DNA from: Marinobacterium mangrovicola
Lineage (GTDB): Bacteria; Pseudomonadota; Gammaproteobacteria; Pseudomonadales; Balneatricaceae
Assembly: GCF_004339595.1 (NCBI RefSeq)
Contig: NZ_SMFU01000007.1
Location: 1,238,658-1,302,657, forward strand
Reading direction: 5' to 3'
Length of the DNA: 64,000 bases
Part shown: positions 1 to 64,000 of the stretch, piece after piece
How positions within the stretch are numbered: the stretch's first letter is position 1
How the letters are laid out: each line of letters begins with the position of its first letter
Translations under genes and position numbers: made by a program
The notes under the pieces: generated by a model
Seen by the model: the letters and a program-made list of their open reading frames with translations, nothing else
Told to the model about the DNA's origin: nothing
Databases searched by the model: none

Positions 1-1274
1 TCATTACCCCCACTCTGATTATCGGCGGCGTGCTCGGCCTCGGCTCCGAAATCCCCTATCTGATCAGCATGGCCCTCGTGGTTTCCGGGGTAGGTACTTT
101 TATCCAGGCACGTCGCCCTTTCGGCCTTGGTGCAGGGATGATCTGCGTTCAAGGCACAAGCTTTGCTTTTCTCAGCTCTGTATTGGCAGCCGGTTTTATC
201 GCCAAAGCCAAAGGCGGCGGCCCGGAAGAGATCCTGGCAATGATCTATGGCGTCTGTTTTTTCGGCGCATTTATCGAGATCGTGCTCAGCCAGTTCATCC
301 ATAAACTGCAGCGCGTCGTCACGCCGCTGGTTACCGGCATCGTGATCACCATTATCGGTATAAGCCTGATCAAGGTGGGCATGACCGATCTGGCCGGCGG
401 CTTTAATGCCCCCGATTTCGGCAGCGCCCAAAACCTGGCACTGGGCGGCGGTGTATTGGCGCTGATCATTATTCTGAACCAGTCCAGTAACTCCTGGATT
501 CGCCTGTCATCGATCATCATCGGTCTGTTGGTGGGTTATATCGCTGCCATCTTCATGGGCAAGGTCAGCTTCGACAATATCAGCGCCCCGCTATTCAGTA
601 TTCCCATGCCTTTCAAATACGGGTTTGACTTCGACTTCGGTGCTTTCATCCCGATCGCACTGATCTACCTCATCACCGCCATTGAATCCACCGGCGATTT
701 GACCGCCAATTCCATGGTGTCGAAACAGCCCCTGAAGGGTCCGGTTTACATCTCGCGTATCCGCGGTGGCGTCCTGGCCGACGGCTTTAACTCTGCACTG
801 GCGGCGGTGTTCAACACCTTCCCCAACACCACGTTCAGCCAGAACAACGGCGTGATTCAGCTCACCGGCGTAGCCAGCCGCTATATCGGTTATTACATCG
901 CCGTGATTCTGGTGATTCTTGGCCTGTTTCCGATCATCGGCGCCGTACTGCAGCAGATCCCGAAGCCGGTGGTTGGGGGCGCCACACTGGTGATGTTTGG
1001 CACCGTTGCCGCGGCGGGTGTGAAGATTCTCTCCACCGAGGAGCTGGATCGCCGCAAAATGCTGATCATGGCCGCCGCCTTTGGTATCGGCCTGGGGGTC
1101 ACTCTGGTCCCCAATCTGCTGGAACAGATGCCTAAGCTGGTACAGAACGTATTCGGCTCAGCTATCACCAGTGGCGGCCTGGTCGCCATACTCCTTACCT
1201 GGCTGATTCCGGATAAAACAACTTCCGAAGGCAACAAAGAAGCGGCACCTGAGGGTGATGCGAAAGAAGCGTAA
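1..1274 (+). CDS. NCS2 family nucleobase:cation symporter, xanthine permease type (5' end outside window)
   Basis: Inner-membrane symporter that would import xanthine or a related base with a cation. The reading frame is open from base 3 of the window, so the true start lies upstream; about 40-50 N-terminal residues appear missing compared with a family length near 460. The protein is almost entirely hydrophobic helices. The nucleobase-ascorbate transporter signature is seen at bases 840-869 as QNNGVIQLTG followed by VASR, the form found in E. coli XanQ, which favours xanthine over uracil; substrate assignment remains inference. It is followed by a strong terminator and then by a RutR-like regulator, and the window holds a full xanthine degradation pathway, which fits an uptake role. 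The C-terminal tail is short, charged and probably cytoplasmic. Confidence 0.9.
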   Translation, partial: ITPTLIIGGVLGLGSEIPYLISMALVVSGVGTFIQARRPFGLGAGMICVQGTSFAFLSSVLAAGFIAKAKGGGPEEILAMIYGVCFFGAFIEIVLSQFIHKLQRVVTPLVTGIVITIIGISLIKVGMTDLAGGFNAPDFGSAQNLALGGGVLALIIILNQSSNSWIRLSSIIIGLLVGYIAAIFMGKVSFDNISAPLFSIPMPFKYGFDFDFGAFIPIALIYLITAIESTGDLTANSMVSKQPLKGPVYISRIRGGVLADGFNSALAAVFNTFPNTTFSQNNGVIQLTGVASRYIGYYIAVILVILGLFPIIGAVLQQIPKPVVGGATLVMFGTVAAAGVKILSTEELDRRKMLIMAAAFGIGLGVTLVPNLLEQMPKLVQNVFGSAITSGGLVAILLTWLIPDKTTSEGNKEAAPEGDAKEA

Positions 1275-1279
1275 TAATA

Positions 1280-1305
1280 ATGGCCGCCCTCGAGGCGGCC
1301 ATTTT
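1280..1305 (+). terminator. Rho-independent terminator after the permease
   Basis: A nine-base stem (ATGGCCGCC with GGCGGCCAT) around a five-base loop is followed by a short T run, six bases after the permease stop codon. Confidence 0.8.
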
Positions 1306-1308
1306 GCG

Positions 1309-1392
1309 TATAATGCGCCGAGAGTGGTTAGGAGCGCGCAGAGACGCGCCCTGCCAAATGGAATGCAAGATGGGTACGTTGGAGTGGTCAGT
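1309..1392 (+). promoter_or_regulatory. Possible promoter and operator half-sites of the TetR gene
   Basis: A consensus -10 hexamer TATAAT is at 1309-1314. Two half-sites like the right arm of the RutR operator follow, TGGTTA near 1325 and AGTGGTCAG at 1383-1391; the second lies between the GGAG ribosome binding site and the start codon. The left arms do not match, so autoregulation is only suggested. Confidence 0.3.
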
Positions 1393-1394
1393 CC

Positions 1395-2045
1395 ATGCTG
1401 TTTAAATTAGATCCCGATACCAAAGCCAGGCCTGTGGGCGGCCGGATCCGCCAGAAAAACGAATCGATCATCCTGCGGGCTGCAGAGATCGAATTCGCCA
1501 ACTCGGGGTTCAAGGGCGCGAGCATGAACGATATTGCGCAGCGGGCAGACCTGCCCAAGGCCAATATCCACTACTACTTCAAGAACAAGCTGGGCCTCTA
1601 TATCGCTGTACTGAGCGATATTATCGAGCTCTGGGACAGCACGCTTAACGCGATCACCCCCGAGGACAATCCACGGGATGTGCTGATTACCTATGTTCAG
1701 CGCAAGATCGAATTCTCTGCACAGAATCCCCTGGCATCACGCATCTTCGCCAAGGAACTGATCAGCGGCGCTCCCAATATGAAGGAGTATTTCCGCGACG
1801 ATTACGCACTCTGGTTCAAGGGCCGTGCCGATATTTTTCGCGCCTGGGCTGCACAGGGCAAAATCGATCCCGAAGTCAGCCCTGAGCATCTGATCTTCCT
1901 GCTTTGGTCCGCCACCCAGCATTACGCCGACTTTTCTACCCAGATCGAAGCGGCGCTCGGTAAGGATCAGCTGGAGGAAGCGGACTACCAGGATGCGGCC
2001 AGCACCCTTCTCCATATCATTCTAAAAGGCTGCGGCATCAAATAA
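1395..2045 (+). CDS. TetR family regulator, RutR/YcdC-like
   Basis: DNA-binding repressor of 216 residues. An N-terminal TetR helix-turn-helix covers about residues 22-70 (ILRAAEIEFANSGFKGASM, then IAQRADLPKANIHYYFKNK), and the remainder matches the YcdC/RutR type ligand domain, including the ASRIFAKELISGAP segment. E. coli RutR binds uracil or thymine and controls pyrimidine and purine degradation genes. Here the gene sits between a xanthine-type permease and a nucleoside deoxyribosyltransferase-like gene, and palindromes resembling the RutR operator occur 29-35 kb away in front of the xanthine degradation and nucleoside uptake units. The likely effector is a nucleobase; which one cannot be read from the sequence. 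The ATG is preceded by GGAG at ten bases. Confidence 0.85.
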   Translation: MLFKLDPDTKARPVGGRIRQKNESIILRAAEIEFANSGFKGASMNDIAQRADLPKANIHYYFKNKLGLYIAVLSDIIELWDSTLNAITPEDNPRDVLITYVQRKIEFSAQNPLASRIFAKELISGAPNMKEYFRDDYALWFKGRADIFRAWAAQGKIDPEVSPEHLIFLLWSATQHYADFSTQIEAALGKDQLEEADYQDAASTLLHIILKGCGIK

Positions 2046-2058
2046 GGCGTATCTATTT

Positions 2059-2604
2059 ATGAGCCTGAAGATCTATCTCGCTGGACCCGATGTATTCCGT
2101 GCAGACGCCAAAGAGCTTGGTGAAGCCAAGGCGAAAATCTGCGCAGAGTACGGCTTCGAAGGCCTGTTTCCTCTCGACGCCAATGTGGATCTGAGCAACC
2201 TGACACCCTTTGAGTCAGGCCTTGCGATCTATGGCGCGGATATCGAACTGATGGATCGCTGCGACCTGATCGTCGCCAACATGACGCCGTTCCGCGGTCC
2301 AGGCCTGGATGGCGGCACCGCCTTCGAGATGGGCTATATGCGCGCCCAGGGCAAACCCGTCTGGGGCTACACCCTGGATCCACGAGACTACGGCGAGCGA
2401 GTCGAGCAACCCGAACCGGGTTGGGATGTTCAGAAGCAGCATGTGGAAGCGTTCGGCATGGCTGACAACCTGATGCTGGTCGGCTCTATCGCGGAAAGCG
2501 GCGGTGAGCTGTTACGCGAAGCCGGCGATCCAGCCGAACCCCAGCATCACCTTAGCGCCTTTCGAAAAGTAATCGAGAAACTGGCTGCAAGCCAAAAAAG
2601 ATAA
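2059..2604 (+). CDS. Nucleoside 2-deoxyribosyltransferase family protein
   Basis: Cytosolic protein of 181 residues of the nucleoside 2-deoxyribosyltransferase (COG3613) family, which exchanges or hydrolyses the base of deoxynucleosides or nucleotides. The family pattern is clear: IYLAGPDVF at the N terminus, the acidic CDLIVANMTPFRGPGLDGG motif near residues 72-91, and the glutamate-bearing GTAFEMGYMRAQGKPVWGY segment. It begins 13 bases after the TetR stop, so the two are probably one transcript, supporting a salvage role in nucleobase metabolism. The exact substrate is not determined. A bidirectional terminator follows. Confidence 0.85.
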   Translation: MSLKIYLAGPDVFRADAKELGEAKAKICAEYGFEGLFPLDANVDLSNLTPFESGLAIYGADIELMDRCDLIVANMTPFRGPGLDGGTAFEMGYMRAQGKPVWGYTLDPRDYGERVEQPEPGWDVQKQHVEAFGMADNLMLVGSIAESGGELLREAGDPAEPQHHLSAFRKVIEKLAASQKR

Positions 2605-2609
2605 CGCTC

Positions 2610-2634
2610 AAAGCCCGCGATTGCGGGCTTTTTT
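2610..2634. terminator. Bidirectional terminator
   Basis: Stem AAAGCCCGC with GCGGGCTTT, flanked by a T run on the right and by A residues on the left, between two convergent genes. Confidence 0.8.
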
Positions 2635-3305
2635 CATTGAATCTGACTAACCGCCAACACCGAGATAATCCGCTGCGCCGCGCCACTCCAGACATAACGA
2701 TAGTGACCGCCCTGCGCAGGAATTGACGTCGCCTTAGGCGTGAACAGCGCCACGCACTCCCCCTGCTTCTGCCGCACGCTGTTATAGAGCAGCCCAGCCA
2801 CCCCTGACTGACGACGCCCCAACGCAAAACGCTGAGAAGGCGCGTAATCGCTCGGATGGTGCAGATCGGCGTAGTCATCGCCACGAATGTCCTCCAGTGG
2901 CAGCTGAATCACGCTGATATATTCACGCAGCGTTACTTCGGTATCCGGCTCCTGGGTCGCCGAGAGAAAGCGCTCCCGGTGATAACGGGTTTCAGCTATT
3001 GCGACCTCCAGCGAATTACCAGCGTAATAGACGCCATAGCGACCATCGGTAAAACGACTGGCCTGACCGATATGGGTAAATGCCGCCATAACCGGCGTAG
3101 AGCCCGGGCCCGAGATCCGCTCCGATGCTGGCACCAACCGCAGATCGCCGGCTTCATCCCGCAGGCGATCGTTGGTCAGGCTCTCTATCTCAAAGATGAT
3201 CTCCAGATCCTCTGGATCGGCAACGGTTTCAAACAGATTGATCGGTGGAAAGTGACTCGGCACCAGTCGATGCGCCCGCTCCCAGTCAGGTATCAGCTGC
3301 TGCAT
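2634..3305 (-). CDS. RES domain toxin of a RES/Xre toxin-antitoxin pair
   Basis: Protein of 223 residues with a RES domain. Members of this family studied elsewhere are NAD-degrading or NAD-dependent ADP-ribosylating toxins. The RES core is seen at about residues 82-112 (RFTDGRYGVYYAGNSLEVAI followed by AETRYHRERF), with an arginine, a tyrosine and a glutamate in the expected places, and a later serine-containing segment. It lies three bases downstream of the Xre-type antitoxin gene on the same strand, the usual order of this toxin-antitoxin class. A bidirectional terminator ends the unit. Toxicity is inferred from the family. Confidence 0.85.
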   Translation of the reverse strand: MQQLIPDWERAHRLVPSHFPPINLFETVADPEDLEIIFEIESLTNDRLRDEAGDLRLVPASERISGPGSTPVMAAFTHIGQASRFTDGRYGVYYAGNSLEVAIAETRYHRERFLSATQEPDTEVTLREYISVIQLPLEDIRGDDYADLHHPSDYAPSQRFALGRRQSGVAGLLYNSVRQKQGECVALFTPKATSIPAQGGHYRYVWSGAAQRIISVLAVSQIQ

Positions 3306-3308
3306 CCC

Positions 3309-3728
3309 TTAGCCTCGCATGTAATCAAGATAACGCCTGACATCCGCCAGATTGATCACGCTGCCCTTGAGCATCACATCCAGCGCGGAATCCCCATCAA
3401 AATCCCGGTTCTCCTTCTTAGGCCAGGCGTTGGCCTGCTCTTCTGTGGGAAACAGAATCCGCAGTGCCTTATAGATCCCCAGCACATAGGAGATACGTTC
3501 CAGCGTATCGCGAGTTAGCGTGGGGCCCTCGCCATTACGCCACTTGTAGAAAGTCGTGCGCGGCGGATCGCCCAGCAGCACCTTCTGCTGCTGACTGCTC
3601 AGCCCCCAGCCATCGGTGATTCGGAAAAAGGTTTTTAGCGCCACATCGGATTTACGACGATCATCCGCCTGCATTGCGCCTTCGGGATTGGCCATCATTC
3701 TGGACACCCTGAATCGGTTAACATACAT
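3309..3728 (-). CDS. Xre/MbcA/ParS-type antitoxin
   Basis: Antitoxin of 139 residues paired with the RES toxin just downstream. The N-terminal half carries a helix-turn-helix (LSSQQQKVLLGDPPRTTFYK, then WRNGEGPTL), and the C-terminal half is the toxin-binding DUF2384-type region with the typical AWPKKENRDFDGDSALDVML stretch. The start at 3728 has AGGGAA eight bases before it; ATG codons at 3698 or 3695, preceded by AGGG, are also possible and would remove about ten residues. Such antitoxins usually repress their own operon. Confidence 0.8.
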   Translation of the reverse strand: MYVNRFRVSRMMANPEGAMQADDRRKSDVALKTFFRITDGWGLSSQQQKVLLGDPPRTTFYKWRNGEGPTLTRDTLERISYVLGIYKALRILFPTEEQANAWPKKENRDFDGDSALDVMLKGSVINLADVRRYLDYMRG

Positions 3729-4343
3729 CAAGCGTATTCCCTATGGGGATTTATTGCAATTATAGTTCCCAACGGATCGCCGATAGCACTCTCTACGGAT
3801 AGTTTGGACCGGGCTATTACAGATCTCGGTGAGAATGTAGCGCCTGAGCAGAGCTTGGCAATCGAGTTCCAGCGCGAATTAGATCACTCCCGCAAAAGTA
3901 ACCGAAAGCCTGCGAATATCAGCTTCCAGGCACTCAGTCGGGGGTTAAGAGCAATACTTGCGGCGACCGTCTGTTAGCACACAGAGCACACTCTCAAGAC
4001 AATCAGCCAGCTGCTCCCAGCTGCAGAGCACCGATGACATCTATTGATTTGAATTTAGTTGATGACATCCAGTCGATTGAGGGGAGCAGAGCTTAAGTGC
4101 TTGTTTTATCAAGCGGCTATGCTCTAAATTGTGCCGGGCAACACAAGGCAAGGTCGCTGGCTCTCAGAACATAGTGGACTGACGGTTACAGGTTGATAGA
4201 CAGGGTACCCCGCAAAATGGGCACGCCCGTTTTCACCGGAAAAGAATGGCTTGATATCTTAATTTATCCATTTTTTTCAAAACTTAGATCGACTCCACCG
4301 GTCTTTGACTGAGGCCGTAAATATGCATACGCAGTATCAGAAT
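3729..4343. other. Gene-free stretch, left flank of the cassette-like region
   Basis: About 600 bases without a credible gene. The left end holds the toxin-antitoxin promoter. A 15-base word TTAGCACACAGAGCA at 3974-3988 recurs exactly at 8440-8454. The right end becomes AT-rich. No transposase fragment or tRNA was recognised. Confidence 0.4.
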
Positions 4344-4350
4344 GTTAGGT
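4344..4350 (+). other. Possible integron core site at the left edge of a cassette
   Basis: GTTAGGT fits the attC/attI core consensus GTTRRRY and lies 14 bases before the start codon of the SUKH-like gene, with a ribosome binding site directly after it, as is usual at the 5' edge of gene cassettes. No partner R box was found upstream, so a secondary-site insertion or chance are both possible. Confidence 0.35.
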
Positions 4351-4364
4351 ACGGGAGAAAAATC

Positions 4365-4871
4365 ATGGATAGATTATTTCCACAATTGTTAAAACAGCTC
4401 CATGAAATTGAAATCGATTACGACATCGATGAGATAGATTACGAGCCTTACGAAAGCTTTAACTCAGAAGAAGACACATCGACCTGGATTAAAGCCTGGA
4501 CCGGTAACGACGCGTTAGATGGTCGGGAATACCTAATCTTCGGTCAGGACGGTACTGGCGGCTACGCTGCATTTTGGCTGGTGCATGACACCGACGATAT
4601 CTTGATGCAACCGGTCGTGTTTTTTGGCTCTGAGGGGCAAGTAGGCGTTGTCGCCAGTAACTTTTATGAGCTTTGCTGGTTATTCGCGGCCGGTTTTGGC
4701 CCCTATGAATCGGTTGAATACCCCGATCTCGAAAGGCCTGGAATCCCCAAGTTTGAAGATTTTGCTAAAGCCCACGCGGCAGAATATCGCGCTTCTGTCA
4801 CTGAGATTTTGGCCAGGGCAAAGAGGGAGTTTCCGGATTTTGAACAACGCATTGATGAGCTGTGCAACTGA
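4365..4871 (+). CDS. SMI1/KNR4 (SUKH) family-like protein
   Basis: Acidic cytosolic protein of 168 residues. The central part (LIFGQDGTGGYAAFWLV, then PVVFFGSEGQVGVVASN and FYELCWLFAAGFGPYES) resembles the SUKH superfamily, which includes many immunity proteins against secreted nuclease toxins and is common in mobile cassettes. I chose the ATG at 4365 because GGGAG precedes it by about eight bases; an upstream in-frame start at 4305 would add 20 residues that do not look conserved. The gene is AT-richer than its surroundings and is directly followed by a 60-base attC-like element, so it looks like the content of an integron cassette. No cognate toxin is visible, and an immunity role is inference. 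Confidence 0.6.
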   Translation: MDRLFPQLLKQLHEIEIDYDIDEIDYEPYESFNSEEDTSTWIKAWTGNDALDGREYLIFGQDGTGGYAAFWLVHDTDDILMQPVVFFGSEGQVGVVASNFYELCWLFAAGFGPYESVEYPDLERPGIPKFEDFAKAHAAEYRASVTEILARAKREFPDFEQRIDELCN

Positions 4872-4879
4872 AATAGTGC

Positions 4880-4939
4880 TCCTAACGAATCAAATCACAG
4901 GGTTACCCGCTACTGGTGCCGGTGTTTGAGACGTTAGCT
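4880..4939 (+). other. Probable integron attC site (59-base-element type)
   Basis: A 60-base imperfect palindrome between the SUKH-like and CbrC-like genes. The outer arms CTAACG (4882-4887) and CGTTAG (4932-4937) pair perfectly; after a two-base unpaired spacer, TCAAATCAC (4890-4898) pairs with GTGTTTGA (4922-4929) leaving one extrahelical T. Core boxes TCCTAAC and GTTAGCT each match the RYYYAAC and GTTRRRY consensus at six of seven positions. Outer box, spacer, inner box with one bulged base is the architecture that integron integrases recognise. Confidence 0.6.
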
Positions 4940-4954
4940 TCCTTTGGAGACCCT

Positions 4955-5482
4955 ATGGACCTACCTATTTTTAAGTACCATCCAGACCCTATAGGCACGG
5001 GCGCTATTGAGAAAACGCAAGACGAATGCGAGTGCTGTGAACAACGCAGAGGGTATAAAGCCACTTCAACTATCTACGCAATCGATGATATTGAAACAAT
5101 TTGCCCTTGGTGCATTGCTAACGGTGCAGCGGCTGAAAAATTTGATGGTGCATTTTCCGACGCACACCCACTACTCTCAGATGGCATCGACCCAAAGATT
5201 GTAGATGAAGTATGCAAAAGAACTCCTGGCTTTATTACCTGGCAGCAAGAACGTTGGCTTTCACATTGTGATGATGCATGTGAATTTCTCGGGGATGCAG
5301 ATAAATCAGATCTGGAAGCGTTATCGGGCGAAAGCCTCAAAGAGTTTCTCTCAGCCGAGCACATCGAAGCGGAGTACTGGCCAGATATCCTGGCAGGTTA
5401 CGAAAAAGGCGGTCACATAGCGGTCTACAAGTTTAGGTGTAGAGGCTGCGGCCAACACAGATTTTATGCTGATACTGATTAA
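4955..5482 (+). CDS. CbrC (UPF0167) family protein
   Basis: Protein of 175 residues matching the CbrC/UPF0167 family, named after an E. coli gene linked to colicin E2 tolerance. The family start LPIFKYHPDPIGTGAI is present, followed by three CxxC pairs: CECC at about residue 25, CPWC at about residue 51 and CRGC near the C terminus, so it probably binds zinc. The ATG at 4955 is preceded by TTGGAG; the frame extends 13 codons further upstream into the attC-like element, which argues against the earlier start. As the second gene after an attC-like site it looks like a cassette gene. Molecular function is unknown. Confidence 0.75.
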   Translation: MDLPIFKYHPDPIGTGAIEKTQDECECCEQRRGYKATSTIYAIDDIETICPWCIANGAAAEKFDGAFSDAHPLLSDGIDPKIVDEVCKRTPGFITWQQERWLSHCDDACEFLGDADKSDLEALSGESLKEFLSAEHIEAEYWPDILAGYEKGGHIAVYKFRCRGCGQHRFYADTD

Positions 5483-5668
5483 AGCCAAAAACATCTACCT
5501 CAGTATATAAACAAGCTCTGCTTCAAAAGCCGCCGGATTCGGACGTTATGGCTATGGAGACTCTATCTTCTATCTCCTATTTGTCACGCCGGCGGTATCC
5601 AATAGCCCGCTGCTCCAGGTTGCCTGGTTCAATCACCAATACCCGAAGGCGCGGGCTCCCCGCACTCA

Positions 5669-6016
5669 CTACTCCCGGTTCAACGCTTCCAGCAGTTCAA
5701 TCTCAAATATCAGGTTGGAGTTTGGCGGGATCTTGTCACCAAAACCGCGCTCGCCATAGCCCTTATCCGCAGGCACGAACAGTTTCCGTTTGCCTCCCAC
5801 CTTCATGCCGACAAGCCCCTCAACCCAGGCTGCAATCAATTTTTTACGGCTTAGCACGACCTGAAACGGCTCATCTCTCTCATACGAAGAATCAAACTCG
5901 GTTCCATCCTCCAGACAGCCTCGATAGTGAGCCGTGATTAAGGCACCGCCCTTTTTCACTTCGGTACCTGTACCCTCGACCAGATCTTCAGCAACCAGTT
6001 GTTCAAATTCAGCCAT
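5669..6016 (-). CDS. Small FKBP-type peptidyl-prolyl cis-trans isomerase
   Basis: Single-domain FKBP of 115 residues that would speed proline isomerisation during folding. The conserved core is complete: LVEGTGTEVKKGGALITAHY, EDGTEFDSSYERDEPFQVVL, VEGLVGMKVGGKRKLFVPAD, GYGERGFGDKIPPNSNLIFE and the final IELLEA. There is no signal peptide from the ATG at 6016, so it is probably cytosolic. The open frame continues 43 codons upstream, but that part is not FKBP-like and the family start is MAEFEQLV. The gene stands alone between the cassette-like region and an aminotransferase. Confidence 0.9.
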   Translation of the reverse strand: MAEFEQLVAEDLVEGTGTEVKKGGALITAHYRGCLEDGTEFDSSYERDEPFQVVLSRKKLIAAWVEGLVGMKVGGKRKLFVPADKGYGERGFGDKIPPNSNLIFEIELLEALNRE

Positions 6017-6182
6017 TTTTTGCCCTGCCAGTATCAATAACACGCTTATCGGGGCATTTAATAACGCCAGGCAACAGGTATCAACGGACGGATGATACTG
6101 CCCCGAAATTCTTCGCCTGATCACACGGGAGATTAGGTATCTCACAACCGCTGATGCACTGTCGTGGCGATGCTGATCAGCG

Positions 6183-7325
6183 CTATATCAACACACGGGC
6201 CAAACGGCGAACCGCCTCTCTAAGCGTATCTGGAGCCTCGTGACTGAAATTCAGCCGCAATGCTGGCTCAGCTGACACGCCCTTAGGGTAAAACGCTGTG
6301 CTGGGCACCACCGCTACGCGTTTCGTTAGAGCAGCTCTGGCAACTGCCGCGGAATCAAGGACTGGCAGCTTAAGCCAGAGAAACATACCGCCCTGCACCG
6401 GTTCAGCATCGAATCCCTCTCCGAGGTATTCAGACAAAGCTGTCGCCAATGCCTGATAACGTTCGCTATATAGGTCACAAAGCTGCCGGATATGCCCAGG
6501 AAAGCCAGGGTGGGTAATCAGGTCCAATATCAGGGCCTGCATCGGGATGCTTGAGTGTAGATCGGACGCCTGTTTTACCCTGATCAACGCTGGTAGCCAG
6601 TCTCGCGGACCGCTTAGCATGCCTAAACGGATCCCGGGCGTTGCGATTTTTGAAAAAGAGCGTAATACCAGCGCTCGCTCGGGACAGAAAGTCGACACCA
6701 GGGGCAACTCCTTACCGGCGAAACGTAGTTCCCGATACGGCGCATCCTCAATCAGCGCAACACCATAGCGATCACATAATGAGGCCACTTTTTGCCTGAC
6801 CTCCAATGTCCAACAAACTCCGGTCGGGTTATGAAAATCAGGCACGGCATAGAAAAGCTTTACCTGTCCCGATGCAAACAGGGACTCCAGCGCATCCAGA
6901 TCGGGACCATCCCTGTGTTGCTGAACCGGGTGAATTGCCGCCCTCGCCATGCCAAATACCTGCAATGCGCCGGGGTAACTCGGCGCCTCCATTGCGACAC
7001 CGTCACCCGGGTTCAGGAATGTGCGGGCAATAAGATCGAGCCCCTGCTGGGAGCCGCTACAAACCATCATTCGATGGGAAGACGCCACCTGATACAGGTT
7101 TTCCAAATGATCAAGTAAAGGCCGGTAACCGGCTGTTTCTCCGTACTGAAATAGCTCGGCATGCCTGGGTAACTCTGCGATGCTCTCTGCCATTAATGAC
7201 AACGGAAACCGGTCTGTTGCCGGCAGCCCTCCTGCCAGTGAAATGATCCCTTCGGCCGTTGCCGCCGCCAGAATTTCACGAATGTAGGATGGGTGGATGT
7301 GCTGTAGATGGGTGGCAACTTGCAT
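6183..7325 (-). CDS. PLP-dependent class I/II aminotransferase (2-aminoadipate aminotransferase-like)
   Basis: Fold-type I aminotransferase of 380 residues. The N terminus (IREILAAATAEGIISLAGGL) and the lysine motif SFSKIATPGIRLG, which holds the PLP Schiff-base lysine, are those of the LysN/2-aminoadipate or aromatic aminotransferase branch related to MocR C-terminal domains; PDFHNPTG carries the conserved asparagine and proline, and IEDAPYRELRF the PLP-contacting aspartate. Substrate is not known. It is divergent from an AraC-type regulator with a 124-base shared promoter region, so that regulator may control it. Confidence 0.85.
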   Translation of the reverse strand: MQVATHLQHIHPSYIREILAAATAEGIISLAGGLPATDRFPLSLMAESIAELPRHAELFQYGETAGYRPLLDHLENLYQVASSHRMMVCSGSQQGLDLIARTFLNPGDGVAMEAPSYPGALQVFGMARAAIHPVQQHRDGPDLDALESLFASGQVKLFYAVPDFHNPTGVCWTLEVRQKVASLCDRYGVALIEDAPYRELRFAGKELPLVSTFCPERALVLRSFSKIATPGIRLGMLSGPRDWLPALIRVKQASDLHSSIPMQALILDLITHPGFPGHIRQLCDLYSERYQALATALSEYLGEGFDAEPVQGGMFLWLKLPVLDSAAVARAALTKRVAVVPSTAFYPKGVSAEPALRLNFSHEAPDTLREAVRRLARVLI

Positions 7326-7449
7326 AAGACTTTCTCCTTTTCAACTCATACTACTCATGCCAAGTTACCCAGGATTGTCCGTTTATATCTCTATATTTGT
7401 TCTTTTATAATTAACTAATTGTTCATTTATGCTATTCGAGTAACGATAC

Positions 7450-8322
7450 ATGGCTTCAGAGCAGCAGATATCCCGCATCAACGATGTCCTGTACGAGATA
7501 CACCGCGATACATCCGCTGAGCTATCGGCTGACGTGCTTGCAAAGGTCGCGGCCTATTCTGAACAGCATTTTCACCGCGTCTTTCAGGAAGTGGTTGGCG
7601 AATCGGTGCACCAATACGTCAGGCGCACGCGGCTGGAACAAGCAGCGAATCAACTGATGTTTGACCGCAAACGTCCGGTATTGGAGGTAGCAGAGCAATG
7701 CGGTTTTGCATCCCTGTCTTCATTTACCAAGGCATTTAAGTCGACCTTTGGAGTCACTCCGGGGCGCTGGAGAACCGAAGAACCGGATACCAATGATCCG
7801 CCTTACCTAATTGATGATGAGATAGCCCAGGCATATACGCGCTTGCAGGCGATCGACCTCCCCACCCCCAACCTTGTGGAGTTGCCGGAACAACCAGTGG
7901 CATACGTGCGCCACCTGGGATACGGCCGCGATATCCGCCTGGCGTGGCAAACCTTGCAAGCCTGGGCCGCAGCAGAGGAGCAACCTTTTGAGACTCAACT
8001 CGGACTGCACCATTCAAACCCTGCGTGGGTACCACTGGACCAATGCCGTTACGTTGCCTGCCTGGCCATTGATAAACCCATTCTCAGGAAAGGTAGAGTG
8101 AGCAGCATGTGCATACCAGGCGGGCTGCACGCGGCGTTTGACTTGACCGGTGTATACGGGGAGTTACTGCCTTACCTGAGCAAAATACTCGATCAATGGC
8201 TGCCCTCTTCCGGCTTCAGGGCGAAAACAACACCAGCTTTTGCACACTATCGAAACAACCATTTTCTAGCTCCAGATGAGCGCTTCGATCTGACGTTCTA
8301 CCTGCCCATTTCGCTTTGGTAG
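7450..8322 (+). CDS. AraC family regulator with GyrI-like effector domain
   Basis: Transcription factor of 290 residues with the helix-turn-helix pair at the N terminus (residues 8-105; YSEQHFHRVFQEVVGESVHQ and CGFASLSSFTKAFKSTFG) and a GyrI-like small-molecule binding domain from about residue 140 to the end. This order is shared with Rob and SoxS-type multidrug regulators such as SAV and Rob, where the C-terminal domain senses hydrophobic compounds. It is transcribed away from the aminotransferase, which is the most likely target. The intergenic part is AT-rich. Confidence 0.85.
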   Translation: MASEQQISRINDVLYEIHRDTSAELSADVLAKVAAYSEQHFHRVFQEVVGESVHQYVRRTRLEQAANQLMFDRKRPVLEVAEQCGFASLSSFTKAFKSTFGVTPGRWRTEEPDTNDPPYLIDDEIAQAYTRLQAIDLPTPNLVELPEQPVAYVRHLGYGRDIRLAWQTLQAWAAAEEQPFETQLGLHHSNPAWVPLDQCRYVACLAIDKPILRKGRVSSMCIPGGLHAAFDLTGVYGELLPYLSKILDQWLPSSGFRAKTTPAFAHYRNNHFLAPDERFDLTFYLPISLW

Positions 8323-8610
8323 GTTCATTCACGCGGGTAAATTTCAGTCACCGGGTTGTCTGGCCAGGATGGTTATCGGCTACTCGTCCGGATTTTACGA
8401 CAACGGCTACTAGACCTGCTATGAGCCTGGGGGAGTCGCTTAGCACACAGAGCAGACGTTGCGGGGATCGGCCTCGACAGTCACTTTCGACCCTGAGCAG
8501 ACACTTAGGCAGCAGAATTTCATGACAGGAAGCTCCCTAAGAGCGAGCATCATTTGTTCCCTTTGATGAGGAAGGGAACCAGTCCCTGAATTGTCGGTTA
8601 TGAATGATTC
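8323..8610. other. Gene-free stretch before the GbsR-type gene
   Basis: No gene seen. It contains the second copy of the 15-base word TTAGCACACAGAGCA at 8440-8454 in a region that looks like relict intergenic DNA. The promoter of the next gene begins at 8611. Confidence 0.4.
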
Positions 8611-8655
8611 TTGACGGCAGTTCATCTTTTCGATAATTTCTGTTATTACAGAAAT
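8611..8655 (+). promoter_or_regulatory. Promoter with perfect palindromic operator of the GbsR-type gene
   Basis: TTGACG at 8611-8616 and TAATTT at 8634-8639 are 17 bases apart. A perfect 20-base palindrome, ATTTCTGT-N4-ACAGAAAT, covers 8636-8655, overlapping the -10 and start point, the position expected for autorepression. Confidence 0.65.
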
Positions 8656-8669
8656 AAAGGAATGATGTC

Positions 8670-9203
8670 ATGCAGCTTTCACCCACAATGCAAAAATTTA
8701 TCCTTCACTGGGGCGAAATGGGATCACGCTGGGGTGTTAACCGCACAGTGGCTCAGATCCATGCACTGCTTTACCTGAGCAATGCTCCGCTCAATGCGGA
8801 GCAGATAAGCGAGACTCTAGGGGTCGCTCGCTCCAACGTCAGTACCAGCCTCAAGGAACTCCAGTCTTGGGGTTTGGTTAAAGTGTCTCATGTGCTCGGT
8901 GATCGTCGTGACCACTTCGATTCACACAAAGACGTCTGGGACATATTTTTTATCATCATGGAAGAACGCAAGAAGCGCGAACTCGATCCAACCCTAACTA
9001 CACTGCGTGAATGTGCATTAGATGCCGAAAATGACGCACAGACACCTGCCGAAACAAAAGCCAGAATTCAGCAAACGCTCGACTTTTTGGAACAGTCGAC
9101 TGGTTGGTTTGATCAAGTGAAGCGTATGGAGCGCGGCACTATCATCAAGCTACTCAAACTGGGTAGCAAAGTGCAGGGATTGCTTAGCAAAAAGAAGTCT
9201 TAG
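8670..9203 (+). CDS. GbsR/MarR family transcriptional regulator
   Basis: DNA-binding protein of 177 residues of the GbsR (COG1510) branch of the MarR superfamily. The winged helix is at residues 15-90 (GSRWGVNRTVAQIHALLYLS, AEQISETLGVARSNVSTSLK, GLVKVSHVLGDRRDHF), followed by a helical C-terminal region. GbsR of Bacillus responds to choline, but this branch is diverse and the ligand here is unknown. The gene is 55 bases upstream of a membrane protein/SDR/DUF2269 operon. A palindrome of the type TTTCTGT-N4-ACAGAAA precedes both this gene and that operon, so it probably represses both. Confidence 0.85.
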   Translation: MQLSPTMQKFILHWGEMGSRWGVNRTVAQIHALLYLSNAPLNAEQISETLGVARSNVSTSLKELQSWGLVKVSHVLGDRRDHFDSHKDVWDIFFIIMEERKKRELDPTLTTLRECALDAENDAQTPAETKARIQQTLDFLEQSTGWFDQVKRMERGTIIKLLKLGSKVQGLLSKKKS

Positions 9204-9221
9204 TCTTCATTTGTCTTGGTG

Positions 9222-9239
9222 TTTCTGTTTTTACTGAAA
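9222..9239 (+). promoter_or_regulatory. Second copy of the GbsR-type operator
   Basis: TTTCTGT-TTTT-ACTGAAA differs from the palindrome at 8637-8654 by one base in the right arm and in the spacer. It lies 20 bases before the GTG start of the next gene. Confidence 0.55.
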
Positions 9240-9258
9240 TTACAAAAAGTACGGTAAA

Positions 9259-9633
9259 GTGAACATCCATCCTCTATTCATTACAGAGCTGCTTTTATCA
9301 ATATCGGTCAGTTTGCTGGCATTGTTGCTACTTCGAGGGGTACTGGAATCCGTTCTGGTGGACTTATGCGGGAATGCTACGAGGGCGAAGTTTTGGTGCC
9401 GATTTACCCTATTAATGCTACTTATCGGCCCTTTGCTCGGCGCTCTGCTTCTATCTGATGGTAGCTCAGCTCCTATAGACTCCTTACTAGCCAGAGAGAC
9501 GCTTAGGAATGTTCTCGCTGGCACTTTCTTCAGCCTAACGGGAGTGGGTTGGGTTATCTGGAAATCTATCCCTGAAAACGGGTCTTTATCGCCTTCAGCA
9601 TCCGCCCATCAATCAACTGAAGAGGGGGCATAA
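9259..9633 (+). CDS. Small membrane protein, unknown function
   Basis: Protein of 124 residues starting at GTG, with a GGTAA-type ribosome binding site just upstream. It has three hydrophobic segments, at about residues 8-30, 45-68 and 85-105, and a polar serine-rich tail. I recognise no domain. It is six bases upstream of an SDR/DoxX-like gene and just downstream of a GbsR-type operator, so it is most likely the first gene of a regulated membrane operon. Confidence 0.65.
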   Translation: MNIHPLFITELLLSISVSLLALLLLRGVLESVLVDLCGNATRAKFWCRFTLLMLLIGPLLGALLLSDGSSAPIDSLLARETLRNVLAGTFFSLTGVGWVIWKSIPENGSLSPSASAHQSTEEGA

Positions 9634-9639
9634 AGCGGC

Positions 9640-10923
9640 ATGAATATATTGTTGTGTGGATCAAACGGCTTTATTGGAAAGAACTTGTACCAGTATCTAA
9701 CTGCTAACGGACATCATGTACGTGCAGCTGTTCGCAACGCTGAAAATTTTCAGCGCTATTACCCCGAGGCAGATACGGTCCAGGTCGATTTTAGGAGAGA
9801 CCACGACATCGGAAGCTGGCTACCTCGGCTAGAAGATATTGATTTGGTGATAAACGCGGTAGGTATCATCCGAGAAACTGGTACCCAGCGCTTTGAAGAC
9901 ATACATCAAAATGCCCCTTGTTCACTTTTCGATGCGTGTGTTGAAGCACGTGTCAGGCGTGTCATCCAAATCTCAGCTCTAGGCGCTGATCGCCATGCTG
10001 AAAGCAACTATCACCTAAGCAAACGCGCCGCTGATAGACATCTATCAAAGTGCGATCTTGACTGGACAATACTTCGACCCTCTATCGTTTACGGCCCTGG
10101 AGCAAAGAGCACCGAATTGTTCAAAGCCCTTGCTGCCCTTCCATTAACACCGCTGGTCGGCCACGGAGAGCAGTTGATTCAGCCAATCTATATCAAAGAT
10201 GTGGCCAAGGCGATTTCCCTATGCTTGGAAGCTGACACCACAGTTCACAAGCATATCGATCTAGTTGGCCCCCAATCGATCAGTTTTGCTGCCCTGTTAT
10301 CCCTACATAGGAATTGGCTTGGGCTAGGTGCTCTAAGACCCCTTCCAATCAAATATCCAGTAGCTCTAAAGCTCGGCAAACTTGCTGGCAAATTAGGAAA
10401 TGCACCTGTAACTGAGGAAACCGTGGCGATGCTAGCTAGGGGAAATACCAGCGATGTAAGTGCGTTTGTTCAGGCATTCAAATTCACTCCGCGCTCACCC
10501 TCTGATGAACTCGGTCAACATCCAGCTCAAACAGCTGATCGTTGGTACTCCAGTCTGTTTTTTATGCCCTGGCTACTCCGTTGGTGCATTGCACTGGTGT
10601 GGGTCGTAACTGGTGTTTGCTCGCTTGGTATCTATCCCGAATCAGAAAGTCTAAAAATCCTTGAACAAGCAGGGATTACCGGAGCTTTGGCAACTCTTCT
10701 TCTTTACGGAGGTGGTTTGGTAGACCTAGCGATTGGCCTGATGATGCTTTTTGATCGCTGGATTAAATCCGTTTTAGTTATTCAGTTGAGCATCATGATG
10801 ATCTACACACTGATCATCACAGGATTGCTGCCTGAACTTTGGCTACACCCGTTCGGCCCAGTTACAAAGAACCTACCAATGGCTGCTGCAACTCTTTGCC
10901 TATTAGCGATGACAAGGAAGTGA
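9640..10923 (+). CDS. NAD-dependent epimerase/SDR protein with C-terminal DoxX-like membrane domain
   Basis: Fusion of 427 residues. Residues 1-290 are an extended short-chain dehydrogenase of the NDUFA9-like, NAD(P)H-binding type, with the nucleotide-binding start MNILLCGSNGFIGKNLYQYL and an atypical active site: SYHxxxK is replaced by SNYHLSKRAADRHL around residue 126. Residues 305-427 hold four hydrophobic helices resembling DoxX-like proteins. Such fusions are known and are usually found with DUF2269 proteins, as here. Role unknown; a membrane-bound redox or quinone-related function is plausible from the domains only. It is between two membrane genes in one operon. Confidence 0.75.
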   Translation: MNILLCGSNGFIGKNLYQYLTANGHHVRAAVRNAENFQRYYPEADTVQVDFRRDHDIGSWLPRLEDIDLVINAVGIIRETGTQRFEDIHQNAPCSLFDACVEARVRRVIQISALGADRHAESNYHLSKRAADRHLSKCDLDWTILRPSIVYGPGAKSTELFKALAALPLTPLVGHGEQLIQPIYIKDVAKAISLCLEADTTVHKHIDLVGPQSISFAALLSLHRNWLGLGALRPLPIKYPVALKLGKLAGKLGNAPVTEETVAMLARGNTSDVSAFVQAFKFTPRSPSDELGQHPAQTADRWYSSLFFMPWLLRWCIALVWVVTGVCSLGIYPESESLKILEQAGITGALATLLLYGGGLVDLAIGLMMLFDRWIKSVLVIQLSIMMIYTLIITGLLPELWLHPFGPVTKNLPMAAATLCLLAMTRK

Positions 10924-10925
10924 TC

Positions 10926-11390
10926 ATGGAATACCTGATAATCAAGTGGCTACACATTCTCAGCGCTATCCTGCTGTTTGGAACAGGTTTGGGAAGCGCT
11001 TTTTATAAGCTGTTCACAGATCTTTCTGGCAATCTAAATGCAATTGCTGTGACAAATCGCCTTGTAGTCAGAGCCGACTGGATGTTCACGACACCGACTG
11101 TCATCATCCAGCCTATAACAGGCTTTTGGATGATCCATCTTGCTGGTTTGTCGCTTGAACTGACCTGGCTTTGGCTTACCGTTGGGCTGTACCTTTTTGC
11201 AGGCGCTTGCTGGGTGCCAGTCGTAGTGCTTCAAATCCAAATGCGGGACCAGGCCGAGAGCTGTTTAAACGACAACACTCTATTGCCTCCGTCCTATCAC
11301 CAACAGTTAAGGATATGGACTGCATTGGGCATCCCAGCTTTTCTGGCGATGGTAGTAGTCACAGCACTAATGGTGATCAAGCCAATATAA
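10926..11390 (+). CDS. DUF2269 family integral membrane protein
   Basis: Protein of 154 residues with four membrane helices and the DUF2269 pattern: WLHILSAILLFGTGLGSAFY with an intramembrane histidine, then TPTVIIQPITGFWMI. The ATG at 10926 is two bases after the stop of the SDR/DoxX gene and has AAGGAAG before it. The frame extends 29 codons upstream inside the previous gene and that part is not used by the family. It is the last gene of the GbsR-linked operon. Function unknown. Confidence 0.8.
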   Translation: MEYLIIKWLHILSAILLFGTGLGSAFYKLFTDLSGNLNAIAVTNRLVVRADWMFTTPTVIIQPITGFWMIHLAGLSLELTWLWLTVGLYLFAGACWVPVVVLQIQMRDQAESCLNDNTLLPPSYHQQLRIWTALGIPAFLAMVVVTALMVIKPI

Positions 11391-11666
11391 GCATTCTCCT
11401 GACGGTTTTCTCATGAGCCAAGAAAGCTTTGGACGCGCTCTTCCCCAAAGAGGGCTCAGGTCGGCCTACAAAAGCTATCATTTGCAAGGCGCATGGAAGA
11501 GGAGTCGTCAACGGCAGCTATGTGCCGATAGCTGGCCTAGTTCACGGCGTGTCTAATGTCTGCTCTGGGCCAGAGCCAGCCATCAAGCCCGCACTAAAGC
11601 CTCGTCCAACCGGTCCCACAGGCTATAGATTTAGGTTAGTATTCGCCTCAATTGATGGGAGGCGTT

Positions 11667-11945
11667 ATGGCTACAGCGGCGGCACTGCACATTCTGGTAA
11701 AGACACGAAAAGAAGCTGAAGAGATTCTTGAACAGCTGAAGAAAGGTAAAAACTTTGGCGAACTGGCGAAACGCCACTCCATCTGCCCCTCCGGCAAGCG
11801 TGGTGGTGATCTGGGCGAATTTCATCGTGGCGATATGGTTAAAGCGTTCGATGACGTGGTGTTCAAGCGCCCGATTCTAAAGGTACATGGCCCGATCAAG
11901 ACCCGCTTCGGCTACCACCTGATCAAGACGCTGTATCGCAGTTGA
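11667..11945 (+). CDS. ppiC: Parvulin-type peptidyl-prolyl isomerase, PpiC-like
   Basis: Single parvulin domain of 92 residues without signal peptide, so cytosolic. Characteristic segments are [52 protein letters not shown] and the final [10 protein letters not shown] with the active-site histidine. E. coli PpiC is 93 residues. The ATG at 11667 is preceded by GGGAGG, deciding it over an ATG five codons earlier. It stands alone. The 276 bases between this gene and the DUF2269 gene hold nothing I can identify. Confidence 0.9.
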
Positions 11946-12012
11946 GAAGCTTCAGATCTTCGCACGTCGAGCAGTGATCGGCTCAGGATCCGGGCGCTGC
12001 TCGGATGCTGGC

Positions 12013-13335
12013 CTAATGACCCGCCCTGCCGAGTAGTTCAAGCACCTGGCCAAGTAGCTGTCGGTCTTTAACCAACCCCATATGGTTGCTCTTCAGCATA
12101 GTGATGCTGTTCCAGGGGATCGGTGAACTGCGGTCGGTCTCATCCAGCCTGACACTGCTTGCCAATACGGTGCCGTCACCGGGTCCGAAGGCGGTCCACC
12201 TGAGCTGGCGGTCACCACGCTCACCGCTGAAATGCATCGGGGTGCGATGCGCATCGCCGACAAAGAGATGAAGCTCCAGGTGATCGGGCACCGCCTCCAG
12301 GGGCTGATCCATGGCGTGATGGAACACCTGGGCATTGTGTAGGCACTTGCGAAGATGATCCTCAGCGACCTCAAGGCGCTGCCCCGGTGAGGAGAGCCCC
12401 GGTAACTGCCGCGCGCGCTCCTCAACCAGCCAGGATGCAGTGATACCCCAATCGTGGGATAACCAGAAATCCGCATCCAGTATGTTGTTGTCGCCATTGC
12501 CGTGCGGCTTATGTCTGGGCCGCGGCAGCAGCTGATACCCAGAAGGAAAGGTACCCACCAACACTGGCCCGTATGCTGGATGCATGGGGTTGCCGGGAAT
12601 GCCCTGCACCAGCCGGTCCAGCATCTGCACGGCACCTGCATTGGGCGTACCGATGATCACCGCCTTGTCGACGTACGCTGCACCGCCCCAATTCAGGCGA
12701 GGGCCTGATCCGTCATACGGAAGCAACTGGCCGCCGAACTGCAGAAAGTAACGTAACAGCAACCCACCCATGGAATGCGCCACAATATTGAACCGGATAG
12801 GCTCGCTGCTGTTGCGCCGCACCTGCAGAAACCGCGTCGCCCGATGAATGAATGCCTGCAGCGCGATGGCGCTTTCATCCAGGCTGCGACGCCAGTCGTA
12901 ACTGAACTCGAAAGCCTCGGCGCCGCTGCTGAGCGCTTCGCTTCGGCTTTCAACGAAGGTATCGGAAAAGCTCTCTACCCCCATGGCGCTCATCACATCA
13001 CCGTAGGCGGTAACCTTTAAGGGCACTCCAACCATGGAGCCGCGCACAATCCCGAGGACGCCATCAACCTGGCTTGCGCTGCGCAGCTGATCCAGCGGCG
13101 TTCCAATCGCCATCGGCAGGCCGAACAGTTGTGCCGCCTCGTTCGAGGCTGGATCGGTAAACCCGGGCACCCACTCTCCCCAGACCGACTGCGCGTCTGA
13201 ATCGGATACAAGTTTGGAGCCCAATACGCCCGGTATCACAATTACCGGATTGGGCGGAGTTCCGCCCTGCGCCGCGTTGCGCGTGCGCGTTAGGTGATCT
13301 GCTGATGGTTCAGAAAAACGCGTGAGTGAAAACAT
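12013..13335 (-). CDS. LCAT-like alpha/beta hydrolase (lipase/acyltransferase)
   Basis: Protein of 440 residues with the lecithin:cholesterol acyltransferase-like fold. The oxyanion region NPVIVIPGVLGSKL is at about residue 29, the nucleophile elbow is VAHSMGGLLLRYF near residue 165, followed by IGTPNAGAVQMLDRLV. A late GDGTVLASS provides the catalytic aspartate region and SNHMGLVKD the histidine. No signal peptide is obvious, so the location is uncertain. Likely hydrolyses or transfers acyl chains of lipids; the substrate is unknown. Convergent with the ppiC-like gene and divergent from a signalling gene. Confidence 0.8.
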   Translation of the reverse strand: MFSLTRFSEPSADHLTRTRNAAQGGTPPNPVIVIPGVLGSKLVSDSDAQSVWGEWVPGFTDPASNEAAQLFGLPMAIGTPLDQLRSASQVDGVLGIVRGSMVGVPLKVTAYGDVMSAMGVESFSDTFVESRSEALSSGAEAFEFSYDWRRSLDESAIALQAFIHRATRFLQVRRNSSEPIRFNIVAHSMGGLLLRYFLQFGGQLLPYDGSGPRLNWGGAAYVDKAVIIGTPNAGAVQMLDRLVQGIPGNPMHPAYGPVLVGTFPSGYQLLPRPRHKPHGNGDNNILDADFWLSHDWGITASWLVEERARQLPGLSSPGQRLEVAEDHLRKCLHNAQVFHHAMDQPLEAVPDHLELHLFVGDAHRTPMHFSGERGDRQLRWTAFGPGDGTVLASSVRLDETDRSSPIPWNSITMLKSNHMGLVKDRQLLGQVLELLGRAGH

Positions 13336-13416
13336 GGCTAAGCCCGGCTAACCAGATTCGAATGAGTATAGTAATCTGATCTGCAATCGTCGTGTGAACC
13401 ACCTGAGGGCGGGTAG

Positions 13417-15429
13417 ATGAGAAACAGGGCTGTTCCGTTCCAGAAAAGCTTGCTCTTCAACCTGACATCGGGAGTGCTGCTCCTCGGCGTTATCTTGCTG
13501 GTAACCTCCCTTATCGTGACGGAGAGGACAGTAAAAAGGCTGTCAGGCGCACTGACCAATCAGGTAATCGCTACCACCGACGCCAGAATCATGGGCTTCT
13601 TTGGACCGGTTCAGGCCGCGATCGAGATCTCCGCCGAACGCGCGATCAATGGTGAATTCCAGCAGTTCCCCCTGCAAGATCTCGATCGCTACTTCACTCC
13701 GCTTATTGAACGGCTGCCGCAGCTTTCCTCGGTGATGTATGCCCATGAAAACGGCGACGAATACATGCTGCTCAAATCAGCGGGTCGTTGGCAGAGCCGG
13801 CTTACCCGCCCCGAGGCCTGGGGCGCGCGCGAAGACTGGCGTGAATGGAGCGCGAAAGATGACCCCAGGCCGATCCAGCAACGTGAGTTGAGCTACGACG
13901 CCAGACAACGTCCTTGGCATCAGGGCGCACTGCAGTTACTGGCTGAATTGGGCGAAGACGCGCCAATCCGCGAGCGCATTTACTGGACCCGCCCTTATAA
14001 ATTCTTCACCACCCAGGAACCTGGCCTGACATTGAGCCTTGCGCAGCGAACCCATACCGGACAGGTAATCGTGCTTGGCTTTGATATCCTGCTGGCAGAC
14101 ATCAGCCGCTTCACCTCAAACCTCGAAGAGGGCCGGGACGGCAAGGTATTTGTGCTGCGAGGCAAGCCGGACAGCCCCCAGGGAATGCTTGTAGTGGGAG
14201 TGCCCGCCGATGAGCGCTTCACCGACGAAGCAACCATGATCAATTACGTGCTGAGTCGACCGGCGGAGCTAGGTGGCCCCTTGGCGAGCTTCGTCAGTGA
14301 TGCACTTGAAACCCACCCCACTCTACCAGGCTCTCCCGTCGAGTTTACGCACCAGAGTGAGTCCTGGTGGGGCGAGATAACCCGTTCAGGGCTGCGTACC
14401 TCTGACGATATCTGGATCGGTGCAGTGGTTCCCGAAGAGCAGCTGCTTGAGGCGCTGCCGGACTCAGGGCTGATCATCATCGTTACCACCGGCGCGGTGC
14501 TGCTGCTGGCGATGCTGCGCGCGCTCTGGCTGTCGCGCCGTTATGCCGCGCCCTTGCAGCAGCTCACCGATAACGGTAACCGCATGCAGCGGCTGAATTT
14601 CGAACCGGTGAAGCCGGTCAAATCCAACATCAAGGAGATCCGCCACCTCTCGGCTACGCTAGAGCGAATGCGCGCCGCGCTGCAAACCTTCTCGGCAGCC
14701 CGTGAAGATCTGCGCGTGGCTCTATCGATCCATAATATGTTATTGCCCAGCGCCCTTCCGGAACTTTCTCGGCTCGATATCCAGGTATGGCATGAGCCAT
14801 CAGAAGCGGTGGGTGGCGAGTTCTACGACGCTATTCCACTGGACGGAAACGATGAGCCGGAAGCTGTCCTTTTCGGCCTGTTTAAATTTCCCGGCAATGG
14901 CGTAGCAGCGGCGATACAGGGTGCCCAACTGCGCGCGGCCCTGCGCTCTGGCGTGCACGAAAGCCAGGATCTGCCAGCACTGGCTGCCCGCCTCGAATCA
15001 TTCGCCCGCAAAGACCTGACCGGGTTTGGACCGCTTGGTGCCTGGTTGCTAAAAATCGAAAAAGGCGGTCAATCGATCAGCGCCCTGGGGGCGGGTATGG
15101 ACCCGTTGCTTTTGCGTCATGGCCAGACAATAGAAAAGATACCCGCTGCTGCCGACCCTCTGTCACTTGGGGTTTCGATGGATACCCCACAACCGGTGTC
15201 TTTAGAGCTAAGTCCAGGCGATATCCTGGTCATCGGTCTGGACGGCATTGTCGATGCGCTGGATGAAACACGTCGCCAGTACGGCCTGGCAGGACTTGAG
15301 CGGGCTCTGGAGGAACTGGGTACAGGCACAGCAGAGGATCTGATCACGCGGGTACGTCGAGACCTGGAGCAATACACCAGTGGCCCCGGCGGCGACCGCA
15401 CCCTGCTGGTCATCCAGGCAAGGTACTGA
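13417..15429 (+). CDS. Cache-HAMP-PP2C (SpoIIE-like) membrane signalling protein with altered metal ligands
   Basis: Membrane protein of 670 residues. One helix at about residues 13-33, a periplasmic Cache-type sensor to about residue 345, a second helix at about 347-367, a HAMP region, then a PP2C/SpoIIE-like domain from about residue 430 to the end. In active SpoIIE-type phosphatases metal-binding aspartates occur in GGDFYD, DVxGHG, the TDG motif and a final DDxT. Here these read GGEFYD, FKFPGNGVA, LDGIVDA and GDRT, so at least two aspartates are lost. It is therefore either inactive and acts by binding, or works with other ligands. No partner kinase or anti-sigma antagonist is nearby. Confidence 0.8.
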   Translation: MRNRAVPFQKSLLFNLTSGVLLLGVILLVTSLIVTERTVKRLSGALTNQVIATTDARIMGFFGPVQAAIEISAERAINGEFQQFPLQDLDRYFTPLIERLPQLSSVMYAHENGDEYMLLKSAGRWQSRLTRPEAWGAREDWREWSAKDDPRPIQQRELSYDARQRPWHQGALQLLAELGEDAPIRERIYWTRPYKFFTTQEPGLTLSLAQRTHTGQVIVLGFDILLADISRFTSNLEEGRDGKVFVLRGKPDSPQGMLVVGVPADERFTDEATMINYVLSRPAELGGPLASFVSDALETHPTLPGSPVEFTHQSESWWGEITRSGLRTSDDIWIGAVVPEEQLLEALPDSGLIIIVTTGAVLLLAMLRALWLSRRYAAPLQQLTDNGNRMQRLNFEPVKPVKSNIKEIRHLSATLERMRAALQTFSAAREDLRVALSIHNMLLPSALPELSRLDIQVWHEPSEAVGGEFYDAIPLDGNDEPEAVLFGLFKFPGNGVAAAIQGAQLRAALRSGVHESQDLPALAARLESFARKDLTGFGPLGAWLLKIEKGGQSISALGAGMDPLLLRHGQTIEKIPAAADPLSLGVSMDTPQPVSLELSPGDILVIGLDGIVDALDETRRQYGLAGLERALEELGTGTAEDLITRVRRDLEQYTSGPGGDRTLLVIQARY

Positions 15430-15472
15430 AACCACCGTGAGCCGCGACTTAGCTCGACTTCAAGGGCGATGT

Positions 15473-16807
15473 TCAACGCATCGCGAAAAGCTCTTGATGG
15501 ACGTGCTTGCTCGGCAACCCATGCCGGGTAAAATCCTCGCGCAGGAAGTTACCAAAGGCTGCCGGTCCACAGAACCAGAGGCTCGCCTCGCGCCACTCTG
15601 GCACCGCGGCCCGAATCTGTTCCGGTGTCAGGCGCCCTTCGCTGGGAGTCATCCGAATATGTAAGCGAACCTGCGCGGCCTCTGCAGCCGCAGTCAGCTT
15701 GTCGAACGCCGCCTGCTCATATTCAGCACTGACATGAAACAGATCCACCTCGCGACGCTCCCCTGACTGCGCCAGCTGTTCCAGTTTGGCGATAAACGGG
15801 GTGATGCCGATTCCCGCGCCTACCCAGATCTGGCGCTCAGGCCGATCACTGAAATCAAAGCAACCATAAGGCCCCTCTACGGAGACCGGCTGACCCACCT
15901 GCAAGCGGGTTCTCAGCTGCCCTGTCCAGTCGCCCAGTTCCTTGACGATAAACCGCAGACCCGGCGCCTCCGGGTTCCAGGCGGAAGCGATCGTGTAAGG
16001 GTGAGCCCCTTCATTGTTTTCGGAAGTTACAAAGGCAAACTGCCCCGGTTTATGACCCGGCCAGCCCTTTTCGAGCCGGATGAAACCCTCGTTCATTTTA
16101 AGGGCGGGATAATATTCGAGGTGCTCAAGAATACCCGCGACTTTGCGCGAATGGCCCACTCGACCAGTGAGCACGATAACCGCCGCGATACTGCCGCCCA
16201 GCATCAAGAGTGCCATCACCACACCCACCGGCTGGAGCCAGTAGTCAAAGGTGAGCAGCACCAGGCTGTGATAAACCAACGCCAGATACGCCAGGGCCAG
16301 CAGTTTGTGAGTTTTTCTGAACCAGTGGTAAGGGAAGGAGTTAACCAACGCCAGAATGATTAAAATCGCCGCCGCGTAAAACACCCATTCACCGATAGTT
16401 TCGGCAAGGCCCCGCTGGCTGTTCAGCCACTGCTCAAAGGCCGAAAGGGACGGCTCACCAGCGGCGTTATGCTCGGGACGGCTTAGCCAACCCCAGCCGA
16501 CCATCCACTTGGTTCCTTTTCCCCACCACCAATGCACAGTCGAGAAAACCAGGCCACCGATACCCAGCCACTTATGCAGCCGGTACATTTTGTCCAACCC
16601 ATCAAGTGGAGGCTCCACCCACTTGGGCCTTAGCGCCAGCATCATCGCCAGGCTCATCATGCCCATGCCAACTACGCCCGTATACTGAACGAACACAGTG
16701 CGGAACGAGAAGTAGGTAAAAGGGTCAGGTAACAGGGTATCTGCCAACAGCCAGAGGCCACTGAGACCCAGTAAAACCAGCCAAAACACACGCTGAACAT
16801 TCTTCAT
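15473..16807 (-). CDS. Ferric reductase-like transmembrane flavoprotein
   Basis: Inner-membrane oxidoreductase of 444 residues. The N-terminal 215 residues form about six helices of the ferric reductase-like type with intramembrane histidines for haem (RLHKWLGIGGLVFSTVHWWW and RKTHKLLALAYLALVYHSLV). The C-terminal half is a ferredoxin-NADP reductase-like module: HPYTIASAW for FAD, VEGPYGCF, and WVGAGIGITPFIAKL for NAD(P)H, ending with the FCGP segment. It would move electrons from NAD(P)H to a metal or other acceptor. An AT-rich dyad resembling a Fur site is upstream at 16902-16921. Confidence 0.85.
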   Translation of the reverse strand: MKNVQRVFWLVLLGLSGLWLLADTLLPDPFTYFSFRTVFVQYTGVVGMGMMSLAMMLALRPKWVEPPLDGLDKMYRLHKWLGIGGLVFSTVHWWWGKGTKWMVGWGWLSRPEHNAAGEPSLSAFEQWLNSQRGLAETIGEWVFYAAAILIILALVNSFPYHWFRKTHKLLALAYLALVYHSLVLLTFDYWLQPVGVVMALLMLGGSIAAVIVLTGRVGHSRKVAGILEHLEYYPALKMNEGFIRLEKGWPGHKPGQFAFVTSENNEGAHPYTIASAWNPEAPGLRFIVKELGDWTGQLRTRLQVGQPVSVEGPYGCFDFSDRPERQIWVGAGIGITPFIAKLEQLAQSGERREVDLFHVSAEYEQAAFDKLTAAAEAAQVRLHIRMTPSEGRLTPEQIRAAVPEWREASLWFCGPAAFGNFLREDFTRHGLPSKHVHQELFAMR

Positions 16808-16901
16808 AACGCCTCCACTACAGGCGGGTTCCTTTGCTCTGGTATCGATGATAATGCCGGTGCTGAGGAGGGTCTGTGCCCTGCGTCAGGCTTTCTCTTA
16901 T

Positions 16902-16921
16902 TTATTATTGTTCGCTAATAA
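16902..16921 (-). promoter_or_regulatory. Possible Fur-type dyad before the ferric reductase-like gene
   Basis: TTATTA-N8-TAATAA, with the GTTCGC centre also seen in the Fur-box-like sequence at 46568-46587. It is 95 bases upstream of the start codon. Iron control of a ferric-reductase-like gene would be sensible, but the match to the Fur consensus is loose. Confidence 0.3.
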
Positions 16922-17089
16922 AGAGATAACTTGCTACCGCCAAAGCTGGCGTATAAATCTGTTCGAGAGCCTCATAGGTCTACCCGGCTTTTGACAATCC
17001 GGGGTCTTGCAGTAACGGCAAGAAAGGGCTGTTAAAGCTGAGTTTATTCAGCAGAAAAGCGGCCTGAGGGATGCCAGGGAAAAGAGAGT

Positions 17090-18058
17090 CTATTTAGGGC
17101 TCTCAGGTGAGTGGCCGCAGAAACGTTCCCGATGCTGCCCAGGCGTGAGCCCAGTGTGTTTCTGAAACATCCGCCGAAACGCACTGACATCCTCATACCC
17201 TACCTGCCAGCCCACGCGCTCTACCGTCGTTGCGGTGTTTTCCAGCATTTCACGGGCCTTTTGTACGCGCTGATGCTGCAGATATTCTGCAGGCCGCATA
17301 CCGGTCGCCTTTTGAAAACGGCGGATAAAGGTACGCTCGCTCAGGCTCGCGACCTGAGCCATTTCCCCAACACTGAGCGGCTGCCCATACTCCCGGTGAA
17401 TATGGTGCTGAACCATCAATATCGGCTTGTCACTGTGATCGAGCACAGGGATGAAGCCGCGATAATAGCTTTGCTGTCGCGTGCCGGTATCGACCAGAAG
17501 GAAACGTGCCAGCGCCTGCACCACCGTCGGCGGGACGTAGCGCCCAATAAGATGCAGCCCCAGATCCATCCAGGCCATGACACCACCCGCGGTGACCAGA
17601 TCAGAATCTGCCAGCAACAGTGAATCGGTATCCAGCTCTACGTCTGGATAGTATTTACGGAAAGCCCCTTCTAGCTGCCAATGGGTGGTTGCTGTGCGCC
17701 CCTCGAGCAGCCCCGCCTGCGCCAACAGAAATGAGCCGGCACAGGCTGAACTGACAACCGCTCCTCTCTGATGCCAGCCTGTCAGCTGCGCACAAAGCTC
17801 AGGATGCGGCTCAAGATAAGCCTGGCCCGCCAGTATTGGCGGCACTATCACCAACGACGGGGAATCCGCATGAGTATCCAGAGCCGTGAGCTCCCCTTCC
17901 TCCAACTGCCAGCGAGATACCTCGAAGCTGAGCTCTGAACCCTGCTGCATCTGCGCCAGTATGCGGTTAGCACTCTGAAAAAGATCGATCAGTCCATACA
18001 CCGCCGACTGAGCGGTGCCGGGGATCATCAGCACCGCAACCTGGATACTTTGGCTCAT
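17090..18058 (-). CDS. GlxA family regulator (DJ-1/PfpI domain plus AraC helix-turn-helix)
   Basis: Transcription factor of 322 residues. Residues 5-190 form a class I glutamine amidotransferase-like (DJ-1/PfpI) domain with the elbow SSACAGSFLLAQAGLLEGRT, including the cysteine and the typical TTHW that follows. Residues 215-315 are an AraC-type DNA-binding pair (MAQVASLSERTFIRRFQKAT and VGWQVGYEDVSAFRRMFQKH). Relatives such as GlxA and GbdR control catabolic genes for methylated amines and similar compounds. The gene is divergent from a cysteine hydrolase with 106 bases between them, so that gene is the best target candidate. Confidence 0.85.
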   Translation of the reverse strand: MSQSIQVAVLMIPGTAQSAVYGLIDLFQSANRILAQMQQGSELSFEVSRWQLEEGELTALDTHADSPSLVIVPPILAGQAYLEPHPELCAQLTGWHQRGAVVSSACAGSFLLAQAGLLEGRTATTHWQLEGAFRKYYPDVELDTDSLLLADSDLVTAGGVMAWMDLGLHLIGRYVPPTVVQALARFLLVDTGTRQQSYYRGFIPVLDHSDKPILMVQHHIHREYGQPLSVGEMAQVASLSERTFIRRFQKATGMRPAEYLQHQRVQKAREMLENTATTVERVGWQVGYEDVSAFRRMFQKHTGLTPGQHRERFCGHSPESPK

Positions 18059-18164
18059 GTCAGTATTTGCACTCTTATTGTCAGTTCTGCCATCGATGCA
18101 GGCTAACAGCTACGGATAGCATTAGCGACATAACTCAACCGGAGAACACCATAAGGAGAGCACT

Positions 18165-18725
18165 ATGAGCAAAACCGCCCTGATCATCATCGATATGCAG
18201 AACGACTACTTTGCCAAGGGTAAATGGCCGCTGGAAGGCATCGAGTCGGCAGCCGCCAATGCCGCCCGGGTTCTGGCCGACTTCCGCGAGCGCGGGTTAC
18301 CGGTGATTCATGTCCGCCATGAATTTACCTCCAGCGAGGCTCCGTTTTTCACCCCCGGCAGTGAGGGCGCAAAGATCCACGACAACCTGCTGCCGGCTGA
18401 GGGAGAGTTCCAGATTCTGAAGCACGGCGTGAACAGCTTTAAGGACACTGAACTCCAGACATTGCTGCAGCGGGAAGGTATTACCAATCTGGTGATCGTC
18501 GGTGCGATGAGTCATATGTGTATCGACGCCGTCACCCGAGCCGCCGCTGACCTGGGCTACGCGAACACCCTGGTACACGATGCCTGCGCCACCCTGGATC
18601 TGGAGTTCAACGGTATCAAAGTCCCCGCGGCACAGGTGCATGCCGCCTTTATGGCCGCATTGGCCTTTGCCTATGGCGAAGTGATCAGCACAGAGGAGCT
18701 TCTGAACATGGCAGCCCAGCGTTAA
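18165..18725 (+). CDS. Isochorismatase-like cysteine hydrolase
   Basis: Cytosolic hydrolase of 186 residues of the isochorismatase-like family, which cleaves small amides or carbamoyl compounds. The catalytic triad is visible: aspartate in IIIDMQNDYF at about residue 10, lysine in ILKHGVNSFKDTEL near residue 87, and the nucleophilic cysteine in GAMSHMCIDAVTRAAADLGY near residue 119. An AAGGAGAGC ribosome binding site precedes the ATG. It is divergent from a GlxA-type regulator. Although purine degradation uses such amidohydrolases in some bacteria, nothing here assigns the substrate. Confidence 0.85.
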   Translation: MSKTALIIIDMQNDYFAKGKWPLEGIESAAANAARVLADFRERGLPVIHVRHEFTSSEAPFFTPGSEGAKIHDNLLPAEGEFQILKHGVNSFKDTELQTLLQREGITNLVIVGAMSHMCIDAVTRAAADLGYANTLVHDACATLDLEFNGIKVPAAQVHAAFMAALAFAYGEVISTEELLNMAAQR

Positions 18726-18980
18726 GCCTGGTCGTCATTTAAACCTAGCCCATCTATACGGATGGGCACATTACGTTTATGAAAACCGAGTTTTATCCCA
18801 GTTAGATGGCTGTAAATAGCGGCTTTTCTACTCGGGCGTGACGACGATCATTCACGGCCCCGCGTTCCCATATCGGTTGCCGAAAGACGATGTCTTAGCC
18901 TAAGGATCAATTGTGGCACCTGTTCCCGCTACCTAGACTTGCTTGTTCGCGATAGGTCGACCCAAAGGATCAGAGCCGAC

Positions 18981-20444
18981 ATGAGCAGTACCGATACATA
19001 TAAAAAACAGCACAAGCCGCGTTCCGCATTCAATACCCGTACCGAATACCTGGAGCATGAGCTGCAGGTGATGGCGCCCAGGCGCTGGCGGCCTAACCTT
19101 CCGTTCCGTGACTACCGCTTTGAATTTGAGGACTGGGTACCGGCCATGGCCGCCACGATCGGCAAGATCGTGATGGTCGCGGCCGTGGTCGGTGCCTTTG
19201 CCGCCCCTCTGGGTCTGTCACCAGAGTTTGTGGTGGAGAACTCCCGCTTCGAACTGCTGATCGCCGCACTGCTGTTTGTGGTGCTGGTCTCCGGATTCCT
19301 TAACCCCACCGCTAACCTGGCGGGTACACATGGCCCACTGATCCCGCTGATTCCGCTGATCGTTGCTTCCGGTGGCCACCCGATGGCGCTGGGTATCTTG
19401 ATCGGCGTGTTCGGCTTTATCCTCGGTATCACCAAGGGCGGCAGCCTGCTGGCGAAACTGACCAGTAACGGGGTTTGTGGCGGATTGCTGCTATATCTGG
19501 GTTTTATCGGCATCACCAGCCAGATCAGCAAGCTGTTCGCCTGGGCGGAAAGCTTCGATATGGCCTATATCGCCTTCGTGATCATTATCAGCACCATCCT
19601 GATGTACGCCTGGCTGGAGCACATGAAGCTGCGCTGGCTGGCGATTCCACTGGGTTCCGTGCTGGCTGGCGTGATCGCCTATGCGCTGGGCGCGCCGTTC
19701 GAATTCAGCACCGAACCGGGTATTCCGAACATGAATCCCGCCTACTGGTGGGGCGAGGATACCGGTTGGCAGCTTGGCCTTCCCTCTTTTGAACACTTTG
19801 TGGCGGTGGCGCCGTTCGCGGTGCTGGCGGTAGCGATGTGGTCACCGGATTTCCTGGGACACCGCGTGTTTCAGGAGCTGAGCTACCCGCCGAAGACCGA
19901 ACGGGTGTTGATGAATATCGATGACACCATGGTATCCACCGCCGCACGCCAGACCGTAGGCAGCCTGCTCGGCGGTGGCAACCTGTCATCGTCCTGGGGA
20001 ACCTACATCGTACCGGCAGCGATCGCTCGCCGTCCGATTGCCGCGGGTGCGGTGCTCACCGGCCTCCTGTGCGTGGTTGCAGCGATCTGGGGCTACCCGA
20101 TGGATCTGGCGATCTGGCAGCCAGTGCTGAGCGTGGCACTGGTGGTTGGCGTGTTCCTGCCGCTGCTGGAAGCCGGTATGCAGATGACGCGTGAAGGCAA
20201 AACCACCCAGTCGGCGGCTATTGTTATCTTCTCTTCCGCGCTGGTAAATCCGGTATTTGGTTGGTCGCTGACAGTGTTGCTGGACAACCTGGGCCTGATC
20301 GGCTGCAAGGAGCGTGGCAAAACCCTGGGTCATACCGGTCGCTGGATCATTCCGGGCCTGACCTTCGGTATCCTTTGCGCGGTGATGGCCGGTATCGGCA
20401 TGTTCCCGGGTATTCCGCCACTATTGAGCGCGTTTCAGCACTGA
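18981..20444 (+). CDS. DUF3360-like membrane permease, unknown substrate
   Basis: Inner-membrane protein of 487 residues with about twelve hydrophobic helices from residue 50 onward and a 45-residue charged N-terminal tail. It resembles the DUF3360 family, which I place near the SulP/NCS2 type permeases from the GTHGPLIPLIPLIVASGGHP region and the LGGGNLSSSWGTYIVPAAIA segment, similar to anion and base transporters with a conserved half-helix. The ATG at 18981 gives the family-like start; an upstream in-frame start at 18939 would add 14 residues. The 255 bases upstream contain no recognised riboswitch. The neighbouring purine operon suggests, but does not show, transport of a purine product. 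Confidence 0.65.
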   Translation: MSSTDTYKKQHKPRSAFNTRTEYLEHELQVMAPRRWRPNLPFRDYRFEFEDWVPAMAATIGKIVMVAAVVGAFAAPLGLSPEFVVENSRFELLIAALLFVVLVSGFLNPTANLAGTHGPLIPLIPLIVASGGHPMALGILIGVFGFILGITKGGSLLAKLTSNGVCGGLLLYLGFIGITSQISKLFAWAESFDMAYIAFVIIISTILMYAWLEHMKLRWLAIPLGSVLAGVIAYALGAPFEFSTEPGIPNMNPAYWWGEDTGWQLGLPSFEHFVAVAPFAVLAVAMWSPDFLGHRVFQELSYPPKTERVLMNIDDTMVSTAARQTVGSLLGGGNLSSSWGTYIVPAAIARRPIAAGAVLTGLLCVVAAIWGYPMDLAIWQPVLSVALVVGVFLPLLEAGMQMTREGKTTQSAAIVIFSSALVNPVFGWSLTVLLDNLGLIGCKERGKTLGHTGRWIIPGLTFGILCAVMAGIGMFPGIPPLLSAFQH

Positions 20445-20463
20445 TAGACACTGATAAACGCAT

Positions 20464-20501
20464 AAAAAAGGGCCGGCGTTCTCTGAGCGCCGGCCCTTTT
20501 T
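20464..20501. terminator. Bidirectional terminator
   Basis: GGGCCGGCG pairs with CGCCGGCCC around a ten-base centre, with A residues to the left and T residues to the right, between convergent genes. Confidence 0.85.
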
Positions 20502-20511
20502 ACTCATCAGC

Positions 20512-21279
20512 CTACTCTTCTCTTAGCCGCTGAAACTGGCGATACAACAGCCAGCCACCCCAGCAGAAACTGATCAGCATCAGGATCACGCCAATGGCGA
20601 ACCACTGCTGAGCGTAGCTCTGCGCCTTGTCCAGCGTCCCGCTCATACGCAGCAGGTTACCCCAGTCGTGGGACTCTTCTCCCATGCCCATAATCAGTGG
20701 CAGGGATCGATACTTGGCATCGGCAATATAGGGAGAGACATCGATAAAGTTCTGCCCAGACCACCAGAGCATGATCGACGCAGCGAAGTTATCGCGACGC
20801 TGCAGGATAAACGCGAGCATCAATCCCAGCGGCATCAGCACCTGGAACAGGCTGCCACCAAGAAACATCATAAAACGGCCAAAGGGGCTGAACAGCACAT
20901 GGCCAAATTCATGAAACGGCAGGTTAACGCTGTGCAGAAAAGAGCCGCCGATGCCCTGCCAATCGATACCACCGAGAATGAACGACCAGCCCCAGAAAAA
21001 GAAGGCCACGTAGATCAGCGCCTGACCGGCGAAACTGACCGAGTCCACCTTTTCCGGCTCTGCCGCCAACCGTCTCAGCACCCGTTTCCAGATCGGAAGG
21101 ACCGGCTCGATGATGAAGCTGTCGGGTTCCTCCAGCGAGGTCGCCTGATTCTCAGCGGTACCTAGCTCTTCCTGACGCGCCTTCCACTTCACATAGGCGA
21201 TACCGCAGTTAGGACAGACACCCTCCATCACATGGCTGTCTTGTGGTTGACGCTCATATCCGCAGTTAGGGCATTCCAT
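20512..21279 (-). CDS. Zinc-ribbon membrane protein with HEFGH motif
   Basis: Protein of 255 residues. Residues 1-30 are a zinc ribbon (CPNCGYERQ then CPNCGIAYVKW); four or five hydrophobic helices follow from about residue 85. The segment NLPFHEFGHVLFSPFGRFMM at about residues 139-158 contains HExxH, the zinc-protease signature, placed at the start of a membrane helix as in M50 site-2 proteases. A second typical motif LDG with an aspartate is not evident, but NFIDVSPYIADA near residue 195 could supply the third ligand. It may be a membrane metalloprotease-like protein. It has its own terminator region and no clear operon partners. Confidence 0.55.
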   Translation of the reverse strand: MECPNCGYERQPQDSHVMEGVCPNCGIAYVKWKARQEELGTAENQATSLEEPDSFIIEPVLPIWKRVLRRLAAEPEKVDSVSFAGQALIYVAFFFWGWSFILGGIDWQGIGGSFLHSVNLPFHEFGHVLFSPFGRFMMFLGGSLFQVLMPLGLMLAFILQRRDNFAASIMLWWSGQNFIDVSPYIADAKYRSLPLIMGMGEESHDWGNLLRMSGTLDKAQSYAQQWFAIGVILMLISFCWGGWLLYRQFQRLREE

Positions 21280-21396
21280 GGGGTTGCTGCCACTCCATTT
21301 ATGGCCAGTGATCTCACCAGGGAGAGGATACAGTTATCGACGCCATATCGGCCATTGCTTAATAACCGGCCGGGAATACTACTCCGCTATTCAGGC

Positions 21397-21432
21397 AAAA
21401 AAATACGAAACCGGCGTTTTAGCCTGGTTTCG
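21397..21432 (-). terminator. Terminator of the purine degradation operon
   Basis: On the minus strand CGAAACC pairs with GGTTTCG, with further GGC/GCC pairing inside the loop, followed by a run of seven T. It lies about 90 bases after the puuD stop. Confidence 0.75.
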
Positions 21433-21520
21433 CAGGGGAAGGTAAAACTGGGGAAATAGTGCGGGAGAACGCGGGGCTGAGAACACTTACCCCGCGTTGG
21501 TCGTTCAGTCGTTGAAGATC

Positions 21521-22732
21521 TTATTCAGCCTTGCGCTGCTCCGCGATCCAGGCGCCGAGCTGCGCTCTTTCCTCATCGGTCATGCCGGTTTTATTGAGGA
21601 ACGGCATATCGTGGGTCAGCACCGAACGCGCCTCGATACGATCCATCCAGCGGCTCACCTGGTCGGCGGTATCGAACATCACGCCTGAGGGTGCCACGGT
21701 GAACACATCGTCGCTCGGTGTGGCGCTGTGGCAGGCGCTGCAGCGGGTCTGCACCAGCGCCACCGCTTCGGCATCGCTCATCACCGCACCACTATGCTCG
21801 GCCATTACGCGCGGAGCCGGACGCACCACCAAAATCAGTATGCAAAACGCCAGAAACGCCGATATCAGAATCCAGGGTTTGAACACACCCTGATGACGCA
21901 GGTTGAAGAAGTGACGCGCCCAGGCACCGATCAGCGCCAGCGCACCCAGGATCAGCCAGCCATAATCATGCCCGTAGGTCATCGGGTAATGGTTGCTGAG
22001 CATAATGAACAACACCGGCAAGGTGGCGTAGTTGTTGTGCGTAGAGCGCAGCTTAGCCATCAGCGCCGGTTTGGGGTCGGGCGTCACACCACGTTTGACC
22101 GCATCCACCAGACCACGCTGGGCCGGCATGATGCCGAAGAAGACGTTTCCGGCCATGCAGGTGCCGATCAGAGCCCCTACATGGATGTAGGCCGCGCGAT
22201 CACCGAACACCTGGCTCAGGCCCCAGGCGATGGCGGTAATGATCACCAGCATCACCAAGCCAAACACCAGGCCGTGATTCACCAGCGGAGAACGGCAGGC
22301 CGCCTCATAAATGATAAAACCGCCCAGCAACGTCGCGACGCTGATACCGATCGCCTGCCACTCGGTCAGATCCACCTTGCCGGGATCAATCAGGTAGCTG
22401 CTGGCTCCCACGTAGTAGAGCAGGCTCATCAGCAGCGCGCCGGTGATCCAGGTGGAGTACGCCTCCCACTTGAACCAGTGCAGATGCTTGGGCATCGATT
22501 CCGGCGCCAGCTGATACTTGGCGATCTCGTAGAAACCGCCACCGTGGATCGACCAGAGGTCGCCCTTGATCCCCTTGTCCTTTTTCCACTTCGGCGGCTC
22601 TTCCAGTGAGTTATCCAGCCAGACGAAGTAGAAGGACGCACCGATCCAGGCGATGGCCGTGACCACGTGCAGAAACCTTAGCAGCAGGTGCAGCCAGTCA
22701 TACAGATAGGCGGTGAGTTGAGCGTCAATCAC
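21521..22732 (-). CDS. puuD: Membrane urate oxidase with cytochrome c domain, PuuD
   Basis: Integral membrane enzyme of 403 residues that oxidises urate to 5-hydroxyisourate and passes electrons to the respiratory chain. The N-terminal 310 residues are the urate hydroxylase PuuD domain with about eight helices (LHLLLRFLHVVTAIAWIGAS, then FYFVWLDNSLEEPP). The C-terminal part is a cytochrome c domain with CSACH at residues 331-335 and a possible axial methionine at about residue 376 in HDMPFLNKT. It is the last gene of the leftward purine operon and follows guaD directly. Its presence replaces soluble uricase, none of which is seen in the window. Confidence 0.92.
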   Translation of the reverse strand: MIDAQLTAYLYDWLHLLLRFLHVVTAIAWIGASFYFVWLDNSLEEPPKWKKDKGIKGDLWSIHGGGFYEIAKYQLAPESMPKHLHWFKWEAYSTWITGALLMSLLYYVGASSYLIDPGKVDLTEWQAIGISVATLLGGFIIYEAACRSPLVNHGLVFGLVMLVIITAIAWGLSQVFGDRAAYIHVGALIGTCMAGNVFFGIMPAQRGLVDAVKRGVTPDPKPALMAKLRSTHNNYATLPVLFIMLSNHYPMTYGHDYGWLILGALALIGAWARHFFNLRHQGVFKPWILISAFLAFCILILVVRPAPRVMAEHSGAVMSDAEAVALVQTRCSACHSATPSDDVFTVAPSGVMFDTADQVSRWMDRIEARSVLTHDMPFLNKTGMTDEERAQLGAWIAEQRKAE

Positions 22733-24040
22733 TTATGAATCCCTCCTGTGGGCGATCTCTCCCATGACCCAGGTGGTATCGATCAGCCGATCGTCGCCCA
22801 GGGTGTTGAGTACAAACAGTGTTTCAAACAGCGAACGGCAGCGTTCGGTGCGGAATTTAAGGAACGGCGTGGCATGAAGATCGATGCAGATGAAATCCGC
22901 CTCGCAGCCCGGTTCGAAGTTGCCGATGCAACCTTCCAGATCCAGCGCGCGGGCGCCGCCCAACGTCGCCAGATAGAGCGCACGAAATGGATCCAGCTTC
23001 CGGTTTCGCATCGCCTGCACCTTGTAGGCGTCGGCCAGGGTCTGGAACATGGAGAAACTGGTACCACCGCCCACATCGGTGCCCACACCCACCTGAACGC
23101 CCTTTTCCGCCAGGCGCTCCAGCTCGATCAGGCCGGAACCCAGGAACAGGTTCGACGTGGGGCAGTGAGCGATGGCGGAGCCGGTCTCGCTCAAACGTTC
23201 ACAGGCGTCATCACAGAGATGGATACCGTGGGCGAAAACGCTACGCTCCGACAGCAGGCCCGCCTGGTCGTAAACATCCAGGTAGTGCTTCGACTGCGGG
23301 AACAGCTCCGCCACCCAGGCACACTCCTCCACGTTTTCCGCCAGATGCGTGTGCATGTAGACGCCGGGATACTCCTTCAGCAACTTGCCGGCCAGCTCCA
23401 GCTGCCTGTCCGTGCTGGTGGGCGCAAACCGCGGCGTTACCGCGTACTGCAGACGATCCACGCCGTGCCAGCGTTCGATCAGTGCCTTGGAGTCGGTATA
23501 GCTCTGCTCCGCTTCATCACAGATAAAATCGGGCGCGTTGCGGTCCATCATCACCTTGCCAGCAATCATCCGCAGGCGGCGCTTCTGCGCTTCGGTGAAG
23601 AAGGCGTCCACCGACTCGGGATGCACGGTGCCAAACACCAGCGCCGTGGTGGTACCGTTTTTCAGCAGCTCCTCGAGGAACACCGAAGCGATCTCGCGAC
23701 CGTAGGCCTCGTCACCAAACTTGCTCTCCACCGGGAAGGTGTAGGTTTCGAGCCACTCCAGCAGACGCTCGCCGTAGGCGGCGATCATCTCGGTCTGCGG
23801 GTAATGGATATGGGTATCGATAAATCCGGGCAGAATCAGGTGATGGCTGTACTCATGCAGCTCAATCGACTCGGGCAGCTCGGCTGACAGCTCTTCGTAA
23901 CTACCGGTTTTCTTAACCCGGCCGTCCTCGATCCAGAGAATGCCGTCCTCGATATAACGCCAGGCTTCATCGCCGCTCAGCGCGGGATCATCGATAAAAT
24001 CGAGGATCGCGCCCCGGATCACTTTCTGTTGCGGACTCAT
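22733..24040 (-). CDS. guaD: Guanine deaminase
   Basis: Zinc amidohydrolase of 435 residues converting guanine to xanthine and ammonia. The metal motif is HIH at residues 77-79 within PGFIDTHIHYPQTEMIAAYG; other ligands are seen in MHTHLAEN, FAHGIHLCDDA and GTDVGGGTSFSMFQ. Length and motifs are those of bacterial GuaD. It overlaps allA by four bases (stop and start) and abuts puuD, so it is part of the xdhA-to-puuD operon and feeds xanthine into the same route. Confidence 0.92.
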   Translation of the reverse strand: MSPQQKVIRGAILDFIDDPALSGDEAWRYIEDGILWIEDGRVKKTGSYEELSAELPESIELHEYSHHLILPGFIDTHIHYPQTEMIAAYGERLLEWLETYTFPVESKFGDEAYGREIASVFLEELLKNGTTTALVFGTVHPESVDAFFTEAQKRRLRMIAGKVMMDRNAPDFICDEAEQSYTDSKALIERWHGVDRLQYAVTPRFAPTSTDRQLELAGKLLKEYPGVYMHTHLAENVEECAWVAELFPQSKHYLDVYDQAGLLSERSVFAHGIHLCDDACERLSETGSAIAHCPTSNLFLGSGLIELERLAEKGVQVGVGTDVGGGTSFSMFQTLADAYKVQAMRNRKLDPFRALYLATLGGARALDLEGCIGNFEPGCEADFICIDLHATPFLKFRTERCRSLFETLFVLNTLGDDRLIDTTWVMGEIAHRRDS

Positions 24041-24546
24041 CCGGCAAGAATCTCCGCTATGCCGGAGAGATCAACGTCCACCTGTTCTGGCAGTTCCGCT
24101 TCGTCGCAGTTGGGGCCTTCGCCACCGCGATCGATCACTACAAAGTCGCTGACGTCGTTCAGCGCCAGGCAGAAGTGATGCCAGGTGCCGCGCGCATAGT
24201 TCACGCCCTGGTCTGGGCGGGCAATGAAGGCCTGCAGCTTGCTGGCATCAAACTCACCGGCGGGCGCCACAACTACGAGATAAGGCTCAGTGCCCATTGG
24301 GATAAACGCCTGGGACGACAGCGGATGACGCTCCATTATCTTGAGGCTCAACGGCAGCGGCAGAGGCTTGGAGCGGAAGATGCTCACGATCGCCTTGCCC
24401 TCTTTCTCGCTCAGGTCGAGGTCGGCCAGATCGTGATGACGTTCGGTATTGCCGTAGTTGATGATCATCGGATCAGCGCCCGTTTCAATCAGATCACCAT
24501 AGGGTGCGAACGCTTCCGCCGTCAGCGGCATGGGTTTAAGTATCAT
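24037..24546 (-). CDS. allA: Ureidoglycolate lyase
   Basis: Cytosolic enzyme of 169 residues that splits (S)-ureidoglycolate into glyoxylate and urea. The AllA pattern is clear: LTAEAFAPYGDLIE at the N terminus, NYGNTERHHDLADLDL, RHPLSSQAFIPMGTEPYLVV and the final YARGTWHHFCLALN with histidines typical of the cupin-like fold. It follows the HIU hydrolase gene by 32 bases and overlaps guaD by four. It works directly after the allantoicase encoded at 54132-55166. Confidence 0.92.
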   Translation of the reverse strand: MILKPMPLTAEAFAPYGDLIETGADPMIINYGNTERHHDLADLDLSEKEGKAIVSIFRSKPLPLPLSLKIMERHPLSSQAFIPMGTEPYLVVVAPAGEFDASKLQAFIARPDQGVNYARGTWHHFCLALNDVSDFVVIDRGGEGPNCDEAELPEQVDVDLSGIAEILAG

Positions 24547-24578
24547 CGGTATCTCGTTGAATCTAATGTTGGTTTTTA

Positions 24579-24926
24579 TCAGCTGCCACGATAGGTGGAA
24601 TACCCGAAGGGGCTTAGCAGCAAAGGTATGTGGTAATGCTCGCCGCCGGCGGCAATCATAAATTCGATATCCGCACGGGGATAGAACATCGCGCCGCCCT
24701 GGGCGACGAAATAGGGTTCCAGCTCAAAGCGCATGCGGTAACGACCCGCTGGAAGGTCTTCACCCTCGGGCAACAGATCCGCCACGCGACCATCATGGTC
24801 GGTCTCACCTGCAGCCAGTGTTTCCCAGCTGTCGCCCTTCATTACGGCCAGGGCCAGGGCTACGCCTTCAGCGGGGCAGCCTCTGGCGGTATCGAGAATA
24901 TGGGTGGTGATCTGGCTCATGCTCAC
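24579..24926 (-). CDS. hiuH: 5-hydroxyisourate hydrolase
   Basis: Transthyretin-related enzyme of 115 residues that hydrolyses 5-hydroxyisourate, the product of PuuD, to OHCU. The hallmark features are HILDTARGCPAEGVALAL near the start, the arginine in the GRYRMRFELEPYF segment and the C-terminal tetrapeptide YRGS. No signal peptide, so cytosolic. It overlaps uraD by four bases. Confidence 0.93.
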   Translation of the reverse strand: MSMSQITTHILDTARGCPAEGVALALAVMKGDSWETLAAGETDHDGRVADLLPEGEDLPAGRYRMRFELEPYFVAQGGAMFYPRADIEFMIAAGGEHYHIPLLLSPFGYSTYRGS

Positions 24927-25435
24927 TCCTGCTCCGCTAACATTTTTTCCAGACGCAGGCGAGTAATCTTGGCCTGCTCCCCGGCGGCGATATTCAGTTC
25001 GGTCATCAGGTCGTTGCCAAGACGGGCCTGTAGCAGCGCCAGCATCTCCTCGGCGCTTTTACCGGTGGCGCAAACGATAAAGATAAAGCCAAAGCGCTGC
25101 TCATACTCCGTATTGCCATTCGCCAGCGCCTGCAGCACCTCATCGCCGGCCATCGAGGCGCCGGACTGCTCCCCCGCTGCCAGCTGCTTGGTGCTGGCAT
25201 ATTTTTTCTTCAGCGAACTGACATCGCCGATCTTCGGGTGACCCTCAAAGGCTTCCAGGTAATCGGGCATGGACAGTCCGGCCCAAACTCGCTCTGCCGT
25301 TTCAAACAGCGCCTCAGCATCCGCAAAGGGGCGCGCCTCAAGCATCTGTTCGATCCAGCGGGTTGCAACACAGCACTGGCCCAGTGCGTTTTCACACTCG
25401 GCTGCCGGTAGCTGGTTGAAGGTTTCAAGCTTCAT
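24923..25435 (-). CDS. uraD: OHCU decarboxylase
   Basis: Helical enzyme of 170 residues that decarboxylates 2-oxo-4-hydroxy-4-carboxy-5-ureidoimidazoline to S-allantoin. Visible family marks are FNQLPAAECENALGQCC at the N terminus, the catalytic histidine in FEGHPKIGD at about residue 67, and FGFIFIVCATGKSAEEMLAL in the C-terminal half. It lies between xdhC, which it overlaps by 11 bases, and hiuH. Confidence 0.92.
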   Translation of the reverse strand: MKLETFNQLPAAECENALGQCCVATRWIEQMLEARPFADAEALFETAERVWAGLSMPDYLEAFEGHPKIGDVSSLKKKYASTKQLAAGEQSGASMAGDEVLQALANGNTEYEQRFGFIFIVCATGKSAEEMLALLQARLGNDLMTELNIAAGEQAKITRLRLEKMLAEQE

Positions 25436-26312
25436 GTTTTACATCTCTATCCTGGTCGTCGGTATTGCGCTCGTTGCTCTCTTCGACGCTGAACGCCTGT
25501 TTCAGGGTGCGCCAGTCGATGCCGGTGGAGACCGTCTTTTCAGGCAGTTCATTCTGATACAGACCGATAATCTGCGCTGCAATGGAAACGGCCACCTCCA
25601 TGGGCCGTTTGCCGCCCACTTCGGCCAGTCCCACTGGACATACCATCCTCTCGATCTGCCCCTGGTCAAAACCACGATGCTCAAGCCGCTGACGGAAACG
25701 TCGCGCCTTGGTAGCGGAGCCGATGACACCGAGAAATCCGCTGTCGCCGCGCTTCAGGGCAGCTTCGGCCAGCTCAAAATCAAGCTGATGGTTGTGGGTC
25801 AGAACCAGCATATACGCGCCGGGGGCTGCGGTTTCGACCTCTGCCACCGGATCATCAGTCATGCAGGTAGAGATATTGGCGGGAACCTGTTGCGGCAGCA
25901 TGTCGTCGCGGTTATCGATCCAGCGAACCCGCAGCGGCAAACCAGCCAGCACCGGGATCAGCGCCTTGGCCACATGGCCGGCGCCGAACACCAGCATCTC
26001 TTTGCCCCTGGGTGCGAAAAACTCAAACAGTACCGAGACCTGTCCGCCACAGCACTGGCCCAGGGTTGCACCCAGCGGGTATTGCTCCAGAATCTGGGCA
26101 TCCTGCTGACCAAGCAGCAGTTCCCGGGCGCGCTGAATCGCCTTGAACTCCAGATGGCCGCCACCGATGGTGTCGTAGCTTTGCTCCGCAGTAACCAGCA
26201 TTTTGCTACCGGATTCCCGCGGCGTGGAGCCACGGGTGCCGATCAGCGTGACAATAACGTGGGCGTCGCCGCTGCGTTGAAGCTCAGCCAGTGCCTCACC
26301 CCAGACGTTCAT
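25425..26312 (-). CDS. xdhC: Xanthine dehydrogenase accessory protein XdhC
   Basis: Protein of 295 residues that binds molybdenum cofactor and inserts the sulfurated form into XdhB. The N-terminal XdhC/CoxI domain has VIVTLIGTRGSTPRESGSKM and TIGGGHLEFKA, and the centre LGQCCGGQVSVLFE. The C-terminal half is a Rossmann-like domain with MLVFGAGHVAKALIPVLAGL. The start overlaps the xdhB stop by four bases. A short acidic tail follows the conserved part. Confidence 0.92.
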   Translation of the reverse strand: MNVWGEALAELQRSGDAHVIVTLIGTRGSTPRESGSKMLVTAEQSYDTIGGGHLEFKAIQRARELLLGQQDAQILEQYPLGATLGQCCGGQVSVLFEFFAPRGKEMLVFGAGHVAKALIPVLAGLPLRVRWIDNRDDMLPQQVPANISTCMTDDPVAEVETAAPGAYMLVLTHNHQLDFELAEAALKRGDSGFLGVIGSATKARRFRQRLEHRGFDQGQIERMVCPVGLAEVGGKRPMEVAVSIAAQIIGLYQNELPEKTVSTGIDWRTLKQAFSVEESNERNTDDQDRDVKHEA

Positions 26313-28669
26313 GCCTGACCTCCCGCCTGCGCAGACTTCCGTGTTTCCATCACCGCTTTCAGCACCCGCTCCGGCGTGGCCGGCGTATCCAGTGCGGGAC
26401 TGACATGGTAATCGGCCAGACTGGCGATGGCGTCACGCAGAGCGGACCAGACCGAGATCGCCAGCATAAACGGGGGTTCGCCTACCGCCTTGGAGTGATA
26501 GACGGTCTCCTCTTCGTTATCGCGCTCAAACAGCGCCACGTTGAAGCGTGGCGGCGTATCGCTGATCGCCGGGATCTTGTAATTGGCCGGGCTGTTACTG
26601 GTCAGCAAGCCCTCAGCGTTCCACTGCAGCTCTTCGGTAGTCAGCCAGCCCATACCCTGGATAAAGCCGCCTTCGATCTGCCCCAGATCCACCGCCGGGT
26701 TCAGGCTGCGACCCACATCGTGGAGGATATCCACGCCAAGCACGCGGTATTCCCCGGTCAGCGTGTCGATCACCACCTCGGATACGGCAGCGCCATTGGC
26801 AAAGTAGAAGAACGGCCGCCCCTTTGCCTGCTCGCGGTCATACCAGATCTTCGGCGTGCGGTAGTAACCGGTGGCTGACAGGGAAATACGGTGAAAATAG
26901 GCAAACTGTGCCGCTTCCGGGAAACTCATGCTCTCCTCTTCAGAAGCGCTTTCACCCCAGTAAATACGCCCGGATTCAAAGCGTACGCTCTCCAGCGCAC
27001 AGCCTTTCTGCTCAGCGATACATTCACTGATCCGTTTCTTCAGCTCCAGCGCCGCATTGCGCGCGGCCTGACCGTTCAGATCGGTACCGCTGGATGCGGC
27101 GGTCGGAGACGTATTCGGCACCTTGTCGGTGCGGGTGGCGGTGATCTGAATCTCATCGATACTGACCGACAGCGCCTCGGCAACGATCTGCACCACCTTG
27201 GTATGAAGCCCCTGGCCCATCTCTGTACCGCCGTGGTTCACCTGGATGCTGCCGTCGGTGTAGATATGCACCAGCGCACCGGCCTGGTTCAGGTGTGGCA
27301 TGGTGAAGGAGATACCAAACTTAACCGGCGTCAGCGCCAGGCCGCGCTTGAGCACCCGGCTGGTTTTGTTCCATTCAGTGATCTCGGCGCGACGCTTACG
27401 GTAGTCGCTGCTCTCTTCGAGCTCGTCGATCAATTCCGGGAGTGCGTTATGCTCAACGGTCTGATGATAGGGAGTGAGATTGCGCCCCTCCCCGCCGTAG
27501 AGATTCAGCTTGCGCACATCAAGCGGATCACGACCCACGGCGCGGGCGATATCGTCCATGGCGCGCTCGATAATCATCATCCCCTGGGGGCCGCCAAAGC
27601 CACGAAACGCGGTATGGGAGACGGTATTGGTCATGCAGCGGTGGCCATCGACACTGACATGGGGAATGAAATAGGCGTTATCAGCATGGAACATGGCGCG
27701 ATCAACGATGGCGTCAGAGAGATCCGGGGAATGACCGCAGTTACCGGTGACAACAATCTTCGCGCCCTGGAGACGGCCCTGCAGATCGAAGCCGATCTCA
27801 TAGCTGTTATAGAACGGATGGCGCTTGCCGGTCATCGGCATATCGTCACAACGCGGCAGGCGCAGCTTCACCGCCTTGCCGGTTTTGCGCGCCAGCAACG
27901 CCGCCATGCAGGCCCAGGGCGCGCCCTGGGTTTCCTTGCCACCGAAACCGCCGCCCATGCGACGCATATCCACGGTGATTCGGTTAGCCGGCACGTCCAG
28001 TACTTCGGCCACCAGTTTCTGTACTTCGCTGGGGTGCTGGGTAGAGCTGTACACCAGCATGCCGCCATCTTCGCCCGGCACCGCCAGTGCCGCCTGCCCC
28101 TCGAGATAGAAGTGCTCCTGGCCGCCGACATGCTGCTCTGCACTGAGTTTGAGCGGCGCATCTTCAATGGCGGTTTTCTCATCGCCACGCTGCAGATGGT
28201 GCGATGGACGCACAAAGGACTGCTCCTTCAGAGCCCTGGTGACATCCAGCAGTGGTTCGCGGGATTCGTAATCGATTTTGGCTTTTGTCACCGCACGACG
28301 CGCCTGCAGCTCAGTTTCGGCAGCCACGACAAAGATCGGCTGGCCGGCGTATTTGATCTCGTCCGAAGTGAGTAGCGGATCACCGGGGAATACCGGACCG
28401 ATATCGGTGTGTCCGGGGATATCGGCAACTTCCAACACAGCGATCACTCCCTCACTGCCTCGCACACCGCTAAGATCCAAACTGCGGATATGGCCACGTG
28501 CTATTCGGCTGTAACCCACAGCCGCGTGCAACGTTCCGTGCGGCGTCACGATATCGTCGACATAGGTAGCCGCGCCGGAAACATGCTTGCTCGCACTTTC
28601 ATGGGCGCGGGCAACACCGGTGGCGCCAGCGGGTTTGGCCTTATCAGCCACTGGATTCATATTACGCAT
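26309..28669 (-). CDS. xdhB: Xanthine dehydrogenase molybdenum-binding subunit
   Basis: Catalytic subunit of 786 residues, oxidising hypoxanthine and xanthine to urate. Cofactor and active-site motifs are present: HFYLEGQAAL, GGGFGGKE at residues 239-246, AFRGFGGPQGMMIIERAM, GGTEMGQGLHTKVVQI and the base-catalyst glutamate at about residue 731 in KAVGEPPFMLA. It overlaps xdhA by eight bases and xdhC by four. The subunit partners XdhA encoded just upstream. Confidence 0.95.
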   Translation of the reverse strand: MRNMNPVADKAKPAGATGVARAHESASKHVSGAATYVDDIVTPHGTLHAAVGYSRIARGHIRSLDLSGVRGSEGVIAVLEVADIPGHTDIGPVFPGDPLLTSDEIKYAGQPIFVVAAETELQARRAVTKAKIDYESREPLLDVTRALKEQSFVRPSHHLQRGDEKTAIEDAPLKLSAEQHVGGQEHFYLEGQAALAVPGEDGGMLVYSSTQHPSEVQKLVAEVLDVPANRITVDMRRMGGGFGGKETQGAPWACMAALLARKTGKAVKLRLPRCDDMPMTGKRHPFYNSYEIGFDLQGRLQGAKIVVTGNCGHSPDLSDAIVDRAMFHADNAYFIPHVSVDGHRCMTNTVSHTAFRGFGGPQGMMIIERAMDDIARAVGRDPLDVRKLNLYGGEGRNLTPYHQTVEHNALPELIDELEESSDYRKRRAEITEWNKTSRVLKRGLALTPVKFGISFTMPHLNQAGALVHIYTDGSIQVNHGGTEMGQGLHTKVVQIVAEALSVSIDEIQITATRTDKVPNTSPTAASSGTDLNGQAARNAALELKKRISECIAEQKGCALESVRFESGRIYWGESASEEESMSFPEAAQFAYFHRISLSATGYYRTPKIWYDREQAKGRPFFYFANGAAVSEVVIDTLTGEYRVLGVDILHDVGRSLNPAVDLGQIEGGFIQGMGWLTTEELQWNAEGLLTSNSPANYKIPAISDTPPRFNVALFERDNEEETVYHSKAVGEPPFMLAISVWSALRDAIASLADYHVSPALDTPATPERVLKAVMETRKSAQAGGQA

Positions 28670-30107
28670 ACTGCACCACCTCCAGCGGCTCTTGGGTCGG
28701 GTTATTCTGCTCCAGCACGGCGCGCAGCAACAGGTTCTGCGCCACCATCAGCCGGTACTCGCCACTGGCGCGAACATCATCGATGGGGCTGAAATCACTG
28801 GCCAGTGCAGTTTGAGCCGCCTCAACACCCTCTTCGGTAAAAGGCTTGCCGATCAGTGCCTGCTCGGCCTTGATCGCCCGCGCCGGAGTTGCCGCCATGC
28901 CGCCAAAGCCGAGGCGCGCATCGGTCACAACACCGCTACCATCGATACTGAGGGAAAAAGCGGCACAGACGGCGGAAATATCATCATCCAGACGTTTCGA
29001 AATTTTGAAGACGTAAAGCTCACGTTCCGGCTGCAGGGGAATCTCAATCTGTTCGATAAAGCCCTGCTCCGGTAACGCGGTCTCGCGATAGCCGGTAAAG
29101 AACCGGTCCACCGGAATCGCTTCACAGTGGTTACCGCTGCGGGCATGAATTTTTGCGTTCAGCGCCAGCAGCACCGGCGGTGTATCACCGATTGGCGATG
29201 CGTTGGCGATGTTGCCACCGATCGTGCCCTGGTTGCGGATTTGCAGAGAACCCAGGCGCTCCAGCAGATCGGCAAAGGCTGGAAAGTGCTTGTGCAGCAA
29301 CGGCTCGGCGTTGCTGTAGCTGACACCGCCACCGATCAGCAGGACATCGTCTGCTTCCCTGATCTCAGCCATCTCGGCGACGCGACCGGTATTGATCAGC
29401 ACCTCAGGCTGCTGCAGCTGCTGGGTCACACTCAACGCCAGATCGGTGCCACCGGCAACAAGCTTCGCCCGCGGGTAGGCCTGTAACAGGGATGCCAGCT
29501 CGTCGCTGGTCGAGGGAATATAGAAGCGATGATCGCCCTGGGTAAGCGATGCGCTGGGCGCGTCTTTAACGATCTGGGTTAACTGCTCACGCACCCGAAC
29601 TTCCGTATCGGAGAACTGATCCTTTGCCCCCTTGCCCGCCAGGCTCAATGCAGAATCGATAATGGGCCGATAGCCGGTACAACGGCAGAGGTTTCCAGCC
29701 AGGGCTCGTTCCACATCGGAACGTGAAGGCGTATCGCAGCTTTTATAGAGTGCGAACATTGACATGATAAAGCCGGGCGTGCAGTAACCGCACTGGGAAC
29801 CATGCAGATCCACCATCGCCTGCTGCACCGGATGCAAAGCGCCACTCTGTTCAAGATGTTCAACGGTAAGGAGTTGCTTGCCGTGCAGCGTACCCACAAA
29901 AGTGATGCAGCTGTTCAGGCTGGTATAGCGCAGCTGACCGCCAGAGGGCTCGGCAACCACCACGGTGCATGCGCCGCAATCCCCTGACGCGCATCCCTCT
30001 TTGGTGCCTGTGCGCCCCTTATTGGTGCGCAAAAACTCCAAAACGGTCAACTCCGGGGAGCAGTCTTCGAGACTGACTAACTCATCATTCAGAAGAAAAC
30101 GGATCAT
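28662..30107 (-). CDS. xdhA: Xanthine dehydrogenase FeS/FAD subunit
   Basis: Electron-transfer subunit of 481 residues. Residues 1-165 hold two 2Fe-2S clusters: cysteines at 39, 44, 47 and 67 (CASGDCGACTVVV, LNSCITF) and at 106, 109, 141 and 143 (CGYCTPGF, NLCRCTGYRP). The remainder is the FAD-binding domain with AKLVAGGTDLALSV and IRNQGTIGGNIANASPIGDT. NAD is the presumed acceptor. It is the first gene of the eight-gene leftward operon. Two RutR-like palindromes are in the 334-base divergent promoter region. Confidence 0.95.
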   Translation of the reverse strand: MIRFLLNDELVSLEDCSPELTVLEFLRTNKGRTGTKEGCASGDCGACTVVVAEPSGGQLRYTSLNSCITFVGTLHGKQLLTVEHLEQSGALHPVQQAMVDLHGSQCGYCTPGFIMSMFALYKSCDTPSRSDVERALAGNLCRCTGYRPIIDSALSLAGKGAKDQFSDTEVRVREQLTQIVKDAPSASLTQGDHRFYIPSTSDELASLLQAYPRAKLVAGGTDLALSVTQQLQQPEVLINTGRVAEMAEIREADDVLLIGGGVSYSNAEPLLHKHFPAFADLLERLGSLQIRNQGTIGGNIANASPIGDTPPVLLALNAKIHARSGNHCEAIPVDRFFTGYRETALPEQGFIEQIEIPLQPERELYVFKISKRLDDDISAVCAAFSLSIDGSGVVTDARLGFGGMAATPARAIKAEQALIGKPFTEEGVEAAQTALASDFSPIDDVRASGEYRLMVAQNLLLRAVLEQNNPTQEPLEVVQYA

Positions 30108-30317
30108 CCCACCACGGCCCCACTGTTATAAGAAATCGACTTTCAAAACCGAGAATTCGCTCTAATCTACTGTTTATACGTTATTTTAGGGCGTTCTTCC
30201 TGTGTACGGCGCCCCCAATTTATGGAGGGAAAACTTTTGCAGGGCAGTTATAATGCCGCCCCTCGAATCTGGCCGTTCAGTCAGTTATCAGTTACAGGCT
30301 GCATGAATCCTGCCAAA

Positions 30318-30335
30318 ACTGACCGATTAGTCAAC
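30318..30335. promoter_or_regulatory. RutR-like operator O1 in the xdhA/ABC divergent promoter
   Basis: TGAC-CGATTA-GTCA, core at 30320-30333, has the same arm spacing as the RutR site TGACCA-N2-TGGTCA. It is closer to xdhA than O2 is, 213 bases from its start. Confidence 0.5.
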
Positions 30336-30346
30336 TTCAAATCAAA

Positions 30347-30366
30347 ACTAACCAAGTGGTCAGGTT
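30347..30366. promoter_or_regulatory. RutR-like operator O2 in the xdhA/ABC divergent promoter
   Basis: TAACCAAGTGGTCA, core at 30349-30362, matches the RutR consensus at eleven of twelve defined positions. The 21 bases from 30353 are identical except for one base to those at 36132-36152 before the binding-protein gene. Outside the two operators, the remaining intergenic sequence 30108-30441 shows no other feature I can name. Confidence 0.65.
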
Positions 30367-30441
30367 TTTGCATTCTTTTTCCGGCAGTTTTATTCGTAGC
30401 CGCCAAAAGCGGCATGACGTTCAACAACACAGAGCAGACCC

Positions 30442-31980
30442 ATGGCCGAAGCACATATCACGCCCCCGCGCCTGACGTTGCGGAGAATCACCAAGATCTA
30501 CCCCGGCTGCGTCGCCAACGATTCTATTGATCTCAATATAGAACCTGCAGAGATTCACGCCCTGCTCGGCGAGAACGGCGCCGGTAAAAGTACTTTGATG
30601 AAGGTGATCTACGGTCTGGTTAAACCGGACCAGGGTGAAGTGCTCTGGGACGGGATGCCGGTGGAGATCAAAGACCCGGCACAGGCGCGCAAGCTGGGGA
30701 TCGGTATGGTGTTCCAGCACTTTTCCCTGTTCGAGACGCTGACCGTCACCGAGAATATCGCTCTTGCTCTGGGCGACGATGCCGGTGATCTACCTTCTCT
30801 CGCCAAGCGAATCCGCGAAGTCTCCGAGAAATACGGCATGGCGCTGAACCCGGACCGCGAGATTCATACCCTCTCCGTGGGCGAGCGTCAGCGCGTTGAG
30901 ATCGTCCGCTGTCTGGTACAGCCGATCAAGCTACTGATTCTCGACGAACCCACCTCGGTGCTCACACCCCAGGAGGTGGAAACCCTGTTCGTCACGCTGC
31001 GACAGCTGGCAAAAGAAGGCTGCGCCATCCTCTTTATCAGTCACAAACTCGATGAAGTCCGCGCACTCTGCCACAACGCCACCATTCTTCGTGCCGGCAA
31101 GGTATCGGGCGAGTGTAAGCCAGCGGACGAGAGCTCACAGAGCATCGCTCGCATGATGGTGGGCGACGATACGCCTATCAGCACCGACTATCCAAAGGTG
31201 CTGCGGGAAGAGCCTTTCCTTCAGGTCAGCGGATTGAACCGAGTCAGTGACGACCCCTTCGGCACAGACCTGCACAACATCAGTTTCTCGGTAAACGCCG
31301 GTGAGATTCTCGGCATTGCCGGGGTGGCCGGCAACGGCCAGGAGGAGCTGCTTGGCGCCCTGAGTGGCGAAGACCAGGTGGAAAACCACGATGCGATCCA
31401 CTTCCCCCATGGCGCGGTGGGTCACCTTTCGCCACGGGAGCGCCGCGCTGCCGGCATGGCGTTTGTTCCAGAGGAGCGCCTTGGTCGCGGCGCGGTGCCG
31501 GATATGAGTCTGAAAGACAACGCACTGCTGACCGGCTTTCTTACCGGCCTTGTGAATCGTGGCATGATCGCACACGGAAAAACCCGCGAATTCGCAGAAA
31601 AGATCATCGATCGCTACAAGGTCAAAACGCCCGGTACCGAAGCCCACGCCGAAAGCCTCTCCGGCGGCAACCTGCAGAAATTCATTATCGGCCGCGAGAT
31701 CATGCAGAACCCGAAACTGCTGATCGCTGCACACCCGACCTGGGGCGTCGATATCGGCGCAGCGACGGCAATTCACAAAGCACTCATCGAGCTGCGCGAC
31801 AAGGGCGCCGCGATCCTGGTGGTGTCCGAGGATATCGACGAGCTGTTCCAGATATCCGACCGCATCGGCGCCATTTGCCACGGTCGTATTTCGCCGATCA
31901 AACCCACACCTGATACGACGATCAACGAAGTAGGCCGCTGGATGGCCGGTGATTTCGACGAAGTCGAAATCAAAGCCTGA
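30442..31980 (+). CDS. BMP-family ABC transporter, double ATP-binding protein
   Basis: ATPase subunit of 512 residues with two ABC domains, as in the RbsA/NupA class that energises nucleoside importers. Domain 1 (residues 12-245) is canonical: GENGAGKST, LSVGERQRVEI and ILDEPTSVL. Domain 2 has a degraded Walker A (GVAGNGQEE) and a Walker B lacking the usual acidic pair (LIAAHPTWGVDI) with signature LSGGNLQKF; this asymmetry is normal for the family. It starts a rightward unit with two permease genes, 8-oxoguanine deaminase, gpt and a separate binding-protein gene, which indicates uptake of purine nucleosides or bases. Confidence 0.92.
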   Translation: MAEAHITPPRLTLRRITKIYPGCVANDSIDLNIEPAEIHALLGENGAGKSTLMKVIYGLVKPDQGEVLWDGMPVEIKDPAQARKLGIGMVFQHFSLFETLTVTENIALALGDDAGDLPSLAKRIREVSEKYGMALNPDREIHTLSVGERQRVEIVRCLVQPIKLLILDEPTSVLTPQEVETLFVTLRQLAKEGCAILFISHKLDEVRALCHNATILRAGKVSGECKPADESSQSIARMMVGDDTPISTDYPKVLREEPFLQVSGLNRVSDDPFGTDLHNISFSVNAGEILGIAGVAGNGQEELLGALSGEDQVENHDAIHFPHGAVGHLSPRERRAAGMAFVPEERLGRGAVPDMSLKDNALLTGFLTGLVNRGMIAHGKTREFAEKIIDRYKVKTPGTEAHAESLSGGNLQKFIIGREIMQNPKLLIAAHPTWGVDIGAATAIHKALIELRDKGAAILVVSEDIDELFQISDRIGAICHGRISPIKPTPDTTINEVGRWMAGDFDEVEIKA

Positions 31981-31999
31981 TTAAGCCCGAGGATTAACG

Positions 32000-33106
32000 A
32001 TGATTAAACTGGAACCCCGTGGCCAACACTCCAAGCTTATGGCCTGGCTGTCACCGGTGTTTGCCGGCATTTTAACGCTGATCAGTGGCGCCATCCTGTT
32101 CGCACTGCTTGGTCAGGACCCGCTGGAAGCACTTCACACCCTGCTTATTATGCCGGTCTCAGACATTTACGGCCTGGCTGAACTCTGCGTCAAAGCGGCG
32201 CCGATTCTGCTCTGCGCCATCGGACTGTCAGTCGTGTTCAAGGCCAAAGTCTGGAACATCGGCGCCGAAGGTCAGCTGCTGATGGGCGGCCTGATCGGCA
32301 GCGCCTGCGCACTGGCACTGATCGACGCCGAAGGATTCTGGGTGCTCCCCCTGGTCCTGCTCGCCGGCATGGTCGGCGGCGCACTCTGGGCAGGACTGGC
32401 GGCCTGGTTAAAAACCTCGTTCAACGCCAACGAGATTCTCACCACCATCATGCTCAACTATATCGCCCTGAACCTGCTGATCTGGGCGGTCCATGGCCCT
32501 TTGAAAGACCCTGATGGCTACAACTTCCCGGAATCCGCCATGTTCTCCGATTCAGCGCTGATTCCGACTCTGATTGACGGTACCCGTATCCACTTCGGCA
32601 TGCTGTTCGCGCTGCTGGCCGTGGTGATTATCTGGGTTCTGCTGAGCCGCTCCTTCCTCGGTTTTCAGATCAAGGTGCTGGGACTTGATTCCAGCGCCGC
32701 TCGTCTGGCCGGCTTTCGTGAGAAACGCCTGGTCTGGATCGCCCTGCTGATCAGTGGCGCCCTGGCAGGCCTTGCCGGTGTCGGCGAAGTCGCCGGTCCC
32801 TTGGGTCAGCTGGTGCCTTCGATCTCGCCGGGATACGGCTATGCGGCGATCATCGTTGCTTTCCTCGGTCGCCTGCATCCTGTAGGGATCCTGCTAGCCA
32901 CTCTGCTGATGGCGTTGATCTATATGGGCGGTGAGATGGCTCAAATCACGCTGGGGCTGCCGGTGGCGCTGACCGGCCTGTTCCAGGGCATGCTGCTGTT
33001 CTATCTGCTCGCCTGTGATGTGCTGATCAACTTCCGCATCCGTATTCCTGCCCTGTCCAAATCCGCTGCCGACAAGCTGGCCGTCAAAGAAGAGGCTGTA
33101 AACTGA
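32000..33106 (+). CDS. BMP-family ABC transporter permease 1
   Basis: Permease of 368 residues with eight to ten helices of the BPD_transp_2 (YufP/NupP) type. Typical segments are KVWNIGAEGQLLMGGLIGSA, FNANEILTTIMLNYIALNLL and LGLDSSAARLAGF. The start has GAGGA eight bases before it; the stop overlaps the start of the second permease (TGATG), indicating translational coupling. Confidence 0.92.
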   Translation: MIKLEPRGQHSKLMAWLSPVFAGILTLISGAILFALLGQDPLEALHTLLIMPVSDIYGLAELCVKAAPILLCAIGLSVVFKAKVWNIGAEGQLLMGGLIGSACALALIDAEGFWVLPLVLLAGMVGGALWAGLAAWLKTSFNANEILTTIMLNYIALNLLIWAVHGPLKDPDGYNFPESAMFSDSALIPTLIDGTRIHFGMLFALLAVVIIWVLLSRSFLGFQIKVLGLDSSAARLAGFREKRLVWIALLISGALAGLAGVGEVAGPLGQLVPSISPGYGYAAIIVAFLGRLHPVGILLATLLMALIYMGGEMAQITLGLPVALTGLFQGMLLFYLLACDVLINFRIRIPALSKSAADKLAVKEEAVN

Positions 33107-34032
33107 TGGATATCGATCTGATCTCAAACATTCTCTACGCGATGGTACGCACCGGCACGCCGCTGCTGCTGATCGCGCTGGGTGAGCTGGTGTGTGAAAA
33201 GAGCGGCGTGCTCAACCTGGGACAGGAAGGGATGGTGCTGATGGGCGCTGTGGCCGGCTTTGTTGCCGCCCTGCTCAGCGGCAGCCTGATACTCGGTTTC
33301 CTGCTGGCGATCGCTGCGGGTATCGCCATGTCATTGCTGTTCGGTTTTATAGCGCTTGGGCTGAATGCCAACCAGGTGGCGACCGGCCTCGCACTCACCA
33401 TTTTCGGTACCGGGCTATCGGCATTTATCGGTGCCGACTTTGTCGGCAAGCCGATCACCGGACTTGAGCCTTTTGCCCTACCGCTGCTGAGCGAGATCCC
33501 GCTGCTCGGCAAAATGCTGTTCTCCCAGGATATGATCGTTTACCTGTCGTTCTTCCTGTTTGCCGCGGTTTACTGGTTCTTCCGCTCTTCACGCCCGGGG
33601 CTGATCGTAAAAGCCGTAGGCGAGAACCCCCATGCGGCCAACGCCATCGGTCTGCCGGTGATGCGCACCCGCTACCTGGCGGTGATGTTCGGCGGCGCCA
33701 TGGCGGGTCTGGCCGGTGGTTACCTGTCTATCGCCTACACCCCGCTCTGGGCCGAGAATATGAGCGCGGGCCGCGGCTGGATCGCGCTCGCTCTGGTGGT
33801 ATTCGCCAGCTGGAAAGTGGAGCGCGTGCTGCTCGGTGCCTGGCTGTTTGGTCTGGCCAGTATTCTCCACCTGGTGTTCCAGGGTCTGGGCTTCTCGATT
33901 TCCTCCAACCTGCTGGCAACGCTGCCCTACGTGGCGACTATTCTGGTACTGGTAGTGTTGTCGCGAAACCAGGTGCGCGCACGCCTGCTGGCCCCCATGT
34001 CGCTGGGCAAACCCTTCCACGCAAGCAGCTAA
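33106..34032 (+). CDS. BMP-family ABC transporter permease 2
   Basis: Permease of 308 residues of the YufQ/NupQ type, with LNLGQEGMVLMGAVAGFVAA, LGLNANQVATGLALTIFGTG and VGENPHAANAIGLPVMRTRY. It forms the membrane channel with permease 1. It is joined by a one-base overlap upstream and is 12 bases before the 8-oxoguanine deaminase gene. Confidence 0.92.
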   Translation: MDIDLISNILYAMVRTGTPLLLIALGELVCEKSGVLNLGQEGMVLMGAVAGFVAALLSGSLILGFLLAIAAGIAMSLLFGFIALGLNANQVATGLALTIFGTGLSAFIGADFVGKPITGLEPFALPLLSEIPLLGKMLFSQDMIVYLSFFLFAAVYWFFRSSRPGLIVKAVGENPHAANAIGLPVMRTRYLAVMFGGAMAGLAGGYLSIAYTPLWAENMSAGRGWIALALVVFASWKVERVLLGAWLFGLASILHLVFQGLGFSISSNLLATLPYVATILVLVVLSRNQVRARLLAPMSLGKPFHASS

Positions 34033-34044
34033 GGACCACAGTTA

Positions 34045-35409
34045 ATGGCTGAGAACACACGTCTCTGGATCGCCAACCCACTGGCTATTTTTACCGGTAA
34101 CGCTGAGGACGCCGCTGGCGGCTTGGTGATCCAGGGTACGAAAATTCTGGAGCTGGTCGCCAAGGGCCAGGAACCGGCCGGTGGCTGGGATGAGCGTTAC
34201 GACGCATCGCGCCAGGTGCTGATCCCGGGGCTGATCAACACCCATCACCACTTCTATCAGACCCTGACCCGCGCCCTGCCTGCGGCCCTGAACAAGGAGC
34301 TTTTTCCCTGGCTGAAGACGCTCTACCCGGTCTGGGCCGGCCTGGAGCCGGATATGCTCAGCGCTGCGACCGAACTCGCTTTGACCGAACTGTTGATGTC
34401 CGGCTGCACCACCGCTGCCGATCACCACTATCTGTTCCCGGCCGCATTGGAAGAAGCGGTGGATATTCAGGTTGAGGCTGCTGCCAAGGTTGGCATGCGC
34501 GTCACGCTGACCCGCGGCTCCATGAGCCTTGGCGAAGACCAGGGCGGCCTGCCACCTCAGAGCGTGGTGCAGACCGAAGCGGCGATTCTCGCCGACAGCG
34601 AACGCCTGGTGCAGCGTTATCACGATGCCAGCGAAGGCTCCATGGTGCAGATCGCTCTGGCGCCCTGCTCGCCGTTTTCAGTAACCACCGAACTGATGCG
34701 CGACACGGCAACTCTGGCCAAGCAATACAACGTTCGCACCCACACCCATCTCGCAGAGACGCTGGATGAAGAAGCGTTCTGTGAACAGCAGTTTGGCCTG
34801 AGAACCGTGGACTATCTGGACAGCGTCGGTTGGCTGAATGAGCGCAGCTGGCTCGCCCACGGCATCCACTTCAACGATGAAGAGATCGCACGCCTGGGCA
34901 GTGCTGGCGTGGGTATCGCCCATTGCCCCAGCTCCAACATGATGCTCGCCTCCGGTATCTGCCAGGTGCAGGCGTTGGAAGACGCGGGCTGCCCTGTCGG
35001 CATCGCCGTGGATGGCTCCGCCTCCAACGACTGCTCCAACATGATTCAGGAGGTGCGCCAGGCGATGTACCTGCAGCGGCTGCGTTACGGCTCTTCCAAA
35101 GTGCACCACCAGCATGCGCTGCGCTGGGGCACCCGAGGTTCCGCGGCGGTACTGGGCCGTGATGATGTGGGTGAACTCGCCGTCGGCAAACAGGCCGACA
35201 TCGTCCTGTTCGGGCTTGATGAGCTACGCTTCAGCGGTGCACACGATCCACTGGCAGCGTTGCTGCTATGCGGCGCACACCAGGCCGATGCCGTGATGGT
35301 CGGCGGTCGCTGGCGAGTGATGGATGGCCAGCCACTGAATATCGATATTCCTGCACTGATTGAAAAACATCAGGCGGCGGCACAGCGTCTTGCTGCGAAA
35401 GTCGGTTGA
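34045..35409 (+). CDS. 8-oxoguanine deaminase-like amidohydrolase
   Basis: Zinc amidohydrolase of 454 residues. The metal motif is NTHHHFYQTLTRALPAA at residues 65-81, with further ligands in THTHLAETLDEEAF, LAHGIHFNDEEI and the aspartate of VDGSASNDCSNM. These features match the 8-oxoguanine deaminases characterised in Pseudomonas (the PA0142 group), which also act on isocytosine; related enzymes deaminate s-triazines, so the substrate is not certain. It belongs to the purine transport operon, where removal of the amino group of an imported, oxidised guanine gives 8-oxoxanthine (urate), which PuuD can take. AAGGA precedes the ATG. Confidence 0.88.
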   Translation: MAENTRLWIANPLAIFTGNAEDAAGGLVIQGTKILELVAKGQEPAGGWDERYDASRQVLIPGLINTHHHFYQTLTRALPAALNKELFPWLKTLYPVWAGLEPDMLSAATELALTELLMSGCTTAADHHYLFPAALEEAVDIQVEAAAKVGMRVTLTRGSMSLGEDQGGLPPQSVVQTEAAILADSERLVQRYHDASEGSMVQIALAPCSPFSVTTELMRDTATLAKQYNVRTHTHLAETLDEEAFCEQQFGLRTVDYLDSVGWLNERSWLAHGIHFNDEEIARLGSAGVGIAHCPSSNMMLASGICQVQALEDAGCPVGIAVDGSASNDCSNMIQEVRQAMYLQRLRYGSSKVHHQHALRWGTRGSAAVLGRDDVGELAVGKQADIVLFGLDELRFSGAHDPLAALLLCGAHQADAVMVGGRWRVMDGQPLNIDIPALIEKHQAAAQRLAAKVG

Positions 35410-35426
35410 TCCAGATACTGGAAAAA

Positions 35427-35444
35427 CCTGACCAAGCGGTTAAA
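35427..35444 (+). promoter_or_regulatory. RutR-like operator O3 before gpt
   Basis: TGACCAAGCGGTTA, core at 35429-35442, matches the RutR consensus at ten of twelve defined positions and lies 70 bases before the gpt start codon. Confidence 0.5.
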
Positions 35445-35511
35445 CTTTGTCGCTATTTATTTATTAGCGCTGTGTACAGCCCCTGCCTTACATGATGAGG
35501 AGAACAACACG

Positions 35512-36009
35512 ATGTCCAATCCATACCATATGGATTTCCCCGTTTCCTGGGACGAGCTGCACCGCAACGCCCGTGCACTCTCGTTGCGACTGCTCGACAA
35601 GGGACCGTGGAAAGGGATCATCGCCATCACTCGCGGTGGCCTGGTGCCAGCAGCCATCCTGGCGCGTGAAATGGATATCCGGCTGATCGATACGCTCTGT
35701 GTAGTGAGCTACGGTAAAAGTGATAAAAGCGGTACCCAGGCGCAGCAGGGTGAACTGAATGTCCTGAAAGGTGTTGAGGGTGATGGTGAAGGCATGCTGC
35801 TGATCGACGATCTGGTGGATACCGGTAAAACGGCCAAGTACGTACGCGAGATGCTACCCAAGGCACACTTCGCCACCCTGTACGCCAAGCCAGCGGGTAA
35901 ACCACTGGTCGATACCTTTATCACCGAAGTCAGCCAGGATACCTGGATCCGCTTTCCCTGGGATATGGCGTATACCTTTGCCACGCCACTGGCAGACCGG
36001 GAGAATTAA
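35512..36009 (+). CDS. gpt: Xanthine-guanine phosphoribosyltransferase
   Basis: Salvage enzyme of 165 residues that joins PRPP to guanine or xanthine. The PRPP-binding motif [20 protein letters not shown] is at about residues 95-115, and [20 protein letters not shown] supplies the phosphate loop; E. coli Gpt has 152 residues. A GAGGAG ribosome binding site precedes the ATG. It has its own promoter region with a RutR-like palindrome, separate from the upstream transporter genes. It competes with the degradation route for the same bases. Confidence 0.92.
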
Positions 36010-36125
36010 GGTATTCATTGAGCCCCTGTCCAAAACAGGGCACCGGGCTCACCAGTGAGCCCGGAGAGTGCGAAAAGCGCCTTGGGATTGGGCGGCAAGG
36101 CTTGTAATCACGGCCACCGATCAAA

Positions 36126-36143
36126 CCTGAACAAGTGGTCAGT
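36126..36143 (+). promoter_or_regulatory. RutR-like operator O4 before the binding-protein gene
   Basis: TGAACAAGTGGTCA, core at 36128-36141, matches the RutR consensus at eleven of twelve defined positions. The CAAGTGGTCAG-TTTTTGCAT extension is shared with O2, which suggests that the promoter element next to the operator is also conserved. Confidence 0.62.
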
Positions 36144-36183
36144 TTTTTGCATAATCGAAAAGATAGAAAAACTGAGACATAGA

Positions 36184-36213
36184 AACTTACAAGATCGCAA
36201 CTTACAAGATCGC
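36184..36213 (+). repeat. Tandem 15-base direct repeat in the leader of the binding-protein gene
   Basis: AACTTACAAGATCGC occurs twice in a row without mismatch, between operator O4 and the ribosome binding site. Confidence 0.85.
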
Positions 36214-36254
36214 ACCTTTTCCTGGTGCTCGGCACTACACAAGGAGAACACTGC

Positions 36255-37352
36255 ATGAAACGTCGTCAATTTAATAAGCTGCTCACCGGCGTCGCGGCCG
36301 GTATCGGTCTGAGCACGGCCCTGATGTCCGGCCAGGCGATAGCAGCAGACGACCCGCTGAAGGTCGGCTTTGTCTATGTTGGCCCAGTCGGCGACCACGG
36401 CTGGACCTACCAGCATGATCAGGGTCGTATCGCTCTGGAAGAGCACTTTGGTGACAAGGTGGAAACCACCTACGTTGAAAACGTGCCTGAGGGTGCCGAT
36501 GCCGAGCGTGTCATCCGTAACCTGGCGCAGAGCGGTCACAAACTGATCTTCACCACCTCTTTCGGTTTCATGAACGCCACCGTCAAGGTCGCCAAGCGTT
36601 ACCCGGACGTGAAGTTCGAGCACGCCACTGGCTACAAGATGGCCGACAACCTGGGTACTTACATCTCCAAGACCTACGAAGGTCGCTATGTGGCGGGCTA
36701 CGTTGCTTCCCAGATGACCGAGTCCAACAAGATCGGTTATATCGCCTCCTTCCCGATTCCCGAGGTTATCCGCGATATCAACTCCGTGCAGATGGCACTG
36801 AACAAATACAATCCGGATGCCGAACTAAAGATCATCTGGGTCAACAGCTGGTTCGATCCAGGCAAGGAAGCTGACGCTGCCAACGCCATGATGGACCAGG
36901 GCGTTGACGTTATCCTGCAGCACACCGACAGCCCGGCAGCGATGCAGGCCGCAGAGCGTCGCGGCAAATACGCAGTCGGCCAGGCCTCCGATATGTCCAG
37001 CTTTGGCCCGAACGCACACCTGCTGTCTGTGGTCGACGAGTGGGGCCCGCACTACATCGCCCAGACCCAGAAAGTGATGGACGGCACCTGGGAAAGCCAC
37101 GCCATGGTTGAAGGCATGCACGAAGGCGCTATCGTGATCCCGAGCTTCGCTGACTCCATCCCTGCCGATGTAAAAGCCGAGGCCGAGCGTCTGGTAGCTG
37201 GTATCCAGGACGGCAGCATCCATCCGTTTGCAGGTCCGGTGGTTAACCAGGCTGGCGAAGTGATGGTGCCTGAAGGTGAAGTGCTGAGCTGGGAAGAACT
37301 CGAGAAGATGAACTGGTACATCCAGGGCATCGACGCTGAGCTGCCCAAGTAA
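36255..37352 (+). CDS. BMP-family substrate-binding lipoprotein-like protein of the purine ABC importer
   Basis: Periplasmic binding protein of 365 residues of the BmpA/Med family. The N terminus is a Sec- or Tat-like signal (MKRRQFNKLLTGVAAG and a hydrophobic stretch ending in GQAIAAD); the RRQF start resembles a twin-arginine signal. The mature part has VGFVYVGPVGDHGWTYQHDQ and FGFMNATVKVAKRYPDVKFE. AAGGAG precedes the ATG at 36255. It is separated from the ATPase and permease genes by the deaminase and gpt genes but shares a RutR-like operator, so it is the likely receptor of that transporter. Ligand probably a purine nucleoside or base. Confidence 0.9.
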   Translation: MKRRQFNKLLTGVAAGIGLSTALMSGQAIAADDPLKVGFVYVGPVGDHGWTYQHDQGRIALEEHFGDKVETTYVENVPEGADAERVIRNLAQSGHKLIFTTSFGFMNATVKVAKRYPDVKFEHATGYKMADNLGTYISKTYEGRYVAGYVASQMTESNKIGYIASFPIPEVIRDINSVQMALNKYNPDAELKIIWVNSWFDPGKEADAANAMMDQGVDVILQHTDSPAAMQAAERRGKYAVGQASDMSSFGPNAHLLSVVDEWGPHYIAQTQKVMDGTWESHAMVEGMHEGAIVIPSFADSIPADVKAEAERLVAGIQDGSIHPFAGPVVNQAGEVMVPEGEVLSWEELEKMNWYIQGIDAELPK

Positions 37353-37397
37353 AAGCTAAGAAGCATGCAATGATCACAGGTATTCACGCCTGAACAG

Positions 37398-37427
37398 GGG
37401 CCAGTGGTTAAAACCGCTGGCCCTTTT
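37398..37427 (+). terminator. Terminator after the binding-protein gene
   Basis: GGGCCAGTGGTT pairs with AACCGCTGGCCC (one G-T pair) over a three-base loop and is followed by TTTT. Confidence 0.85.
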
Positions 37428-37622
37428 CTTTCCCTCCCAGGTTTCCCCTCCCACCTTGTTATGACTCCGCCTGTTATCCAGCCCTGAATGAATCAAATTC
37501 ACCTGTTCGGCGGCCACATCAATATAAATACGCAGACTTCATGCGGCTTTAAACCTTCCAAAGTCTAAACTTCTGTTCACCTCCAGCGCCCGAACAACGG
37601 GCGACGCCTTACGGACAGGGAA

Positions 37623-39743
37623 ATGACTCTCAACGATATCGATGTGTTCTGGGTTCTGCTGTGTGCCTGCCTCGTCTGGATTATGCAGGCCGGTTTCTTA
37701 TGCCTAGAGTCGGGCATGACCCGATCGAAAAACAATATCAATGTAGCGCTGAAAAACATCTGCGATAATGCTACGTCGATCTTTCTGTTCTGGCTGATCG
37801 GCTTTTCCATCGCCTTCGGGGTTCCGTTCAGCAACCCGCTGGGGGACGGAAACTTCTATCTTTTTCATTCTTCCGAAAACACGCTGAACGCCTTTTTTGT
37901 GTTTCAGGCGGTGTTCTGCAGCACCTGCTGTACCATCGTTTCCGGTGCGGTGGCAGAACGGCTGCGTTTTATCATGTACCCGATACTGGTAGCCCTGATA
38001 GCCGGCCTGATCTACCCGGTAGCGGTCAATTTAAGCTGGGGCGGCAGCCTGATTCACAATGGCGAAGGCCTGCTTCTTGCCCTCGGGTTCTATGATTTCG
38101 CAGGATCCACCGTAGTCCACTCAACGGGGGGCTGGGTCGCTCTGGCCCTGGTTATCATCATCGGCCCAAGACTCGGGCGCTTTGACTCTGAAGGCAAGGC
38201 ACATACGATTCAGGGCAGCAATCTGACGCTCTCCGCCCTGGGCGTCTTGATTCTCTGGTTCGGCTGGATGGGCTTCAACGGCGGCAGCGCTTACAACTTC
38301 AGTTCCGATATTGGCATTATCCTCAGCAACACCCTGATCGCCGGCTCCGCCTCGCTGGTATTTACGCTGATTCTGATACATCGGGCAGGCCAGTCTCCCG
38401 CCCCGGAGGACCTGTTCAACGGCGCGCTGGGCGGTCTGGTAGGCATTACCGCCTCGGCCGACTGTGTTACCTCACCCGCCGCCGTGCTAATCGGTGCCGG
38501 CTCAGCGATCAGCGTGCTGTTCACCTCAAAGCTGCTGCTCAGATACCGACTGGACGATGCCGTTGGCGCGGTACCCGTCCACCTTGGTGCCGGCATCTGG
38601 GGCACCCTGGCCGCCGGGATCTTCTGCGATCTGGGAACCATCGGTTCCGAGCTGAGTCGACTGGAACAGATAGGCGCGCAGGTCATTGGCATTCTAGTCA
38701 CCGGCGTCTGGGCGTTCGGCGCTGCCTACGTCCTATTTCGGGCGATCAACGTCTACTATCCGTTTCGCGTCTCGCCCCAGGATGAAAGCGTCGGTCTCAA
38801 TATCAGCGAACACCGCGCCTCGTCTGAGCTTTATGAACTGATCGCTTTTATGCAGTACCAATCCGACACCGGCAACCTCCATCGCCCGGCGCCTACTGAT
38901 CAATTTACCGAACTGGGCATTGTCGGCATGGCCTATAACCATGTGCTCAATACCGTGCGCCTCAAGGAGGAGAAGCTCAAGGCCAGCAACTCCCAACTGG
39001 AAACAGCCAACGAAAGCCTGCGTACCTATGATCAGCTGGTCGCCCATGATCTGCGCAACCCGCTTACGGTGATCAGCTCCTACGCCGCCATGCTGCAGGA
39101 GGATCCCGATGCCCAGAATAACCATCGCGAATATGTGGAGAGAATTCGCCGCTCTTCTGACGACGCAATGAAAATAATCCGCGAGCTGCTGAATTTTTCC
39201 CGTGCCTCCCATGAGCTGGAAACCCTGGAACCGGTGGATCTCGAGGAGGTGCTCTACAACGTCCGAATCCATCTGACACCACTGATCGAACAGAGCCAGG
39301 CGAAGCTATCAACCGACTGCCAGGTAAAACAACTCCACTTCAATGAATTCGCCCTGCACCAGGTACTGGTCAATCTGATCAGCAACGCCATCAAGTACAC
39401 ACCCTCCGGCGAGGCGCCCCAAATCAGCATTCGTTCCTATGCCGAAAACGGCAGACACTGGATCGAAGTGGAGGATCAGGGAATCGGTATTGAACAGGAG
39501 GCTTGCGAGCGCTTGTTCGACAATCACCAGCGTTTGCATTCGTCACCCGGCACCAGCGGCTATGGCATAGGTTTGTTCAGCGCAAAGAAGTTGCTCAATG
39601 GCGCCGGTGCTGAAATCAGCGTCCGCTCGGAGCCCGGCAGGGGTAGTTGCTTCACGCTCAGTTTCACACCAGCCCCCGCGCCAGCTCAGCCCTCCAACCC
39701 TTTCGATCTGGAATCCCAAGATGAAACGCGCACTGCTACTTGA
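37623..39743 (+). CDS. Ammonium transporter-histidine kinase fusion
   Basis: Membrane protein of 706 residues joining an Amt domain (residues 5-390) to a cytoplasmic histidine kinase. The Amt pore looks intact: aspartate 158 in YDFAGSTVVH, twin histidines 166 and 320, GWMGFNGGS with the phenylalanine and serine of the recruitment site. A linker (390-445) and a coiled coil (about 445-470) lead to the HisKA box with phosphorylatable H475 in LVAHDLRNPL, then the ATP-binding domain (VNLISNAIKYTPSG, DQGIGIEQ, GYGIGLF). Amt-kinase fusions are known as ammonium sensors, for example Amt5 of Kuenenia. It overlaps its response regulator gene by 23 bases. The neighbouring purine pathway makes ammonium, which fits a sensor. 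Confidence 0.9.
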   Translation: MTLNDIDVFWVLLCACLVWIMQAGFLCLESGMTRSKNNINVALKNICDNATSIFLFWLIGFSIAFGVPFSNPLGDGNFYLFHSSENTLNAFFVFQAVFCSTCCTIVSGAVAERLRFIMYPILVALIAGLIYPVAVNLSWGGSLIHNGEGLLLALGFYDFAGSTVVHSTGGWVALALVIIIGPRLGRFDSEGKAHTIQGSNLTLSALGVLILWFGWMGFNGGSAYNFSSDIGIILSNTLIAGSASLVFTLILIHRAGQSPAPEDLFNGALGGLVGITASADCVTSPAAVLIGAGSAISVLFTSKLLLRYRLDDAVGAVPVHLGAGIWGTLAAGIFCDLGTIGSELSRLEQIGAQVIGILVTGVWAFGAAYVLFRAINVYYPFRVSPQDESVGLNISEHRASSELYELIAFMQYQSDTGNLHRPAPTDQFTELGIVGMAYNHVLNTVRLKEEKLKASNSQLETANESLRTYDQLVAHDLRNPLTVISSYAAMLQEDPDAQNNHREYVERIRRSSDDAMKIIRELLNFSRASHELETLEPVDLEEVLYNVRIHLTPLIEQSQAKLSTDCQVKQLHFNEFALHQVLVNLISNAIKYTPSGEAPQISIRSYAENGRHWIEVEDQGIGIEQEACERLFDNHQRLHSSPGTSGYGIGLFSAKKLLNGAGAEISVRSEPGRGSCFTLSFTPAPAPAQPSNPFDLESQDETRTAT

Positions 39744-40359
39744 GGACTACGTGGAGTGGTCCATCCTGATGGAAACCGCGATCAAGCTCGCTTTCGGCCC
39801 GCTGGAGATTCAACTGGCTACCAGCATCAAAGGCGCCAACGCCCTGCTGGACCGATACCCATTCGACCTTGCGGTCCTTGATCTGAACCTGCCCGATGGA
39901 TCCGGTATCGAAGTGCTTGAACGCATCGGCAGGGATCAACCGGATACCCACTGTGTAGTGGCGACCGTGTCGGATGACGATGACAGCCTGTTCTCCTCGC
40001 TGCGCAGCGGCGCCTGCGGCTACCTCCTCAAGTCGGAGCCTCCAGCAATGCTGGCTGAACACCTTAAAGGGATGCTATCAGGACAGCCGCCGCTGTCGCC
40101 GGCTATGGCTACCCGCATCATCGCTCACTTCAGTGAAGCACCACGCCCGGACAATCAACTTAGCGAACTTTTAACGGCGCGGGAGAGAGAGGTGCTCAAA
40201 CTCATTGCTCGCGGCGCATCGCGTAAACAGATCGCCCGAGAGCTTGAGATATCAATCTATACCGCCAACGACCACGTCAAAGCGATCTACAAAAAGCTGA
40301 ATGTAAAATCCCGGGTTGAAGCCACCCGTGTCGCCCTGGACGGCGGCCTGGCTTACTGA
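39721..40359 (+). CDS. NarL/LuxR-type response regulator paired with the Amt-kinase
   Basis: Response regulator of 212 residues. The receiver has the acidic pair in LLLEDYVEW, phospho-accepting aspartate in LAVLDLNLPDG at about residue 58, and the lysine in GYLLKSEPP. The C-terminal LuxR helix-turn-helix is LTAREREVLKLIARGASRKQ followed by IARELEISIYTANDHVKAIY. The ATG at 39721 overlaps the end of the kinase gene, so the two are translated together. A perfect inverted repeat 46 bases downstream of the stop may be one of its targets. Confidence 0.92.
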   Translation: MKRALLLEDYVEWSILMETAIKLAFGPLEIQLATSIKGANALLDRYPFDLAVLDLNLPDGSGIEVLERIGRDQPDTHCVVATVSDDDDSLFSSLRSGACGYLLKSEPPAMLAEHLKGMLSGQPPLSPAMATRIIAHFSEAPRPDNQLSELLTAREREVLKLIARGASRKQIARELEISIYTANDHVKAIYKKLNVKSRVEATRVALDGGLAY

Positions 40360-40404
40360 GTGATACAGGGGATTAGTTAAAAGATTCAAAAACTTAGTGG
40401 TGAG

Positions 40405-40420
40405 TCCCCCATACGGGGGA
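40405..40420. promoter_or_regulatory. Perfect inverted repeat before the small orphan gene
   Basis: TCCCCC-ATAC-GGGGGA, six-base arms, 63 bases before the next start codon and 46 bases after the response-regulator stop. It is not followed by T residues, so it looks more like a protein-binding site than a terminator. Confidence 0.4.
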
Positions 40421-40482
40421 TAGCGCCTTTACAGTCGCCTTCTAGCCTTTAAGGACACTCAGTAAGCGATTGGAGAGCAGCT

Positions 40483-40806
40483 ATGAACACTATGACGTTT
40501 CGTGGACACTGGCACGCTGTTGAAGGTATCGCCCTGGCCAGCGCGCTGATTCTTTTCATTGGCGTCAGCCTGACCCCCTCTTCCGAATACGCGCATTCCC
40601 CGTCGGCCAGTGCCTTGGATAATCTTAGCCAGACACAAACCCGGCGGGGCACCCGTACCTATATCAATAGCGGCCTGACCGAAGAAACCGCACTGATGGC
40701 AGGCAGCAGCGATGAGCTGAACCGCCGCCGCATGCGTGCCGATGCCACGGAGATGACAGTGGATGGCACGGCCGAGGTAAAAGGACGCCCCGGCCGTATT
40801 TACTGA
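40483..40806 (+). CDS. Small single-pass membrane protein, unknown
   Basis: Protein of 107 residues with one hydrophobic segment at about residues 13-29 (GIALASALILFIGVSL) and a polar, arginine-rich C-terminal part. No domain recognised. It is the first gene downstream of the ammonium-sensing two-component pair and lies behind an inverted repeat, so it could be a target of that system. Ribosome binding site GGAGAG is about seven bases before the ATG. It could also be non-coding, but codon use looks normal. Confidence 0.5.
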   Translation: MNTMTFRGHWHAVEGIALASALILFIGVSLTPSSEYAHSPSASALDNLSQTQTRRGTRTYINSGLTEETALMAGSSDELNRRRMRADATEMTVDGTAEVKGRPGRIY

Positions 40807-40862
40807 CGGCGGCGCTTTCCACCTAGTTTCCCAAGCCGCTCATACCCTGAGGCGGACGGCGG

Positions 40863-43800
40863 TCAACGCTCAAAGCTGTAGATCAGATCGCCGCCGCTGG
40901 CCTCAGAGCTGGTCGTCGACTCAAGCAACCAGCGGGTCGCCAGTCGATAGCGCACCAGGAAGGTGTTCACCGTATCGCCCAGACCGACGCCGTACTTGAT
41001 ATAGAGGTCCGGCGTCAGGTACTTGCCGATATAGAAAGAGGTATCCTCTCCCGAATCACCAGAGCCGATCCCTACCTCGTCCACATGGAAGGTTTCCTGA
41101 ATGCGGCCGGCGACCTTCTGCCCACCAGCCAGCGCCAGCGCCATGCGCATCAGCATCTGCTGCTCACCCGAGGATGCAGACCCTGGAGCCCGGCCCAGCA
41201 CGAGGTAGGAGAGAATATGGTTATCCGGCATCGATGGGCTGGAGGTCAGCGCCAGATCCGGCGTGCGCAGAGTGCCTGAGACCACCGCGCCCACGGTGAC
41301 ATCCTCAACCTCACGGTCGACTCGCAGATCCAGCCCCGGATTGGTCACCGGCCCGCCTGTGAACAGCACATCACCCCGGGTGATGGTCAGCTGCTGGCCA
41401 TACAGCGTGTATTCACCGCTCTGGACACCCAGCCTTCCCGTACCACGAGGCACTCCCTGCCCCTGCTGTTGCACCCGCAGGGCGCCCCTGAGCAGGCCGG
41501 TAAAGCCAAAGGCATCGACACGCACGTTGTCACCGAGCTCAACACTGAGATCCAGATCCATGGCGGGTCCCAGCGCCTGTTCGCCGTCGGCGCCCTCTTC
41601 GATCACCACCAGATCCGCAGAGCGGCTGGCAGCGTTCGGCGACGCCTTGGGAGGTCTGATCAACGCTTCGGGGACAACCAATTTACCGCCCACAGCGATA
41701 CGCTCGGGATCTACCGCCAGTGACATATCGGTGGAGATTCGCACCGCCATTTCCCGGGTATCCACGGCCTGGAAATTCTCGCCCTTTAAGGTCGCCTCGA
41801 TACGGTTTTCCAGCGGCCAGAGCTCACCCGCCAGCTCAAGGCTGCCCTCTCCACTGGTCACGGTGCCATCGAGTAGCAGTTTATCCGGCGTATCCGCGTC
41901 TCTCAGATTGACCCGCATATCGGTCAGATGCAGGCCAAACGCCGGGATCTCCATGTCTCCTTCATCCAGCAAGAGCTGGCCGCGGACCTTGGGCGCTGAA
42001 ACTTTTCCGGCCAGATCGAGATCGGCACGGGCGCGGCCCTCATGGATCACCAGGTCGGCGCTAAGCACGTTAAGTGCAGCCAGCTGTGGCAGATCGAGTC
42101 GGACCTGACCATCGAGGCCAGGATCGGTAGTGGGGTTATCGACATCAATGCTGGCGTTGAGCGAGCCTTTCAATTCAGGCAGGGGGGCATTAAAGCGCAC
42201 CTGCGCCAGCTTCTGGTCACCCTCGACGGTCAGCTCCGTGGTATCGAGTGTCAGCGCCAGATCCCGCTCTGCAGAACTGACGCCAGCCTCGGGCAGTTCA
42301 ATCTTCAGCGCATAATCCATGCGTTGGCCCTGGCTCTCGAATCGGCCCTCACCGTCTACATAGCCTTTGATCTCCGCGCCCGGAGGCAGGTAGGGCTGAA
42401 CCAGCGCAAGCGGAAGCTGAGCCAGACTGAATTGCCCCAGAATAGCACTGTCTTCAAGGCTGCCCTGGGCACAGAGACGCCCCTGCCCGGTCTGTGCGGC
42501 GAGACAAAGCTGATCGAGCCGATAGCGGTTTGGCGCCAGGCTTAACGCAGCGGGCTGATTGAGACTCCAGGTTCCGGCCGCGGTCTGGGTCACGGCCAGT
42601 TTTCTCAACCGACCATCGAAGCCCCACTCCGTTTCCGCCAGGCTGAGGCTACCCTCGAGCACCGCACTGAGGCTGTCCTCCCCGGCCTTCACATCAAGCT
42701 CGGTATTCAACGCCTGCTCGGATCCGCTTACCGCCAGATTGACACTGTCGATCACCTGACCGGCCAGGTTCAATGCGCTGGCCTGAAGCGCTATATCTGC
42801 GGCGCTACGCCACTGTGGATCGAAATTGACGCGCCCACCCACGGCGCCAACCTGGTAACTCTGCCAGCGCAAAGCGGAACCGGAGAGATTTGCCTCAACG
42901 GCCGGCATCGCTGGTGTGCCACCCACTGTACCGCTGGCGCTGAGCTGACCACCGGCTTCCGGTAGCAGCTTGTCCAGAGCCGGTAGACTCAGGTTGAAAT
43001 TCAGCGCGATCGCCTCGCCGACCTCACCGTCGGCGGAGACCTCGGCGTCACTCCAGTCCAAATCGAGTCCCTGCACCTGCCAAACACCACCACTCAGACT
43101 AACCTCGCCCTGGCCCGACAGCGGCTGCTGTCGCAGCGTACCGCCCAGCTCTTCGATGCGGGCGGTGAGCTCAGGCTCCGCGTCGATCTGCCCCTCGGTA
43201 TGGATCAGCGCTGAAATTTTGCCCGGCCACTCGGCGACAAAGTAGCCGGGATCCAGCTGATCCGCCTCGATATTCAGGTTCCAGAGCGGCATCGGCTGCC
43301 AGCCCGCAGAGCCCTTAATCTGAGCCCGGCCCTCCGGCGCCTGAGCGACCAGATCCAGACTATCGATCGCCTGCAGGTTGCCGCGGGCCTCGCCGGTCAG
43401 GCTGATCGCTTCGAGTGGCGGCGCCTGCACACCGATATCCAGCTCGGCGAGATAATCGTTCAGCGTACCGCTTAGCAGCAATGAGCCCTTGGGTGAGGCA
43501 AACTGAGGCGCAGCGCCGATCATTGGATACGCCAGATCGCTCCAGTGGAGGTCCAGCGCCAGCTCGCCCTCGGGCGTCAGTGGCGCGATATGGCCAGTCA
43601 GATCGACACTGGCGGGCCCGTCGGTTTGAACCAGATTCAGCCGCTTGATCTCGGCACGCTCGGTATCGGCACCGGCTTGCAGCGAAAGCTGCATCGGCCC
43701 GGTCTGCGCCTGACTGAAACTCCCCTCCAGCGAGAGCTCAGCAGCGGTAAAGCTGCCGCTGGCCTCCAGCCTGGCACTGATATCGCTGAGCTCGGCAGCC

Positions 43801-44633
43801 GCGGCTTCCGGCGCCAGTGCAACCAGATCGATCGTTTCAAGCCCCAGCTGAGCCTGCCATTGCGGCTCACTGCCGGTCACACCTTCAAGTTCAGCAGCCA
43901 GCCTTGCGCTCAGCGGGCCACTGACATCCTGTGTAAGCGCTATCGCGTCCACTGGTCCCTGCAACCTGCCCTTGAGCGCAATCTCGGGACGCTCCGGCAG
44001 ACGCAGCAGCACGTCAGAAGTGAAGTCGAGCGGGTAGTCCCCCTTGAGTGACATCTTCCCGGCAAGCGAGGCTGTCCCCATCGTCGCGTCCACAGAGAAC
44101 TGATCAAGGACGAGGTCGCTCTGCGCCATATGGGTTTTGATCTTCAGGCTGTTAACCAGCGCTTCAGGCTGCCCATCGATACGCAGACCGTTTAGCGACA
44201 CCTCCTCAATATCGATACCCAGCGGCAGCGCAATGCTGTCCGGCAGGCTGAAACCCGCGTAAGGTCCCTGAGGCTCAGGCTCGGCAGTCGCCGGCTCGCC
44301 AGGCACAATCAGCAGACCTTCCAGCGCCAGCCGTTGCACCGAGAGCTGCGCAGAGAAAAGCTTACCCGGCGACCAGTCCAGCTGCAGACCATCCAGCTCG
44401 ACACCGCTGCCCTGTGGCGGGCGAAAACTGACGCCTTGCAGATCCAAAGGCCCGGTCAGCGCGCCATTGATACTTTGTACCTGCAACCCAGGCACCCAAC
44501 GCTGCGCAAGATCGAACACCCAACGAGTACCGGTTTCGCTGCTCACCAGAAACAGCAACACAGCCAACAGCAGAATGACCAACGCCAGAACGGCAAACAG
44601 GATACGGCGGATCCACCGCAGAGAACGCCTCAT
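40863..44633 (-). CDS. tamB: Translocation and assembly module subunit TamB
   Basis: Very long envelope protein of 1256 residues, anchored by an N-terminal helix at about residues 10-30 (ILFAVLALVILLLAVLLFLV), followed by long repetitive beta-strand sequence of the AsmA/TamB type and the C-terminal DUF490 domain ending with an aromatic residue and a strand (LVRYRLATRWLLESTTSSEA, then YSFER). TamB spans the periplasm and passes lipids or assists outer-membrane protein insertion with TamA. The start overlaps the tamA stop by four bases, so the pair is co-translated. Confidence 0.93.
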   Translation of the reverse strand: MRRSLRWIRRILFAVLALVILLLAVLLFLVSSETGTRWVFDLAQRWVPGLQVQSINGALTGPLDLQGVSFRPPQGSGVELDGLQLDWSPGKLFSAQLSVQRLALEGLLIVPGEPATAEPEPQGPYAGFSLPDSIALPLGIDIEEVSLNGLRIDGQPEALVNSLKIKTHMAQSDLVLDQFSVDATMGTASLAGKMSLKGDYPLDFTSDVLLRLPERPEIALKGRLQGPVDAIALTQDVSGPLSARLAAELEGVTGSEPQWQAQLGLETIDLVALAPEAAAAELSDISARLEASGSFTAAELSLEGSFSQAQTGPMQLSLQAGADTERAEIKRLNLVQTDGPASVDLTGHIAPLTPEGELALDLHWSDLAYPMIGAAPQFASPKGSLLLSGTLNDYLAELDIGVQAPPLEAISLTGEARGNLQAIDSLDLVAQAPEGRAQIKGSAGWQPMPLWNLNIEADQLDPGYFVAEWPGKISALIHTEGQIDAEPELTARIEELGGTLRQQPLSGQGEVSLSGGVWQVQGLDLDWSDAEVSADGEVGEAIALNFNLSLPALDKLLPEAGGQLSASGTVGGTPAMPAVEANLSGSALRWQSYQVGAVGGRVNFDPQWRSAADIALQASALNLAGQVIDSVNLAVSGSEQALNTELDVKAGEDSLSAVLEGSLSLAETEWGFDGRLRKLAVTQTAAGTWSLNQPAALSLAPNRYRLDQLCLAAQTGQGRLCAQGSLEDSAILGQFSLAQLPLALVQPYLPPGAEIKGYVDGEGRFESQGQRMDYALKIELPEAGVSSAERDLALTLDTTELTVEGDQKLAQVRFNAPLPELKGSLNASIDVDNPTTDPGLDGQVRLDLPQLAALNVLSADLVIHEGRARADLDLAGKVSAPKVRGQLLLDEGDMEIPAFGLHLTDMRVNLRDADTPDKLLLDGTVTSGEGSLELAGELWPLENRIEATLKGENFQAVDTREMAVRISTDMSLAVDPERIAVGGKLVVPEALIRPPKASPNAASRSADLVVIEEGADGEQALGPAMDLDLSVELGDNVRVDAFGFTGLLRGALRVQQQGQGVPRGTGRLGVQSGEYTLYGQQLTITRGDVLFTGGPVTNPGLDLRVDREVEDVTVGAVVSGTLRTPDLALTSSPSMPDNHILSYLVLGRAPGSASSGEQQMLMRMALALAGGQKVAGRIQETFHVDEVGIGSGDSGEDTSFYIGKYLTPDLYIKYGVGLGDTVNTFLVRYRLATRWLLESTTSSEASGGDLIYSFER

Positions 44634-46378
44634 AGATCAGGCCCCAGCGAGAAGTGGATACGGAAGCCGTCATCATCCAGAGGTTTCGCAAGATCTACCC
44701 GTATCGGTCCAATCGGCGACTGCCAGCGAGCACCAACACCCGCAGACTGTTTGAGCGGCGTACTCAGGGAATCAAACGCATTGCCAGCATCATAGAACAC
44801 TGCTGCGCGCCAGTTGCCGGCCACCCTGTAGTCAAACTCGGCGCTGTAGGTCAGCAGATAACGACCACCGCGGACATTACCTTCGCCATCTTCCGGCCCC
44901 AGCTCTTTGTAGGTGTAACCGCGCACGCTGTTATCGCCACCGGCGAAAAAGCGCCTGGATGAAGGCATATGTTCAAAATCCTCAACCGCCGTTGCACCGA
45001 TCTGGGTGCGTCCCAGGAAACGCCAGTCATCGCCCAGTGATTTAACCACTTTGGCATCCGCCTCAATCTGCACAAAACTCAGATCCGAGATAATATTTTC
45101 CTCGGCGCCGCTGAGCTTGATACCCAGGCGATAGCCGTTGCGGGTATTAAGGCGGTCATCAGCCTTGCTGATCTCCCAGTCCAACTCCGGCACCAGCAGC
45201 AGAGTGCTTTGTTCCTCGCCGCCAAAGCTGAATTTTTCCTGCTCAAGGATCAAGCCGTAATTCCAGCTCTGATTACCGCGCAAGCGCTTGTCGAGCGCCG
45301 CCAGCGACCACTTTTCAGTATCGGTGGTATCCGTGGTTTCCTGCTCGTAGAGCGCCTGTACCGCGTAGCTATCGTTTAACGGGTTAACACCCGGTATGCC
45401 GTATTCACTGCTCAGGGTATTGGTGACTTCGGACAGCTCCAGCTTGGTGTCCATGCTATGGCCGCGATCATTGACCCAGCGCCGGTCCTGACGCACGCTG
45501 AGTCGGGCGCCCGTATCGGTACCGTAACCGACACCAAAACGATAGGCGGTGCGTTTATTGGGCTGCATATTCACCTCTACCGGCACCCGGTGTTGATCAT
45601 CGGCCTGAGACCAGTCCGGCTGTACATCGACCAGTTCGAAGTAGTCGCTGTCGATCAGTCCGCGCTGCATCAGGATCAGCTCATCATTGCGCACTGGATC
45701 GCCCGCCTGCACTGTCTGATAACGCCGCAGCAGGGATTCACGCACCGGCGCCTCACCGAAATTGATGTCACTGATGGTATACGCGGGCCCGGTGTCGAAG
45801 CTCAGCTCGATCCGGGCCCGGTTATCTTCGGGATAGACCTCAATTTTTGACTGCGTAAAGCGGGCATCGTGATAGCCCTCCAATGCTGCCTGCTCCAGCA
45901 GGTCGGCTTTCAACGCGTCATAGGCCTGCTGGTCCAGCTTTTCGCCGCTGGCCAGCACCGGAGATTTAAGCCAGGCATCGAACAGGCCGCTATCGGCGCC
46001 CTCGCCCAGCAGTTCCAGCTTCTGATCCTCGATCAGGACGGCGGGGCCAGGATTGACCTCATAGATCGCCAGCCAACCGCTTTCGGTACGCTCGAGTCTA
46101 CTGTCGATCTGCGGATTGAAATAACTGTAAGCCTGGAGTGCATCGCGCAACTGATCTTCCGCATTACGGTGCAGGTAACGGACTCGCGCATCAGAGGGCT
46201 CTGCGTCCGCAGGCAAAGATGCAATCGAAAGAGTACTGCGCAGCCCCTCCTGCATGGTCCCTTCGACACCCTCGATCTGCACAGCCACCTCCGCAGCAGC
46301 GGTAATCGGCAGACTGAGAGAGATAACAAGGCAGCAACAGCGCAGAAGGCGACCCGGGTGTGTAGCCAAATAGATCAA
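44630..46378 (-). CDS. tamA: Translocation and assembly module subunit TamA
   Basis: Outer-membrane Omp85-family protein of 582 residues. A signal peptide (CCCLVISLSLPITAAAE) is followed by three POTRA domains and a C-terminal 16-strand barrel with SSRRFFAGGDNSVRGYTYKE, the conserved VRGY motif of the family, and a terminal aromatic-rich strand IHFSLGPDL. It works with TamB in envelope assembly. It is the first gene of the tamAB unit. Confidence 0.93.
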   Translation of the reverse strand: MIYLATHPGRLLRCCCLVISLSLPITAAAEVAVQIEGVEGTMQEGLRSTLSIASLPADAEPSDARVRYLHRNAEDQLRDALQAYSYFNPQIDSRLERTESGWLAIYEVNPGPAVLIEDQKLELLGEGADSGLFDAWLKSPVLASGEKLDQQAYDALKADLLEQAALEGYHDARFTQSKIEVYPEDNRARIELSFDTGPAYTISDINFGEAPVRESLLRRYQTVQAGDPVRNDELILMQRGLIDSDYFELVDVQPDWSQADDQHRVPVEVNMQPNKRTAYRFGVGYGTDTGARLSVRQDRRWVNDRGHSMDTKLELSEVTNTLSSEYGIPGVNPLNDSYAVQALYEQETTDTTDTEKWSLAALDKRLRGNQSWNYGLILEQEKFSFGGEEQSTLLLVPELDWEISKADDRLNTRNGYRLGIKLSGAEENIISDLSFVQIEADAKVVKSLGDDWRFLGRTQIGATAVEDFEHMPSSRRFFAGGDNSVRGYTYKELGPEDGEGNVRGGRYLLTYSAEFDYRVAGNWRAAVFYDAGNAFDSLSTPLKQSAGVGARWQSPIGPIRVDLAKPLDDDGFRIHFSLGPDL

Positions 46379-46561
46379 CTTGGTTTTCCGAAGATTATAG
46401 ATACCGATTCACCACATCCATGAGGAGCAAAGGACGTTTTACGTCACCTTCGTCCCGACCGGTAATACCCGTGAACCCCCGATTTACGGGGCCTGGAGCG
46501 ATGAGCACAGTGTATCGTCTAGCGCCTGAGAAAACACGGGCAAAATTATTTGAGAAATTAC

Positions 46562-46590
46562 TTGCTAATGATAATAGTTCGCATTATGAT
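46562..46590 (+). promoter_or_regulatory. Sigma-70 promoter overlapping a Fur-box-like sequence
   Basis: TTGCTA and TATGAT are 17 bases apart, and the spacer carries AATGATAATAGTTCGCATTAT, which matches the Fur 7-1-7 pattern (TGATAAT-N-ATTATCA) fully in the left arm and at four of seven positions in the right. It fires rightward, away from tamA. Confidence 0.65.
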
Positions 46591-46596
46591 TACTAA

Positions 46597-46698
46597 CGCT
46601 TTGACAGGCTTTCATCGGGTTCACGTCAGACCCACACAGCTGACTGACCCGGTTCACGGTTTACGCCCGTCCCCGGCTACCGGACGGGCGCTTTTTTT
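46597..46698 (+). ncRNA. Candidate Fur-regulated small RNA
   Basis: Between the promoter just described and the terminator at 46664-46698 there are about 100 bases with no gene on the plus strand, and the genes on both sides are on the minus strand. A promoter with Fur box, a short transcript and a strong intrinsic terminator is the structure of RyhB, PrrF and NrrF. Part of it folds through GTCAG (46626-46630) and CTGAC (46641-46645). A 66-codon frame from 46550 starts before the predicted transcript, so coding is unlikely. No sequence similarity to RyhB or PrrF was recognised. The rest of 46379-46561 holds only the tamA promoter region. Confidence 0.55.
46664..46698 (+). terminator. Strong intrinsic terminator of the small-RNA candidate
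   Basis: CGCCCGTCC pairs perfectly with GGACGGGCG over a nine-base loop, followed by C and seven T. There is no A run on the left, so it works only rightward. Confidence 0.85.
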
Positions 46699-46721
46699 CC
46701 CACCTTTACACTGGCCATCCT

Positions 46722-49082
46722 TTACACTGACAACGTTTCACTCGATCTGATCCGTTCATTGAAAGCCGCAGCCTTCAACGGCCGTGAGAAATAGTACCCC
46801 TGCCCCAGTTCACAGCCCTGCTGACGTATACAGCGCAATTGCCCTTCGGTCTCCACGCCTTCGGTAATCACACGTAGTTTCAGCGCCTCGCTCATGCTAA
46901 CGATCGCCTTAACCAGCGCTCTATGGGTTTCATTAGCTTCGATATCCATTACGAAGGCGCGATCGATTTTGAGCACATCCAGCGGAAATTTCTGCAGATA
47001 GCTCAGCGACGAGAAGCCGGTGCCGAAATCATCGATCGACAGCAAACAGCCTAACTGTTTCAGCTGTTTCATCACCTCCAACGCCTGATCGCTGTTATGC
47101 ATCAGCATCGACTCGGTAATTTCAAGAACAAGGTGGCCGGCAGGCAGTGAATACTTCTCGCAGACCGTAGCCACCCTTCCCGCGAAGCGCGCGTTCTGCA
47201 ACTGTTTGCTCGATACGTTCAGCGACAGCGTGATATCGCAGCCGAACTCCTGATGCCACTGCGCCAGTTGCCGTGCCCCCTCTTCCAGCACCCACTCGCC
47301 GAGTGGCACGATCAACCCGGTCTCTTCCGCCACATCGATAAAGTCACCGGGTGCCAACAGCCCTTTCTGCGGATGGTTCATCCTTATCAGCCCCTCGGCG
47401 CCGACGATCCGCTGGTCATCGAGATCAAAGACCGGCTGGTAGTAGAGCTCGAAATACTGCCCCTCAAGCGCTTCACGCAGAAGAGATTCGGTGTTGACCC
47501 GTTGCAGGGTCCGCTGCTCGTCTTCGGGGACAAACACACAGGCGCGGCCACGCCCCTCGGCCTTGGCACGATACATGGCAAGGTCAGCACTCTTAAGCAG
47601 CTGGTCGGGCGTCGTGTCCTCGCCCTGGTAAACGGCGATACCGACAGACGCTGAGATATGCATGGTGCACTGATCGATCTGGAACGAGGTTTCGAGCTGA
47701 TCGATAAGCCGACTGGAGAGCGACATCAGCGAAGCTTCATCGGTAACGTCATGTATAAGCACGGCAAACTCATCACCACCGAGGCGCGCCACGTAGTCAC
47801 CCGCCGGCAGAATATTCTGAATCCGTGAACCCGCCGCACGCAGCAGTTTGTCACCGGTATGGTGACCGTAGGTATCGTTGATATATTTGAACCGGTCCAG
47901 ATCCACAAACATCAGGGCGAGACCTGCCTCGCTATCGTCGCTGCCACCGAGTTGCTCACCGAGCAGCATTTTGAAGAGATGGCGGTTGGGAAGTCCGGTA
48001 AGGCTGTCGAAGTTGGCCTGACGCTCTATGGTGCTCAGGGCATCATTGAGACTGGTGATATCGGTCATCACCGCCATCACGCCCTGGCCATCCGGGTTCG
48101 GTGTCGCATCGACGCGCATGGAGTGCTCTTCACCGGCGGCATTACGCAGCTTCAGATAGAGTTCAGCATGATGCCGGTGAGCAAGCCGCTCAAAGGCCGC
48201 ATCCAGGGAACGAAGATCTTCCGGATCGATCAGCAGAGAACGAATATGCCGGCCCAAAACCTGATCCAGCGAGTAGCCGAGATGGTGGAGAAAATGTTCG
48301 CTGACATTCTCGAATACACCACGATCCGACAGGCAGAACAGTAGAGCTGGAGTGCGATTATAGAGGTGGCGGAAGCGCTCCTCGCTGCGGCGCAGGGAAC
48401 GGTGCTTGTCTTCCACCTCAATCAGCAACTCATTGTAGGCGCCGATGATGGTGCCAAACTCGTCGTTTGGCAGGCGATCACCTACACGCACCAGCTCGCC
48501 GCTATTGCGTGAGCGCTCGATGGCAAACAGCAGTTGCCGCAATGGCCGGTTGATATAGCGAACCTGGAAGATCAGGATCGCCAGCGCCGACAGTGAAACG
48601 ATCAGCACCAGGGTAACGATGGCATCATCAAGGATCGATTTATTCGCATCCACCAGGCTCTGAGCGCTGGCTTCCATCACCAGCCAGCCTGATTCTTTCT
48701 CGCTGCCGGCGATATCCGGCACCGGAACGACGATCCGCCCCTCGACCTGAATCTTGCCGTAAGCCTCTGTTTCCAGATTAACGACCGGATGCACCTCGGC
48801 GTCGAGCAACTCGACCCTCAGCACATCAGGCTCCGCCAGGAGCAGGTTAAGGATGTGGACGACCTGTTCGCGATCCGCCTGGGCGACGTTGACGGCCAAC
48901 GCGCTGGCGAACTGATCCAGACGATCAAAACGGGCATCAAGCTGATAGCGGAAGGTTTCGCGGGCGATTTCGGATTTGTAGAAGCCGCCACCGCCTAAAA
49001 CCAGCAACGCACAGACGAGCAGGAGCAGCGCTAGCTTCAGATGAACCGGAAACCTGGATCGGAGTCTGGACTCGGTTGCCAT
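46722..49082 (-). CDS. Membrane GGDEF/EAL c-di-GMP enzyme with HAMP and PAS
   Basis: Inner-membrane protein of 786 residues: helix at about residues 15-35, periplasmic sensor region to about 155, second helix, HAMP to about 235, PAS at about 240-350, GGDEF domain with RLGGDEFAVLI near residue 440, and EAL domain with the catalytic glutamate in VGAEGLIRMNHP near 568, LEITESMLM, and IDDFGTGFSSLSYLQKFPLD. GGDEF and the main EAL catalytic positions are intact, so it could make or degrade c-di-GMP; which one prevails cannot be told. It is monocistronic. The 291 bases between it and ureG hold its promoter and nothing else I can name. Confidence 0.92.
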   Translation of the reverse strand: MATESRLRSRFPVHLKLALLLLVCALLVLGGGGFYKSEIARETFRYQLDARFDRLDQFASALAVNVAQADREQVVHILNLLLAEPDVLRVELLDAEVHPVVNLETEAYGKIQVEGRIVVPVPDIAGSEKESGWLVMEASAQSLVDANKSILDDAIVTLVLIVSLSALAILIFQVRYINRPLRQLLFAIERSRNSGELVRVGDRLPNDEFGTIIGAYNELLIEVEDKHRSLRRSEERFRHLYNRTPALLFCLSDRGVFENVSEHFLHHLGYSLDQVLGRHIRSLLIDPEDLRSLDAAFERLAHRHHAELYLKLRNAAGEEHSMRVDATPNPDGQGVMAVMTDITSLNDALSTIERQANFDSLTGLPNRHLFKMLLGEQLGGSDDSEAGLALMFVDLDRFKYINDTYGHHTGDKLLRAAGSRIQNILPAGDYVARLGGDEFAVLIHDVTDEASLMSLSSRLIDQLETSFQIDQCTMHISASVGIAVYQGEDTTPDQLLKSADLAMYRAKAEGRGRACVFVPEDEQRTLQRVNTESLLREALEGQYFELYYQPVFDLDDQRIVGAEGLIRMNHPQKGLLAPGDFIDVAEETGLIVPLGEWVLEEGARQLAQWHQEFGCDITLSLNVSSKQLQNARFAGRVATVCEKYSLPAGHLVLEITESMLMHNSDQALEVMKQLKQLGCLLSIDDFGTGFSSLSYLQKFPLDVLKIDRAFVMDIEANETHRALVKAIVSMSEALKLRVITEGVETEGQLRCIRQQGCELGQGYYFSRPLKAAAFNERIRSSETLSV

Positions 49083-49373
49083 ATCCGTCAGTGCCTCCTC
49101 GTTATACCGGCAGCACCCTGCCCAGAGGCGCGGAATCAGGTAGGTTGCTGCAAACCGATACCGCAGCTGGAGATGTACTGAGGGTAGAAGAGTAAAACGA
49201 CTGCTGCATAACTAAGGATCCCGGCTTTTTATTTTTCTACTGCAAAGACTTCCATGACTTGTTCAGTGTAGCGCGTTGAATCGGCCGCAACCCGGGCCGA
49301 CTCAACGATCATGCTGGCCGCGTCCTAAAAATACAACAGTACTTTATGATATACGCAGCCTAATACGCTTAGA

Positions 49374-49994
<621 letters not shown>

Positions 49995-50041
49995 GTTTCC
50001 TTATAGTACGAGGTCCAGACGAGGATCAGATTGATCCGCCA

Positions 50042-50716
50042 TCAGGACCGGAAAAGTCTTGAATACTGGGTTTCATGCTTGGAGCTGGCGATCGCCAGTG
50101 CCGGTGTAGAGCTGCCCACCTGCCAATCGGCAATATTGGGAGCCTGCTCCAGCAGCGCTGGCAACCGTGCCGACACGTCCAGCAGCATTTTCTGACCGGC
50201 GGTCTGGCCCAGGGGCACCAGCTTGACGCCCGCCATCACGGCGTTTTCGAGCCAGCTCCACAGATAGCCCCGTCCCAGACTGATGCTGTCGATCTCCCAG
50301 GCTTTGGCCGCCAGGGCCATGCCGGCGATCTGGGTTTTGCCCATTTTGTCGCGCAGGGATTCCGGTACGGGGACTTCGAGCTCCGGCAGCAGGCGCAGCA
50401 GCGCCTGGGCGCGCTGACGCTCTTCTGCGCGCAGCTCCGAGGTCTCGCGACTGGCGTGCAGATAATCGCACCACTGGCCGAAGCTCTGCTCGTCGCCCTC
50501 TTCAAGCGCGCGGCAAAGCCGCAGCAATACCGGCAGTTCCAGCGTGGCAACACTATGCTCCAGCGCCGATACCAGCCACTCTTCGAGGCTGGGCGCATCG
50601 GTCACCCAACCGCATTCGATGGCCCACTCCAATCCCTGGGAGTAGGTAAACGCACCCACCGGCAGCGCCGGACTGATCAATTGATAAAGACGTAGATCCG
50701 CTAGCATCGAGATCAA
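50042..50716 (-). CDS. ureF: Urease accessory protein UreF
   Basis: Helical protein of 224 residues that with UreD and UreG forms the nickel-loading complex. Clear family segments are LISPALPVGAFTYSQGLEWA and ECGWVTDA near the start and VPLGQTAGQKMLLDVSARLP near the end. The start overlaps the stop of the small HupE/UreJ-like gene by four bases; a second ATG three codons on is equally possible. Confidence 0.93.
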   Translation of the reverse strand: MISMLADLRLYQLISPALPVGAFTYSQGLEWAIECGWVTDAPSLEEWLVSALEHSVATLELPVLLRLCRALEEGDEQSFGQWCDYLHASRETSELRAEERQRAQALLRLLPELEVPVPESLRDKMGKTQIAGMALAAKAWEIDSISLGRGYLWSWLENAVMAGVKLVPLGQTAGQKMLLDVSARLPALLEQAPNIADWQVGSSTPALAIASSKHETQYSRLFRS

Positions 50717-50955
50717 TCCCGTGCGCGGCTGGACGCCTGACGAGACAGCGCACGCTTTCGGCCAAGGCCTCGTACCGCCCAGCTGGCACAGCCGATCAGC
50801 GCGGCACCCAGGCAGACAATGGCCAGGTGGTCAGGCTCACTGATCACGTGAACGAAGCCACTGGTGAGACCGCCGCCGTGCGCACCTTCGTGAGCGATAG
50901 CCATACCCGGAGCCAGCAACGAAACAGCCGCCAGAGATCGCTTAAACATCTGCAT
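50713..50955 (-). CDS. Mini HupE/UreJ-like membrane protein
   Basis: Protein of 80 residues. A signal-like N terminus (LAAVSLLAPGMAIA) is followed by HEGAHGGGLTSGFVHVISEP and DHLAIVCLGAALIG, which matches the start of HupE/UreJ proteins, the nickel permease-like partners of hydrogenase and urease, including their conserved histidines and DH pair. Full-length members have six helices and about 190 residues; here only one helix follows before a basic tail. The four-base overlap with ureF shows that it is still translated in step, so it looks like a shortened functional gene rather than random decay. Confidence 0.6.
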   Translation of the reverse strand: MQMFKRSLAAVSLLAPGMAIAHEGAHGGGLTSGFVHVISEPDHLAIVCLGAALIGCASWAVRGLGRKRALSRQASSRARD

Positions 50956-50983
50956 AGAATAGCCTCTCTTCTAAAGGGTCAGC

Positions 50984-51460
50984 TCAATGGCTGTGGGATC
51001 CGTGTTCATGGTCGTGATGATGGTGATGGCCATGACCTTCGCTGGCGTAAGCACCGGCTTCCGGCTCGAACGGCGCCTGCTCGGCGACCACTTCGGCACC
51101 GAGTCCGCGCACCATGTCATCGAGCACATGGTCATGCTGATAACGCACCATGCCCTGCTCGATCTGCAGCGGCACATGGCGGTTGCCCAGGTGATAAGCA
51201 CAGCGGGCCAGCAGCAACGGATCGGCGGAACGCACCGTGGAGACGCTCTCGTCTGCGGCAACGATCTCAACCACTTCACCGCATTCGCTCTGCAGCAGAT
51301 CACCCCCGCGCAGGATCAGACCACGCTGCAGGAACAGACCTGCCTCGCGACCATCTTCCAGCTCCACGCGCAGACGGCTGCGGATTCTGGAATCGATCGG
51401 CAGACACAGGCGCGCGGTGGGCTCTTGCCTGGCATCCAGTTTAGAAACTAGTCGCAACAT
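50984..51460 (-). CDS. ureE: Urease accessory nickel chaperone UreE
   Basis: Metallochaperone of 158 residues delivering nickel to the urease complex. The N-terminal peptide-binding domain and the central nickel-binding histidine region [20 protein letters not shown] are typical. The C terminus ends in a histidine-rich tail ([15 protein letters not shown]) for nickel storage. Lies between ureC, 99 bases upstream, and the mini HupE gene. Confidence 0.94.
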
Positions 51461-51559
51461 ACTGTAATAAAACCTATCTATTCGAACTCTTTAATCTTAC
51501 GAAGCGCCGTCCCTGGCCTCTTCAACACCTCGACTCTCCACCTGGCTGTACCAGCCGGT

Positions 51560-53269
51560 TTAGAAAAGGTAGTAACGCTGCGCCATCGGCAGTTCGGTGG
51601 CCGGTTCGCAAACCAGAAGCTGGCCATCGGCACGCACTTCATAGGTCTGGGAATCCACTTCGATCTTCGGCTGATAGCTGTTCAGGATCATCTTATCCTT
51701 GGTGATCGTACGGCAGTCGCGTACCTCACCAATCAGGCTTTCAAGGCCAAGCTCGCTCGGTATACCGGCCGACATGGCTGCCTGGGAGAGGAACAGCATC
51801 GAGGTGCTCTGCACCGCGCGACCGAAGCTGCCAAACATTGGGCGGTAGTGTACCGGCTGCGGGGTCGGGATAGACGCGTTGGGATCGCCCATCGGCGCCA
51901 CCGCGATCATGCCACCCTTGATGACCATGCTCGGTTTGGTGCCGAAGAACGCCGGTTTCCACAGCACCAGGTCCGCCAGCTTGCCCACCTCGATGGAGCC
52001 CACTTCGTGTGCAATACCATGGGTCAGTGCCGGGTTGATGGTGTACTTGGCGATATAGCGCTTGATACGGCTGTTATCGTTGCGTTCGGTATCACCCGTC
52101 AGCGCACCACGCTGCACCTTCATCTTGTGCGCGGTCTGCCAGGTACGGGTGATCACCTCACCAACACGGCCCATGGCCTGGGAGTCAGAAGAGATCATTG
52201 AGAACGCGCCCAGATCGTGCAGGATATCCTCGGCGGCGATGGTTTCGCGGCGAATACGGGATTCGGCGAAGGCCACATCCTCGGCGATGGAGGGATCCAG
52301 GTGGTGGCAGACCATCAGCATATCGAGATGCTCATCGATGGTGTTGACCGTGTACGGGCGGGTCGGGTTGGTGGACGACGGCAGAATGTTGGCTTCGCCC
52401 GCCGCCTTGATGATATCCGGCGCGTGACCGCCACCGGCACCTTCGGTGTGGTAGGTGTGAATCACGCGACCGTCGATCGCCTTCAGGGTGGTTTCCACGA
52501 AGCCCGCCTCGTTCAGGGTGTCGGTGTGGATCGCCACCTGCACATCCATCTCGTCCGCCACGCTCAGGCAGCAATCGATGGCGGCCGGGGTGGTGCCCCA
52601 GTCTTCGTGCAGTTTCAAGCCAATGGCGCCGGCTTCGATCTGCTCACGCAGCCCTTCCGGCTGGCTGGCGTTACCCTTGCCTAGGAAGCCCAGGTTCATC
52701 GGCAGCGAATCCGCCGCTTCCAGCATGCGGTGGATGTTCCACGGGCCCGGTGTACAGGTGGTGGCGTTGGTGCCGGTCGCCGGTCCGGTACCGCCACCGA
52801 TCATGGTGGTCACACCCGAGCAGAGCGCTTCGTCGATCTGCTGCGGGCAGATAAAGTGGATATGGGAATCGATGCCGCCGGCGGTAAGGATCTGACCTTC
52901 ACCCGCGATCACTTCGGTACCCGGACCAATGGCGATATCGACATCCGGCTGGATATCCGGGTTACCGGCCTTGCCGATGGCGGCGATACGGCCGCTCTTG
53001 ATACCGACGTCGGCTTTAACGATGCCCCAGTAGTCGACGATCAGCGCATTGGTGATTACCAGATCCATGGTACGGCTGCTCGGGCGCTGGCCCTGTCCCA
53101 TACCGTCACGGATCACCTTACCGCCGCCGAACTTAACCTCTTCACCGTAGGTGGTGAAATCGCGTTCCACCTCGAGCAGCAGCTCGGTGTCTGCCAGACG
53201 TACACGGTCGCCCGTGGTGGGGCCGAACATCTCCGCGTAGGCGCGTCTAGAAATCTTTGCCATTTTCAA
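51560..53269 (-). CDS. ureC: Urease alpha subunit
   Basis: Catalytic subunit of 569 residues, hydrolysing urea to ammonia and carbamate. Nickel ligands and active-site parts are complete: HIH at 136-138, the lysine to be carbamylated at 219 in [13 protein letters not shown], the segment [19 protein letters not shown], the flap cysteine in [17 protein letters not shown], and [13 protein letters not shown]. It is 19 bases after ureB. The urea comes from the allantoicase and AllA steps encoded in the same window. Confidence 0.97.
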
Positions 53270-53288
53270 ACTCCTCCTTCGCGCGGGC

Positions 53289-53594
53289 TCAGAGCGAACC
53301 CATTACCCGTCCCTGAAAACCGTAAACCTCGCGGGAGCCGGCGTAAGCCACCAGCTCGACCGTACGGCTTTGACCGGGTTCGAAACGCACCGCGGTACCG
53401 GCGGCGATATTAAGACGAAAACCACGTGCTTTCTCGCGATCGAACTGCAGCGCGTCGTTGACCTCGTAAAAGTGGTAGTGCGAGCCCACCTGAACCGGAC
53501 GATCACCGGTGTTGGCCACTTCCACCTCAACGGTCTCACGACCGACGTTCAGTTCGATATCGCCGGGTTCGGCAATGATTTCACCGGGTTTCAT
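53289..53594 (-). CDS. ureB: Urease beta subunit
   Basis: Structural subunit of 101 residues, with [39 protein letters not shown] and [20 protein letters not shown], all family hallmarks. It starts ten bases after ureA. Confidence 0.96.
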
Positions 53595-53604
53595 GCTCTG
53601 CTCC

Positions 53605-53907
53605 TCAGACGATCGGTTCGTGTACGGTCACCAGCTTGGTGCCGTCGGGGAAAGTCGCTTCGACCTGGACTTCATGCACCATTTCGGCAACACCGTCCAT
53701 TACGTCATCCGCACCAAGCAGGGTGCGGCCGTAGTCCATCAGTTCCGCCACTGTGCGTCCGTCACGCGCGCCTTCGAGGATCGCGGCGCTGATATAGGCA
53801 ACCGCTTCCGGGTAGTTAAGCTTGAGGCCACGTTCTTTACGCCGTTCCGCCAACAGTGCCGCCGTAAACAGCAACAGCTTGTCTTTTTCCCTTGGGGTCA
53901 GCTCCAT
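53605..53907 (-). CDS. ureA: Urease gamma subunit
   Basis: Structural subunit of 100 residues, the standard length, beginning [20 protein letters not shown] and ending [20 protein letters not shown]. The frame extends 38 codons upstream without family similarity, so the ATG at 53907 is used. It is the first gene of the urease operon. No ureD is found upstream: the preceding 224 bases hold a terminator and the presumed promoter, then allantoicase. Confidence 0.96.
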
Positions 53908-54015
53908 GGTCGTCCTCTTGAATAATCTTTGAATGCACCTGGTATAAAAAGCAGGTGAGAATCTGCGTTCACCCGCCATCCTATAGGCTAACAGAACCTG
54001 AGGTTTGTCGGGCAG

Positions 54016-54046
54016 AAACAAAACAGGCTGATCATAGATCAGCCTG
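54016..54046 (-). terminator. Terminator after allantoicase
   Basis: A perfect ten-base stem CAGGCTGATC/GATCAGCCTG over a three-base loop is followed on the minus strand by TTTTGTTT, separating the allantoicase transcript from the urease operon. Confidence 0.8.
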
Positions 54047-54131
54047 CGCGATGCCAGTCACTCTGCAATGCTCTGCTTTTGGAAGCAATATACATTCCAA
54101 ATCAATGTGATAGCACCGTTTTTAACGGAAT

Positions 54132-55166
54132 TCAGCTGTTCTCAGCCGCAACCCGTCCATGGATGCGCACGCGACTGATACCGCCGTCCGGGAAAATGTT
54201 CAGACGCAGGTGAGTCACTGGCCCTTGCAGGCCCGCATCCGGCACGAACTTGTGCTCGGCATCGGCGCTCAGCGGCTGGGGTGAGAGCAGCTCTTGCCAG
54301 AACATGCTCTGGGTCACCAGCGCCTCATCGCCTACCTTGCCCATGCAGGCCGCCTGCAGGGAACACTTATCGGGGAAGTTACCCTTAAAGAAGGCAGTAT
54401 CGATCACGACCTCATCGATATAACCGGGAGCCGCCAGCTCGATCAGGCACCAGTCGTTACCCGGCTCACGGCGGCGGCGGGTTTCCCAACCATCACCCAT
54501 GTTGATCCCCTTGGTCGGCATCAGGATCTTGTTCGGATGGCCGTAGTGAGAGTCGTTCCAGGACACTACACGGGCACCCAGTTCGCGGGCCGCCAGGTTC
54601 AGCTCGCTGCCCTCTTTCAGTTCTGCGGACGGGCTTCCATACACCACCAGACGCGCAACACCGCCATCTGGCAGGATGTTCAGGCGCACGTGGGTCCAGG
54701 CCGAATCCTGTTTGTCAGCAGGGATCTGTGCGGCCACCAGGTGATGCTGACTCGGGCCGAGGCTTACGGGGCCTGCCAGCATTGTCCACTCGGTAGAATC
54801 GTCCGGGTTACCTTCCGGCAGATAGCAGGCCTCGATGCTGGCCCCTGGCGGGTAGTTGCCGGTGAAGAAGCTGGTATCGATATCGAAGCCATGAATGTAG
54901 CCCGCGACACCAAGACGCAGAACGCACCAGTCGTGGCCGACACCGCGCTTGCGGCGGCTTTCCCAGCCGTCCATCCACTTGCCGTGGTCGTCGTAACGAT
55001 CCGGGTAGAAACGGGGCAGATCAGCGCTGATCATCCGCTCTGCCGGCGCAAAAAACTGATCGCTGACCGCAACCACCTCGGTACCCAGGCCGATATCGGC
55101 CAGGTTCATCGCACCTTCAGCAAATGCCGGCAGGGTCTCAACCGGCTGACCTTCTATGTATTCCAC
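54132..55166 (-). CDS. alc: Allantoicase
   Basis: Cytosolic enzyme of 344 residues that hydrolyses allantoate to ureidoglycolate and urea. It is made of two repeated allantoicase domains: DGWESRRKRGVGHDWCVLRL with GYIHGFDIDTSFFTGNYPP in the first, DGWETRRRREPGNDWCLIEL with GYIDEVVIDTAFFKGNFPD in the second. It provides the substrate of AllA and urea for urease. It is followed by its own terminator and is 231 bases downstream of a convergent-independent regulator gene on the same strand. Confidence 0.95.
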   Translation of the reverse strand: MEYIEGQPVETLPAFAEGAMNLADIGLGTEVVAVSDQFFAPAERMISADLPRFYPDRYDDHGKWMDGWESRRKRGVGHDWCVLRLGVAGYIHGFDIDTSFFTGNYPPGASIEACYLPEGNPDDSTEWTMLAGPVSLGPSQHHLVAAQIPADKQDSAWTHVRLNILPDGGVARLVVYGSPSAELKEGSELNLAARELGARVVSWNDSHYGHPNKILMPTKGINMGDGWETRRRREPGNDWCLIELAAPGYIDEVVIDTAFFKGNFPDKCSLQAACMGKVGDEALVTQSMFWQELLSPQPLSADAEHKFVPDAGLQGPVTHLRLNIFPDGGISRVRIHGRVAAENS

Positions 55167-55397
55167 GCCCCACTCCTCTTTTCGATCGCTAGCAAGGATC
55201 TATGCAAAATAGTTCAGTACGCTCGCATTCGGGGAGAATCTTCACCCGGGATTGCGAACCACCTTTTGTTTCATATACCTTTCTACTGCAACATTAGTTC
55301 CAACCCAAGACAAATTGAACCCGGACTTGCATTTAGCCTGACTTGACTGGGAATTGGAGCGAAAATACGCACCATAAAGGTGCGTGTAAATGTGTAC

Positions 55398-56249
55398 TCA
55401 GTCCATTTTGGGGCTAGTTAGACTGAGCTCATTGAGGTCGGCATATTTGTGGCTGATACGTGCGATACGCTCCCGCCCTGTTTCGAGAGAGCGGTGCAGC
55501 AGGCTGTTAACCAGCAAAGTGATAAGACACATGGCGCTGGCGTAGCTGTCGAAGGCCGAGCGAGAGTCCACCGGCGCCTCGAACCACCAGTCGGCTTTAG
55601 ATGCAGCCGGAGCCAGGGATTCATCGCCGATAAGCACCAGCGACGCAGGGCCTTCACAAAGATCGCTCAGCAGCAGGTCAAACCCCTTGGGACGGCGACG
55701 GAAGCCGAACAGGACCACCAGATCATCAGCCGCCAGATCCGCCAGCTCTTCACCAAGTGTCTGACCGGGAAGCGGCAGCAACTGAATATTGGAACGCACC
55801 TGAATCAGCTGCTGACGCAGATGCAGCGCCACGGGATAGCTGTTGCGGAAACCGATCACCCGCACCCGGCGGGCTGACTCCAGCGCATCGACCAGGGAAC
55901 CTACCTGTTCCTGATCGAGGCTCTGGAACATTCGGTGCAGGTTTTGCTCCTCCTGGCGCAGATGCTCATCGAAGGCAACACTGCCCCCCTGATCATCCGC
56001 CACCGGCACGCCCTGATGGCGCAACTGACGCGCCAGTGTGCGGCCTTCACGGAACGAGGAAAAACCAAGGCGCTTGAACAGACGGCTCACCGTCGCCTTG
56101 GATACATGGCACATGCGCGCAAGCTCAGCGGTATTGAACAGCGCCAGATCCTGAGGGTGGGCAAGAATGAAATCCGCCAGCAGACGTTCGCTCGGCGTCA
56201 GTTGGTCGTACTGTTCCTGGAGTTTCTGGTCGATTGTTGCATCTGACAC
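55398..56249 (-). CDS. MurR/RpiR family regulator
   Basis: Regulator of 283 residues with an N-terminal RpiR helix-turn-helix (LTPSERLLADFILAHPQDLA, ELARMCHVSKATVSRLFKRL) and a C-terminal SIS sugar-phosphate-type domain (RRVRVIGFRNSYPVALHLRQ). The open frame runs 60 codons further upstream, but that region is not conserved; a GTG at 56249 preceded by CAGGAA gives the normal family start. It is divergent from puuE and next to alc, so it probably controls ureide degradation. The ligand may be allantoin-derived rather than a sugar phosphate; that is inference. Confidence 0.85.
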   Translation of the reverse strand: MSDATIDQKLQEQYDQLTPSERLLADFILAHPQDLALFNTAELARMCHVSKATVSRLFKRLGFSSFREGRTLARQLRHQGVPVADDQGGSVAFDEHLRQEEQNLHRMFQSLDQEQVGSLVDALESARRVRVIGFRNSYPVALHLRQQLIQVRSNIQLLPLPGQTLGEELADLAADDLVVLFGFRRRPKGFDLLLSDLCEGPASLVLIGDESLAPAASKADWWFEAPVDSRSAFDSYASAMCLITLLVNSLLHRSLETGRERIARISHKYADLNELSLTSPKMD

Positions 56250-56391
56250 GACGATCTGATTCCTGTGGCGACGTAGCTTGTAAGAGTCAAATATACTAAC
56301 CCGGCCTGTCCGGAAGAAAAAACCCGCAAACACCGGCAGCACCCAGGCAAAGACAAACCGCTGCCCTGTCATGGACTGCAAGGAGCCCTTG

Positions 56392-57345
56392 ATGAACGAG
56401 ACAACCAATCCAAGCGCCGATCCGAACACCTATCCAAGAGACTTGCGCGGCTACGGCAAGAATCCGCCCAAGGCCAACTGGCCCGGCGGTGCTCGTCTCG
56501 CGGTCCAGTTTGTCCTCAACTACGAGGAAGGCGGCGAAAACTGCGTTCTGCACGGCGACAGCCACTCTGAAACTTTTCTTTCAGAAATGGCCGGCCCCCA
56601 GGCCTATCCGGACCGTCACCTGAGCATGGAGTCGATCTATGAATACGGCTCCCGCGTTGGTGTCTGGCGCATCCTGCGCGAGTTTGAGCGCCGCGGCCTG
56701 CCGATGACCATCTTCGGCATCTCCACCGCTCTGGCCCGCAACCCCGAGGTAACCCAGGCGTTTGTCGACCTGGACCATGAGATCGCCTGCCACGGCCTGA
56801 AGTGGATCCACTACCAGCAGATGCCGATCGAGCGCGAGCGCGAGCACATGAAGGAAGCGATGCGCATCATCACCGAACTGACCGGCAGCACACCGCTGGG
56901 CTGGTACACCGGACGCGACTCCCCCAACACCCGTCAGCTGGCGGTAGAACATGGCGGCCTGCTGTACGACTCCGATTACTACGGCGACGACCTTCCGTTC
57001 TGGACACCTGTCACCCTGCGCACCGGCGAAGTGAAGAACCATCTGGTGGTGCCCTACACCCTGGACTGCAACGACATGCGTTTTTCTTCATCTCAGGGCT
57101 TTGCCGACGGCGAGGATTTCTTTAATTACCTGCGTGACTCCTTCGATGTGCTTTACGCCGAAAGCGCCGAAACACCGCGCATGATGTCAATCGGTCTGCA
57201 CTGCCGCCTGATCGGTCGTCCCGGCCGTTTCCTCGCGCTGCAGCGTCTGCTTGATCATATTCAGCGTCATAGCGATGTCTGGATCACCCGCCGGGTGGAT
57301 ATCGCCCGCCACTGGATCAGCGAGCATCCGCCCAAGGAGGTTTAA
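56392..57345 (+). CDS. puuE: Allantoinase, polysaccharide deacetylase-like type
   Basis: Enzyme of 317 residues that opens allantoin to allantoate. It belongs to the PuuE class, which has the polysaccharide deacetylase fold rather than the metal-dependent amidohydrolase fold of AllB. Seen are PRDLRGYGKNPPKANWPGGA, the NYEEGGENCVLHGD motif, EIACHGLKWIHYQ and GWYTGRDSPNTR. AAGGAG precedes the ATG at 56392, deciding it over a frame start seven codons earlier. Divergent from the RpiR-type regulator with about 140 bases between the chosen starts. Confidence 0.94.
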   Translation: MNETTNPSADPNTYPRDLRGYGKNPPKANWPGGARLAVQFVLNYEEGGENCVLHGDSHSETFLSEMAGPQAYPDRHLSMESIYEYGSRVGVWRILREFERRGLPMTIFGISTALARNPEVTQAFVDLDHEIACHGLKWIHYQQMPIEREREHMKEAMRIITELTGSTPLGWYTGRDSPNTRQLAVEHGGLLYDSDYYGDDLPFWTPVTLRTGEVKNHLVVPYTLDCNDMRFSSSQGFADGEDFFNYLRDSFDVLYAESAETPRMMSIGLHCRLIGRPGRFLALQRLLDHIQRHSDVWITRRVDIARHWISEHPPKEV

Positions 57346-57580
57346 CAAAACCAGCCTAAGCGGAAAGGATAATAGGTTACGACTCGATTTAGCGACATAA
57401 GTGTGTTTAATTGACGTAATGTGCAATAAACAGCCACTGGTGTCGCCGCTATACCGCGACTGATCAATACAGGGTGCACCACCTGACGAAATAGCCAGGA
57501 AATGGCGCGTTTATTGCTGTCTTCAATGTGATACGCATAAACGCGTGGATTTCGCTGTCGGCAAATCAGGAGTGCTATCA

Positions 57581-60500
57581 GTGTCGAACCAGGAAGCCTT
57601 CAATGCGCTTTGGCTGCTGCTGTCAGCCGTCCTTGTACTTGTTATGCAGGCCGGGTTTCTCTGTCTCGAATCCGGCCTCACCCGCAGCAAAAACGCGATC
57701 AACGTAGCGCTCAAAAACGCCTTCGACCTGCTCGTCACCACTGCCCTGTTCTGGCTGGTGGGCTTCAGCCTGATGTTCAGCACCTGGAACGGACTCCTGC
57801 CGGATATCAGCCTCGTTGCCGCGGACTTTCCACAACTGAGCTTCTGGGATGCCTGCTTCTTTCTGTTTCAGCTCACCTTCTGTGCCACCGCTGCGACCAT
57901 CGTATCCGGCGCCATTGCCGAGCGCGCCCGCTTTGTGACCTATGTGTCGATCACCGCGCTGATCGCCGTGCTGATCTACCCCTTCTTCGGCCATCTTGCC
58001 TGGGGCGGTGCCCTGCGAGGTCCTCAGGGCTGGCTGGCAAGCCAGGGCTTTGTCGACTTCGCCGGCAGCACCGTGGTGCACAGCCTTGGCGGCTGGGTCG
58101 CGCTGGCGGCGCTAATTGTTGTAGGGCCACGTAAGGGCCGCTTCGTCGCTGGGCGGGTAGTGTCTATCCCCAGCAGCAACCTGCCGTTCGCCATGTTGGG
58201 CATGATGCTGTTCATCATCGGCTGGATCGGTTTCAACGGCGGTAGCACGCTGGAGTTCTCCAGCGCGATCCCCGGCATTATCGCCAACACACTGGTGGCG
58301 GCGACCTTTGGCGGCATCACCGGCATGCTGCTTGGGCACTGGCGCACCAGCAGCCAGACACCGCAGCTCACGATCAACGGGACACTCGCCGGACTGGTGG
58401 CCATTACCGCCGGGTGCCACGCTGTCACCACGCTTGAAGCCGCTCTGATCGGGGTCGTCGGCGCACTCTGCATGCGCGGTATGGAACGTTTGCTGGAAAG
58501 GCTCAAGCTCGACGACGCGATTTCGGCCACACCGGTGCACCTGGCGGCCGGTATCTGGGGCACCCTCGCGGTGGGCCTGCTGGGTGACCCGGCAGTGCTT
58601 GGCACTGGCCTGGGATGGACCCAGCAGGTCCTCGTTCAAATTGAAGGCATACTGGTTTGCGGCGCCTGGGCCTTCCCGTTGGCGCTCATCTTCTTGCTTG
58701 TAGTCCGCCGGTTTACCGCTGTTCGCGTCTCGGATGACGCCGAAACCGAGGGTCTTAACAGCTCCGAGCACGGCGCCGCCACAGAGCTTTCTGACCTGCT
58801 TGGCGCCATGAATGAACAGGAGCGCACCGGCGATATGCAGCGCAAGATGCCGGTGGAACCTTTCACCGAGGTAGGCCAGATCGCCGCCAAATACAACCAG
58901 GTGATGACGAAACTCAACCGCATGACCAGTCGCACACGGCTGATACTGCGTGATATGCAGGACGGCGTGATCACCTTCAGTGAGCAAGGCATCATCACCA
59001 GCGCGAACCCCGGCGCCGCTGCCATTTTCGGCCGTCAGCACACCCAGCTGGCGGGTCAACAGATCTCTACACTGCTGCACAAAGACTGCCTAAAGTTCTA
59101 CCCCACCACACCGCTGGAAAAACTGCTCCCGCTGATCGCATCCAGCCAGAACGAAGGCCCCCATGAGCTGGTGGGACGCAATGCCAAGGGCGAGCCGATC
59201 ACCATCGAGGTCACCACCTCTGCCAGCCCCACCGGCGAAGGAGTTCAATACAGCGCCATCGTCCGCGATATAGGCGAACGCAAACGGATGGAGGAGCGAC
59301 TGCACCGGCATTCCCAACTCGCCCAGGTCACGCTGGAAGCCATTACCGAGGCGGTCATCACCTGCGATGCACGAATGAAAACCGTCTACCTGAACCCGGT
59401 GGCGCGGTCGCTCACCGGCTGCCATATCGACGATGTGTTCAATGAACCGATCGACTTTGTTGTGCGCCTGCAGACGATAGAGGGAGACAACATCTCCATC
59501 GCCGCACTCTGCCGCGACAGCACCCCCGCCGGCGAATATCGGCAGCTGAGCCTGATCGGCGCCAATGGGCATCGCGCCCGGGTGCAGCTGAACTGCGCCC
59601 CGCTGCACGACAAGGATGGCCAGGCTGTGGGCTGGGTGATCGCCATGCAGGACATCACCCAGAACAGCGAGCTGCAGCAGCGCCTGACCTTTCAGGCGGT
59701 ACACGATGCACTCACAGGATTGATCAACCGACGTGAATTCGAGCGGCGTCTGGAACAGCTGATCATCTCCGCCCGCACCGATAACGGCGAACATCTGATC
59801 TGCTACCTGGACCTGGATCAGTTCAAGCTGGTGAATGACACCTGCGGCCATCGCGCCGGGGATGCGCTGCTGCGACAGCTCTCCCATGAGTTGAAACCCT
59901 TGCTGCGCCAGAACGATACCTTCGCCCGCCTCGGCGGCGATGAGTTCGGTATTCTGCTGGCGGACTGCCCGGTGGAACGCGGCCTGGAGATCGCCGAGCA
60001 GCTACGCCGCACCGTGAAGGATTTTCGATTTCCCTGGGAAGGTCAGGTGTTTTCCGTGGGCGTCAGTATCGGCCTGGTACCGTTCGGCCCTGACTGCGCC
60101 TCCCTCGATGAGCTACTTAGCCTGGCGGACGCGGCCTGCTATGCCGCCAAGGATACCGGTCGTAACCGTGTGCACCTGTACGAAGTGGATGACAATGAAC
60201 TGAGCCAGCGGCAGGGGCAGATGCAGTGGGCGTCGCATATCCAGCAGGCTATCGACTGCGACGACTTCCGCCTTTACTACCAGACCATTGAAGCGCTGGA
60301 TCCCGAGCCCGGCGCCGTGCCCCATATCGAAATATTTATCCGCATGCTCGATGCCGAGGGCAACCTGATCCCGCCCGGCGCCTTTGTACCCGCCGCGGAG
60401 CGCTATGACCTGATGCCGCAGGTGGACCAGTGGGTAGTGCGCAACACCCTGGCCTGGCTCGGCGATCACCTGCATGCCGGTAACAACCAGATCCAGTGCG

Positions 60501-60991
60501 CCATCAACCTGTCCGGTGCCTCCATCGGCTCCTCCGAGTGTCTCGAAACCATTAAGCACCACATTGGCAAACATGAGATTCCGCCCCACCTGCTCTGTTT
60601 CGAGATCACCGAAACCGCTGCCATGTCCGACCCCGAAGCGGCCCGCGCCTTTATTGAGGAACTACGCAACCTTGGCTGTCACTTCGCCCTGGATGACTTC
60701 GGTAGTGGTCTCTCGTCCTTTGGCTACCTGAAACGGCTGCCGGTGGATTGTGTAAAGATCGACGGCATTTTCGTCAGGGATATGAGTAATAACGAGATCG
60801 ACCAAGCGATGATCGCCTCGATCAACAACATCGCCCATATAATGGGCCTGAAAACAGTGGCGGAGTTTGTTGAAGATGAAGCGACCCTGGGCCTGCTGCG
60901 CGAGATCGGCGTGGACTTTGTACAGGGCTACCTGCTCAGCAAACCCGCACCGCTTGAGCAGTTGGGCCGTGTGCGGGTGATGCCACGCTAG
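57581..60991 (+). CDS. Ammonium transporter fused to PAS-PAS-GGDEF-EAL
   Basis: Membrane protein of 1136 residues. Residues 5-385 are an Amt domain with an apparently working pore (aspartate 159 in VDFAGSTVVH, histidines 167 and 320, GWIGFNGGS). A linker like that of the Amt-kinase (NSSEHGAATELSDLLGAMNE) leads to two PAS domains (about 450-560 and 578-700), a GGDEF domain with intact LGGDEF at 785-789, and an EAL domain with catalytic E917 in IEIFIRM, plus FEITETAAM, LDDFGSGLSSFGYLKRLPVD and VKIDGIF. It likely converts external or transported ammonium into a c-di-GMP change. I chose the GTG at 57581 because CAGGAG precedes it by eight bases; an upstream GTG at 57545 would add 12 residues. Confidence 0.9.
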   Translation: MSNQEAFNALWLLLSAVLVLVMQAGFLCLESGLTRSKNAINVALKNAFDLLVTTALFWLVGFSLMFSTWNGLLPDISLVAADFPQLSFWDACFFLFQLTFCATAATIVSGAIAERARFVTYVSITALIAVLIYPFFGHLAWGGALRGPQGWLASQGFVDFAGSTVVHSLGGWVALAALIVVGPRKGRFVAGRVVSIPSSNLPFAMLGMMLFIIGWIGFNGGSTLEFSSAIPGIIANTLVAATFGGITGMLLGHWRTSSQTPQLTINGTLAGLVAITAGCHAVTTLEAALIGVVGALCMRGMERLLERLKLDDAISATPVHLAAGIWGTLAVGLLGDPAVLGTGLGWTQQVLVQIEGILVCGAWAFPLALIFLLVVRRFTAVRVSDDAETEGLNSSEHGAATELSDLLGAMNEQERTGDMQRKMPVEPFTEVGQIAAKYNQVMTKLNRMTSRTRLILRDMQDGVITFSEQGIITSANPGAAAIFGRQHTQLAGQQISTLLHKDCLKFYPTTPLEKLLPLIASSQNEGPHELVGRNAKGEPITIEVTTSASPTGEGVQYSAIVRDIGERKRMEERLHRHSQLAQVTLEAITEAVITCDARMKTVYLNPVARSLTGCHIDDVFNEPIDFVVRLQTIEGDNISIAALCRDSTPAGEYRQLSLIGANGHRARVQLNCAPLHDKDGQAVGWVIAMQDITQNSELQQRLTFQAVHDALTGLINRREFERRLEQLIISARTDNGEHLICYLDLDQFKLVNDTCGHRAGDALLRQLSHELKPLLRQNDTFARLGGDEFGILLADCPVERGLEIAEQLRRTVKDFRFPWEGQVFSVGVSIGLVPFGPDCASLDELLSLADAACYAAKDTGRNRVHLYEVDDNELSQRQGQMQWASHIQQAIDCDDFRLYYQTIEALDPEPGAVPHIEIFIRMLDAEGNLIPPGAFVPAAERYDLMPQVDQWVVRNTLAWLGDHLHAGNNQIQCAINLSGASIGSSECLETIKHHIGKHEIPPHLLCFEITETAAMSDPEAARAFIEELRNLGCHFALDDFGSGLSSFGYLKRLPVDCVKIDGIFVRDMSNNEIDQAMIASINNIAHIMGLKTVAEFVEDEATLGLLREIGVDFVQGYLLSKPAPLEQLGRVRVMPR

Positions 60992-61285
60992 GGCTTGATC
61001 GGAAATTCAGCGGCCGACCCAATTTAGCCTTCATCCTCACGGGATGTGTTGCCGGAGCTCGATGCAGGCTCACAGAGTAACTCAGTGCCTCTTTGCTCGC
61101 AGTGGCAGGACCGGCTTCAAGCGGCAATAATTTACCGAACTTCTCTCGAATACCCTAGGCTTTACGCACTTCCCGACCTTGCATCTGTATCGTCTCATCC
61201 TAAAAGCGAACATTGGCAGTGGTATTCCTGGACAGCCGCTATCGGCACAAATCGGACGTTAACACTCTGTTAAGGGGGGGCGGGA
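60992..61285. other. Gene-free stretch between Amt-GGDEF-EAL and the ABC exporter pair
   Basis: About 290 bases between convergent genes. I see no gene, no clear terminator and only a G-rich run near 61275. Confidence 0.4.
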
Positions 61286-62884
61286 TCATTGAACCGCTTC
61301 AAACGAAAGTCGATTTGAGGGCAGCCAAATTGAGCTTTCACGATGAGTTACCACGATTAACGTCTGAGGTAATGCCCCGACCATCAGGGCAATTTCCTGC
61401 TCGGTTTTCTCATCCAAGGCAGACGTCGCCTCATCCAGAATCAAGACCGGCGCGTTTTTAATCAGGGCTCTGGCAAGCGCAACACGTTGGCGCTCACCGC
61501 CAGATAATAGTGCCCCGTTGTGCCCAACTGCCCGCTCAATCCCCAGCTCAGAGCTATCAATCAGGGTACCGAGTAGGACTTGCCTGGCGACCTTCTCAAC
61601 CTCTGCATCTGTGGCCAGCGGCTTACCAAGCCTTATATTGTCGGCGATGGAACCGGTAAACACTATCGGTTCCTGGCCCACATAAGCGATACGGTCAACG
61701 ATCTGCTTGTACGACATACCTTGAAGGGCCACTCCTCCCATGCGAATAGCGCCTTGCGCTGGATCATCAAAGCGGGCCAATAGCTCGAGAAAGGTGGTTT
61801 TACCGCTTCCACTGGGCCCCTGCACAAGCAGGTGACACCCTTCGGGAATCTCGACACTGAGGTCGTGTAGTATCGGAGGATAATTAAGACTCACGACCTC
61901 GATTCGACTGCCCTGCGGCGTCCGCGCCTCATCCGCTGACGGCTCGCTTACTGCTGGCGCATCCGCTATTTGCTTATAACGGTCCAGTCCCGCCTGAAGA
62001 TCATTGATATGTGCGCCCAACAACGCCAGTTCTTCCAAAGGCGCTGATGCCCTGCTGATCAATAGAACCAGTGCCAGTAGTTGTGCAGAACCGATGCTAC
62101 CGTCCAGTATCAGGAATCCGGTGAGACCGATGACGGGGATCATTGCGGCGACTGACGTAATAAAGGTTGCCACAAGCGCACCAGCGTTCGTCTTTGCCAA
62201 AGCGCGTTCATGGGCGCGCCATGTCGACTCAATCCGCTCCATCGAACGTTTCGGGCCCGCGGCCGTTTTAAGCAGCTCCAGGTGATCTATAAACTCACGC
62301 GTGGCCTGGGCCACTTCGAGCTCATGCTGTTGGCGCTCTCCATCGACGAATTTCAGCTTGCGTTGGGCGAATACAAGCAGCGTTAACGCCCCTCCCAGCA
62401 AAAGTCCCGCAACAACGGCGACTGACCAGCCGCCTATCAATCCAATGCCGCCCATCAGAAACAGGGGTAGCAGAGGAGCATGTAATATGAGCTGTAGCTG
62501 GTGCGCCGGGATACTCATTAACCCGGGAACACCCTGCCCGGCAAGCACCGACACTTTTGCCCTGAATGCCTCGGTAAACCAGGACAGTTTCGTATCTGCC
62601 AGCGCATTGCCCAGCGACGTGTAGAGATCCCCTGCCAGGCGGGCCCCTGAAATAAACCCAGCGCGTGTCACTATCACTGTCACGCACACGGCCAGCAGCG
62701 CGTTTGTCAGCACCCAACCACCGGACGCCTGGTTAGCGATTGCAAGCGCCAGAGTCACATAGGCCACAGCCTCACAGAAAGAGACAACCACCCATCCAGC
62801 GCCTATCGCGTTTAATCTCTTAAGGGCTTGTTCGGAAAGAGCGGAGAGACCCGGTACGACTGCGGAGAGCGGTGAAAATATCAT
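61286..62884 (-). CDS. ABC exporter half-transporter (permease fused to ATPase)
   Basis: Inner-membrane protein of 532 residues with an N-terminal six-helix exporter domain and a C-terminal ATPase: GPSGSGKTTFLELL, LSGGERQRVALARAL and VLILDEATSALDEKTEQ. It resembles exporter pairs of the CydDC or siderophore-export type, in which two half-transporters make a heterodimer; the partner is the gene just upstream, overlapping by four bases. The ATPase tail is shorter than usual. Substrate unknown. No siderophore synthesis genes are in the window. Confidence 0.85.
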   Translation of the reverse strand: MIFSPLSAVVPGLSALSEQALKRLNAIGAGWVVVSFCEAVAYVTLALAIANQASGGWVLTNALLAVCVTVIVTRAGFISGARLAGDLYTSLGNALADTKLSWFTEAFRAKVSVLAGQGVPGLMSIPAHQLQLILHAPLLPLFLMGGIGLIGGWSVAVVAGLLLGGALTLLVFAQRKLKFVDGERQQHELEVAQATREFIDHLELLKTAAGPKRSMERIESTWRAHERALAKTNAGALVATFITSVAAMIPVIGLTGFLILDGSIGSAQLLALVLLISRASAPLEELALLGAHINDLQAGLDRYKQIADAPAVSEPSADEARTPQGSRIEVVSLNYPPILHDLSVEIPEGCHLLVQGPSGSGKTTFLELLARFDDPAQGAIRMGGVALQGMSYKQIVDRIAYVGQEPIVFTGSIADNIRLGKPLATDAEVEKVARQVLLGTLIDSSELGIERAVGHNGALLSGGERQRVALARALIKNAPVLILDEATSALDEKTEQEIALMVGALPQTLIVVTHRESSIWLPSNRLSFEAVQ

Positions 62885-64000
62885 TGGCTAAGTCCTTCTG
62901 CTTCAGGCACGACTTCTAGATGCTGGTCAGCAAGTGCTATGACCTCTGGGTCATGAGAAACCAGAATGATCGTTTTCCGTGTGGTATGGGCTTGCTGTTT
63001 TATTGTGTTTACCACTTGCAGGGTCATCGAACGATCTAAAGCACTGGTGGGCTCGTCGAGGACTAGCAATGGAGCATCAGCGAGAAAGGAACGCGCCAAA
63101 CCAAGCCGCTGCTTCTCTCCTCCCGATAGCTGGGAGGCTGAACGGTCAAGGTCTGTATCTAAATGGGCAAGTCGCAGGGCATCTTCCAGCATCTCATCGA
63201 TCAAGTCGGCTGAACCAAGGCGAAGGTTCTCTCTTACACTGGTATCAAGAACGCTGCATGCCTGTGGCAAGAACTTAATGGTTGCGCTTCGGACATTCTC
63301 ATCCAAAGTCGCGATATTCACCCCAGCAATGCGAACCTCACCGCTATCCGCGCTTTCAAGTCCGGCCAGGGCTCGCAGGAACGTTGTTTTCCCCGCTCCG
63401 CTCGGACCTGAAATCACACTCAGAGTACCCGGCAGGAAACGATGACTTTCACGATCCATAATCAGCCGAGATCCCGCTTTTAACGTCAGTTTTTCTGCTT
63501 CAAGCACCACGCCGCGGTCTATTATTCGAGCGCAGCCACTGGGTAGAAGTTGCTCAGAGAATAGATCGCTCAAGCGCTGGGCGGCCCTGCGGCCAGCTCG
63601 TACGTAATCAACGCCGTGGCCCAGCTTCAACACCGGCGTCACAATAGCCAAGCCAAACAACATGGCTGCGGCCGTTACGAGAGTCCCCTGTTCTGAGGTG
63701 ACGAAGTAAGCGATAGGCAAGGTCGCCACTGCTTGCAGAAGCGCTACCGCGAAGGCCCCCGCCGTCGCGACCTTTTTGACCCACTCAACGATTCCACTGG
63801 TGAATCGCTCGACCGATTGCCGGTATGAAGCCAACGCCCCTACCTGAGCACCATAAAGCCGATTTACCCGAATCCCACGAACATAATCATCTACATGGGT
63901 GATTACTTCCGACATCACCCGATTTCGTTCTTCACCGAATTTCGCAGAGACCCGTGGCATCAGCCACAGATAATAGAGCGCAGCAATCAAGCCGGGAATC
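62881..64000 (-). CDS. ABC exporter half-transporter, partner (5' end outside window)
   Basis: The open frame continues to the right edge, so the N-terminal part of the membrane domain is missing. The visible 370 residues comprise the end of the exporter domain and an ATPase with GPSGAGKTTFLRALAG, LSGGEKQRLGLARSFL and LLVLDEPTSALD. It is the upstream gene of the pair and overlaps the next gene by four bases. The apparent start at 63990 is not the true start. Confidence 0.85.
   Translation of the reverse strand, partial: IPGLIAALYYLWLMPRVSAKFGEERNRVMSEVITHVDDYVRGIRVNRLYGAQVGALASYRQSVERFTSGIVEWVKKVATAGAFAVALLQAVATLPIAYFVTSEQGTLVTAAAMLFGLAIVTPVLKLGHGVDYVRAGRRAAQRLSDLFSEQLLPSGCARIIDRGVVLEAEKLTLKAGSRLIMDRESHRFLPGTLSVISGPSGAGKTTFLRALAGLESADSGEVRIAGVNIATLDENVRSATIKFLPQACSVLDTSVRENLRLGSADLIDEMLEDALRLAHLDTDLDRSASQLSGGEKQRLGLARSFLADAPLLVLDEPTSALDRSMTLQVVNTIKQQAHTTRKTIILVSHDPEVIALADQHLEVVPEAEGLSQ

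Follow-up and report, generated by a model that had tools for sequence, protein, structure and literature searches.

We report that the gap between tamA and a PAS-GGDEF-EAL gene of Marinobacterium mangrovicola very probably holds the gene of a Fur-repressed, iron-sparing, trans-acting small RNA (sRNA). The locus lies in a 64,000-nucleotide stretch of DNA (the window) and was originally predicted to encode a new Fur-controlled sRNA. At the level of sequence this prediction is borne out: the putative gene has a promoter with a Fur-like box, a terminator and covarying stems, it is conserved as a structured RNA gene, and its invariant seed is complementary to conserved sites in the sodB and fumarase leaders. 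The circuit itself is inferred, from transcription and Fur binding to intracellular pairing, Hfq dependence and the sign of the regulation: Fur would sit on the promoter when iron is present and the sRNA gene would be silent. When iron is short, an RNA of about 102 nt would be transcribed, and its unpaired 5' seed UUGACAGG would pair with two mRNA leaders, that of sodB at CCUGUCAA, shortly before the ribosome-binding site, and that of class I fumarase at a similar site, so that less of both iron enzymes would be made. This proposes an iron-sparing regulator with named targets for marine and soda-lake bacteria and would add a further sodB-directed RNA under Fur-like control, in a sequence family of its own; neighboring genera may show seed and target changing together.

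Both flanking genes lie on the minus strand, as had been claimed, and were assigned from domain matches: tamA at 44630-46378 (Omp85 and TamA POTRA domains) and the PAS-GGDEF-EAL gene at 46722-49082. Between them, on the plus strand, the predicted sigma-70-type promoter is present at 46562-46590, with TTGCTA at 46562-46567, a 17-nt spacer and TATGAT at 46585-46590, and the alignment shows it kept in all six copies from the window's genus, save for single-position changes. The Fur-box-like sequence reported in its spacer corresponds to two overlapping 19-mers (46564-46582 and 46570-46588) that overlap the promoter and together form a Fur-like operator at 46564-46588, with no strand assigned. Each agrees with the Escherichia coli consensus at 14 of 19 positions, which is weak when taken alone: a first-order random model expects 0.8 sites this good in every 64 kb, and the window has two further places with a score of 14. 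As chance nearly accounts for such a box in the window, it is comparison that carries the case, and the promoter, Fur-like box and terminator of the window alone are only suggestive.

The predicted RNA, whose start was placed from the -10 box and whose extent follows from alignment, model and fold, spans 46597-46698 on the plus strand. Its intrinsic terminator (46664-46698), recognized from sequence, covariation and fold, consists of a nine-pair stem (46664-46672 with 46682-46690), a C and seven T (46692-46698). The nine-base stem and seven T of the original prediction therefore stand, but the distance does not: the likely start lies near 46597, and from there it is about 67 nt, rather than about 75, to the stem. 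Our terminator scanner did not list it because the loop is 9 nt and the scanner permits 3 to 8. Because the stem lacks a T-run when read on the minus strand, the terminator serves the plus strand, and with both neighbors on the minus strand it indeed has no other client.

Upstream of the terminator, the seed TTGACAGG (46601-46608) is invariant in the alignments across three genera and lies within a block, 46598-46609, that is invariant throughout the window's genus. In the six genus copies, GCTTTGACAGGC and the CACGG at 46655-46659 never change, and the loops vary. The first stem-loop (46614-46653, arms 46614-46620 and 46647-46653) is indicated by covariation in these copies and by the fold. 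None of 200 shuffled sequences folds as well as the predicted RNA (z = -3.1). The six-copy alignment was adjusted by hand with padding so that the arms line up, which favors structure; of its 90 cells, 96.7% pair and 10 are changed on both sides. None of 500 shuffles reached its paired percentage, changed cells or covariation score, the count of doubly changed pairs was reached by 10 of 500 and the number of pair types by 450 of 500, and every slid register was far worse. Alignment A7 was excluded as evidence for the first stem, which had been fitted to the model there. The seed core, at the 5' end of the RNA, is predicted to be largely unpaired (mean probability 0.78, versus 0.41 for the whole RNA), a difference seen in 24 of 24 copies.

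Using the surrounding DNA as a query against 38 relatives matched eight genomes, which are all eight members of the window's genus (0/30 elsewhere). The whole element recurs in six of them, and this conservation of promoter, 5' block and terminator raises the observation above chance; G004 and G007 match solely through Fur-like boxes of other genes. The GGDEF-EAL gene adjoins all six copies and tamA only three, with neighbors partly named by eye, so that the expected conservation held for the element and failed for its place next to tamA. When 116 genomes of the family were scanned with a model built from the six copies (R1), two further genera proved to have full-length copies, and a later model, R2, added G059. 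The element is thus full length in 6/8 genomes of the window's genus (g1), 8/8 of a second Marinobacterium group (g6) and 11/11 of Nitrincola (g10), a total of 25/27 genomes in three Nitrincolaceae genera when six unmatched genomes are counted as members of other genera. G097, G105, G058 and G057 carry extra copies with TTGACAGG.

Under strict filters, the family and order samples gave no similarly scoring match outside the three genera. In the 390-genome order sample, matches of at least 66 bits came from ten genomes, all in these genera, and matches elsewhere reached at most 42.5 bits; one outside match is a true Pseudomonas-type PrrF (158.8 bits in Rfam), and among the weak matches outside the family, L188 alone was inspected. 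An exact pattern, stricter than the model and missing some true copies such as that of G001, matched 18 stretches in an 84,980-species collection: 11 from Marinobacterium, 6 from Nitrincola (two of them metagenome bins) and 1 from a bin named Oceanospirillales. The sRNA was not found in viral contigs. The new sRNA thus stands, and the "lineage" to which it was ascribed is wider than one genus. Separately, three Nitrincola genomes (loci L065, L070 and L071 of G101, G103 and G102) have a second RNA-like gene with the same TTTGACAGG block, no Fur box and an upstream GG-N10-GC (TGGCACN5TGC type) that looks like a sigma-54 promoter. A cobalamin riboswitch (L047 1209-1439, minus strand, 109.9 bits) lies near the sRNA gene of M. 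halophilum.

In the window's genome, the same Fur-like box also precedes a TonB-receptor-like gene, named by eye, and a bacterioferritin-associated-ferredoxin-like gene (49.9 bits, cut-off 75), and in G004 it precedes an imelysin-like gene (128 bits, cut-off 850). The sRNA gene itself adjoins two bacterioferritin genes in Nitrincola schmidtii (above cut-off), two ferritin-domain genes in M. marinum and a TonB-receptor gene in M. iners. Three Nitrincola genomes (G097, G099 and G105; loci L234, L238 and L266) have a Fur-like box upstream of a second superoxide dismutase gene, whose product may replace the iron enzyme in iron shortage.

The usual targets of iron-sparing sRNAs are sdhC, sodB, fumarase and acnB, and these four were picked beforehand. 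The superoxide dismutase of the window's genome fits the iron-type model best (334.6 bits, just under the cut-off of 348; Mn type, 159), and its leader reads CCCTGTCAAACAAATAAGG...ATG, with the site from -27. CCTGTC, the six-base complement of the seed block, closely precedes the ribosome-binding site of sodB. Within 60 nt before sodB it occurs in 19 of 20 sRNA bearers, against 4 of the 23 family members in which no copy was detected; the corresponding counts are 15/20 and 2/23 for CCTGTCA and 11/20 and 1/23 for CCTGTCAA. The one bearer lacking CCTGTC, G096, reads ACTGTCAA. These counts cover 20 of the 25 bearers (of one set of 30 genomes searched for sodB, five gave no match) and leave out the second superoxide dismutase genes of G011, G020, G097, G099 and G105; as the leaders are orthologous, the genomes are not independent. 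The sodB site is kept in G004 and G007, two assemblies (87% and 90% complete) that yielded no sRNA, and two g3 genomes also have CCTGTC before sodB. Two genomes of genus g12 (G092 and G095; loci L287 and L295) have Fur-like box RNAs with TTCTTGTC before the terminator, and in g12 the sodB leaders carry GACAAGAAGG, to which another seed may correspond.

Within 100 nt upstream of fumarase, CTGTCAA is present in 4/6 g1 genomes (G006 has CCTGTCGAAGC and G001 nothing), 6/6 g10 genomes and 0/6 g6 genomes, at about -80 to -71 in g1 and at -49 to -39 in Nitrincola. In g6, only G058 has CCTGTC before fumarase, and in five of six genomes an 8-nt run, GTCAATGA, spans the start codon instead. We compared the longest perfect complement to a 15-nt seed region with shuffled sequences, in 18 genomes per gene. 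The means were 8.44 for sodB (shuffled, 5.19), 8.61 for fumarase (5.09), 6.39 for sdhC (5.46) and 4.44 for acnB (5.02). We thus discarded acnB, which has no site, as a target. sdhC is doubtful: its GACCTGTAAA follows the start codon, in coding sequence, and gives runs of 8 nt in g6, 6 to 7 in g10 and 5 in g1.

An unbiased search of six genomes for CCTGTCAA ahead of a ribosome-binding site and ATG gave 19 matches, six of them sodB, one per genome, and sodB was the sole gene found in all six; no other gene recurred among the 14 matches with a frame of more than 20 amino acids, the remaining five standing outside this comparison. The reversed-pattern control gave 24 matches, so there is no overall excess. 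A strict 11-mer complement likewise gave no overall excess in 20 genomes (140 sites versus 157 for the reversed control). Among the roughly half of its sites that were inspected, the fumarase leader of G002 and a hairpin before a maf-like gene in three genomes stood out besides the sRNA genes. The hairpin, GCCTGTCAAAGGAAAGC(A/G)GGC, is conserved upstream of a Maf-like gene in G002, G006 and G005 (L118, L128 and L131). Single-genome duplex energies were unremarkable, 3 to 257 of 500 shuffles being equally good.

Three other explanations bear on this evidence. An open TTG frame spans the window copy, as a small protein gene would require, and the transcript could also be the leader of a neighboring gene. 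We consider either highly improbable. The sole start common to the six copies is a TTG inside the seed, so few nucleotides from the transcript start that there is no room for a ribosome-binding site, and the peptides diverge. The original prediction had named a conserved small peptide frame as a refutation, and none is conserved among the six copies; its statement that no gene lies on the plus strand here also agrees with our finding that none follows downstream in the window. It is somewhat less improbable, yet still quite unlikely, that TTGACAGG and the complementary leader sites serve as a regulator's DNA site or a second promoter instead of as seed and target. TTGACA is the sigma-70 -35 consensus, and the seed matches it; moreover, the sodB site persists in two members of the genus in which no sRNA was detected. 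A second promoter was nevertheless rejected, as none of 24 copies has a -10-like hexamer 16 to 18 nt further on. Against a DNA site, the sodB element, scored only as CCTGTC in the pairing orientation, is found in 19 of 20 leaders adjoining the ribosome-binding site, and the fumarase site shifts position between g1 and Nitrincola.

Descent from the ancestral RNA that also gave rise to Pseudomonas PrrF, with far divergence and a changed seed, is the most plausible of the three, though we regard it as unlikely. The Fur-box promoter and the UCACGG before the terminator fit it, and the PrrF model (RF00444) gives 29.2 bits to the best homologue (G002), 19.6 to G005 and 18.3 to the window copy (G003). 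All of these are far under the gathering score of 90, so membership was rejected; the other eight of eleven tested copies gave no PrrF row, and the first 80 or so RNA positions do not align. Another genome of the same family, G020, carries a tandem PrrF-like pair (L077 40-212 and 263-437; 51.1 and 50.7 bits, gathering score 90), which also speaks for this descent. The traits common with PrrF may reflect distant kinship. It is conceivable, though we hold it only tentatively, that one family has re-seeded its iron-sparing circuit several times, as the PrrF-like pair of G020, the TTGACAGG RNA of three genera and a g12 RNA whose TTCTTGTC would fit the sodB ribosome-binding site of that genus, and that the sigma-54-like sibling in Nitrincola may add a second signal to the same targets.

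The reading that we prefer, a Fur-repressed iron-sparing sRNA, can be set beside known systems. To judge by its sequence, the candidate has the traits of the RyhB-like class: a Fur-like operator in its promoter with the same box at iron genes, a short structured RNA with an intrinsic terminator and no conserved peptide, and complementarity to iron-enzyme mRNA leaders, of sodB in three genera and of fumarase in two. No Rfam family matches the sRNA locus at gathering score, in keeping with the earlier claim that it resembles neither RyhB, PrrF nor NrrF. A match to anti-hemB (RF02837; 21.1 bits, gathering score 49.5) is mostly terminator and was rejected. Elsewhere in the window, at 52827-53113 (plus strand) in the urease region, a 5_ureB_sRNA match of 121.2 bits is probably conserved coding sequence read on the other strand. 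A literature search, with most subscription journals outside it, found no iron-sparing sRNA of Nitrincola or Marinobacterium.

RyhB of enterobacteria pairs at the sodB start region and, like the candidate, is a Fur-controlled RNA; RyhB membership was rejected because the window copy and eleven homologues gave no RyhB row up to an E value of 10. NrrF of Neisseria and HrrF of Haemophilus are likewise Fur-controlled small RNAs, and NrrF has no row among the Rfam matches of the same copies. PrrF shares a Fur-box promoter, an RNA of about 100 nt, UCACGG before the terminator and iron enzymes as targets (PMC4211561), but has another seed, and the window's genus has a single sRNA copy. BrrF of Burkholderia targets sodB and fumA among others, is predicted to pair mostly through its 5' end, has no separate Fur box and is expressed together with hemP (PMC7377471). 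By these described traits, the candidate resembles BrrF in sodB and fumarase targets and 5'-end pairing, and differs in a promoter with a Fur-like box. RyhB-like sRNAs have a common function without significant homology (PMC4211561), and the candidate is thus a new family within a known functional class, whose proposed job is given to unrelated sRNAs in many bacteria.
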